Shown: in pieces, positions 1 to 37,667 of the stretch
Numbering within the stretch: position 1 is the first letter of the stretch
Layout of the letters: each line of letters begins with the position of its first letter
IMG/VR virus record: IMGVR_UViG_3300023242_000523
Location: 1 to 37,667 of that record
Reading direction: 5' to 3' (one strand)
Origin: a virus
DNA length: 37,667 bases
The notes under the pieces: model-generated
What the model saw: only the letters and a program-made list of their open reading frames with translations
The model's database searches: none
Told to the model about the DNA's origin: nothing
Translations under genes and position numbers: made by a program

Positions 1-127
1 GCAGGCGTCGACAGTACGGCGATGCTGGTCGCTATGCACCGGCAGGGCCTACGCCCTGACCTGATCACTACGGCCGACACGGGCGGCGAAAAACCCGAGA
101 CGTACGCCTACGCCGAGCGGATGGACG
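1..127. repeat. Terminal direct repeat, left copy (contig overlap of a circular genome)
   Basis: These 127 bases are identical to 37541-37667. A PP-loop ATPase gene runs in frame from the right end into base 1, so the repeat marks a circular or circularly permuted molecule of 37,540 bp. The length of 127 matches a common maximum assembly k-mer, so it is more likely an assembler overlap than a physical phage terminal repeat. Confidence 0.95.
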
Positions 128-918
128 TGTGGCTTGCCTCGGTCGGCTTCCCGCCGATTACGTGGTGCCGCAAGGTCACGCTGCCGACCACGCCGTACGA
201 CGATTTGGAGGGCAACAACACGCACAACACCACGCTGCCGTCGCTGGCTTTCGGAATGAAATCCTGCTCGATTAAGTGGAAACAGGGGCCGCAAGATCAG
301 TACCTCAAAGGCAGCCAGGCGCCGCACAACCCGATGCCCGCGCACCCGTTGTGGGGTGCCTACAAGGCGGGCGGCGCCAAGATCGTAAAGCTCATCGGCT
401 ACGACGACGGCCCGGCGGACCAACGGCGCTCAAAGCGCCTCAAGACGGCAGACGACGACTTTTCGTACGTGTACCCGCTCCAACAGCTAGGCTGGGCGCG
501 CGAGGAGTGTATCCGGGCCATCGTCGAGGAGGGTTTGCCCGTGCCGCTCAAGTCGTCGTGTTGGTTCTGCCCGGCAAGTCAAAAGTGGGAAATTTTCTGG
601 CTAGCCGGGACACACCCCGACCTGTTCCTCCGGGCGCTCGAAATGGAGCACGGCGCGTTGACTGGGCGGCACAGCCGGTGGGACGGGGACCTCGGCAAGT
701 GGGCAGACGTCATACGGGGCGACACCTTCCCGAGTGCGAAGGGCACCGTCGGGCTGGGGCGCAAGTTCGCTTGGTCGTTCTACGCCCGCGAACAAGGGAT
801 CGTCGATCGGGACGGCAACATCAAGGCCAGCCCGGCCTGGCTGCTCGCGCGGTCCGCCGAGTTGAAAAACGGGGGCGGTAACGCGTCGGATACTGCGTTA
901 GTTAGATTAATTGTTTGA
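1..918 (+). CDS. PAPS-reductase-like PP-loop ATPase, 3' part (gene continues from the right end)
   Basis: The protein is 320 aa once the circle is closed: 15 codons from 37496-37540 join in frame to base 1. The N-terminus carries the PP-loop GAGVDSTA (residues 15-22), then ADTGGEKPETY, as in the N-type ATP-pyrophosphatase/PAPS reductase superfamily. Two cysteine motifs follow, KSCSIKWKQ and SSCWFCPAS, which could bind metal or a cluster. PP-loop enzymes adenylate a substrate before sulfur or nitrogen chemistry. Phage members are common, but their substrate is mostly unknown; sulfur metabolism or nucleic-acid modification are possibilities. No other sulfur or modification genes are visible here, so the substrate stays open. 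An internal ATG at 22 lies after the PP-loop and is not the start. The final residues RLIV and the TGA stop lie inside the next promoter element. Confidence 0.85.
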   Translation, partial: AGVDSTAMLVAMHRQGLRPDLITTADTGGEKPETYAYAERMDVWLASVGFPPITWCRKVTLPTTPYDDLEGNNTHNTTLPSLAFGMKSCSIKWKQGPQDQYLKGSQAPHNPMPAHPLWGAYKAGGAKIVKLIGYDDGPADQRRSKRLKTADDDFSYVYPLQQLGWAREECIRAIVEEGLPVPLKSSCWFCPASQKWEIFWLAGTHPDLFLRALEMEHGALTGRHSRWDGDLGKWADVIRGDTFPSAKGTVGLGRKFAWSFYAREQGIVDRDGNIKASPAWLLARSAELKNGGGNASDTALVRLIV

Positions 919-943
919 CAATCTATTGGAACCCTATAGAATG
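907..943 (+). promoter_or_regulatory. Promoter/operator module copy A
   Basis: The -35 box is TTGACA (915-920), followed by a 16-nt spacer and -10 TAGAAT (937-942). The palindrome ATTGT-TTG-ACAAT (910-922) overlaps the -35. The module is nearly identical to the copy at 37187-37223 and shares its core with copies at 35598 and 9123. It drives the gene at 976. The downstream leader has the shared motif AACAACGAG. The TGA of the upstream gene (916-918) is part of the element. Confidence 0.8.
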
Positions 944-975
944 GCAACCAACAACCAACAACGAGGCACCACGAC

Positions 976-1206
976 ATGACACGCGAAGAAGCCGCTATCA
1001 TTGGCGCGTTCACCGGCGTATTGCTCGGCCCGCCCGAGGACGTGCAGTCGTACGTTCAGCGCAGGACGACCGCCGATCCGGGCACCGCACTGTCCCCCGC
1101 CGAAATCAAAGAGCTGGCGCGGCCCGACATGATGAAACTGTACGGCAACATGCTTGCCGCTGAACCCACAAAAATGGAAGTGCACGACTATGAATCAATA
1201 CATTGA
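976..1206 (+). CDS. Small phage protein, possibly DUF7736-like
   Basis: This 76-aa soluble protein is the first gene after promoter copy A. GAGG (963-966) sits 9 nt before the ATG and supports the start. The N-terminal segment EEAAIIGAFTGVLLGPPED resembles small phage early proteins annotated as DUF7736, which often begin with an AxIxAxTGxLLG-type helix; I recall this from memory and have not searched it. The rest is a charged helix with no catalytic motif. It overlaps the next gene by 17 nt, suggesting translational coupling. The function is unknown. Confidence 0.7.
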   Translation: MTREEAAIIGAFTGVLLGPPEDVQSYVQRRTTADPGTALSPAEIKELARPDMMKLYGNMLAAEPTKMEVHDYESIH

Positions 1207-1375
1207 TTGGCTGCTAGAAACTATGGGCTGGGCCGTTGTGGGCCTGGCCGTGCTGGTCGCGTCGGGCAATCTGTCGGCCCTCGACGCGGCGGACGGCGGC
1301 GTGCGTAACCTCATGTTCATCGGTGGGCTGTTCTGCCTGATCGGGCTGTGGCCTACCAGACCGCCGCCGCCGTAG
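1190..1375 (+). CDS. Small two-helix membrane protein
   Basis: This is a 61-aa protein if started at ATG 1190. GGAAG lies about 10 nt upstream, and the start falls inside the end of the preceding gene in another frame. Two hydrophobic segments (about residues 13-27 and 39-53) are separated by a short acidic loop, with a proline-rich C-terminus, so it is probably an inner-membrane protein. A holin/antiholin or superinfection role is possible, since the holin lies in the same cassette, but nothing proves it. Its 3' end overlaps the 3' end of terL on the opposite strand by 23 nt. Confidence 0.6.
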   Translation: MNQYIDWLLETMGWAVVGLAVLVASGNLSALDAADGGVRNLMFIGGLFCLIGLWPTRPPPP

Positions 1376-2800
1376 ATCCGATCCCGGCTAGATCCGTGAG
1401 CGCCCACACCAGCCAGTCTAGCCGGTTAGGTGACGCCGCCGACGTAGACGGCGCGTATTCCATCAGTTCGGCCTCAAGCTCCGACAGGTCGTATTTCGGG
1501 TCGTGATACACCTTTTCGTTGCCCTCCTCGTATAGCGCCAGCACCGGCTCGGCCCGTGCGAATTTGCCCGTCGCGGCGTGCACTAGGATGATGTGACCTT
1601 TGAACCCGTTGTTGCGCAGATTGTCGCGCAGTAGATCGCCCCCGTTGTTTTTTTCGACCACCACCGCGTCGGCCTTGACGCGTTCGTACTCATTGATCAC
1701 GACCAGCGCCCACTCACGTGGCGAGTACCTGCCCGACAGATCGCGGTTCACGCTGTACGACCCGTCGGTGTAGCTCATCGCCGTGCCGATGCCGGTCAGG
1801 TCGCTGTCTGCGTTACTGCTCACCGCCGGGTCGACGGCGATCACGCACCGTTTGCGCCGCCAGGGCGTTGCGCGGTTCCGGGCCGCCTCAATGTGCCCGG
1901 TTTTCCACAGTGAGCCCTCAACGTCAAACTTTCGCGGGGCCTGCATCATCTGCGCGTTCCACTTTCGTTTATGCGACCTCAACGCCACTAGGTGCTCGTC
2001 GTTGTGTTTGACAGGCCACAACCAGCCCTCGGGCAAGCCGTGGTCAATCTCAATGCCGTGCGTGTTCTCCGCCGGGTACGCGTCGCCCTTGCCGATCAAC
2101 ACCGGCATGTTCAAGTGGTGCCACGTCTCGCCCGATCCGCCGCGCAGCAAGAACCCGGCCAGGTCGTCATAGTCAACCCGCTGCATAATCAGCACTACCG
2201 GCACCGCCTCGATAGCCAGGCGTGACGACACCGTGTCGCTGTACGCGTCGTTCAGGGCCGTGCGCTTGGTTTTCGACAGAGCGTCGCGCGGCTTGATCGG
2301 GTCGTCAATCATCAGCGCGCCGCTGAACCCGTCCTGCATGTAGCCCGCCCGGAACCCCGTGACCTGTCCGAACGGTGTGGTCGCGTAAACGCCCCCGCCG
2401 TTATTCGTCCACCACATATTTTTTGCGTTGGTGTCGTTGCGTATTTTGGTCGGCCACATCGCCTGATACTCGGGCGTCAGGATCGTATTGCGCGTCGTAC
2501 TGCTCGACAATCGGGTGAGGGTGTCTGAGTAGGTGAGGTGCATAAACCGGCTGTACGGGTACAGGGCGAGCCCTCGGGCCGTGAATCCGATCAGCGCCAT
2601 CTCGGTTTTTGTGTAGCCTGGCGGCAGTGTGATGATGAGTCGCCGAATCTCGCCCGAGTAGACACGGTCGAGCGTGTTCTGCATGACGCTATGGTGTCGG
2701 CCGACAATCATCCGGCTGCCGCGCTGTTTCAGGAAGTACCGATTAAAGTACACGCCGTCTGCCTCGCACTCTAATTTTCGGGCCGTCGTTATCGCGTGCA

Positions 2801-2801
<1 letters not shown>
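1353..2801 (-). CDS. terL: Terminase large subunit (packaging ATPase/nuclease)
   Basis: The 482-aa product is the motor that translocates DNA into the prohead and cuts the concatemer. The ATPase domain shows a Walker A-like loop LPPGYTKTE (59-67) and Walker B ALMIDDP (162-168), with VVLIMQRVD in the motif III/C region. The C-terminal RNase H-like nuclease has acidic residues D324 (IAVDPAVSS), E383 (VVVEKNNGG) and a late Asp in DWLVWALTDL. The start is GTG at 2801, overlapping the terS TAG by one base, so the two genes are coupled. Its 3' end converges with the + strand cassette. It is separated from the portal gene by about 3.4 kb of mostly counter-transcribed DNA, which is unusual because terL and portal are normally adjacent. 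Confidence 0.95.
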
Positions 2802-3307
<506 letters not shown>

Positions 3308-3337
3308 GGGGCGAAATTCCGTTGTATTTGAGCACAA

Positions 3338-3367
3338 ACTATACCACGGCTTGTCACACTTCGGAAA
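3338..3367 (-). promoter_or_regulatory. Possible leftward promoter of the terminase genes
   Basis: On the minus strand a -10-like TATAGT (3343-3338) lies about 31 nt ahead of GTG 3307. A 17-nt spacer leads back to a weak -35-like TTCCGA. One copy of the GTGTGACA repeat falls inside the spacer, so a repeat-binding protein would occlude this promoter. The -35 is poor, so this is tentative. Confidence 0.35.
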
Positions 3368-3686
3368 CACGCGAGAATGTCCAATTTGTCACACTTCGCA
3401 ATCTGGCGGGAATGCAAATTTGTCACACTTGTCACACTTCAAATGCTTATTGTAGCCACAATAGGATTTTATACTTTTTTAGGCCCTTTTTATATTAAAC
3501 ACTTATAGCTAATTTATAGTGTGACAGTGTGACAAACCATACAGGCCGTACTTCTTAGCCGATTTCAGAGTGTGACACGAAGTGTGACAAGTGTGACAAG
3601 TGTGACAGCCCGAACAATTTGTCACACTTCGTGTCACACTTCATCTAACGACCTAGCAAGAGTGGGATCGCCGATTTGTCACACTC
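3351..3686. repeat. Thirteen-copy TTGTCACACTT/AAGTGTGACAA repeat cluster (iteron or operator array)
   Basis: Plus-oriented copies lie at about 3351, 3386, 3420 and 3429, then again at 3619, 3631 and 3676. Minus-oriented copies lie at about 3518, 3526, 3569, 3580, 3589 and 3598. Some are abutted and overlap by 2 nt, giving a 9-nt period, close to one helical turn. A perfect 22-bp inverted repeat (3569-3590 and 3619-3640) frames two further copies. The region is non-coding and lies between divergent terS and the replication-start operon. Such arrays serve as replication iterons or as operators for a DNA-binding protein, and both may apply here. Confidence 0.9.
3440..3517. other. AT-rich segment within the repeat cluster (candidate DNA-unwinding element)
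   Basis: This stretch is strikingly AT-rich compared with the GC-rich genome, with runs such as TTTTATACTTTTTTAGG and TTTTTATATTAAAC. It is flanked on the left by plus-oriented and on the right by minus-oriented copies of the repeat. Iterons beside an AT-rich segment, next to a primase/helicase gene, are the usual anatomy of a replication origin. This is inference from layout. Confidence 0.6.
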
Positions 3687-3691
3687 TGAGA

Positions 3692-3720
3692 TTGACGTCT
3701 GTGACGCCCTAGACTATTAT
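3692..3720 (+). promoter_or_regulatory. Promoter of the primase/helicase operon
   Basis: The -35 is TTGACG (3692-3697), followed by a 17-nt spacer and -10 TATTAT (3715-3720). The last repeat copy (3676-3686) abuts the -35, so repeat binding could regulate it. The leader that follows contains AACAACGAGCGCCACG (3738-3753), which resembles the leaders after promoter copies A and B. Confidence 0.75.
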
Positions 3721-3756
3721 GACGCGAACAAGCCCTAACAACGAGCGCCACGCAAT

Positions 3757-3966
3757 ATGCCCATCTATGGTGATCCACCTTTACTGCCGCCCGGCCAAGA
3801 ATTCTTCACGCCCGCCGAGGTCGCGCTGTTGTTTCGATGTAGCGTCCGGCAGGTCCAACGCATGGCCGACGCCGGGTCGTTGACGTGTATCAGTCTCACG
3901 CCGCGCGCAATCCGTATTTATCGATCCAGCGTCGAGGGCTTCTTGCGCGACGGTGAGATCACGTGA
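3757..3966 (+). CDS. Small helix-turn-helix DNA-binding protein (excisionase/MerR-like)
   Basis: This 69-aa protein carries one winged-HTH-type domain: FFTPAEVALLFRCSVRQVQR (about 16-35), then MADAGSL and a basic strand-turn with RAIRIYRSSVEGFL, as in HTH_17/excisionase-like proteins. It is preceded by a good promoter, and its TGA overlaps the GTG of the prim-pol gene (GTGA), so the two are co-translated. Position next to the repeat array makes it the natural candidate to bind TTGTCACACTT sites, either as an origin-binding initiator or autoregulator. No integrase is present, so a true excisionase role is unlikely. Confidence 0.8.
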   Translation: MPIYGDPPLLPPGQEFFTPAEVALLFRCSVRQVQRMADAGSLTCISLTPRAIRIYRSSVEGFLRDGEIT

Positions 3967-6386
3967 GCGAACTCGCCGCCCGACTGTTTGCTGCGGGTTT
4001 GCCGGTGTTCCCGTGCCGCGCCAACAAGGCGCCAGCCGTCCCGAAAGGCGACAGTTGGAAGATCCACAGCGCCTACCAACCCGAAACGGTGCACTGGCCG
4101 TCTGGTGTCGTCGGTGTGCCCGTCCCTGCCGGTGTGATGGTCATTGACCTAGACACCTATAAGGGCATCACGCGGGCCGACGTAGACGGCTATCTCGGGG
4201 TGTGCCTCCCGTGGGACGCCGCACTGATCCAGACCACCCTGCAGGGCGGCCAGCACTACGCGTTTGCCTGCGATTGGAAATGCCGTTTCGGGTCCAGCCT
4301 TGACGGGTACAAGGGCCTTGATACGCGCACCGCTGGCGACGGGTACATCGCGACGGGGGACGGGTACACGTGGAACGGGTTCGGCCTGTACGCGCTGGCG
4401 CACCCCGAGGCGCTGCCCCGCATACCGGACGCGTGCCGCGCCGTGCTCGAAGTCGTCCGGCACGAACGGCCCCTGCAGCCCACCGACGCGCCCACGGCGG
4501 ACATCGAGGCCGTACAGGCCGCGTTATCGTTCATTGATCCCGGCGGCACGCGGACCGAGTGGGTGAAAGTCGGGCTCGCCCTGCGGCACTACTTCGCCGA
4601 CGACGAGCACGCCGGGTACGTGCTGTTTGACGCCTGGTCGGCCGGTGAGCTGTGGCGCGACGGGTGCCCGAGCAACTACATCGCCGAGCATATCGAGGCG
4701 CAGTGGGGCAGTTTTAAGGCCGAGGGCGACACGACGGTCGCCAGCCTGTTTTACGAAGCCATACAGGGCGGCTGGCTGCCCCCGACAACGCTTAACACCT
4801 CGGCCGCGTTCGGCGCCGGTGCGGCACCTGCCGACGCGTTCCGCGATCTGGTCGACGACATACAACAGGGCGGCGGCGATCCGAACCGCACACTGGATCT
4901 GGTGACGCGGGTCGCCAGTCTGCCCGCCGCACCGCTTCAACGGGCCGCGCTGTTAGCGGTCCTAACGCGTGAGCTGAAAGACGCCGGGCTGTTGACCAAG
5001 GCGGTACGCGCGCAGCTCGATACGGCGGCAGGCGCACCGGCTGCCCCAAGGGTGCCAGGCACTTACGGCCCGAATCACACCGAAAACGCGCTGCAGTTTC
5101 TCGGCGCGGAGTACGCGGGCGGTGCGCTGGTCGTCAGCGACCAGGTGTTCTACACCTACACGGGGCAGGCGTGGGTCAGCGTTGACGACGACGATCTGCG
5201 GCACCGCATCACAATGGCAATGATCGACAGCCGCCCGCAGCACTCAACGATCACGGGCACGTTTGCGATGATGGGCAGCCTGGCGCACACCGACAAGAAA
5301 ATTGGCGTGATACCGCCTAACCTGATCCTTTTCCAGAACGGCGTGCTGGATCTGTACACCGGCAGCCTAGCGCCGCACCATCCCGGCTATTTTACGACAA
5401 ACATCATGCCGTACGCGTTCAACCCGAACGCGCCGTGCGCAGGCTGGCTGGCGTTCCTGTACGAGGTGTTCGAGGGCGACCCCGAGCGCGTGGCGTTGCT
5501 GCAGGAATGGTTCGGGTACATGCTCTCGGGCGGGTACGCGCATCATAAAGTCATGCTGTTGTTGGGTGCCGGCCGGTCCGGCAAGTCGACGATAGGTCGC
5601 GTGCTGCGGCAAGTCGTCGGCAGCCAGAACTATTCCGGCGGATCGTTCGCCGCGTTCACGACGGACCCGTACATGGAAAGCCTGCGCACGAAACCCGTGG
5701 TGTTTATCGGCGACGCGGCGGCCAGCATACCGCGCCAACAGGTCGGCCAGGTGATTGAGCGGATTAAAACGATCAGCGGCAACGACGAGGTGACGTTCAG
5801 CCGGAAATACAAGTCGACCCTGTCCGAAGCACTGCCGAGCCGGATCACGATAGCGAGCAACAGCATACCGCGCCTGTTCGACGACTCGGGCGCGTTGGCG
5901 TCCCGTCTGTTGGTGATCCCGTTCGAGGTGTCGTTCTACGGCCGCGAGAATCTAGGGCTGTTTGATGAGTTGATGGGCGACTTGGAGGGCATCGGGCTGT
6001 GGGCTCTGCAGGGGCTCGCCAGGCTCAACGAGCAGGGCAGATTCACCGAACCGGCGGCAAGCCGGGCCGAGGTCCAGCACATCGGCGAGATGTACAGCCC
6101 GATGGCTGAATTCCTTGATGATGTGTGCACCTTTGACGCCAACGCGATATCGACATCAGACGAGGTCTACGCCGCGTACAGGGTGTGGGCCGTTGCTGGC
6201 GGCGAGGCACGGATCATGGCGCCGCGCACGCTGGTGAGCGCGTTTAAGGACCTGCTACGCGGTAAGGGCGTTAAGTACGGCGTACATCGCCGGGGTGACG
6301 TCCGCAGCCGAGGGTTCAAAGGTATCGCCCTACGCGAGCAAGACAGCGCAACGGTGGGCGCGTTTACCCCGAGGGCGGTTAAGTGA
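3963..6386 (+). CDS. Prim-pol primase fused to SF3/D5-type helicase
   Basis: This 807-aa replication protein has an N-terminal archaeo-eukaryotic primase/polymerase domain with acidic motif VMVIDLD (58-64) and GGQHYAF containing H98. A PriCT-like linker follows (about 180-260, with DPGGTRTEWVKVGLAL). The C-terminal half is a D5_N plus superfamily 3 helicase: Walker A LLLGAGRSGKST (about 531-542), Walker B KPVVFIGDAA and the sensor/arginine-finger region ASNSIPRLFDDSGALASR. P4 alpha-like proteins of this architecture melt origins and lay primers. The GTG start overlaps the HTH gene and its stop overlaps the next gene, both as GTGA. The adjacent repeat array is its likely target. Confidence 0.93.
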   Translation: MSELAARLFAAGLPVFPCRANKAPAVPKGDSWKIHSAYQPETVHWPSGVVGVPVPAGVMVIDLDTYKGITRADVDGYLGVCLPWDAALIQTTLQGGQHYAFACDWKCRFGSSLDGYKGLDTRTAGDGYIATGDGYTWNGFGLYALAHPEALPRIPDACRAVLEVVRHERPLQPTDAPTADIEAVQAALSFIDPGGTRTEWVKVGLALRHYFADDEHAGYVLFDAWSAGELWRDGCPSNYIAEHIEAQWGSFKAEGDTTVASLFYEAIQGGWLPPTTLNTSAAFGAGAAPADAFRDLVDDIQQGGGDPNRTLDLVTRVASLPAAPLQRAALLAVLTRELKDAGLLTKAVRAQLDTAAGAPAAPRVPGTYGPNHTENALQFLGAEYAGGALVVSDQVFYTYTGQAWVSVDDDDLRHRITMAMIDSRPQHSTITGTFAMMGSLAHTDKKIGVIPPNLILFQNGVLDLYTGSLAPHHPGYFTTNIMPYAFNPNAPCAGWLAFLYEVFEGDPERVALLQEWFGYMLSGGYAHHKVMLLLGAGRSGKSTIGRVLRQVVGSQNYSGGSFAAFTTDPYMESLRTKPVVFIGDAAASIPRQQVGQVIERIKTISGNDEVTFSRKYKSTLSEALPSRITIASNSIPRLFDDSGALASRLLVIPFEVSFYGRENLGLFDELMGDLEGIGLWALQGLARLNEQGRFTEPAASRAEVQHIGEMYSPMAEFLDDVCTFDANAISTSDEVYAAYRVWAVAGGEARIMAPRTLVSAFKDLLRGKGVKYGVHRRGDVRSRGFKGIALREQDSATVGAFTPRAVK

Positions 6387-6634
6387 CCGCGCCGGGCGTG
6401 TCGTTCATGGCCTGGTTGCGCCATCGACCCGAGTACGTTGATCTGCACGACGACGCGGGCGGCCACGTGCGGTCGTTGCGCGGGCTGGTCAGGGACATGG
6501 TGCGATCGGGTGCGTGCGTTGAGGCGTGCGACATGCTGGTTCTAGCGGTTAGACACTACGCCGACGAGTACCCCGACGATGTGTCGTGGCCCGTCGGCGC
6601 GTGGTGGGAAGATTTGGCGGAGTGGGCCGGTTAG
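6383..6634 (+). CDS. Small protein of unknown function (weakly YozE/SAM-like)
   Basis: This 83-aa protein starts with GTG overlapping the primase stop (GTGA), so it is the last gene of the replication-start operon. It is helical, with FMAWLRHRPEY near the N-terminus and SWPVGAWWEDLAEW at the C-terminus. That pattern is loosely reminiscent of YozE-type small helical proteins, but the match is weak. It has no catalytic residues, membrane segment or signal peptide. Confidence 0.65.
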   Translation: MTAPGVSFMAWLRHRPEYVDLHDDAGGHVRSLRGLVRDMVRSGACVEACDMLVLAVRHYADEYPDDVSWPVGAWWEDLAEWAG

Positions 6635-6637
6635 CAG

Positions 6638-6670
6638 GCCCGCCCCGCTTCGTACATGTCGTCGGCGGGC
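6638..6670. terminator. Possible weak bidirectional terminator between convergent operons
   Basis: GCCCGCC (6638-6644) pairs with GGCGGGC (6664-6670) across a 19-nt loop, between the stop of the rightward primase operon (6634) and the stop of the leftward operon (6681). There is no U-tract and the loop is large, so termination is only suggested by position. Confidence 0.3.
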
Positions 6671-6680
6671 ATGAAGTCGC

Positions 6681-6977
6681 TCACGTTGCGAACACCCGGA
6701 ACGTCGCCACGAGCAACGACATCAGCATCAGAGCGAGCGCGACTGCCGACGCCCGCGACTGCCAGGTAGTCGCCCGCCCTACTTGCTGCGCGTACCACTC
6801 CTCGTACTCCGGGTTCGACTTGGCCGACGGTAGAACGTGATTGTTAGCCAGCCGGGCCCTCGATTCTGCTATGGTCACGGCCTGCCGGTCATTTTGCCTT
6901 TTCAGGGTAGCCACTTCGTTTTCAAGCAGAAATATCCGTTCGTTGAGACTGGCGATAACCTCACCCGACGCGCTCAC
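6681..6977 (-). CDS. Coiled-coil protein with C-terminal membrane anchor
   Basis: This 98-aa protein starts with GTG overlapping the upstream TGA (GTGA). Residues about 8-45 form a heptad-rich coiled coil (SLNERIFLLENEVATLKRQN). The end (about 74-96, ASAVALALMLMSLLVATFRV) is a single hydrophobic helix, so it may be a tail-anchored inner-membrane protein. Spanin components usually have an N-terminal anchor, so a spanin role is not supported. It is the last gene of the leftward small-gene operon. Function unknown. Confidence 0.7.
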   Translation of the reverse strand: MSASGEVIASLNERIFLLENEVATLKRQNDRQAVTIAESRARLANNHVLPSAKSNPEYEEWYAQQVGRATTWQSRASAVALALMLMSLLVATFRVFAT

Positions 6978-7438
6978 AAATCACCCCCTAACACCAACGG
7001 TTCGACCGTGTAGGCCGTCACGCCGTTGACTGTCGTCAAGCACATCATTGACGTGCAAACGCCGCCGTAGATGCTGACGTCGACGGCCCCCTCCTCGGCG
7101 GCTTTCCGGGAGTCAAACAAGACGCCCTGAACCGTCGGGCCTGTACGTGCGGGGCACCCAACGATCAGTTGATACCCCACCGTCTTGACGGGCCGTGTGT
7201 GCAGGCAGGGTTCCGCCGACGACCGGAAACCCACGATAAACGCCTCGCCAGTATCGTGCGCCGCGCCCAACACCTCGTACGGTTTCGCCCTGTCGGGCAC
7301 TACGCGTTGCAGGAACACGACGGGCGTGGTGCCCTCGGCGTCCGTGCAGACGATCCGCGCGCCGTACATCGCCCCGTCGGTGGTGCGAAGCTCACACCGC
7401 CCGCCGTCCCTATCCATTGTTACCTTTAAATCAAACAT
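6974..7438 (-). CDS. Hypothetical protein
   Basis: The product is 154 aa from ATG 7438. GGAGGG lies 6 nt upstream and the start overlaps the previous stop by 8 nt, so the longer reading frame back to 7588 is rejected. The protein begins MFDLKVTMDRDGGRCELRT and appears beta-rich, with several cysteines, but no motif I recognise. It lies in the coupled leftward operon and is probably an early accessory protein. Confidence 0.75.
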   Translation of the reverse strand: MFDLKVTMDRDGGRCELRTTDGAMYGARIVCTDAEGTTPVVFLQRVVPDRAKPYEVLGAAHDTGEAFIVGFRSSAEPCLHTRPVKTVGYQLIVGCPARTGPTVQGVLFDSRKAAEEGAVDVSIYGGVCTSMMCLTTVNGVTAYTVEPLVLGGDL

Positions 7439-7646
7439 CTTTACCCTCCGGGTATTTAGTGCCAAACGGTCGAGCCCCGAACGGGGCGCCCTTGCCGCAC
7501 GCGTCGCACTTGATGGTCGGCACGACGTTGCGGTGATAGTTGTCGTCGTCATAGCCGTGTATCTTTTGCTCGTGCTCGCAGTGCTCACAGACAGCCTGCG
7601 CGGTAAAGTCGCGCCGGTGCTGCGTGATAATGTATAGAATTCTCAT
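7431..7646 (-). CDS. Small zinc-ribbon-like protein
   Basis: The product is 71 aa from ATG 7646, which overlaps the preceding TGA (ATGA). Two CxxC pairs, C20/C23 (CEHC) and C47/C50 (CDAC), spaced by about 23 residues with histidines between, suggest a structural zinc ribbon. The C-terminus is glycine- and proline-rich. Small phage zinc ribbons may bind nucleic acid or a host protein; which applies here cannot be told. A longer GTG start at 7688 lies inside the upstream gene and is not favoured. Confidence 0.75.
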   Translation of the reverse strand: MRILYIITQHRRDFTAQAVCEHCEHEQKIHGYDDDNYHRNVVPTIKCDACGKGAPFGARPFGTKYPEGKDV

Positions 7647-7834
7647 CGGTTTAATGCCCTTGTTAAAATGTTTAATGGGTCGCGGCACTGGTCCAGCACC
7701 ACGTCGTGTTCGTCGGCTGGCAGCTCGGTGCCGTGCATCAGCGCACCGCGCCGGTCAAACCGCCAGTCGTACGCGAGGCCCGAGGGCGTCACGCCGGTGA
7801 TGGTGTAGCCGTCGGCTGTTCGTTGTATCCGCAT
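7643..7834 (-). CDS. Small protein, paralogue of the upstream neighbour
   Basis: This 63-aa protein begins MRIQRTADGYTITG, closely paralleling the neighbour at 7836-8024 (MNVTRTATGFTAIC). Both share a T(E/T)LPA segment at about residues 37-40. A G-rich run just upstream (GGGGGG) acts as ribosome site. It looks like a small beta-sheet domain; the function is unknown. It overlaps the next gene as ATGA. Confidence 0.7.
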   Translation of the reverse strand: MRIQRTADGYTITGVTPSGLAYDWRFDRRGALMHGTELPADEHDVVLDQCRDPLNILTRALNR

Positions 7835-7835
7835 A

Positions 7836-8024
7836 CTACCCCCCGTCCCGTATCAATGTGCGCAGCGCCGCGTCGGCCAGGCGCCGAACGCGGGCCGACT
7901 CCAACGCGGGCAACGTGGTGCCCGACAGGCAGGCCCCGTCGAGTGAGTATTCGATAGTGACCTGCGCGCCGCTGGCCGCCGTGCATATCGCGGTAAACCC
8001 CGTCGCCGTTCGCGTCACGTTCAT
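7836..8024 (-). CDS. Small protein, paralogue of the downstream neighbour
   Basis: This 62-aa protein is arranged in tandem with its paralogue and separated from it by one base. The shared pattern is M-x-x-x-R-T-A-x-G-(Y/F)-T followed later by G-T-x-L-P-A. Its ATG overlaps the cupin gene's TGA. No known motif is seen; it is likely the product of a tandem gene duplication within the operon. Confidence 0.7.
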   Translation of the reverse strand: MNVTRTATGFTAICTAASGAQVTIEYSLDGACLSGTTLPALESARVRRLADAALRTLIRDGG

Positions 8025-8635
8025 AGCAACAACCCGAGCGCGCCGACGATAACCAACCCGAGCAGGCCGACCGACATCAGCACCGTCATGGCGTCAGCGG
8101 CGGCCAGCTCGTCGTCGCCTGCGTGTAGCGGCTCACGCCCGACGTACTGGCCGGGCTGCGCGTGCTTGTGCCAGTCGGGGCTCGACGGGTCGACGGGCAT
8201 AAACACCACCCCGACGGCCTGCCCGTCGTCGTCGGTCAGTGCGTCAATAAACCCCCACGGGGCGGCTTTACGCGGGCCGGTGATGAACAGGGTCCACGTG
8301 TCCGGGTCGGCGCTGTGCACTCGATGGAAACGGTTAGCGGGTACGTGGTTCAGCCAGCGTACGCACCGCGTCACGAGCGTGCAGCCGTTCGGTGCGCTCG
8401 GGTCCAGATCCGTGACGACCTCCTCGACATACCCGCCAGCCAGCACCAGAGACAGCCCGTCGGACGGGTGATTGTGTAGGTGTTCGAGCGCGTCGGAGCC
8501 GACAAAACGGTGCAGGTAGAACACGCGGCCCAACAGCGCGCCGAGATAGTAACGTTCGAGGTACGGCGAGCCCGCCGTCTTGATCAGACGACACGGCAAA
8601 CCGGCGGTGCGCGCGTACAGCGCCCGGCGGATCAT
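8021..8635 (-). CDS. Cupin-like protein with C-terminal membrane anchor
   Basis: The product is 204 aa from ATG 8635, which overlaps the upstream TGA as ATGA; the longer frame to 8686 is rejected. Residues about 38-75 hold a cupin-type metal-binding strand, EHLHNHPSDGLSLVLAGGYV, with H52, H54 and H56 followed by E71 or E72. A later RFHRVHS may give the second motif. The C-terminus (about 180-204) is a hydrophobic helix. Cupins include dioxygenases, isomerases and binding proteins, so the reaction cannot be assigned. A tail-anchored cupin is unusual. Confidence 0.75.
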   Translation of the reverse strand: MIRRALYARTAGLPCRLIKTAGSPYLERYYLGALLGRVFYLHRFVGSDALEHLHNHPSDGLSLVLAGGYVEEVVTDLDPSAPNGCTLVTRCVRWLNHVPANRFHRVHSADPDTWTLFITGPRKAAPWGFIDALTDDDGQAVGVVFMPVDPSSPDWHKHAQPGQYVGREPLHAGDDELAAADAMTVLMSVGLLGLVIVGALGLLL

Positions 8636-9072
8636 TTCGCGATCCTCTGCGCTGGGGTGAATCCCGCTATGCGCAACGCCTGCCACTCGCTGGCCGCCTG
8701 TTCATCGGTCAGCGTATCGCGGGCGTACGGTCGGTCGGCCACGGGGTCGTCCCAAAAGTCGAACCGGCCCGCGTACTGCCCTTGGTGCGCGACTTCTGGC
8801 GGGTTGGGTATGGCGTCCCGCATCGACTGCTGGAACGAGGCGAACACATCGGCGCGCCCGCGTGGCTGGGTGTTTTGGTCTTTCGCGCGGTATGGCCGTT
8901 CGGGCGTTCTGGCGGCGCCCGCGTCGTACGCCTTGCGCAGGGCCGTTTCAATGTTCAGCACCGACAGCCCGTGATAGTCTTTTTGCGGGTTGCCGGTAAG
9001 GGTGAAGGTGCGCACGCCTAGAAACTGGCGCGCAATGTCGCGCAGTGCTAAACGTCGTGGCAGGTCGTCCAT
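8632..9072 (-). CDS. Hypothetical protein, first gene of the small-gene operon
   Basis: The product is 146 aa from ATG 9072; GAGGAGAG lies 5-8 nt upstream and fixes the start, so the longer frame to 9102 is rejected. The N-terminus is helical and basic (RRLALRDIARQFLG), and the middle is polar and proline-rich. I recognise no family. It lies directly downstream of promoter copy E and heads seven overlapping genes ending at 6681. Confidence 0.7.
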   Translation of the reverse strand: MDDLPRRLALRDIARQFLGVRTFTLTGNPQKDYHGLSVLNIETALRKAYDAGAARTPERPYRAKDQNTQPRGRADVFASFQQSMRDAIPNPPEVAHQGQYAGRFDFWDDPVADRPYARDTLTDEQAASEWQALRIAGFTPAQRIAK

Positions 9073-9102
9073 GTTGCTCTCCTCGTTAGTGATAGCGCCC
9101 AT

Positions 9103-9138
9103 ACTAAAAGCGGCGCCGATAGTTTGTCAAACAATTAA
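9103..9138 (-). promoter_or_regulatory. Promoter/operator module copy E (leftward)
   Basis: On the minus strand TTAATTGTTTGACAA matches copies A, B and C. The -35 TTGACA is at 9130-9125; a 16-nt spacer leads to TTTAGT (9108-9103), or an 18-nt spacer to TAGTAT. The palindrome overlaps the -35 (one half-site base differs). The element contains the TGA of the TetR-like gene, whose last residues are RLIV, exactly as at copy A. Confidence 0.65.
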
Positions 9139-9438
9139 ACGTTTTATTTCACGCCGGACCCGAACCGACAAGACCATCGGATCAACGACCCCCGCCGCGA
9201 GGGCCTGCAACAGCACGCGGGCCTCGTTGTGCTCAACGGCGTGCTGGACCAGTGCGCGGCGCACCGAGATCATGTCGCCAAAATGGTGCTCGATAGCAGG
9301 CCCGGATATGCCCGACGCGTCGGCCAGCTCCGCGCGGGTCAGACTCTCGAACGTGGCGCGCCGCTCATTGATCAGCACGCACGCCACCGCCAGCACCATG
9401 ACGCGTCGCACATCGCCGCTGTACCGCCGGGCCGTCAC
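9127..9438 (-). CDS. Small TetR-like HTH regulator
   Basis: The product is 103 aa from a GTG that overlaps the VRR-NUC stop (GTGA). The central segment LTRAELADASGISGPAIEHH followed by FGDMISVRRALVQHA matches the TetR N-terminal HTH plus the helix that follows the YxHF-type turn. The usual large ligand-binding domain is missing, as in short phage relatives. It is the last gene of the helicase-nuclease operon, and its stop lies inside promoter copy E, so it is a good candidate for the protein that binds the ATTGT-TTG-ACAAT palindrome. That link is inference. Confidence 0.75.
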   Translation of the reverse strand: MTARRYSGDVRRVMVLAVACVLINERRATFESLTRAELADASGISGPAIEHHFGDMISVRRALVQHAVEHNEARVLLQALAAGVVDPMVLSVRVRREIKRLIV

Positions 9439-9917
9439 AATGTCACCTCGCCCGTGCTAAACTGAAAGTGCCCGCCGACGCTCGTCAGCAGTGCGCCGAA
9501 TGCTGCCTGCGCCTGCTCGCGTTTCTCGTGCCCGAACGTCCAGCCCGCCCGCTTACATTCAATACCGCCGATCTGCGCGATGGTGGTGCCGACGTGCGCG
9601 GGCGTGATCAGCCGAGGTATCGCGAGGATCAGATCCGGCGATTTAAACCGCTCGTTGATGGCCGCCGACTCATTCGCCAGGCCGTACCGCACGGGCGGCG
9701 TCCGCTCACCGCATACGCGACACTTTGACGGTGTGGCCCCGACGTTGTTACGCCAGGCGTAAGCGCCCTGTGTCGCGATCGACAGGCGCGCTTGTTGCTG
9801 GGTCGCCCCCTCGCTCAATCCGGCCTCGCTGTGGCCCGCTGCGTGCGCGCCTAGAACGTGGCCTGCTAGATCGCGGGCCGCCTCGGGGTACTGTTTCGCC
9901 CATTCTTGATAGTTCAT
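9435..9917 (-). CDS. VRR-NUC domain nuclease
   Basis: This 160-aa protein carries a PD-(D/E)XK-type VRR-NUC fold: Q50 and WRNNVG (55-60), VRYGL (76-80), SPDLI with D95, and GGIECKR with E120 and K122, then GGHFQF near the end. A CxxC pair (KCRVCG) sits in the insertion between core strands. VRR-NUC enzymes cut branched or flapped DNA, fitting a junction-resolving role in recombination or packaging. Its start overlaps the helicase stop (ATGA), so the two are co-expressed. Confidence 0.88.
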   Translation of the reverse strand: MNYQEWAKQYPEAARDLAGHVLGAHAAGHSEAGLSEGATQQQARLSIATQGAYAWRNNVGATPSKCRVCGERTPPVRYGLANESAAINERFKSPDLILAIPRLITPAHVGTTIAQIGGIECKRAGWTFGHEKREQAQAAFGALLTSVGGHFQFSTGEVTL

Positions 9918-11581
9918 GCCATATCCTCGTTAAATCGTCGGCCAATCGTAGCGATTAGCGCGTCGGTGTCGTTAGCGTCTAGGCTCATCGCGGTAGCCAT
10001 GTCGACGCGGAAACGGTGGTAAAACCGTCGTTGTTTCTCGGCCAGATCCCGCCCGGCGGGCTGCATACCGACCCACCAGCCGATCAGCTCTTTTAGCACG
10101 GCGGTTCGGTGCCTGGCGGTGCGGTGCCGTTTACGTGCAGCACCTCGGCCCACGGCGGGCACGTTGCGCGAGATCAGGTCCCCGTCGTACTCCTCGTCGG
10201 TCATGTTGCGGGCCGCATACGCGGCGTACAGTTCGTTGAGCGCGGCGACATCCAGCTCGAACAGGTCCCCGTCGACTTGATCGGGCCGGGCGCGCCCCTC
10301 GGGCTCGGGCGGGATCGCGCAGCCCGGCTGGCTTTGATACGGGCACAACGCGTAGTACGCGTCGTACGGCTGGGTGCAGCCTCGGCATATTTTCTGCGGG
10401 ATAGTGTCGACGGGCGACACCCTGTCGCCTTTCGGCCGACTGTCGAGTGTCCAGCGGCGCGGAAACGACGGCAGGCCCCGGTTCCGCTCCCAGTTCCGCA
10501 CGGGGTCAATCACGATGGCGTGCTCTTTGCCGTCCATGACGCGCAACGCTCGGCCCACCATCTGCAGGTATTTGCCCAGCGACGCGGTAATTCGTGCGAG
10601 TATGACGCACACCACCGCCGGAACGTCGAACCCCTCGTCGAACAGATCCACGTTAACGAGCACCTGCGTCTCGCACCGCTCGAACAGATCCAGCTCGCGG
10701 TCCCGCACGCCGCTGTCCGTCTTACCCGACAACGCCACGGCCTTGACGCCGTCCAGCCGGAACGCGGCCGCCATGTCCTCGGCCGTCTCCACGTCGGGGG
10801 CAAACACGATAGTCTGCAGGCCGTCCGCATACTGGCGGTAGTGTCGGACCACGTCGCCGACGATATGCGACGCGACGGCCCGTTTGCGCCGCTCTTTAAC
10901 GGATACATCGCCCGTCGAGTCGAGCGCCAGGTCGGCGATGTCCATGTCGCTATCAGGGCAGAAATATTTAAACGGCGACAGAAACGCGTTATCGATCAGC
11001 CATTGCGGCGTCGGGCCGAGGACCATCTCTCGGGCGTACCCCTCGGCGTGCGCCCCTAGCCCCTTGCCGTCGGCCCGCTCCGGGGTGCCTGTCACGAACA
11101 GCCGTTTCGCTCGATGGAACTGATCAACAGCCCGACCCCATAGGCCCGACCGGACATAGTGGTGGCCTTCGTCGAATACGGCGAACGTGACCTGCGCCAG
11201 CCATCGCTGTGTGATCGTATTCGCGGCTGTCGACTTGCTGGTCATGGTCTGCACCGACACGACCCCAACGAGCGACTGTTGGTCTACAAACGACCGGCCG
11301 AACTTCTTTAGGTGTCGCCGACGGATACGGCCGACCTCGTCGCGCGGCCCTATAACTCGGTGCACGACGCCGAACGCGGCCAGCGTGACCGATATCTGGC
11401 GGACGATCTCCCGGCGGTGTACGACGATCGCCGCCGCCCCGACGTGGTCCGCGACCATGCTGCAGAAAACCACCGTCTTGCCGCCGCCGGTCGGCAGCAC
11501 GCCCAGCACGTCGCGCACTGCGTCGAGGGCGGCGTTTAACTTGGTTTTAAACTTGCCTTGGTGCTGGTGCAGCTTGATCAT
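9914..11581 (-). CDS. Superfamily 2 DEAD/DEAH-type DNA helicase
   Basis: The 555-aa product carries a complete helicase core: QHQ near the N-terminus, Walker A LPTGGGKT (29-36), Walker B DEGH (137-140), motif III TGTPER (164-169), and domain 2 with VFAPDVETAEDMAAAF, DLFDEGFDVPAV and motif VI QMVGRALR. A zinc-binding CRGC/CPYQ cluster follows. Such ResIII/SSL2-like helicases act in phage replication and recombination, replacing or aiding host branch-migration enzymes. The ATG is at 11581, and the gene diverges from the rightward operon at 11674. It is followed by VRR-NUC in a coupled pair. Confidence 0.92.
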   Translation of the reverse strand: MIKLHQHQGKFKTKLNAALDAVRDVLGVLPTGGGKTVVFCSMVADHVGAAAIVVHRREIVRQISVTLAAFGVVHRVIGPRDEVGRIRRRHLKKFGRSFVDQQSLVGVVSVQTMTSKSTAANTITQRWLAQVTFAVFDEGHHYVRSGLWGRAVDQFHRAKRLFVTGTPERADGKGLGAHAEGYAREMVLGPTPQWLIDNAFLSPFKYFCPDSDMDIADLALDSTGDVSVKERRKRAVASHIVGDVVRHYRQYADGLQTIVFAPDVETAEDMAAAFRLDGVKAVALSGKTDSGVRDRELDLFERCETQVLVNVDLFDEGFDVPAVVCVILARITASLGKYLQMVGRALRVMDGKEHAIVIDPVRNWERNRGLPSFPRRWTLDSRPKGDRVSPVDTIPQKICRGCTQPYDAYYALCPYQSQPGCAIPPEPEGRARPDQVDGDLFELDVAALNELYAAYAARNMTDEEYDGDLISRNVPAVGRGAARKRHRTARHRTAVLKELIGWWVGMQPAGRDLAEKQRRFYHRFRVDMATAMSLDANDTDALIATIGRRFNEDMA

Positions 11582-11582
11582 A

Positions 11583-11630
11583 ATTGTTTGTGTACTTTTC
11601 TTATTGACAGTTGTCAGCGTACGCTATAAC
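11583..11630 (+). promoter_or_regulatory. Promoter of the rightward recombination/replication operon
   Basis: The -35 is TTGACA (11604-11609), followed by a 15-nt spacer and -10 TATAAC (11625-11630). The perfect palindrome TGACA-GT-TGTCA (11605-11616) overlaps the -35 and looks like an operator. ATTGTTTG (11583-11590) is the left half of the repeated A/B/C/E module. The intergenic region also has to serve the divergent helicase gene, for which no clear -10/-35 pair is visible. Confidence 0.65.
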
Positions 11631-11673
11631 GTGGTGGTTCGTCAATCAATCAACCCAAAAAGGACGCACATAC

Positions 11674-12327
11674 ATGACGATCAAAATAGAATTCCCATCG
11701 GGCGAGACGCGCCTCGCTGGCCTGTTAGGCCGGGCGCTCATGGAGTACGCCGGGCACGTGGCGCCGATGGTCGGCACTGTGGCGGCCGACACCGCGCCAG
11801 CCGACACCGGCAGCAACAGCGCGCTTGACCAATTCCTTGACGCTGGCGAGACCGGCGGCACACTACCAGACGACGACGACGCCCGCGTTGACCATAAGGG
11901 CGTTGCGTTCAACCCGGCCTACTGCGGCGAGTCGGCCGACCCTTTCTACAAGGGCGGCAAAACGTCCGGCCAGTGGAAAAAGAAACGCGGCGTTGACGAG
12001 GGCGATTACGAAGCCTGGTACGCCGACCAGCTCGCCGTCAGTACGGCACCGCAATACGACGATGAGCCCGGCGACGAACCGAACACAGCCGGTGCGTTTA
12101 CGGCCGCCCCTGAGCCCGAGCCAGAAGTCGAGGCAATACCCGAGGACGCGGGGTCGTTCATGGTGTGGTGCTCGGAGAGACAAGCCAACGGCACGCTGTC
12201 GCCGGAGCAGTTAGCCAACGCATACGCGGGGCTCGGCCTGCAGATCGGCGATCTGTTTCCACCCACCACCACGAACCAGATCGCGGCCAACGTGCGAGCA
12301 GTCTACGCGGCGCTGTGCAGTGAGTGA
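11674..12327 (+). CDS. Acidic protein of unknown function at the head of the replication operon
   Basis: The product is 217 aa from ATG 11674, with AAGGA about 9 nt upstream; the longer frame to 11611 starts inside the promoter and is rejected. After a short N-terminal domain it has a disordered acidic stretch (LPDDDDARVD), a lysine-rich patch (GQWKKKRGVDEGDYEAWYAD), a Glu/Pro linker (APEPEPEVEAIPED) and a C-terminal helical domain. Proteins in this slot precede the DUF2800 nuclease in many phages, but the role is unknown. It overlaps the next gene by 8 nt. Confidence 0.8.
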   Translation: MTIKIEFPSGETRLAGLLGRALMEYAGHVAPMVGTVAADTAPADTGSNSALDQFLDAGETGGTLPDDDDARVDHKGVAFNPAYCGESADPFYKGGKTSGQWKKKRGVDEGDYEAWYADQLAVSTAPQYDDEPGDEPNTAGAFTAAPEPEPEVEAIPEDAGSFMVWCSERQANGTLSPEQLANAYAGLGLQIGDLFPPTTTNQIAANVRAVYAALCSE

Positions 12328-13489
12328 TCACGCGCCACTACCGCCCAGCGGTGCTCACGTGTGGGGGGTGTGCTCCGGCGCACCGCTCGCCGCGAAGCAC
12401 GCGCCCGCCGACCGATGGGACGGCCGAACCGAGGACGGCACCGCCGGGCACTGGGTCGCCGCCGAGGTGCTGGCGTTGCTGCGTGACGGAACGCCAAGCG
12501 CGTGCGACGACTATGTCGGGCAGACTGCCGAGAACGGCGTGGTCATTGACGCCCACATCGCGGAAGGCGCGCAGGTGTACGTCGACGACGTGGCCGAGGT
12601 CATGGATCAGCAGGCCACTGAGTACGACATGCTGATCGAGGAACGCGTCGACATGCCGCGCATTCACGCGTTGAACTGGGGCACGCTCGATCTGTCGATA
12701 GTGTCGCGGGCCACGGCAACGATCTGGCTTTGGGACTATAAGGGCGGCCACCGGTTCGTCGACGCCAGGCACAATTTGCAGCTCATTGACTACGTAGAGG
12801 GCCTTGTCGAGCGCCTAGGCATAGCGGCCAGCGCCGCTCACTGGTTCGTTCGGTTTCGGATCGTCCAGCCGTTTGCGTATCGCGAGAGCGGCCCGGTTGT
12901 GGAGTGGGCCGTGCGCCTGCCCGAGCTTCGTCCGTTTTTGGAACAGCTCAAACGGCAGGCCGTTGAGTCGCAGACTAACCCGACGCTCACCGCTGGGTTA
13001 CACTGTCGCGACTGCCCGGCGAACGGCCGGTGCACCACGGCGAAAGAGTTTCTGTATGCGTGGGGCGACTACACTCGCAGACCGTACGCTATGGACGGCA
13101 TGAGCGCCCCGCAGCTCGCCACCGAGCGCAAGTTGCTGCAGGATATGCTATCAGTCGGTAAGGACCGGCTCGCGGCCATTGACGACGACTTGACGGCCCG
13201 CATACAGACGGACGGCGGGGCAGGCACCGGCCTGGCGCTGCAAGCTGGCGCAGGCCGCGAAGTGTGGCGGGTGCCGTACGAGCAGGTCCTCGCGTTCGGC
13301 CAGCAGTTTGGCGCGGATCTCAAAAAGCACGAAACGATAACCCCGCAGCAGGCCCGAGCGTTGGTGCCTAAAGCATTAAAACTGGCGTTTGACAGCGTCG
13401 TCAAGAACATCACAAAGCGCCCCGTCGGGTCGCTGAAACTCATAGACGCGGCAGACAGCAAGACCGCCCGCGCTTTTAAAAAGGACTAG
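12320..13489 (+). CDS. DUF2800-type PD-(D/E)XK exonuclease (RecB/Cas4-like)
   Basis: This 389-aa protein has the RecB-family nuclease signature: H44 in TAGHWVAAEVL, GTLDLSI with D124, LWDYKGG with D139 and K141, and QLIDY. A downstream cysteine cluster (CRDCPANGRC) resembles the Cas4/AddB-type iron-sulfur or zinc site. In phages this family sits next to an SSB-like DUF2815 protein and probably resects DNA for recombination. The start is GTG 12320, overlapping the previous gene by 8 nt. Its stop is 3 nt before the next ATG. Confidence 0.88.
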   Translation: MSDHAPLPPSGAHVWGVCSGAPLAAKHAPADRWDGRTEDGTAGHWVAAEVLALLRDGTPSACDDYVGQTAENGVVIDAHIAEGAQVYVDDVAEVMDQQATEYDMLIEERVDMPRIHALNWGTLDLSIVSRATATIWLWDYKGGHRFVDARHNLQLIDYVEGLVERLGIAASAAHWFVRFRIVQPFAYRESGPVVEWAVRLPELRPFLEQLKRQAVESQTNPTLTAGLHCRDCPANGRCTTAKEFLYAWGDYTRRPYAMDGMSAPQLATERKLLQDMLSVGKDRLAAIDDDLTARIQTDGGAGTGLALQAGAGREVWRVPYEQVLAFGQQFGADLKKHETITPQQARALVPKALKLAFDSVVKNITKRPVGSLKLIDAADSKTARAFKKD

Positions 13490-13492
13490 AAA

Positions 13493-14392
13493 ATGCCTAG
13501 ATTTACAGACACGCAAACCCGTATTAATAACTGCGTCGTGGTTTGGGACGCGATAACCTCACCCGACGAGGCGCCCGGCGGCAAGGGCGGCAACGCCTAC
13601 TCGCTTAAAGTAGTGACGCGCGCCGATAACCCCGACTTGGCGATACACAATCAGGTCGCAACAAACTGTTTGGCCGAGTCAAAATGGCGCGGCACCCTGC
13701 CTAACAACGCGCGATGGGCGATCGGCGAAGTACGCGACGGCGAATTTGGCGGCCTGTTTCCCGGCCACGTTGTGCTGAACTGCAAAACGCGCCGCCTGCC
13801 GGACGTTTACGACGAGAACGGCGTGCTCAAGGACAATATGTGGTACGGCGGTTTGCTGTACGCGGGCCAGTCTGTTGACGTTCTGGTGCACGCCTACGAC
13901 TACGACATGGCGGGCAATAAGGGCATAGCCTCGGGCCTCGACGCGTTCGCCGTTAACGTCAGCCGCAACGCGCAGCGCCTCGATATCCCGAGCAGTGGCG
14001 GCGGTGGCGGCGGCGACACGGCGGGCGCGTTCGGCGGCGGCGGCAATAGCGGCGGCCAGCAGCCGAATACCGGCGGCAATAACGGCGGCAATAACGGCGG
14101 CCAGCAGTACAACAACCAGCAGCCCAATAACGGCGGCGGGTACAACCCGAACGGTAACGGCAATCAGCAGCCCAATAACGGCGGCGGGTACAACCCGAAC
14201 GGTAACGGTAACGGTAACGGTAACGGTAACGGTAACGGTAACGGTAACGGTAACGGTAACGGTAACGGTAACGGTAACGGTAACGGTAACGGTAACGGTA
14301 ACGGTAACGGTAACGGCGGCCAGCCGACGCAAGCGCACAATTTCCTGCCCAATAACGGCGGCGACAGCTACCACGACGACATCCCGTTCTAG
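13493..14392 (+). CDS. DUF2815-like ssDNA-binding protein with long Gly/Asn tail
   Basis: This 299-aa protein has an N-terminal OB-like domain (about 1-165: CVVVWDAITSPDEAPGGKGG, FGGLFPGHVVLNCKTR) of the DUF2815 type. A disordered tail of Gly, Asn and Gln follows, ending in the acidic tip DDIPF, which matches the SSB C-terminal tip that recruits partners. The tail includes a 48-bp tandem duplication and a (GGTAAC) microsatellite encoding Gly-Asn repeats. AAGGA is 8 nt before the ATG. It lies between the DUF2800 exonuclease and the polymerase, the expected set. The ssDNA-binding role is family inference. Confidence 0.85.
   Translation: MPRFTDTQTRINNCVVVWDAITSPDEAPGGKGGNAYSLKVVTRADNPDLAIHNQVATNCLAESKWRGTLPNNARWAIGEVRDGEFGGLFPGHVVLNCKTRRLPDVYDENGVLKDNMWYGGLLYAGQSVDVLVHAYDYDMAGNKGIASGLDAFAVNVSRNAQRLDIPSSGGGGGGDTAGAFGGGGNSGGQQPNTGGNNGGNNGGQQYNNQQPNNGGGYNPNGNGNQQPNNGGGYNPNGNGNGNGNGNGNGNGNGNGNGNGNGNGNGNGNGNGNGNGGQPTQAHNFLPNNGGDSYHDDIPF
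14117..14212 (+). repeat. 48-bp tandem duplication in the SSB-like tail
   Basis: Two near-identical 48-bp units (14117-14164 and 14165-14212) encode QQPNNGGGYNPNGNGN; the second merges into the GGTAAC microsatellite. In-frame length changes keep the reading frame open. Confidence 0.9.
14201..14314 (+). repeat. (GGTAAC)19 hexanucleotide microsatellite
   Basis: There are nineteen perfect copies of GGTAAC in frame, each encoding Gly-Asn, inside the SSB-like gene. Because the unit is 6 bp, slippage changes tail length by two residues without a frameshift. Such a perfect array is rare in a compact phage genome. The exact copy number could also vary by assembly. Confidence 0.95.
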
Positions 14393-14412
14393 CATTGAAC
14401 GTGCTACAATCA

Positions 14413-14435
14413 GCGCGGCCCACTCCGGGTCGCGC
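14413..14435 (+). other. Strong 9-bp RNA hairpin between SSB-like gene and polymerase
   Basis: GCGCGGCCC (14413-14421) pairs fully with GGGTCGCGC (14427-14435), with one G-U pair, around the loop ACTCC. It sits in a 59-nt gap that breaks the otherwise tight operon. No U-tract follows, so it is not a standard terminator. It could be an attenuator, mRNA-stabilising element or protein-binding site that sets polymerase level. Confidence 0.6.
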
Positions 14436-14451
14436 ATTACGGGGTTAACGA

Positions 14452-16719
14452 ATGCACACACAAGGCCACCAGATACCTGTCGGGCTGCCCGGCACGTGCT
14501 CGACCATCTGCGCGTCGGGCGACTTCGAGACATACAGCGAGGCGGGTTTCCGTCTCACTGCGGACAACAAAATCAAAGGCAACGCGGCAGACGGCAAGGG
14601 CGGCTTGCCCGTCGTCGGCACGCCCGTGTATGCCGAACACGTCAGCGCCGAGGTGCTGGTGTTCTGGTACGACCTGAAAGACGGCAAGGGCCGCCGACCG
14701 TGGTTTCCCTGCGCACCTAACCCGCTGGACCTGTTCGAGCACATCGCGGCGGGCGGGCTGTTCGAGGCGTGGAACGTCACTTTTGAGTTTTACATCTGGA
14801 ACCTGGTGTGCGTGCGAAAATACGGCTGGCCGCCGTTACCGCTCGAACAGTGCAGGTGCGTCATGGCACGCGCCAGGCGTAACAGCCTGCCCGCCGGGCT
14901 GGATAACGCCGCGAAGGTGCTAGGCACGCTGCAGAAGAACCCCGAGGGGGAGCGCCTGATTCGGAAATTGACCCGCCCGCACACCCCGACCAAGAACCGC
15001 CCGGCGATCCGATGGACACCCGCGACGGCCTGGCCTGACTTCGAGGCGTTCTATCGATACGGCGAGGGCGACGTTGGGGCCGAGGATGCCGCCGCAACGC
15101 GCATACCGGACCTTACACCGGCCGAGCTGGCAAGCTGGCAATTAGATCAGCGCATCAACGCACGCGGCGTGCAGGTCGACGTAGCGGCGTTAGACGCGGC
15201 GCTCGGCATATTGCGACAGACCGAGGACAAGTACAACGCCGAGTTGCAGACGATCACGGGCGGCGCGGTTAAAGGCGTGGGCGAGATCGCCAAGATTCAG
15301 GCATGGATGGCGGGGCGCGGATACCACATTGACAACATGCAAAAGCCCACGGTTGACGAGGCAGTACGAGCGGGTGACGCTCCGCCAGATTGCCAGCGCG
15401 TGCTAGAAATACGACAGGAACTCGGCGCGGCCAACGTCAAGAAATTGCGCACGCTCAAGCTGCAGGTGTCAAGCGACGGGCGCCTGCGCGATCAGTACAA
15501 GTGGTGCGGTGCGGATCGGACAGGCCGGGCCAGCGCGGGCGGCGTGCAGCTCCAAAACATCACGGCGAAAGGCCCCAAGTCGCAGTTGTGCTGCGCGTGC
15601 GAGCGTTATAGCGGGCAGGGTGCGCGGTGCCCCCGCTGCAGGTCCGACGACGTGGCGGCCTGCGTTGATTGGACCGTCGACGCGGTGGACGACGCAATTA
15701 AAGACATTATCACGGGCAGCCTTGACCACGTTGAGCGCGTTTGGGGCTCGTCGATAACGGTTCTGTGCGGCATCCTGCGCGGCCTGTTCATCGCTCGCGA
15801 AGGGCACAAGCTGGTGTGCGTGGACTACTCGGCGGTTGAGGCGGTCGTCGCCGCCTGTCTGTCGCGCTGTCAATGGCGCATCGAGGTTTTCAGCACACAC
15901 GGCAAGATATACGAAGCCAGCGCCGCAAAGGCGACGGGCATACCCTTTGAAACCATACTGGCGCACAAGAAAGAGCACGGCACGCACCACCCGGCCCGAA
16001 AGGGCGTCGGTAAGATCCGCGAACTGGCGGGCGGGTACGGGGGGTGGATCGGCGCCTGGCGCAATTTCGGTGCCGACGACTATTTCGACAGTGACGACGA
16101 GATCAAAGCCGACGTGCTGGCCTGGCGCGATGAGTCGCCCGAAATAGTCAATATGTGGGGAGGCCAGTTCGTGCACTGCGGGCCGGGCAAGTGGGACTAC
16201 CGGGCCGAGCTGTTCGGGTTGGAGGGCGCCGTTATCGAGGCAATCAGGAACCCCGGCCAGTGCTTCGCCGTGCAGGACATCACATACGCCGTCCACGACG
16301 ACGTGCTGTACTGCCGCCTGCCCTCGGGTCGGTTTCTGCACTACCACCGGCCCAGGCTGTCGCCGACCGAGGACAAGCTGCGGCGCGGCCCGGCAGTCAA
16401 GATCACGTTCGAGGGCTGGAATTCTAACAGCCAGAAGGGCGCCGTCGGCTGGTGGCGCATGGAGACGTACGGCGGGCGGCTGTTCGAGAACGTTGTGCAG
16501 GCCACGGCCGCCGACCTGCAATTTGATGGGCTCGCTGGTGCAGAGAGCGAAGGGTATGCTATTGTTATGCACACACACGATGAGGGCGTGGCCGAGGTCC
16601 CGCTTGGGTTCGGATCGCCGGAACACCTCACCGAGATTATGATCCGCCGCCCGTCTTGGGCGAGCTGGTGGCCGATACGCGGCGCCGGATGGCAGCACAA
16701 ACGATATCAAAAGGATTAG
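14452..16719 (+). CDS. polA: Family A DNA polymerase with 3'-5' exonuclease domain
   Basis: This is a 755-aa replicative polymerase. The N-terminal exonuclease has DFETYS (24-29) and AWNVTFEFYIWN. The polymerase palm has motif A VCVDYSAVEA (about 455-464), motif B region RKGVGKIRELAGGYGGW with the K...YG pattern, and motif C HTHDEGV (about 707). A zinc-finger-like insertion lies between the domains: CCAC and CPRC at about 383-400. A similar insertion is typical of one phage lineage of this family, from memory. It acts in genome replication with the neighbouring SSB-like protein and exonuclease. GGGG precedes the ATG by about 7 nt. Confidence 0.95.
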   Translation: MHTQGHQIPVGLPGTCSTICASGDFETYSEAGFRLTADNKIKGNAADGKGGLPVVGTPVYAEHVSAEVLVFWYDLKDGKGRRPWFPCAPNPLDLFEHIAAGGLFEAWNVTFEFYIWNLVCVRKYGWPPLPLEQCRCVMARARRNSLPAGLDNAAKVLGTLQKNPEGERLIRKLTRPHTPTKNRPAIRWTPATAWPDFEAFYRYGEGDVGAEDAAATRIPDLTPAELASWQLDQRINARGVQVDVAALDAALGILRQTEDKYNAELQTITGGAVKGVGEIAKIQAWMAGRGYHIDNMQKPTVDEAVRAGDAPPDCQRVLEIRQELGAANVKKLRTLKLQVSSDGRLRDQYKWCGADRTGRASAGGVQLQNITAKGPKSQLCCACERYSGQGARCPRCRSDDVAACVDWTVDAVDDAIKDIITGSLDHVERVWGSSITVLCGILRGLFIAREGHKLVCVDYSAVEAVVAACLSRCQWRIEVFSTHGKIYEASAAKATGIPFETILAHKKEHGTHHPARKGVGKIRELAGGYGGWIGAWRNFGADDYFDSDDEIKADVLAWRDESPEIVNMWGGQFVHCGPGKWDYRAELFGLEGAVIEAIRNPGQCFAVQDITYAVHDDVLYCRLPSGRFLHYHRPRLSPTEDKLRRGPAVKITFEGWNSNSQKGAVGWWRMETYGGRLFENVVQATAADLQFDGLAGAESEGYAIVMHTHDEGVAEVPLGFGSPEHLTEIMIRRPSWASWWPIRGAGWQHKRYQKD

Positions 16720-16722
16720 AAG

Positions 16723-16917
16723 ATGCCCGACAAACAACACAAGCCGGGTGCGCCCCGAGGCAACAGCAACGCCTTGAAAAGCGCCACCCCGCGCAATAAG
16801 TTTTTGAGCTGCCGGTGCACTGAGGACGAACACGTCGGCGTCTTAAATGCTGCCGAGGCGCAGGGCGTCAAGCCATCGGAATGGCTGCACGCCTTGACGG
16901 TGGCCGCGCTAGGATAG
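16723..16917 (+). CDS. Small basic protein, ribbon-helix-helix-like
   Basis: This 64-aa protein has AAGGATTAG just upstream as a ribosome site overlapping the polymerase stop. The N-terminus is basic and Gly/Pro-rich (KPGAPRGNSNALKSATPRNK). The second half, FLSCRCTEDEHVGVLNAAEA then GVKPSEWL, has the strand-helix-turn-helix layout of Arc/CopG/MobC-like regulators. It may bind DNA; the family call is weak. Confidence 0.65.
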   Translation: MPDKQHKPGAPRGNSNALKSATPRNKFLSCRCTEDEHVGVLNAAEAQGVKPSEWLHALTVAALG

Positions 16918-16954
16918 ACAATGCTGCAAACACCTAATTAGCGGAGTGCGTAGC

Positions 16955-17551
16955 GTGGCGATAGCAGACAAAGAACAGTGGCAATTTTACGGCGTGCTAA
17001 CTATCGCTCTCGGCGCGCTCATCAGTGCACTGTGGCCCGCTTTCATGGCAGACGAGAAAAGCTGCAGCACGTTTAACATGGAACTACGCGAGGAAAACTA
17101 CGGCCTAATGCGTGAGAACGTCGAGCTAATCAACGACCTGGCGAGCAAGATAAACAGCCAGGCCGTGCTCGGCACCACGCTGGATGGTATCCGACACCCG
17201 ATATGGGTCAACGAGGTGGTGCACCTCGACAAACCCAACGCGCAAGGCAAAATGATCGACTTTCGCATGGTGCACATTAACCTCGCTTTCCAGTCGAAAT
17301 TCGAGGTCAGCAACACCGCCTATCAGGGCAAAACCGCATTCGAGATCGGATGGCCGCCCAAAACGGCCGACCTTGCCTATTACAGCGACTTGATGGCCTA
17401 CCAGAAGGGCACCATACGCGCCCCGCAGACGTTCACCTCGGTACTAGGCGGCGTGGACGAAGTGACGGAGATGATCGACAAAACATTAGTGCGTATGCCG
17501 GACGGCCGCGAGGTCCTGATCTGCATGGCGTACACCTTTGGCATGAAGTGA
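16955..17551 (+). CDS. Membrane-anchored PAS-like protein
   Basis: The product is 198 aa from GTG 16955, chosen because GGAG (16943-16946) is 8 nt upstream; a GTG at 16946 overlaps that site. The N-terminus has one transmembrane helix (about 11-32, FYGVLTIALGALISALWPAF), then a coiled coil (LREENYGLMRENVELINDL). From about residue 60 the pattern LDGIRHPIWV, HINLAFQSKFEV, YQGKTAFEIGWPP and RMPDGREVLICMAY follows a PAS fold. Membrane PAS domains sense small ligands or mediate dimerisation. Being directly ahead of the M23 peptidase, it may take part in lysis timing. This is inference. Confidence 0.7.
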   Translation: MAIADKEQWQFYGVLTIALGALISALWPAFMADEKSCSTFNMELREENYGLMRENVELINDLASKINSQAVLGTTLDGIRHPIWVNEVVHLDKPNAQGKMIDFRMVHINLAFQSKFEVSNTAYQGKTAFEIGWPPKTADLAYYSDLMAYQKGTIRAPQTFTSVLGGVDEVTEMIDKTLVRMPDGREVLICMAYTFGMK

Positions 17552-17567
17552 TACAGGACGCACACAG

Positions 17568-17990
17568 ATGGGCTTACCGACCTTTACAAACCCCGTTCGA
17601 GTAGATCACGCAGGCGACGGCCATTTCGGCAAGCCGCGCGGCGGGCACACGCACACCGGCGAAGATGCACTGTGCATTGTCGGTGCGACGGTCCGATCTG
17701 GCGTGGCCGGTAAGGTCACGAAGTTGGGGTTCTGCTACGGCAGCGGGCCTGGCGCATGGGACGCGCCTCGGCCGTACCGCTACGTCGAGGTGACGTGCGT
17801 CGAGGGCCTAAAGCACCGATACCTGTACGTTGAGCCGTCGGTCGACATCGGCGCCCGGATTACTGTCGGCGTGCCTATCGGCGTGGCGCAGGACGTGGCG
17901 GCCAGATACCCCGACTCGGGTATGCTGGCGCACGTGCACTATGAGGTGTTTGAGGGCGACAAGCAGTATCTTGACCCGCGTCAATTCTAG
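17568..17990 (+). CDS. M23 family peptidase, likely endolysin
   Basis: This 140-aa protein has the M23/LytM zinc site: HTHTGEDAL (H29 and D33) and AHVHYEV near residue 120. The core phrase GATVRSGVAGKV is typical of the family's beta-barrel. These metallopeptidases cut peptide cross-links in peptidoglycan. No signal peptide is seen, so as a lysis enzyme it would need the holin at 36592. AGGAC lies about 9 nt before the ATG. Its TAG overlaps the tailspike stop on the other strand (CTAG). A virion-associated lysin is an alternative. Confidence 0.85.
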   Translation: MGLPTFTNPVRVDHAGDGHFGKPRGGHTHTGEDALCIVGATVRSGVAGKVTKLGFCYGSGPGAWDAPRPYRYVEVTCVEGLKHRYLYVEPSVDIGARITVGVPIGVAQDVAARYPDSGMLAHVHYEVFEGDKQYLDPRQF

Positions 17991-20455
17991 GCGACTAAGC
18001 CCCCTGAAAAACGCGTAGTCATAGCACCGGGTGCCGCGTAGATGTCCACGACCTTAGCACCCCCCGACGTGGCGATAGTTATGCTCGCTGATTCTCCCGC
18101 GTCAAGGTCTGCGAACACACTGAGAGTTACGTTACTAACTGCTCCAGCAAACCCAGAAGCGTAGCTTCGGTTCGGAGTGACTAAAGTGATCTCGGTCGTA
18201 GTGCCTGCGCCATTTTCTGAAATCCACACCTGAGCGTCAAAGCGATAGATCCCCGTTCGGGGTGCGGTATAGGCACCCGTGGTAGTGTTGAAATAACCCC
18301 CGATATTAACTAGGGCATTATCAAAAACTACGCCGTACACCGTCCCGTCTCCCGTAACGTTAGTAAGGCTAGTCCCCATCGCTGCGCTAAACGCCGAGGT
18401 GTCTACATCGTTAAGAACATTAGCCCCGACATCGCCGTACTCGCTTGTGTAGTACGTTCCCCTGAAATCGTTACCCGTAACGACTGAACCGGAAACATTA
18501 CTTCCCCCCATTTTTAGACCGTATGTGGGGGTGAAGTTTGGTGTTCTAACAGTGTTGTCCTGAACCCGCATTCCAGCTACCGTGTTGGCGCCAGAATAAG
18601 TTACAACAATGGCCGCGCCAGCAATATTAGTACCAGTCGCATTTATACGATTACAGTCTATAATCGTGTTTCCCACGATGTACTCATTGTTTGAGTTAAT
18701 GGCCAATATGCCGCTTTTGTTAGCTTCAAAGACTATATTACTATCTATGATACAGTCGTTGTTAGACTCCGACGCGATTCCTATTTCTTGTGTGTTGTTA
18801 ACGACGTTGTTGTTAACGGCAGTTCGAGTCGATTGAAACAGATAGATGCCGTGGTAATTGGCAATTTTAATAGTGTTGCCAGTAACAGTGCTATCCGTAA
18901 CAGCGGCAAGGGTTAGTCCGGACAAAAATTGGGGCTGCGTGTTGTTGTCAGCCGTCGGGTATGTACCGGTGCTGGCGTCACAAGTTATTAAGTTACCGCT
19001 AATCACAGACTCACGACACGCGTCAATAGAAATACCGCCCTGCGATTGAGCGTTAGATACCTGATTATTTGAGCAATTTAACTTTATGACGTTAGTTGCA
19101 TCAATCGCTGCGCGGGGCCACACGTCACTACCTGTCGGGGTCGCGAGGCAGTTATCCTGCAATAGATTATTAGTCAGGGATATGTTAGATCCGAGGAAAC
19201 CGGCGCCTAAGCCAGTGTAGACAGCTATGCCAGAACCGTAGTTTCGCAGCAAAGTGTTTCCGGTAACAATGACATTATTTGATGTTTGTCCGGGTATAGG
19301 CTCGATATCTATGCCTGCACATATTTCGGTATGATCAGGGTTGAACGTGTCGCTAATGGTACATCCTGTAATCAGTACGCCGTCCACGTCACTAACTGCA
19401 ATACCATTCCGGCGGGCCTCTTTTATGACGCAATCTCGAACTGTAACGTTCTTAGATTTATTAGTCGGGCCACCGCCCGCTCCGATGTATATACATTCCC
19501 CGTTGCTGCCAGTAAAGTTTAAGTCAGCTATTAAAATATTTCCGCCTTCCGTTATGTTTAGGGTAATAGCGTTTGCGGCGGCGTTGTTTTCCACGTAACC
19601 AAGCAGAGTCCCCCCGCCTGATATCTCGAAATTAAATACGTTATTGCACTGGATCACGTTGTAGACCACCGCAGTGTCCACATTCATTATTGTGCTTCCT
19701 TTCTGAACCGTCCACTTGGTATTACTCCTCGCTTCGAGTACGTTGTTGCTAACTAAATAAGTAAACGGGTCGCAAAAAACCACGTTTTTATCAGAAGCTA
19801 TAGCGGCTACTATTGCCGCTGTGTCGTTAGTCGTACCGTTGCCCACCGCCCCGTACACCCCGACGTTTGCGTCGCCCACCGCGTCAAACTGCTTACCGTC
19901 AGCATCGTAAAACTTACCGTCAGCATTGGGCCAGTCGCCCGCCTTGCCTGCCGTCGTCACTCCCGTGTGCGCGTGCGACGCCCCGCTGCCTGGCGTGTTG
20001 TCGTCGTCGTAGAAGTTGCCCCGGACGATGAACCCGGTGGTGGCGCCGACGTGCGACTGGGTCGCGGCCGCTGTTGAATACTGGTACGCCTTTTCGCTCA
20101 ACGCCCGGCCGTACGCATCAACGACGCCCTGATCGGTTAGCGGCAGAATACGAAACTTCGCGTCGTCGTCGCTGGCCCACGTGCCCGACGTGCTAAACGG
20201 CAGCGCGGACGGCAGCGGCGAGTAGTACACACCGTCGCGCAGCACAACGGCCGTGTAGTCGGCGTTCGTGAACGTCAGCCCGCCCGCGTACGCGACGGGG
20301 GTCCGCATCCCGAGGCCCGCCAGGCGGCCTTTTAGTGTTTGCGTGATCACGCCGCCGGGCGACGTGACGGTCGGCAGTTGCGATTCGACGATCTCGTCAA
20401 TAAACGTAATATCTGCGGCCAGTCCGGCCAGGTTTGCAGCGGTGATAGTCGTCAT
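17987..20455 (-). CDS. Tailspike/tail fibre with beta-helix and C1q-like tip
   Basis: This 822-aa protein is last in the virion operon. An N-terminal virion-binding part (about 1-200) is followed by GNGTTNDTAAIVAAI, the usual entry to a pectate-lyase-like right-handed beta-helix. That helix is built from short N-rich repeats such as NNVIVTGNTLL and NNDCIIDSNIVF (about 215-680). The C-terminus (about 690-822) has GAYTAPRTGIYRFDAQVWIS, a C1q/TNF-like trimeric jelly roll. Such spikes bind and may cleave host surface polysaccharide. The start overlaps the hub gene stop (ATGA). The beta-helix part is distinctly AT-richer than its N-terminal part and the genome. Confidence 0.9.
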   Translation of the reverse strand: MTTITAANLAGLAADITFIDEIVESQLPTVTSPGGVITQTLKGRLAGLGMRTPVAYAGGLTFTNADYTAVVLRDGVYYSPLPSALPFSTSGTWASDDDAKFRILPLTDQGVVDAYGRALSEKAYQYSTAAATQSHVGATTGFIVRGNFYDDDNTPGSGASHAHTGVTTAGKAGDWPNADGKFYDADGKQFDAVGDANVGVYGAVGNGTTNDTAAIVAAIASDKNVVFCDPFTYLVSNNVLEARSNTKWTVQKGSTIMNVDTAVVYNVIQCNNVFNFEISGGGTLLGYVENNAAANAITLNITEGGNILIADLNFTGSNGECIYIGAGGGPTNKSKNVTVRDCVIKEARRNGIAVSDVDGVLITGCTISDTFNPDHTEICAGIDIEPIPGQTSNNVIVTGNTLLRNYGSGIAVYTGLGAGFLGSNISLTNNLLQDNCLATPTGSDVWPRAAIDATNVIKLNCSNNQVSNAQSQGGISIDACRESVISGNLITCDASTGTYPTADNNTQPQFLSGLTLAAVTDSTVTGNTIKIANYHGIYLFQSTRTAVNNNVVNNTQEIGIASESNNDCIIDSNIVFEANKSGILAINSNNEYIVGNTIIDCNRINATGTNIAGAAIVVTYSGANTVAGMRVQDNTVRTPNFTPTYGLKMGGSNVSGSVVTGNDFRGTYYTSEYGDVGANVLNDVDTSAFSAAMGTSLTNVTGDGTVYGVVFDNALVNIGGYFNTTTGAYTAPRTGIYRFDAQVWISENGAGTTTEITLVTPNRSYASGFAGAVSNVTLSVFADLDAGESASITIATSGGAKVVDIYAAPGAMTTRFSGGLVA

Positions 20456-23064
20456 AGTGCGGGCCTCGTTGGCGGCGTCGTGGTGTCGGCCGCGTAGTAT
20501 TGATCGGTATAGTTTATCAGTTCGAGCCGGATATTGCCGCGCTCGTCGGGGGTTTTACGTTGAACGAGATACGCCTCGGCCACGTCGTTGCCGTCCGGGC
20601 CGAACGAGTACAGGGTGCCGCGCTGGTAGGCGTCGTCGCCTCGAACCTTGATGGTGAACGGCGCGGCGGTCGCCAGGACGAACCCGCGCAGCCCGTCAGG
20701 GCGTGCCGTGACGGTTATCGCCGCGTCGGCTGGTGTGCCGTCAGCGTCCCGTAGAACCACGCTGTGGCCGCCAGCGGCAAAGGTGCAGTCTTGCGAGGTC
20801 GTGACGGTTAAACCGCTCACGGCCAACACCTCGCCGTCTGAGGTGAGCGCAGCAATGCGCGTGCCGTCAACGTGTTGAATGCGCGCGTTGAGCGGCAACA
20901 GTGCGCCGTCGAGCGTGACCGTTGACTCGACCGTGACGCGTCGGTATATCTGGCGCCTGAATTCGTACTGTGCGCGGTCCCACGCCTGCGACCATTGCCG
21001 TATTCCCGTCGCCTCGATCCGTAGCGGGTTGACCGCGTTTGGGTATACGCCGTGGTTCGGGTCGCTGGCGGGCAGATCGTCCGGGAACGTCAGCACGCGG
21101 GTGTTGTTGTCCGTCAGGTCGTTGTACTCAACGGCCACGCCGTCGGTGTCCAGCGGCCGGTTGAACCGTACGCTGCGGGTTTCCGCGTCGGGCTTTTTGT
21201 TGCGCCGGTTAAACAGGCCGCGCGCCACGGGCTGCACCTCGTCGCGTATGACGCTGAACACCGACCCGGTTTTATACAGGAACACCCGGCACGCCTGCAC
21301 GATGAGGCGCATTTCTTCAAGCGCGGGCAGGTTCTTATCGTCGAACGTGTAACTGAACTCGCCCTTCTCGCCGCTAAACGACGCATTGAGTGCGGTCTGC
21401 ACGTCGTAGACCGCCTGCACGTCAAGCGCGGCCAGCGTTGAGGCGGCCAGCTTAGGGTCGAGCAGGTAGTGCAGCAACGCGTCGGCCATCTTGCGCGAGG
21501 CGACCAGCCCGGCACCCGTCGCGATGTTGCCGACCACGGCCGAGCCGTCCCACGTCACGGTCTTGCGCGTCGCCTGCACGTTGAATTTGCGTTCCTGCAG
21601 GCTCGCCACTTGCTCGGTGGCCTGCGCCTGTATGATGGCGCGCGTGGTGCCCGTCGTGTCGGCGGCCGTGATGTTCTCGATACCCGCGAGGCGTGTCCAT
21701 CGGATCTCGTCAACACGGGTTAACGTCGCGGGCTCGTCGAAGGTCTGCCGGTTAGCGGTGACGCGGTAGCGCGTGTTCACCACAAAATCGCTGTTCGCGG
21801 GCGTTATTTTGTACGTCCAGAACCGGGGGTCGCGGGTGTCGTCGGTCAAGGTGATCAGCACAGTGAAGTCGTCGCCCGTCGGGTCGCCTGAACTGTCTAT
21901 CTCCTCGAACACAAACCGCACCACGACCGTAACGGGCTGATTGAGGTCCAGCCCTCGCGCCAATCCGCTAGGCGCCTGCAGGTCGAGCCACACCTCGTCG
22001 TTGCGGTCCGTGCCCGGTATGACAAACGGCCCGATAAACGCGTCAGTGCTGGGCAGTGTTACTGTAGGCGACACCATCCCGCCCATCACGAAAAACAGTA
22101 CGTTCGACGTAATGCCGTTGAAGTTAGACCACGCGCTATTCTCCACGGCGGCGTCGGCGAGGGACAACGTCGAGCCGTCGGCCGATATTGCGGATACTAC
22201 ATAGCTGCCGACTAAATTGTAATCAGTGCCGCCCGTCGCCGCCCATAGGAAATTTGCGCCGATGGTGTCGCCTACCGTAAACCCGGCCCACGTGTTCTCG
22301 GACACGTTCGTGCTGTTGATGGTCGCCACGTCGGTGCCCGTCGTGTACCCGACGAGGTAGTCTTGCGTTAACGGCTGGCCGCCCGTCGCGTTCGGCGCGG
22401 GTAGTCGCTGGCTGGCGACCTCGTTAGACTGCCGCGTTTTTAAAACCAAGGGCGGGTTTGTGCCTGGCGCGTAGACCGTGGCCGACGATCCGGGTATCGC
22501 TGAGATCAGCGTCTCGCCGCTTTTAAAGTCTGTTAAGTCGTAAAACCCTCGCCCGATGGTGACGTACTCGGTCAGGTATTTAATGTGGTCAACGAACTGC
22601 GTTACCGTGGGCGCGATGAGGTCCGGGTAGCTCAAGACCTGCCCGAACGGGTCGGGGACCCGGCCTAGCGTGCGCGCGATGTTGGTTTGACCCGACAGCG
22701 CATTGTTGGGCGAACGTCGCGCACTGCGGCCGTCACCAGACGGCAGGTTAGGGAGCGGCATAAGCAGCGTGACGGCGACCGCGACCGCGACCGAGATCAG
22801 GATGTAGATTAGCAGTTCGCCGCCCTGCGGCCGCTCAAGGACGTACAGCGGGCCGGTCAGCGGAACGTTGACGGCGTCAAACGCCAGCACGTCGACCCGC
22901 GCATCGGCGGCCAGCGCGCCGTGGTACACCTCGGTCGGCACCGCGAACCCGTCCGCACCGAAATAGTCGAGCAGCACGTCGGCGATGGTCGAGCCGTCCG
23001 GCACGTCGAAGTGCTCGGCGCCTGCTAGATTCGACGGGTCATTTAGGACCGTGACTGGAAACAT
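20452..23064 (-). CDS. Tail hub / host-specificity protein (gpJ-like)
   Basis: The product is 870 aa from ATG 23064 (an ATG at 23118 is possible but has no ribosome site and deepens the overlap with the NlpC gene). The N-terminus MFPVTVLNDPSN and PDGSTIADVLLDYF are as in gpJ-type proteins. A hydrophobic stretch LIYILISVAVAVAVTLLMP follows (about 86-108), then NNALSGQTNIARTLGRVPDP and the tail-hub domain. The middle and C-terminal parts contain fibronectin/Ig-like strands. It forms the tail tip ring that carries the spike. The start choice is uncertain. Confidence 0.85.
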   Translation of the reverse strand: MFPVTVLNDPSNLAGAEHFDVPDGSTIADVLLDYFGADGFAVPTEVYHGALAADARVDVLAFDAVNVPLTGPLYVLERPQGGELLIYILISVAVAVAVTLLMPLPNLPSGDGRSARRSPNNALSGQTNIARTLGRVPDPFGQVLSYPDLIAPTVTQFVDHIKYLTEYVTIGRGFYDLTDFKSGETLISAIPGSSATVYAPGTNPPLVLKTRQSNEVASQRLPAPNATGGQPLTQDYLVGYTTGTDVATINSTNVSENTWAGFTVGDTIGANFLWAATGGTDYNLVGSYVVSAISADGSTLSLADAAVENSAWSNFNGITSNVLFFVMGGMVSPTVTLPSTDAFIGPFVIPGTDRNDEVWLDLQAPSGLARGLDLNQPVTVVVRFVFEEIDSSGDPTGDDFTVLITLTDDTRDPRFWTYKITPANSDFVVNTRYRVTANRQTFDEPATLTRVDEIRWTRLAGIENITAADTTGTTRAIIQAQATEQVASLQERKFNVQATRKTVTWDGSAVVGNIATGAGLVASRKMADALLHYLLDPKLAASTLAALDVQAVYDVQTALNASFSGEKGEFSYTFDDKNLPALEEMRLIVQACRVFLYKTGSVFSVIRDEVQPVARGLFNRRNKKPDAETRSVRFNRPLDTDGVAVEYNDLTDNNTRVLTFPDDLPASDPNHGVYPNAVNPLRIEATGIRQWSQAWDRAQYEFRRQIYRRVTVESTVTLDGALLPLNARIQHVDGTRIAALTSDGEVLAVSGLTVTTSQDCTFAAGGHSVVLRDADGTPADAAITVTARPDGLRGFVLATAAPFTIKVRGDDAYQRGTLYSFGPDGNDVAEAYLVQRKTPDERGNIRLELINYTDQYYAADTTTPPTRPAL

Positions 23065-23449
23065 ACGCGTAATACTCAATCGTCGGATAGATCCGCTGCA
23101 GGTCGGCCAGTCGGTCATACGCGACGCGGCCAGGGTGCTTGACGGTTCCGGAACAGTGTAACACGTTGCTGTGAACCACGTGCAGCCCTATGTGAACGGG
23201 CCGCCCCTTGCGATCTCGAAACAGGACGGCGCACCCAATCTCGGGCACGTCAAGGCGCACGCCGTGCGTGACGACGCCCTGCTCAAACAGGGCGGCATTA
23301 GCCAGCGGGCTGGACGTCTCGGGTATCTCGATCTCTTGCACAAGCTGTCCGAACACGGCCAGCGCGGCCTCGCGGTACACGGCCCAACAGTCGCCCGTGC
23401 GGTAGACCCACTCGCGGCCTATGAATTGATTGACCGCGTTTAGGTTCAA
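23039..23449 (-). CDS. NlpC/P60-family tail assembly protein
   Basis: The 136-aa product has the catalytic C21 in TGDCWAVYREAA and H86 in RPVHIGLHV, the standard NlpC/P60 cysteine-peptidase pair. In lambda-like phages this protein (gpK) helps build the tail tip and can cut peptidoglycan during entry. The start is TTG 23449, overlapping the preceding stop as TTGA. It lies between the DUF1833-like and hub genes, the standard order. Confidence 0.85.
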   Translation of the reverse strand: MNLNAVNQFIGREWVYRTGDCWAVYREAALAVFGQLVQEIEIPETSSPLANAALFEQGVVTHGVRLDVPEIGCAVLFRDRKGRPVHIGLHVVHSNVLHCSGTVKHPGRVAYDRLADLQRIYPTIEYYAYVSSHGPK

Positions 23450-23964
23450 TCGCGCAGCCCCGGATAATCTTCAAGGGTGTACAGCGCGCCGGAACGCTTC
23501 TGCGACAAGTCGATATCCTCGGCCCCGAACGCGGCCGAGGTCGGCCCGTCGAAGCCCAGCGACGTGGCGAACAGGTACAAGGGCGGCACGGCCGGTGCGG
23601 ACAGGTCGCCGCTGTAGTATTTGCGGTACACGACTTGAACGGGGGTGAAGTAGCCCGCGTCGCTGATCTGATCAATGATGCCCTGCATAGTGCCGTCCGT
23701 GTTTCCGAACCTCACCGTTAGGGTTTGTTCTGCGTCTTGACGGTCGGCTGGCTCGGTGATCTGCAGCGTAACGCCAACGAACGTAACAGACTGCCCGGCG
23801 TTGCGGGGTGCGGCGGCCTCTAACGTGAACGCCACGTCGAGCGAATTGTCGACGAACCGGTACGCCTGGCTCAAGTCAGGGTGCCATATTTCGAGCGTGC
23901 GGTATTCGCGTTGCGCCTCGGGCACACTCGCCACGAACCGTTCCCACGCGGCTAGGGTCGCCAT
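23446..23964 (-). CDS. DUF1833-type minor tail protein
   Basis: This 172-aa protein, from ATG 23964, overlaps the previous gene by 13 nt. The segments EYRTLEIWHPDLSQAYRFV and QTLTVRFGNTDGTMQGIIDQ with VVYRKYYSGDLSAP are typical of DUF1833 tail-tip proteins next to NlpC/P60 genes. It is a structural baseplate/tip component (lambda gpL position). No enzyme motif is seen. Confidence 0.8.
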   Translation of the reverse strand: MATLAAWERFVASVPEAQREYRTLEIWHPDLSQAYRFVDNSLDVAFTLEAAAPRNAGQSVTFVGVTLQITEPADRQDAEQTLTVRFGNTDGTMQGIIDQISDAGYFTPVQVVYRKYYSGDLSAPAVPPLYLFATSLGFDGPTSAAFGAEDIDLSQKRSGALYTLEDYPGLRD

Positions 23965-24443
23965 AGGTCCTCCAACAGTGCGACGATGGCCGACAAGTCG
24001 AGCACGGCTTGATCTAGCGGCATACTGAACGCGTCGAACGCTGCGATCAGGCTGTTCGTGTCGGTCAGTGAGAATATGCCGACCTCCTCAATCGCCAGCA
24101 GCGAAAAGGACACGGTCCACAATTTGCCGCTTTGCGTGGCTTGAGGTACGGTGTCGACATAGCATTCGTGCAGCCGGGGCGCGCCGTCAACGATCAGCGG
24201 CACGTTAAACGACCGCGCGCCGCTTGCGAGTATGACGCGATAGAAATTACGCCACACTTGAAGCTGTAGCGCGGTCCAGCGAAACGACACGTCAAACATC
24301 ACCCACCCGCTGTCGTCGTTCAGCACGTAGACGGGCGGGCCGCTCGCCAGGTCGTTACGATACACGCGATCTTTCGGCGTGTATGCGTTGGACGACACCA
24401 GCGGGCCGGGTAGGTTCGTCGGATAGTTTATCGCGCTAGTCAC
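23952..24443 (-). CDS. Distal tail / minor tail protein (gpM-like position)
   Basis: This 163-aa protein starts with GTG 24443, overlapping the tape measure TAG by one base. MFDVSFRWTALQLQVWRNFY and LWTVSFSLLAIEEV indicate the beta-barrel distal tail/minor tail fold. The gene follows the tape measure, where distal tail proteins usually lie. Assignment rests on position and fold-like pattern. Confidence 0.7.
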   Translation of the reverse strand: MTSAINYPTNLPGPLVSSNAYTPKDRVYRNDLASGPPVYVLNDDSGWVMFDVSFRWTALQLQVWRNFYRVILASGARSFNVPLIVDGAPRLHECYVDTVPQATQSGKLWTVSFSLLAIEEVGIFSLTDTNSLIAAFDAFSMPLDQAVLDLSAIVALLEDLWRP

Positions 24444-26833
24444 TATGCCAGGTTCCTAGATACTTGGAAGCCCTTCTGCAGGGCCTGCGCGGTGTCTCCG
24501 CGACCAGACTGCAGCGAGCCGTTAATTTTGCGTTCTGTCTGTTTGCCCGCGTCGTTAATCATCACGACGATCTCGTCGCGGGACACCTGCGTGCCGGTGA
24601 CGGTCTGCGGCGTGCCATTTGATATTATCGTAACGTTTGCCTGTCCGCCACCGCCCGCGCCCGACTTCATAGGCGTGATGTTGCCGCCCTTGCCGGTGGG
24701 TAGCAAGAACTGCCGCCCGCCTTGCGTCAGGATCTCGGGCGTGCCGCGTTCGTTGATCGGGTGCGCCAACGAGCCGGACGTGGCGCCGCCCATCGCTCGG
24801 CCGCCGCCCTTGGCGCCTTTGAGCGCCGCGAAGATCCCGACGAACTGGCCGGTCATTATCGCAACGTTGGCTATTTTCTGCGGCAACGTGATCGCCGTCG
24901 GATCGCCCAGTGCTTGCGCTTTTGCTTGCGCGGCCATGATAATGGCAATAGTTGACGCCAACGCGCCGACGCTTGATATGATCGACGCGGCCCGTGCGGC
25001 TGCGCTGTTGCCCGTGGCGGCCAGTATGCCCGAGATCGCATTCGACGTGGCGTTCAACGCGGTCAGCATCAAGTCGGCCTCCCCGCGCTTTATACGGGCC
25101 AATTCCTGCGCCTTTCTGCGCGCTGATTCAATTTCTGTGTCGTCGACGTCCTTTATGCGCGCCAGCCGCTCGGTTTCGATACGTTCCTGCAGCGCCTTGA
25201 TCTCGTCGGCGGTAAGCTGAGTCTGTGCCAGTAGCAGATCGCGACGTTCGACGGCCTCGCGGTTTATCGTCTCGCGTTCGCTCTCGCCCAGTATTGCGAG
25301 TTGTCCGATCTCCCGTTCCTGCAGCGCGGCAAGCTGCGCCAGGCGCTCGGCGGCGATCATGTCGGCCAGCGCGGACCGTTCGGCGGCGGTCTTAAAGTCT
25401 AGCGTCTTGACGAATTCTAGCGCCTCGCTCGATTCGCGTTCAATGGCGGCCCGTTCCGTCTCGCCAAGACGGCGGATCGCCTCAACGGCGGCCGTCTCCT
25501 TGTCGGTCGCGTCGCGGGCAGGTTTAGGCATACTGCCGCCGAGCTGCGGGTTCAGGATCGGATTCAGCCCGCTGGGGTTGCCTAACCCGCCAGTGCCGCT
25601 CGGTGCGCCTAACCCGCCGGAAATATCTTGAAACGCGGCGGCAGACGGTGAGCTGGCGCGCAGGTCGCGAATTCTCTTATTGATCACGTCAAGCTCTGCA
25701 GATCGGTCGGCCAGCGACTTGACGGTCGGCAGGCCAAATTCATTCAGCCCGAGCGACGTGGTGTCGCGCCCGCTTGCCGCCGTCGCGGTCATGGTGTTGA
25801 CCATGCCCTGCAGCCTTACGCGCTCTTTGAGCAGGTCGTTCATGTCACGGGCTTGTTGTTGCTCGGGCGTGCGCTCGGCGGCCGTAGGGCCTACCATAGC
25901 CTGCACGCCTTGCGTCAGCAGACGAGCGCCGGGTATTTTACCGATGGCGCCCAGTATGAATCCGACGTCTGCCGCTTGATCCTCGGGGCCTATGAGCGAC
26001 TGCATTTTCTCGGCGGCCGCGCTGGCCTCGTTGATCTTACCGACGAGCCGCGCCAGGTCGCTGATCGCGGTTGACACGGCGGCCGAAAAGCCGAGCCCCT
26101 CGTCGGCGTTACCGATAGCGACGGACAGCTCGTTAACAAGGGCCTGCGTCACTTTCTCGATAGACTTGGGCAGCTTGTCGAATTCAACGTTTGCGCTCTC
26201 CGACGCACTGAGCATCGCTTGGAACACGTCCTGCGCGGTCAGCTTGCCCTCAAGCATACGCTTGCGCAGCTCGCCCATTGACAGGCCCATTTCGCGCGCC
26301 ATAGCGCGGGCGATCTCGGGCGTACTGTCGATAATGCTGTTGAATTCCTCGGCCCGTACGACTCCGCCCGCGAACGACTGCGACATCTGGCGGAGTGACT
26401 GCGACAGCTCAACGGCCGAACTGCCGCCGATAGCGCCTAGCTTTGACATCGTATCGACGAGCTGTATTATCTCGCTGTTAGTGGCGCCCAGTTCCTCGCG
26501 CGCCATGCTGAACCGCTCGAACTGCGACGCGGTGTCCGCGATAGCCGACCCGGTGTCGCTGGCCGTCTTGACGAGCTGCGCCAACGTCGTGCGGGCGTTT
26601 TCAGCCGACCCAGTGAACCGGACGAGCCGACGTTCGAGGATCTGCATATTGTCCGCGATCAGCAGCACGCGGCGGGCCGTCTCGACGGATATCGCCGCCG
26701 CAATGACAAGGCCCACGCGCTTAAAGGCCGCCGTTGTGGTTTTCGCCACGCCGCCAATATGCCGTTCCGCTTTGTTTAGGTCGCTAGTGTCCACGCCTAG
26801 CGTGGTAACGAGGGTGCCCAGTGCTATTGCCAT
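24443..26833 (-). CDS. Tail tape measure protein
   Basis: The product is 796 aa. The N-terminal tape measure domain is clear: LNKAERHIGGVAKTTTAAF, then SQFERFSMAREELGATNSEI, MSKLGAIGGSSAVELSQSL and GKLTAQDVFQAMLSA (to about 230). Hydrophobic and coiled-coil stretches follow (Ala-rich 600-680; EREIGQLAILGESERETINR). It sets tail length and is ejected during infection. Using the usual 1.5 angstrom per residue helix rule, it would span a tail of roughly 120 nm. The ATG is inside the end of the chaperone extension (10-nt overlap). Confidence 0.93.
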   Translation of the reverse strand: MAIALGTLVTTLGVDTSDLNKAERHIGGVAKTTTAAFKRVGLVIAAAISVETARRVLLIADNMQILERRLVRFTGSAENARTTLAQLVKTASDTGSAIADTASQFERFSMAREELGATNSEIIQLVDTMSKLGAIGGSSAVELSQSLRQMSQSFAGGVVRAEEFNSIIDSTPEIARAMAREMGLSMGELRKRMLEGKLTAQDVFQAMLSASESANVEFDKLPKSIEKVTQALVNELSVAIGNADEGLGFSAAVSTAISDLARLVGKINEASAAAEKMQSLIGPEDQAADVGFILGAIGKIPGARLLTQGVQAMVGPTAAERTPEQQQARDMNDLLKERVRLQGMVNTMTATAASGRDTTSLGLNEFGLPTVKSLADRSAELDVINKRIRDLRASSPSAAAFQDISGGLGAPSGTGGLGNPSGLNPILNPQLGGSMPKPARDATDKETAAVEAIRRLGETERAAIERESSEALEFVKTLDFKTAAERSALADMIAAERLAQLAALQEREIGQLAILGESERETINREAVERRDLLLAQTQLTADEIKALQERIETERLARIKDVDDTEIESARRKAQELARIKRGEADLMLTALNATSNAISGILAATGNSAAARAASIISSVGALASTIAIIMAAQAKAQALGDPTAITLPQKIANVAIMTGQFVGIFAALKGAKGGGRAMGGATSGSLAHPINERGTPEILTQGGRQFLLPTGKGGNITPMKSGAGGGGQANVTIISNGTPQTVTGTQVSRDEIVVMINDAGKQTERKINGSLQSGRGDTAQALQKGFQVSRNLA

Positions 26834-27033
26834 TTATCGGGCTCCTCCTTCATGTGATCCGCAAGGGCGGCGTACAGGTTGTCTAGGTCCTCGGGGCTGT
26901 CTATCTGATCGGGCGCTTGGTCCTCGTCAATGCCCTGCGCTACGAGATACCCTGCGCGCATAGCTTGAAAATCAAACATACTAGCGCCGTAGAAGTCGCC
27001 GTACTGGCCGCCCATAGCCAGCCAGCTTTCCAA
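26824..27033 (-). CDS. Tail assembly chaperone, -1 frame extension (gpT-like)
   Basis: These 69 codons (TTG through KW-Q and stop) have no credible own start and no ribosome site. They are open in the -1 frame relative to the upstream chaperone. The content is acidic and well formed: ESWLAMGGQYGDFYGASMFD then DEDQAPDQIDSPEDLDNL. Joining at residue F124 of the upstream gene gives a 193-aa fusion, the lambda G-GT arrangement. It lies just ahead of the tape measure gene, its expected partner. Confidence 0.75.
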   Translation of the reverse strand: MESWLAMGGQYGDFYGASMFDFQAMRAGYLVAQGIDEDQAPDQIDSPEDLDNLYAALADHMKEEPDKWQ

Positions 27034-27404
27034 AAAACTGCCGACAGGGAACCCGGCGCGAGCCCGGCTATCTCGGCTAGTGCTTGCTGGTTTCCGATTG
27101 CCGACTTTTTTGTATCACCTATCATTGCATGACTGAGTAGCACGCGGGCCACCATAGCGCACTCTTGGAGCCCATAACGCGTGATCAGGTCCTCGACATC
27201 GACCGTGCTGTCATTCGCTGCGCAGACCAGCACATCGCGCACAGCCTCGGGAGGCATAAGGCCCGCCGCCAGCTCGCTGAACACCTCGGACGGGTCGCGC
27301 TGCGTCGCGGCAGTAACGGCCACAAGGAACCCGAAGTCGGCGCGCATAACGATGCTGCGGGCGCCGTCCGTGAAAACCTCGTGGCCTGGCTGTCGCTTAT
27401 ACAC
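26940..27404 (-). CDS. Tail assembly chaperone (gpG-like), zero-frame product
   Basis: The product is 154 aa from GTG 27404. MYKRQPGHEVFTDGARSIVM and RDPSEVFSELAAGLMPPEAV precede a helical body. The last part of the zero frame (WKAGWLWAASTATSTALVCL) looks unlike coding sequence, whereas the -1 frame there is well formed, which points to programmed frameshifting. The chaperone coats the tape measure during tail tube assembly. Confidence 0.8.
   Translation of the reverse strand: MYKRQPGHEVFTDGARSIVMRADFGFLVAVTAATQRDPSEVFSELAAGLMPPEAVRDVLVCAANDSTVDVEDLITRYGLQECAMVARVLLSHAMIGDTKKSAIGNQQALAEIAGLAPGSLSAVFWKAGWLWAASTATSTALVCLIFKLCAQGIS
27030..27111 (-). other. Candidate -1 ribosomal frameshift region (two slippery sites)
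   Basis: On the minus strand there is a canonical A-AAA-AAG heptamer at 27111-27105, in the correct phase. A run of six T followed by GG (27037-27030) lies further on. The -1 frame opens just two codons before the heptamer, so either site gives a full fusion. The heptamer is the classic strong bacterial slip site; the T6 site gives the more protein-like joint (residue F124). Confidence 0.6.
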
Positions 27405-27407
27405 GAT

Positions 27408-27761
27408 CTACGGTGCTAGGCTGAACACGCCGATAGTGACGCTGGTGTCGTCGTCGTACGTCCAGACAAAATCCCCCGACGCGTTCGCGTAGCCTGGTGG
27501 GATAGTCAGCAGGCCAACGTCGTTGGTAAGCACGACCAGCGATAGCGCGGCGACGGGAAGGGCGCCGAAGTTAGCCGCCCGAGCCGACGCGACGGGTGCG
27601 GCGACGGTCAGCGTGTGCGTGGAGCTGTCGGCGTTTTTCATCACGACTAGCAAACCGCTGGCCGCGTCGACAGAATCGCCCGCAGTCGTGGCCGCAACGA
27701 GCACGGCGTCAAGGTCTGCGCGCCCTGCTTTTGATACACTAATTGGTACTAAAACAGTCAT
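27408..27761 (-). CDS. Putative tail-associated structural protein
   Basis: This 117-aa protein lies between the tail tube protein and the tail chaperone. It is small, beta-rich and low in charge (LTVAAPVASARAANFGALPV; DVGLLTIPPGYANASGDFVW), without cysteine or catalytic motif. Genes in this slot often encode tail decoration domains. Family not recognised. One base separates it from the tube gene, so they are co-translated. Confidence 0.65.
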   Translation of the reverse strand: MTVLVPISVSKAGRADLDAVLVAATTAGDSVDAASGLLVVMKNADSSTHTLTVAAPVASARAANFGALPVAALSLVVLTNDVGLLTIPPGYANASGDFVWTYDDDTSVTIGVFSLAP

Positions 27762-27762
27762 G

Positions 27763-28233
27763 TTATACGTCTCCCACGACAGACACGTCGCTGTTGCTTT
27801 GGAATGTTGCCTCGAAGTTTAAGAGGCCCGGCGTGTCGCCTGTCTTACCGAACGAGGTGATTGAGAAATCACCCTCAATGTATCCGCCGGTGTCGAGGTT
27901 TAGCAGTTTAAAATGCCCGCAACGCTGGCCGCTCGTCGCCAGGGCGGTTAGTCGTCCGCTGCCCACGACGTTTAAGCCTGTGGCGGGGTCGGTGATGCCC
28001 GTGCGCTGATCAGCGACGCCGGAGACGTTAATCGTCGCCGAGCTGTAGCCGGTCCACTCGCTTTCCGCGTAACTGCCCGGCGTCGAGCTGTTGGTTGTGT
28101 CCTCGACCGGGTTGTCGAAGGTGTAGCCGCGCGTCTTAACGCCGCCGCCCAGTTCCCACAACGTGTCGGCGTCGTTACGGATCAAAAAGACAAGTTGCCG
28201 TCCTTTCGTGATGTTCGGATCGCAAATAGCCAT
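27763..28233 (-). CDS. Major tail (tube) protein
   Basis: The 156-aa product has AGGAGG 7 nt before ATG 28233, the strongest ribosome site in the tail operon, which fits an abundant protein. GRQLVFLIRNDADTLWELGG, RGYTFDNPVEDTTNSSTPGS and the closing strand LLNFEATFQSNSDVSVVG follow the tail-tube fold of long flexible tails. It stacks in hexameric rings around the tape measure. Confidence 0.85.
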   Translation of the reverse strand: MAICDPNITKGRQLVFLIRNDADTLWELGGGVKTRGYTFDNPVEDTTNSSTPGSYAESEWTGYSSATINVSGVADQRTGITDPATGLNVVGSGRLTALATSGQRCGHFKLLNLDTGGYIEGDFSITSFGKTGDTPGLLNFEATFQSNSDVSVVGDV

Positions 28234-28242
28234 TCCGGCCTC

Positions 28243-28653
28243 CTATCGATTGCGGTACGTGTAAAAATTCATCGAGTAGATGAACCTCTCGTTCTGATCT
28301 TTGCCGAGGGCGCCCGGTGGGCTCGTCTCCTCGAATCCTTTATAGTTTACGCCGTCAATACACGCGTTGTCTAGTTGCCCGAGTAGTAGGTCGCTGATCG
28401 ACTTGGCGCGGGCGTAAACGTCAACGTCCCGCGAGCCCGTCGGCGCGCCCTGCTTCTCGCCGCGTACAAGGATCTGCACGCCGGGTTGCTCGAACAGCGC
28501 GGTTAGTTCGGACGTGACGCCGACACCGGCCAGGCATAACACCTGCGCGTCGGACGGCCCCCACTCGCCGCCGTATAGGTCGGTCCCGATGGTGCCGAGG
28601 CCCGCCGCTTCAATGATCCGCATGACCGCGTAGTATGGCGCTTGAGTCGTCAA
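28243..28653 (-). CDS. Tail terminator / tail completion protein
   Basis: This 136-aa protein starts with ATG overlapping the gp10-like stop (ATGA). GVQILVRGEKQGAPTGSRDV and DVYARAKSISDLLLGQLDNA match the minor capsid/tail terminator family that caps the tail and joins it to the head. Its position, between the gp10-like protein and tail tube, is the expected one. Confidence 0.8.
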   Translation of the reverse strand: MTTQAPYYAVMRIIEAAGLGTIGTDLYGGEWGPSDAQVLCLAGVGVTSELTALFEQPGVQILVRGEKQGAPTGSRDVDVYARAKSISDLLLGQLDNACIDGVNYKGFEETSPPGALGKDQNERFIYSMNFYTYRNR

Positions 28654-29015
28654 AACTTGGCCCGCCTTGCGATGATCGCGAGAATCTGCCGCGTGTTGCC
28701 TGCAGCCCTTTCTAGGAATTTAGGCCCGCTTCCCGGTTTGGTGAAATTGTTAGTTGCTGGCATCTCGTGGACAAACGGCGCGTACTCGGCGGTGTACCCG
28801 ACGGCCACGATCGGCTGTCGGCCGCCGATAACTTCCTTTGTGAATGACGAATTGACCAGCACGCCGAATTCCATCGGCGCCAGCTCGTTAGACTCGCCCT
28901 CGATGAATTTGCCCGCCTCGAGCATACCGGCGCCGGTGCGCCCTTCGATCTGGCGGATCTCGCGGTTTAGTTTGCTGATAACTCGGGGCAGCCCGGCCGT
29001 GCGTGTCTGTCTCAC
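28650..29015 (-). CDS. HK97 gp10-like head-tail joining protein
   Basis: The product is 121 aa from GTG 29015, overlapping the previous TGA (GTGA); the longer frame to 29258 is mostly a shadow of its neighbour and is rejected. LPRVISKLNREIRQIEGRTG and VGYTAEYAPFVHEMPATNNF with PKFLERAAGN match the HK97 gp10 family, which contributes to the head-tail interface. Confidence 0.85.
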   Translation of the reverse strand: MRQTRTAGLPRVISKLNREIRQIEGRTGAGMLEAGKFIEGESNELAPMEFGVLVNSSFTKEVIGGRQPIVAVGYTAEYAPFVHEMPATNNFTKPGSGPKFLERAAGNTRQILAIIARRAKF

Positions 29016-29329
29016 GCGAACCACGCCTTGCGCAGCGTGCCGCCGCCTGTTGGCGTAAAGCTCAACGCCCGCACGTCGTTGGAATCGGTAACGGGTGTCG
29101 GGCTGGTCGTCTCGCCGAAAAACACCATCGAACCCGCGACAAGCTCCGGGGCGTACGCGTAGCACACAGCGGTGCTCACGATGGTGTCGCCGTTGCTGTC
29201 GGTGAATTTCTTCTGCACGTAGGCGATCCGTGCGCTGTATACCACTGGCGCGGACCACGACATGCCGCCGAGGCCGTCATTGCCGACGGCGTTCCATACG
29301 GTGATTTTTTCAGGTAGCGGGAAGCTCAA
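29012..29329 (-). CDS. Head closure / head-tail connector protein
   Basis: The product is 105 aa from TTG 29329, which overlaps the preceding stop as TTGA; a GTG at 29377 would bury 48 nt in that gene. The body is beta-rich: KITVWNAVGNDGLGGMSWSA, RIAYVQKKFTDSNGD and VCYAYAPELVAGSMVFFGE. It is similar in size and place to head-closure proteins such as SPP1 gp16. The start codon lacks a clear ribosome site, so coupling is assumed. Confidence 0.7.
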   Translation of the reverse strand: MSFPLPEKITVWNAVGNDGLGGMSWSAPVVYSARIAYVQKKFTDSNGDTIVSTAVCYAYAPELVAGSMVFFGETTSPTPVTDSNDVRALSFTPTGGGTLRKAWFA

Positions 29330-29706
29330 CCAAAAAAGGCGACCAGCGCCGGGGCCTTGTCGGCCTGTAAGAGACACCCGCCGGTCAGCGTGTTAGCCGT
29401 TTGGCCGTACGGGGTTGACACGATGCCCGCCCCGCTAAAACCGCCGACGGCGCGCTCTACAGTGTAGTTCTCGAACGTCTCGCGCTTGATGATGCCCGTC
29501 GCCTCACCCACTTTAGCCATTGCCATAAGGTGAGCGGCGAGCCATGCCTGCGCTGCGTCCTTTGCCGGATCGGTCAGGCCGCGACTCAACAGGCACGCGG
29601 AAATTCCGGTCAGGATAAACCCGGCGGCATCAATGAAGGGCTGTACGGCGGCGTCGTCCAGTGTCGCCCCGTTGATGGCCTTTACGGTCGCGACGGTCGC
29701 GGTCAT
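29326..29706 (-). CDS. Head-tail connector (DUF4054-like adaptor)
   Basis: This 126-aa helical protein (ATG 29706) has AAVQPFIDAAGFILTGISAC, LTDPAKDAAQAWLAAHLMAM and a late FSGAGIVSTPYGQTANTL. That pattern fits the adaptor that binds below the portal in the HK97 gp6/DUF4054 group. It lies directly before the head-closure gene. Confidence 0.8.
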   Translation of the reverse strand: MTATVATVKAINGATLDDAAVQPFIDAAGFILTGISACLLSRGLTDPAKDAAQAWLAAHLMAMAKVGEATGIIKRETFENYTVERAVGGFSGAGIVSTPYGQTANTLTGGCLLQADKAPALVAFFG

Positions 29707-29710
29707 GGTG

Positions 29711-30001
29711 TTACTTTTTAGCCGCTTTAGCTAACGCGGACGCGTCGGCGGCCTGTTGGCTTACGGTGGCTTCGAGCTGCGCCTTGTCGGCCAGCAGCTT
29801 TTTGATTGTCTCGTTGGCCTCGATTAGCTCGGCGTCGGCCGTGCTCGGCACGTGTGACGCGACCGCCAGGTCGGCCAGTAGTGCTACTTTATTGACTAGC
29901 GTCGCGGCGCGTTCAGCGGTCATTTCGACGTGCTGCCCGACTGCGTAGTCTAGCGTGTTAGGGCGCACAACGACGTACGTCTGCTCGGTTTTTTTAGACA
30001 T
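29711..30001 (-). CDS. Small structural/assembly protein with coiled coil
   Basis: This 96-aa protein (ATG 30001) sits between the capsid gene and connector genes. The N-terminal strand region (TYVVVRPNTLDYAVGQHVEM) is followed by a long C-terminal coiled coil (NETIKKLLADKAQLEATVSQ). It may act in head completion or as a minor decoration protein. Family not recognised. Confidence 0.65.
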   Translation of the reverse strand: MSKKTEQTYVVVRPNTLDYAVGQHVEMTAERAATLVNKVALLADLAVASHVPSTADAELIEANETIKKLLADKAQLEATVSQQAADASALAKAAKK

Positions 30002-30072
30002 GGCTCGCGCCCTCTCGTTAAACGTTTACGGGGTAGGTCGCGGTGCCGCCTACGGGCGACACCGGGGCCGGT
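30002..30072. other. Gap after the capsid gene containing a short open extension
   Basis: Seventy bases without a gene. In the +1 frame after the capsid stop, codons for KPAPVSPVGGTATYPVNV run to a TAA, with no start of their own. This could be a gene remnant, or a rare frameshift extension of the capsid protein. The slip context is poor. GAGGG near 30011 serves the next gene. Confidence 0.4.
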
Positions 30073-31170
30073 TTAGGCGGTCGTTAAGTGACGAATACCT
30101 GTCTGGTTGGTCTGCGTAGATTTGATCTGGTGGACCATTGCGGCGTACGTTGTGACCGTCTGCGGTGCCAGCGGGTTGGTTTTAATGTGCGGCACGGCGA
30201 TGATGTCCGACGCGACGGCCAGCTCAACGGTGCGCGGCGCCATTTCAACGAGAACAGCCGAGGTGCCCGCCAAGAACTCGGCGGGCTTGACGTCCTTGAC
30301 GTACGCGATCTCGCGAATGCGTTGTAACACGGTCTTGTCGCTGTTGGCCTTGTTGTCGTTCTGTAACATCGTCCAGATCGCGTTGCTCACGTAGACCATG
30401 ACCGAATCATTGTCGACGCCGCCCTGCGTGGACCACATTAAACCGAGCTGGTACGTCAGCTCGGGCACGATCAGCCCGATACTAGCGATAGCCGCCCAGT
30501 CTGAAATAGTGCCTGTTCCCCTATCCGGGTGCGTGGTGTATCCGTAGATCGGGAACGCCTGCCCGGCGTACGTGACGGTGATCGCCGCGTTACCGTTAAA
30601 CAGCGTTTTCTCGACCCGTTCGGACACTTTTCGGACCGATTCAGACAAGCCCAAGGACCGCTTGTAATCGAAATTCATCTGGCGCATGGGCACATCAAAA
30701 CCCATGTGCGTGATGGGGTTCGGCACGAACTCCTCGGTGAACTTGGTGTCGTTGCCTTTGGACGTGTTCGGGTTCATGTCCTGTTCGGCATCTTCGAACT
30801 CGTTAACGTTCTCAAAGCCGACAAGCTGGTCGCTGATCGCGACGCTGAAAGACAAGCCGCTGTCCATCAAGTCGCTAACCCCGTTCAGTTTGCGGCGGCG
30901 GATCTCGACGATCCGATCCCGGATGATCAAGAAATCCTCGTGGCGCACGGTGCCGCTCGCGTTAGTGAGCAGCGACTTGGCGTCGTCGGATCGTTCCACG
31001 ACGTCGCCCGCCAGGTTAGTGACGACGTATTTCTGCAGACCGGCTTTAGAAAAAACCGCGTTGTGCAGTTCGGCGTAGCGTGCCCTGGCGTCGGGCAGGT
31101 TCGCGATGTTGGCGGCGTGCAGGTCACGACCAGCGCCGATTGAGCTATACAGTGTATTTAATTGGTTCAT
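30073..31170 (-). CDS. Major capsid protein (HK97-fold, encapsulin-like)
   Basis: The 365-aa product has GAGGG about 9 nt before ATG 31170. RVEKTLFNGNAAITVTYAGQ, FPIYGYTTHPDRG, DSVMVYVSNAIWTMLQ and the closing strand VTTYAAMVHQIKSTQTNQTG fit the encapsulin-related HK97-fold capsid group. An N-terminal helical region (about 1-110) may act as the assembly arm. It follows the cement protein and protease genes in the expected order, and forms the icosahedral shell. Confidence 0.88.
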   Translation of the reverse strand: MNQLNTLYSSIGAGRDLHAANIANLPDARARYAELHNAVFSKAGLQKYVVTNLAGDVVERSDDAKSLLTNASGTVRHEDFLIIRDRIVEIRRRKLNGVSDLMDSGLSFSVAISDQLVGFENVNEFEDAEQDMNPNTSKGNDTKFTEEFVPNPITHMGFDVPMRQMNFDYKRSLGLSESVRKVSERVEKTLFNGNAAITVTYAGQAFPIYGYTTHPDRGTGTISDWAAIASIGLIVPELTYQLGLMWSTQGGVDNDSVMVYVSNAIWTMLQNDNKANSDKTVLQRIREIAYVKDVKPAEFLAGTSAVLVEMAPRTVELAVASDIIAVPHIKTNPLAPQTVTTYAAMVHQIKSTQTNQTGIRHLTTA

Positions 31171-31215
31171 AATGTCGGCCCTCGTAGTGCCAGTTGGGTT
31201 TTTGCCGTGCAGCCG

Positions 31216-31680
31216 TTAGGCGACGCGGGCCAAGATGCGGACGCTTGTCGCGCCGCCGCTGTTGTTTACAGCTTCGACGGCGTACGCGACAATGCGATTA
31301 CTCTGCACAATCACGTCGGCAGCCTGCGCCACGTACAGTTCGAGCGTCCCGTCACCCGCCGACATCAGCGCCACGCCGTCCGCAATGGCCGTTGCGCTGG
31401 CCGCCACTAGCGCGTTGACGAGCTGGCCGGAGTGCGCCGCACCGTACCGGACAGACGCGCCAGCCGCGTAGGCCGTGTCGATTGTTCCGCCGACCGGCAG
31501 GTTCTCAAGCGCAAACAGCTTTTGAGCGTTGCCGCCCGCTGTCGAATGCTCACGAACTTTGCCTGCGTTTTCTTCAACCAACATACCCGGCACGATCGCC
31601 GTGCTGGCCGCCGAAACGCGGGCAGATTCAATCATCGCGCCAAGCGCGCCTACTATAACTGCTATTACTTGTCTTGCCAT
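31216..31680 (-). CDS. Capsid cement/decoration protein
   Basis: The product is 154 aa with GAGGG upstream of ATG 31680. A hydrophobic N-terminus (VIAVIVGALGAMIESARV) is followed by a beta-rich body: VPGMLVEENAGKVREHSTAG, AADVIVQSNRIVAYAVEAVN. This resembles capsid-stabilising proteins that lie between protease and capsid genes. The hydrophobic N-terminus could be mistaken for a signal peptide; it more likely packs against the shell. Confidence 0.7.
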   Translation of the reverse strand: MARQVIAVIVGALGAMIESARVSAASTAIVPGMLVEENAGKVREHSTAGGNAQKLFALENLPVGGTIDTAYAAGASVRYGAAHSGQLVNALVAASATAIADGVALMSAGDGTLELYVAQAADVIVQSNRIVAYAVEAVNNSGGATSVRILARVA

Positions 31681-31717
31681 TGTCCTGCCCTCGTAACCTT
31701 GTCGGGTTTAGTGTCTG

Positions 31718-33043
31718 TTAGTCGCTTGTGTAGTCTACGCCCTTGCCAGCGTTGCCGCCACCATTGGTGCCCTTTTGGCCCTGCGGGCTGTAGTCCTGCG
31801 CGGGGGTCAGCGAGTTAGAAATCCGCTCGACGGCCTCGTCGGACATCGTCGCCAGATCCTCGGCGGTCATTTTACTGTTAGCGACGATCGTCGCCTCGGT
31901 CGCTGCGCGTGCGTCCTTCGCGGCTTTCTGGTACGCCTCGAACCCGTCGCGGTTTGCCAAGTAGGCTGTTAGCCCCTCGGCGTCGGCGGCCTTGACAATG
32001 GTGTCGCCCGCGTTCGTTACCAACGCGGACAGCTCGTCGGGCGTCAACGGGGTGGGCGTCAACGCGACAGTCATCGACTCCGCGAGGGTGTTAATCAGCA
32101 CCGCCTCGTCCATCGCGTCAAGGTGTGCGTGATCGGCGGCAGTAAACGCCGTCGCCTTGTTGGCTATGATCGCCAATATTAACTTTGCTTTATCCACGGT
32201 GTGTCCCTCGTTCGCGTTGGTTAGGTCGTTTAGTGGCGTATACGTCACGTTACGTTCGACCTGCACGGCCGGTGTATTGAACACTATACCACCGTTCTCG
32301 TCGTAGTCAAAAGCCATAATTTCGAGGCTGTCGTCGTCCCGCTCAATCAGCACGCCGGGCGGGTTGATGATGATGTCGCAGACGTACCCGTACTCGTTGC
32401 CGAATCGCGCCATTATTGCGGCCCGTAAATTCTCGCGCAGATCGTTGACCGTGTCGGCCAGGTTGCAGATCAGCACGGCGTTGTCGTCGGGCTCCGCTGC
32501 GTTGAACGTGTAGGTGTTTTCGCCTGCGGGCTCCTCGTCTAACAGTATTGCTACGTGATCAAATACGATGCCGCCGACCGTCGCCAAGAACGGCACGCCG
32601 TTGTGCTCGCCGGGGCCTTGCATGAGGGTGCCGCGCATCCCTGTGGACACCGCAACGCGCATACCTGTTTTAACTCGATTCATCAGATCGACGCCGCGCG
32701 GATCGCGCCCGGCCAGCTCGATATCAACGGCCAGCTCGCAGATTACCTGCGCGCCCGACATACGGGGCGCCAGCACGAACGCGCCGATGTTGTGCGCGTT
32801 GGTCGCTAGTGCGCCACCCGCCATCGTCAGGACGCCGTCAACCCGTGGGTGCGCGGCGGGCGCCGGTAGGCCGTTGAGCTGTTTGTACGACGCCTGTACG
32901 GCGGCGAGCGGGTAAAACGCTCGGTTCATCACTGAATCGCCTTCAATAGCCATCATGGATGTGACGAGGTGCTGGCGGCCGTTGATCGTTCGCGTGCCGT
33001 ACGCGCCGGACGAGAGCGAATTGATTACAATTTTGATGCTCAT
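31718..33043 (-). CDS. Capsid maturation protease with C-terminal scaffold (DUF2213-like)
   Basis: This is a 441-aa protein. The N-terminal half carries the protease signature: NGLPAPAAHPRVDG (His about 65) and RVAVSTGMRG (Ser about 132), with FDHVAILL strands. The C-terminal part (about 290-400) is helical and Ala/Glu-rich, then low complexity (QGQKGTNGGGNAGKGVDY), as in fused scaffolds. It cleaves itself and capsid precursors inside the prohead. The start overlaps the previous stop as ATGA. Alternative: inactive scaffold only. Confidence 0.82.
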   Translation of the reverse strand: MSIKIVINSLSSGAYGTRTINGRQHLVTSMMAIEGDSVMNRAFYPLAAVQASYKQLNGLPAPAAHPRVDGVLTMAGGALATNAHNIGAFVLAPRMSGAQVICELAVDIELAGRDPRGVDLMNRVKTGMRVAVSTGMRGTLMQGPGEHNGVPFLATVGGIVFDHVAILLDEEPAGENTYTFNAAEPDDNAVLICNLADTVNDLRENLRAAIMARFGNEYGYVCDIIINPPGVLIERDDDSLEIMAFDYDENGGIVFNTPAVQVERNVTYTPLNDLTNANEGHTVDKAKLILAIIANKATAFTAADHAHLDAMDEAVLINTLAESMTVALTPTPLTPDELSALVTNAGDTIVKAADAEGLTAYLANRDGFEAYQKAAKDARAATEATIVANSKMTAEDLATMSDEAVERISNSLTPAQDYSPQGQKGTNGGGNAGKGVDYTSD

Positions 33044-33297
33044 CGGCCTGGCGTCAATTTGAATGCCATGTCGCCACCCGTCGCAGTCAGGCGCACAGCC
33101 GTTATGCTGCGCATGTCAAGTTTGAGCGTTGAGGCCGACACGTCGCCCTGATCGATGTACGCGCCGCCCTGTACGCTGGTGGCGACTTCAAGCGTGTTGG
33201 CGCCCGGTGAGTCAACCTGCAAGCTAGTGAGCTGCAGGTACTCGGCTATCTCAACGACGACGGGCGCCGCGATGGTTACAGTTCCGGAAAATATCAT
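33040..33297 (-). CDS. Small beta-rich head protein
   Basis: The product is 85 aa from ATG 33297, with GAGGG 7 nt upstream; a TTG two codons earlier is not needed. The sequence is mostly alternating hydrophobic strands (VTIAAPVVVEIAEYLQLTSL; VSASTLKLDMRSITAVRLTA), suggesting a small beta-sandwich. It lies between the MuF-like and protease genes. Function unknown; a minor decoration or spike is possible. Confidence 0.65.
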   Translation of the reverse strand: MIFSGTVTIAAPVVVEIAEYLQLTSLQVDSPGANTLEVATSVQGGAYIDQGDVSASTLKLDMRSITAVRLTATGGDMAFKLTPGR

Positions 33298-33323
33298 GTA
33301 CAAGCCCTCGGGTTATATTGACA

Positions 33324-34226
33324 TTATGCCGCGTCTTGTGCTTCGAGTGCAAGAAGCGCCGCACGTTGGGCCGCGAACTCGGCCTGCTTTGCTGGTGTGT
33401 CGGCGTCAGGCACCACGGGCGCGAACCCGCAGCGACAGTTCCACGGGCTGGCGTTCTTGTTGGCGCTGGCCGTCTCGGCCGTCATAACAACGCCGTGCCA
33501 ACGCGCGTGCAGGTGCCGCACCTTCGTGTCGCGAACTGTGATCCACCTCAGCTCAATGTCAACGCCCGTCTCGCCGCTGGCGCGTGTCACCTCGCTGATT
33601 GCGGCCCGGCCGTACGCCTGGTTCACCTCGGTGCGGGCGATCAGTCGTGCGCGCGATCGGCTAACGTCGATACGTGCGCGCATGTCGCGCACTGTTGTGC
33701 GAATACCCCGGCCCTCGGCGACGGAATCGAACAGCACCTGCCGGACCTCGCCCGACATAACGTCGGTCCAGCCGGTGAGTTTATCAAACGCCCGGCCCTG
33801 CAGGAACGCGAACGCGTCAAGGTGTATGGGCGCGGTCAGTGCCGACCCCGCCGTGCCTAACGACGGGACGGCAGAAAACGAGGCGATGCCCTGCGCGGCC
33901 AGTCGCTCGGCCTCGCTCGGCGTGATGCCTGAGCCCTGCGCGAGCAGTGACGCGCGGGTCGTCTCAAGGCCCCGGCGGTACGCCTCAAGCTGATAGCGCG
34001 CCTGCCAGTCGTCGGCGAGTAGCACGGCGCTAATCTGCCCGTCGAGATACGCCATATACGTGCGTTGCTGCGCCGCGCTCATCTCGAACACGTCCTCGGC
34101 GTTCGTTAGCAGATCGGATTCCAGCCGGGCCACAACGGCACGCGTAAACCTGCGCCATCGTCGGTTTATCTCGGCCAGCCACGCCGCCTCGATGGTTCGG
34201 GTGCGCGTCGGGTTACTCCTCGACAT
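33324..34226 (-). CDS. Mu gpF-like minor head protein
   Basis: The 300-aa product has the MuF domain at its C-terminal half: SRARLIARTEVNQAYGRAAI, RWITVRDTKVRHLHARWHG and SPWNCRCGFAP, with conserved Arg, Asp, His and Cys. MuF proteins attach to the portal and are needed for head assembly; some carry toxin or ADP-ribosyltransferase domains, but none is seen here. It overlaps the portal gene end by 14 nt. Confidence 0.9.
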   Translation of the reverse strand: MSRSNPTRTRTIEAAWLAEINRRWRRFTRAVVARLESDLLTNAEDVFEMSAAQQRTYMAYLDGQISAVLLADDWQARYQLEAYRRGLETTRASLLAQGSGITPSEAERLAAQGIASFSAVPSLGTAGSALTAPIHLDAFAFLQGRAFDKLTGWTDVMSGEVRQVLFDSVAEGRGIRTTVRDMRARIDVSRSRARLIARTEVNQAYGRAAISEVTRASGETGVDIELRWITVRDTKVRHLHARWHGVVMTAETASANKNASPWNCRCGFAPVVPDADTPAKQAEFAAQRAALLALEAQDAA

Positions 34227-35532
34227 CGTCGGCCGCCCCGAGCGCGATGTCGGCCAGGTTCAACGCGTCAAGCGCGCTGCGCATGTCGATCTCGTCGCCA
34301 CCGATGGCCGACTTGGCCGCCGCAACGAGCTGCAGCGTGGTGGCTCGCTTGTTGTCGATCTCGGCCTGTTCTTTCTCGGTGCTGGCGCCCTGTTGCGGGA
34401 AAACCACGGCAGCGCCGGGCGGTAGTTTGATCACGCCCGCACGGTCCAGCAGTTCAAGGGCGCGCATTGCCATGACGGCGCACCATGCGCGCTGCCGGTC
34501 CGCGATTAACTGGTTCATGGCGAGCTGATCCTCGCTGCCTGCGAGCTGCCCCGAGCCCTCGCCGGTTAGTATCCGGATCGGTATGCCCGTGTATCCTGAA
34601 ATCTCCCATAGCCCGACTTTGACGGTGTCTAGCGGGCTGTAGTGCGTCGTGTCTAGCGTCTTGACCTTCGCACCGGCGGCAATGGTATGATCCTGCCATT
34701 CGTTGGTGAATTTCTTCACGTTCTCGTCGAATTTCTCTTTCTGTGTCTCGTCGTTTAGCAGTTGCGACGCAAAGTCTTTGTCGATCTCGTAGGCGATCTT
34801 GCCGCGCGCGTTGCGGAAATACGCCTCGGCCGACCCGCCGCACGATTTGTCCATATCAAGGATACGGTTAAACACCGGTTCGAGTGCGCCGGTGCCCTCG
34901 ATGTAGTCGTCAAGCTCCGACTCATTGAGGTGTACGACGCGGGAATAGTGCACGCGTATTGTGCCGATGTTCGATAGCGTTTTCTTGTCGTCGCGGTGCG
35001 CCCCGCCCAGCGTGTACATTAACGGCAGGCCGTAGCGCGGCGACAGGGTGTCTTGTTCGAGCTGGTCAACCCGCACCGCGTCAAACGCGAACGGCTTAAA
35101 GTACGTTGAGGCGATGGCCCGGCCCGACGGGGCGCCCATCGGTTCGGTTAGCGGCAAGCCGTCCGGCACGCCGATCAACAGCACCGCGTTGCGGCCAATC
35201 CGGTTCAGTATATCGACGCGTTCTAGTGCCCCGGCAAACCCGCGCACGTTCAGCTCGGCCAGTTGCTCGGCCAGCACGACCTCCTCGTCGGCCTGCAGCG
35301 TGAACCCGTCGCGCCAGCACGTTTTCGGCACGCCGTGGGTGATCCGGTTCGCGATGCCCTGTCTGCGGCTGGCCTCGTACATAAGGCGGAACCCGAGGTC
35401 GCCGTCAAGGGCCAACGGGTAGCCGTAAATGTCGTATAGGCTGCGCTTGTCCTCGTGGGACATGCCGAACAGCTTACCGACGCGGGCGTACCACGTCGAC
35501 TCCCTTACCGCGTTGGTGATGTCTGTTTTCAT
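34213..35532 (-). CDS. Portal protein (DUF1073-like)
   Basis: This 439-aa protein begins the virion operon. YPLALDGDLGFRLMYEASRR, VHYSRVVHLNESELDDYIEG, DMDKSCGGSAEAYFRNARG and ISGYTGIPIRILTGEGSGQL follow the DUF1073-type portal. Twelve copies form the ring through which DNA enters and leaves the head. The Pfam family has been renamed after the anti-CBASS protein Acb1, but in this context it is structural. A leftward promoter upstream (35533-35600) was not identified with confidence. Confidence 0.9.
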   Translation of the reverse strand: MKTDITNAVRESTWYARVGKLFGMSHEDKRSLYDIYGYPLALDGDLGFRLMYEASRRQGIANRITHGVPKTCWRDGFTLQADEEVVLAEQLAELNVRGFAGALERVDILNRIGRNAVLLIGVPDGLPLTEPMGAPSGRAIASTYFKPFAFDAVRVDQLEQDTLSPRYGLPLMYTLGGAHRDDKKTLSNIGTIRVHYSRVVHLNESELDDYIEGTGALEPVFNRILDMDKSCGGSAEAYFRNARGKIAYEIDKDFASQLLNDETQKEKFDENVKKFTNEWQDHTIAAGAKVKTLDTTHYSPLDTVKVGLWEISGYTGIPIRILTGEGSGQLAGSEDQLAMNQLIADRQRAWCAVMAMRALELLDRAGVIKLPPGAAVVFPQQGASTEKEQAEIDNKRATTLQLVAAAKSAIGGDEIDMRSALDALNLADIALGAADDVEE

Positions 35533-35597
35533 GGTTAGCGCCTGGCGTGTCGTCGGGACATAGTAACACCGCCGCCCCGTCGTGCAAAGATAGCGTG

Positions 35598-35634
35598 TTA
35601 ATTGTTTGACAATCTATTGCAGGCCCGTATACTT
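35598..35634 (+). promoter_or_regulatory. Promoter/operator module copy C
   Basis: The -35 is TTGACA (35606-35611), then a 16-nt spacer and -10 TATACT (35628-35633). The palindrome ATTGT-TTG-ACAAT is at 35601-35613, identical to copies A and B. The downstream leader has ACCAACAACG. It drives the three-gene set 35668-36595. Confidence 0.8.
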
Positions 35635-35667
35635 AACGGACCAACAACGCAACGGAGCAACACGACA

Positions 35668-35949
35668 ATGACAACGACCCGACAGATCGCCGACATGCTG
35701 CGCCTCGTCGCGCTCGAGTATCCCGACGGGGTGGAGCCGCGCGAACGGGTAGTCGTGCTGCGCGTTGACGGCCTAACGATCCGATGTATGCCGAGCCGTG
35801 AGGCGGTTCAGGCGGTGGCCGACAAGTACGCACGCGGCCCGGTGAAGCGCACCGCGACCAGCGCGCGGCGGTACTACGGCGGGCAACGCGGCGGGCGAGG
35901 CATGACGCCCGTCACCGCGAAGGGCGCCACGACGGTCTACGCACTGTGA
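35668..35949 (+). CDS. Small basic protein of unknown function
   Basis: The product is 93 aa from ATG 35668, with GGAG 10 nt upstream; the longer frame to 35602 starts inside the promoter and is rejected. The N-terminal half is a small strand-helix domain (RVVVLRVDGLTIRCMPSREA), and the C-terminal half is basic and Gly/Arg-rich (SARRYYGGQRGGRGM), suggesting nucleic-acid binding. First gene after promoter copy C. Its TGA overlaps the next GTG. Confidence 0.7.
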   Translation: MTTTRQIADMLRLVALEYPDGVEPRERVVVLRVDGLTIRCMPSREAVQAVADKYARGPVKRTATSARRYYGGQRGGRGMTPVTAKGATTVYAL

Positions 35950-36122
35950 ACCGTCGGCGCGTTAAACGTCGGCACGGCACCGCGTCGGCCGCCGAAAAGG
36001 AACGACGGCGCGTCGACCCCGACGGGACGCGCGGCCTCAAAGTTTACGAACGGATCAGCGCGCGGCGGCACGTCCTGCCCTGGTACGTTGGCACCTTTAA
36101 CGAATGGTTGGAGTTTTCATAA
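35946..36122 (+). CDS. Short basic protein (58 aa)
   Basis: The start is GTG 35946, overlapping the previous TGA (GTGA), and the stop TAA shares its last A with the next ATG (TAATG). Both junctions support a real coupled gene that length filters would miss. The product is strongly basic at the N-terminus (MNRRRVKRRHG; EKERRRVDPDG) and ends HVLPWYVGTFNEWLEFS. Probably nucleic-acid or acidic-partner binding; no family recognised. Confidence 0.7.
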   Translation: MNRRRVKRRHGTASAAEKERRRVDPDGTRGLKVYERISARRHVLPWYVGTFNEWLEFS

Positions 36123-36595
36123 TGACTGAATTAAAACGGTACGAGCTGGAACAGTTGCGCCAGCTAGGGCAAAAGCCTGACCGGCTGCGATGGGACAAGA
36201 ACCCGTCAGGCCCGTTTATGATGGCGGCCGACGTGTTGCCCGAACTGGACCGGCTGCGGGCTCTTAACGTTGCGCTGGCGGCCGAAGTTGAGGAATTGAG
36301 CGGGGCCGCCGATCTTGCGCGACTGCAGGCGCAGACGGGCGCGCCCGCAGATACGTGTCTGCGCGTTCTCGCCGTGTGCGACGGCGACGTGTCGCTGGCG
36401 GCGCAGCACATAACGTGGAACGTGGGTAAGTGGCCCGGCGACTTTACGACGGACGAGGACTACGACAGGGGGTGCGCCCGGCAAGTACGCGCGCTGCGCG
36501 ACGCTACCGGGTGCGGCAAGATTACCGCAGATATGGCCTTGCGCCATTGCGGGGGCGACCACGACAAGGCCGTCGAGTGGTTACGCTCCCGCTAA
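36122..36595 (+). CDS. Protein with two EF-Ts-like UBA/TS-N domains
   Basis: The product is 157 aa from ATG 36122, with GGAG 9 nt upstream. The N-terminal 60 residues are charged and helical. Two three-helix UBA/TS-N-like units follow: 64-98 (DLARLQAQTGAPADTCLRVL then DGDVSLAAQHI) and 120-157 (QVRALRDATGCGKITADMAL then GGDHDKAVEWLR). The second closely follows the start of elongation factor Ts (xRELRxxTGAG...ALxxxxGDxxKAxxWLR), which contacts EF-Tu. This suggests binding of EF-Tu or another host protein; the catalytic core of EF-Ts is missing, so exchange activity is unlikely. Its stop overlaps the holin stop. Confidence 0.75.
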   Translation: MTELKRYELEQLRQLGQKPDRLRWDKNPSGPFMMAADVLPELDRLRALNVALAAEVEELSGAADLARLQAQTGAPADTCLRVLAVCDGDVSLAAQHITWNVGKWPGDFTTDEDYDRGCARQVRALRDATGCGKITADMALRHCGGDHDKAVEWLRSR

Positions 36596-37173
36596 CGGCC
36601 TATTCGTTCGGCCAGCCCTTGCAACAAGCCCTTGGGTACGGCCTGGCCGGTCGATACGGGCTTGTCGTGGGTTGAGCGTGAGCGAACATAGATACCTGCG
36701 GCGGTCAGCGCCAGGCCGAGCGACGGCATGATGGCCGCGTTCAGATCCGCGATGCCCGTCACGATCATGGCGCCCCGTTCGGGGTGCACCAGCAACGCCA
36801 GCACGCCGCCCAGCAGGGTGACGGACACCTGCAGCTTGACGACGTCCGTCACCATGTACAGCAAGCCAGGCCGCGCGCGCCGCACGTACTCGTCGTCGCT
36901 CGCCATCGCAATGCGTGCCGTGGCGTTCGTCTCGGCGATGCCCTGCAGTTCGAGCCGTTCGAATTCGAGGCGGTGCTCGGCGTACAGGGTTTGCAGCTTC
37001 AACGCCGCGCCCGGATCGGCCGCCAGCGCCGCCTGGACAGCGTCGGGCGTATCGTCGACCCCTAGCGTTCTGGCGATCATTGAGCCCACCGCCAGGCCGC
37101 CCGGCCCGCCGAGTAGTCCGCCCAGCGCCGGGGCGAATCCTGCAACGGTTTTACCTACTTTTGACCAATCCAT
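36592..37173 (-). CDS. Holin of the three-TM (3TMH) family
   Basis: This is a 193-aa protein. A Gly-rich N-terminus (GKTVAGFAPALGGLLGGPGG) is followed by an amphipathic charged middle (LYAEHRLEFERLELQGIAET). Two hydrophobic helices follow (about 108-135, LLYMVTDVVKLQVSVTLLGG; 145-163, AAIMPSLGLALTAAGIYV). This pattern is the GTA/phage 3TM holin family. It would form pores to release the M23 endolysin made from the other operon. The gene lies alone on the minus strand within a rightward cassette. Its start is 22 nt from the -35 of promoter copy B, so expression of the two may compete. Confidence 0.85.
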   Translation of the reverse strand: MDWSKVGKTVAGFAPALGGLLGGPGGLAVGSMIARTLGVDDTPDAVQAALAADPGAALKLQTLYAEHRLEFERLELQGIAETNATARIAMASDDEYVRRARPGLLYMVTDVVKLQVSVTLLGGVLALLVHPERGAMIVTGIADLNAAIMPSLGLALTAAGIYVRSRSTHDKPVSTGQAVPKGLLQGLAERIGR

Positions 37174-37174
37174 G

Positions 37175-37223
37175 ACAATTACCTATTTAATTGTTTGACA
37201 ATCTATTGGAACTCTATAGAATG
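37175..37223 (+). promoter_or_regulatory. Promoter/operator module copy B
   Basis: The -35 is TTGACA (37195-37200), then a 16-nt spacer and -10 TAGAAT (37217-37222). The palindrome ATTGT-TTG-ACAAT is at 37190-37202, with one more half-site ACAATT at 37175-37180 overlapping the holin start. It is near-identical to copy A. It drives 37257 and the PP-loop gene across the join. Confidence 0.8.
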
Positions 37224-37256
37224 GCAATCATACCAACCAACAACGAGCAAAGCGAA

Positions 37257-37484
37257 ATGAAAGTCACTAGCAAAAAGAGCATCACCCTCGCCGCACTGGC
37301 CGCCCATGACGAGATAGTGACATACACGATCGGCAGCAACATCGACTGCGTTAAGGTCCGCAACATCGACGGCGTGCAGGTGTTCGTTCTTGACCAGCTA
37401 CGCCACGGGCGGTTCACTTCCACCCAGTTTGCCACACTGGGCCTGCTCAAAGCCGCCGCCCACATATTCCACTGCAAATACTAG
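37257..37484 (+). CDS. Small hypothetical protein
   Basis: The product is 75 aa from ATG 37257. Earlier starts at 37191 and 37221 fall in the promoter and are rejected. The leader carries AACAACGAGC. It contains strands and helices without motifs: KKSITLAALAAHDEIVTYTI, VQVFVLDQLRHGRFTS, LGLLKAAAHIFHCKY. A small DNA-mimic or regulatory role is conceivable. It is followed 11 nt later by the PP-loop gene. Confidence 0.65.
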   Translation: MKVTSKKSITLAALAAHDEIVTYTIGSNIDCVKVRNIDGVQVFVLDQLRHGRFTSTQFATLGLLKAAAHIFHCKY

Positions 37485-37495
37485 GGGCCGCGCCG

Positions 37496-37667
37496 ATGAT
37501 TACCTTACCCCCGAACGGCGGCGTGGTCGTCTGCTACGGTGCAGGCGTCGACAGTACGGCGATGCTGGTCGCTATGCACCGGCAGGGCCTACGCCCTGAC
37601 CTGATCACTACGGCCGACACGGGCGGCGAAAAACCCGAGACGTACGCCTACGCCGAGCGGATGGACG
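37496..37667 (+). CDS. PAPS-reductase-like PP-loop ATPase, 5' part
   Basis: This is the start of the gene listed at 1-918. ATG 37496 begins MITLPPNGGVVVCYGAGVDS, giving the intact PP-loop. The last 127 bases repeat bases 1-127, so the gene is complete on the circle (320 aa). No strong ribosome site is visible in the 11-nt gap, so it may be coupled to the gene before it. Confidence 0.85.
   Translation, partial: MITLPPNGGVVVCYGAGVDSTAMLVAMHRQGLRPDLITTADTGGEKPETYAYAERMD
37541..37667. repeat. Terminal direct repeat, right copy
   Basis: Identical to bases 1-127; see the left copy. Confidence 0.95.

Follow-up and report, generated by a model that had tools for sequence, protein, structure and literature searches.

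The repeat array and its neighbours

The window is a virus record taken over its whole length of 37,667 bp, to which all coordinates refer (Table 1), and its DNA has no similarity to known phages at E 1e-5. An array of the short word TGTCACACT is located in it between the leftward genes for TerL and a TerS-like protein and the rightward genes for an HTH_17 protein and a primase-helicase. The placement of an HTH protein and a Prim-Pol/SF3 helicase directly to the right of the array, proposed in the first-pass annotation, was confirmed by domain profiles. The TerS-like ORF gave no profile match, and its start is uncertain, with GTG 3370 (overlapping the first iteron), TTG 3337 and GTG 3307 as candidates.

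Exact copies of TGTCACACT number 13, all within 3352-3685 and none elsewhere in the window, and outside the array only two one-mismatch matches are found. Allowing up to two mismatches, TTGTCACACTT has 15 matches in the window, 13 of them in the array, as compared to 5.4 expected, and none of 100 shuffles reached this number. Similarly, the 8-mer GTGTGACA occurs 13 times in 450 bp, whereas in 300 simulations no 8-mer exceeded 3 copies. The copies are arranged in arms of opposite orientation around a core with 75% A+T, against 38% for the window. At the left edge of this core, iterons 3421 and 3430 abut with a 9-nt phase, which recurs at 3581/3590/3599 in the right arm, and at its right edge stands the 8-bp pair 3518/3526, followed 43 bp further by the iteron at 3569. 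Thus, the exact-copy map and the simulations bear out the earlier description of 13 iteron-like repeats in opposite arms around an AT-rich core, and its 9-nt phasing, coordinates and perfect 22-bp inverted repeat were all correct on re-measurement. As in origins of the P4/SaPI type, the window thus has several short iterons, oriented both ways, next to AT-rich DNA. The GC-skew check proposed at the same time was run across the window and gave no clear turning point that could be used.

Table 1. Features of the array locus, in window coordinates
Feature	Coordinates	Strand	Details
TerL (terminase large subunit)	1353..2801	-	phrog_38 E=4.6e-78
TerS-like ORF, 189 aa	2801..3370	-	between TerL and array; homologue adjoins TerL in L008/L128
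TGTCACACT copies	3352+, 3387+, 3421+, 3430+, 3518-, 3526-, 3569-, 3581-, 3590-, 3599-, 3620+, 3632+, 3677+		
Left arm	3352..3438	+	iterons TGTCACACT at 3352, 3387, 3421, 3430
AT-rich core, putative DNA unwinding element	3439..3517		79 bp, 75% A+T
Right arm, inverted iterons	3518..3607	-	3518, 3526, 3569, 3581, 3590, 3599
Perfect 22-bp inverted repeat	3569..3640		arms 3569-3590 and 3619-3640; built from iteron pairs
Three outer iterons	3620..3685	+	3620, 3632, 3677
Sigma70-like promoter TTGACG-17-TATTAT	3692..3720	+	consensus match only; faces HTH-primase operon
HTH_17 protein (AlpA/Xis-like), 69 aa	3757..3966	+	PF12728 E=1.4e-7; overlaps primase start
Primase-helicase, 807 aa	3963..6386	+	Prim-Pol + PriCT_2 + D5_N/DUF5906 SF3; likely initiator
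Helicase C-terminal winged helix, predicted	6126..6332	+	residues 722-790; AlphaFold2 model

Elsewhere in the window, a 299-aa ORF (13493-14392) resembles a single-strand DNA-binding protein whose linker is variable: its Gly/Asn-rich tail is encoded by a long (AACGGT)n repeat, and it ends in DDIPF. Together with the adjoining DUF2800/PD-(D/E)XK nuclease and DNA polymerase A, it occupies 12320-16719, an otherwise typical replication-recombination module.

A recurrent layout and a changing word

Primase homologues were taken from viral contigs and phage records, and in about 20 relatives there are arrays built from other words, TTGTNNNNNN in most cases, with a comparable layout: a tandem pair (8-9 bp), an AT-rich core of approximately 90-105 bp, an inverted tandem pair and then a step of 43-45 bp. 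At most homologous primase loci an array ranks first or nearly first among the repeats, and arrays assigned with hand-chosen seeds exceed simulated sequence in all 20 loci tested. Orientation flips across the core in 15 of the 20 arrays, and 14 contain the 43-45 bp gap. Of 40 gaps in the range of 25-70 bp, 16 measure 43-45 bp, with a p-value of 1.5e-9 that is naive, because the relatives are not independent. The core itself recurs in position and size class, with an A+T content of 0.61-0.82 in most relatives.

The words differ from locus to locus: TTGTGACGTT in L119, TTGTAACGCT in Alteromonas phage R9Y1 (L120), TTGTAACACT in L122 and L128, TTGTACCGCT in L130, TTGTAGTTTT in L139, TTGTGCCCC in Vibrio phage CKB-S1 and TGACCACTT in L125. 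Within this group the word of the window was found only in the partial contig L151, in a variant form. Hence, conservation of motif and spacing upstream of homologous primases, put forward earlier as the test of the origin proposal, failed when taken literally, because the letters differ, and held for architecture and spacing. The array accompanies the initiator gene across the relatives, with exceptions that include intervening genes, other positions and about six loci with no clearly assigned array (for example L123, L124, L132, L144, L146 and L148). The geometry is looser at VP16T-like loci, which have another helicase. In a more distant primase group (L152-L183), the top repeat of many members, such as TTTGCGCCC, CCCTAAGT and TTGGCCTTT, coincides with the 3' end of the primase gene or follows it closely, and these repeats are candidate origins.

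The two-unit 20-mer of the window is also found in 70 viral contigs, nearly all with inverted arrays. In 10 of them (group B), whose phages share the D5 helicase part, the array is placed between a sigma-like gene and a D5-type primase; the spacing in one member, L024, is 9, 9, 77, 9, 43, with the same 9/43 steps as in the window. In L050 the array is at the 3' end of the D5 primase. In another 45 contigs (group A; L029:3761-4597 and 44 others), TTGTCACACTT arrays lie directly against a Terminase_2 TerS gene. A D5_N match was undetected in the group A records searched, and in three of their proteomes no homologue of either D5 domain, AAA+ or C-terminal, was found. In the two members examined closely, genes for an AEP-TOTE primase, a UvrD helicase and DNA polymerase A lie several kb from the array.

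Arrays also occur at genes for other enzymes. In Rhizobium phage 16-3 a TGTCACGCT array adjoins the Prim-Pol/AAA_25 gene; about 13 copies of TGTCACGC in both orientations are located just 3' of this gene (L103:3200-3560), a candidate origin in a cultivable phage. A small inverted TGTCACACC/T array within the annotated DNA primase gene of Microbacterium phage Hyperion (L102:3479-3558) has counterparts in the records of roughly a dozen related phages. It is conceivable, if doubtful, that TGT-NNCAC-like words with inverted arms and an AT core form one origin code across unrelated replication enzymes, namely D5 helicases, the 16-3 Prim-Pol/AAA_25 protein and the enzymes of the AEP-TOTE primase and UvrD phages. 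Such a code would imply either that the origin moves as a cassette or that a shared binding factor has gone unrecognised.

Candidate readers of the array

In a comparison of 16 loci, similarity of the motif correlates with the identity of the helicase AAA+ and C-terminal parts (rho 0.73 and 0.72, Mantel p about 0.001), and no correlation was found with Prim-Pol identity (rho 0.15, p 0.17) or, in the 14 loci with an HTH protein, with HTH similarity (rho 0.15, p 0.22). This covariation is support rather than proof, because the signal arises from the deep clade split and vanishes within the main clade (C-terminal rho 0.18, p 0.16, not significant). Since motif similarity tracks the AAA+/C-terminal part and not the HTH protein, the predicted winged helix at the C-terminus of the helicase appears the likelier reader of the iterons. 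The alternative, in which the array is an origin whose iterons are read by the 69-aa HTH_17 protein that in turn recruits the helicase, draws on the HTH gene, which in almost every close relative overlaps the start of the primase gene, and on P4, where a gene annotated as excisionase and regulator likewise adjoins ori. It is nevertheless unlikely, given the lack of tracking and the finding that group B has the same motif and 9/43 spacing with HTH_17 not found in its full-length records searched (G010-G013), which also argues against the HTH protein as reader. A regulatory or accessory role is more likely for this small protein of the primase operon.

The position of the array between divergent operons, with the best sigma70-scan match of the vicinity at its right edge and comparable sites upstream of the HTH start in L119, L125 and L038, would also suit a repressor-bound operator for divergent early and terminase transcription. 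Such a role is very unlikely, as the sigma70 scan of the array gave only plus-strand sites, the AT core, inverted arms and 43-45 bp spacing look origin-like, and the top repeat of the distant primase group follows the primase gene. Autoregulation through the same sites is possible. The same scan, with no leftward promoter, did not confirm that the array covers the likely terminase promoter. The suggestion that replication start is thereby tied to the timing of packaging genes is not supported either, because in the L119 record TerL is approximately 9.8 kb from the array, which still stands approximately 0.1 kb from the HTH-primase genes. Least probable of all is that the terminase small subunit binds the array as a packaging (pac) site. 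In its favour are the adjoining TerS-like ORF and TerL in the window, the TerS gene abutting the same motif in group A and an array beside TerS in Proteus phage 2207-N35. Against it stand the distant TerL of L119, the group B array sites, where TerS was not found, and repeats of the same kind in the annotated origin of P4.

The origin reading and known systems

The array is best read as a phage replication origin of the P4-alpha/SaPI-Rep kind, recognised by the neighbouring primase-helicase, with a probability of roughly 0.8. The earlier proposal of a candidate origin is well supported, because a similar layout accompanies homologous primase-helicases in many phages and because the helicase of the window has homologues among the known helicases that bind origins and load themselves: it matches the SaPI5 primase-helicase with a profile E of 4.9e-25, and its AlphaFold2 model with a Foldseek target TM of 0.63-0.73, and the likely initiator is thus a primase-helicase of the D5_N/SF3 type with homology to SaPI5 or P4-family proteins. 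According to this reading, the primase-helicase would bind the 8-9 bp iterons, probably via its C-terminal winged helix, and the oppositely oriented arms may load two helicase assemblies that flank the AT-rich core. Melting of the core would follow, and the fused Prim-Pol would prime replication in both directions. Against the origin reading count the lack of a clear GC-skew turning point, the clade split behind the covariation, the group A arrays beside TerS in records where D5_N was not found, the 2207-N35 array, which adjoins TerS approximately 3 kb from the D5 primase of that phage, the looser geometry of the VP16T-like loci and the approximately six loci with no clearly assigned array. 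To our knowledge, most tailed-phage origins are unmapped, and a constant layout with a changing word offers a means of locating origins beside D5-type primase-helicases, with the matched motif-helicase pairs as a ready set for learning how such helicases read DNA.

In P4, whose alpha protein we take to belong with the primase-helicase of the window to the P4/D5-like family, the annotated repeats TGTTCACC are spaced by 10, 11, 22, 43 and 10 in ori and by 9, 43, 18 and 14 in crr. Both systems use short TGT-CAC octamers in both orientations, with spacings of 9-11, 22 and 43 bp in P4, and the HTH_17 gene near the array parallels the excisionase/regulator gene of P4. They differ in the word, since the type 1 iteron of P4 is TGTTCACC and that of the window TGTCACACT, so that the window does not hold a P4 origin in the strict sense; moreover, the P4 sites are split over ori and crr about 5 kb apart, whereas the window has one locus with 13 copies and a single AT core.

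SaPI iterons form two sets around an AT-rich stretch. The comparison with SaPIs concerns the helicase, its binding domain and the arrangement. SaPI Rep, to which the helicase of the window is homologous, and Cch2 bind iterons through their C-terminal domains, with Rep apparently as two hexamers (PMC7581432). However, the SaPI origin is located downstream of rep and the array of the window upstream of the primase-helicase. The SCCmec protein Cch2, also a D5_N helicase, requires AAGTG in direct repeats (PMC7581432), a word contained in AAGTGTGACA of the window as well, but the putative origin of that staphylococcal element has just three 5-nt iterons, and its primase-polymerase is separate. The earlier statement that no described origin has this exact motif stands for the open-access literature searched, where the two-unit motif is absent; the kind of origin, on the other hand, is known from P4 ori/crr, SaPI and SCCmec Cch2. 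The locus most likely represents this familiar type of origin in a phage lineage new to it, where the layout is widely conserved and the word changes rapidly.
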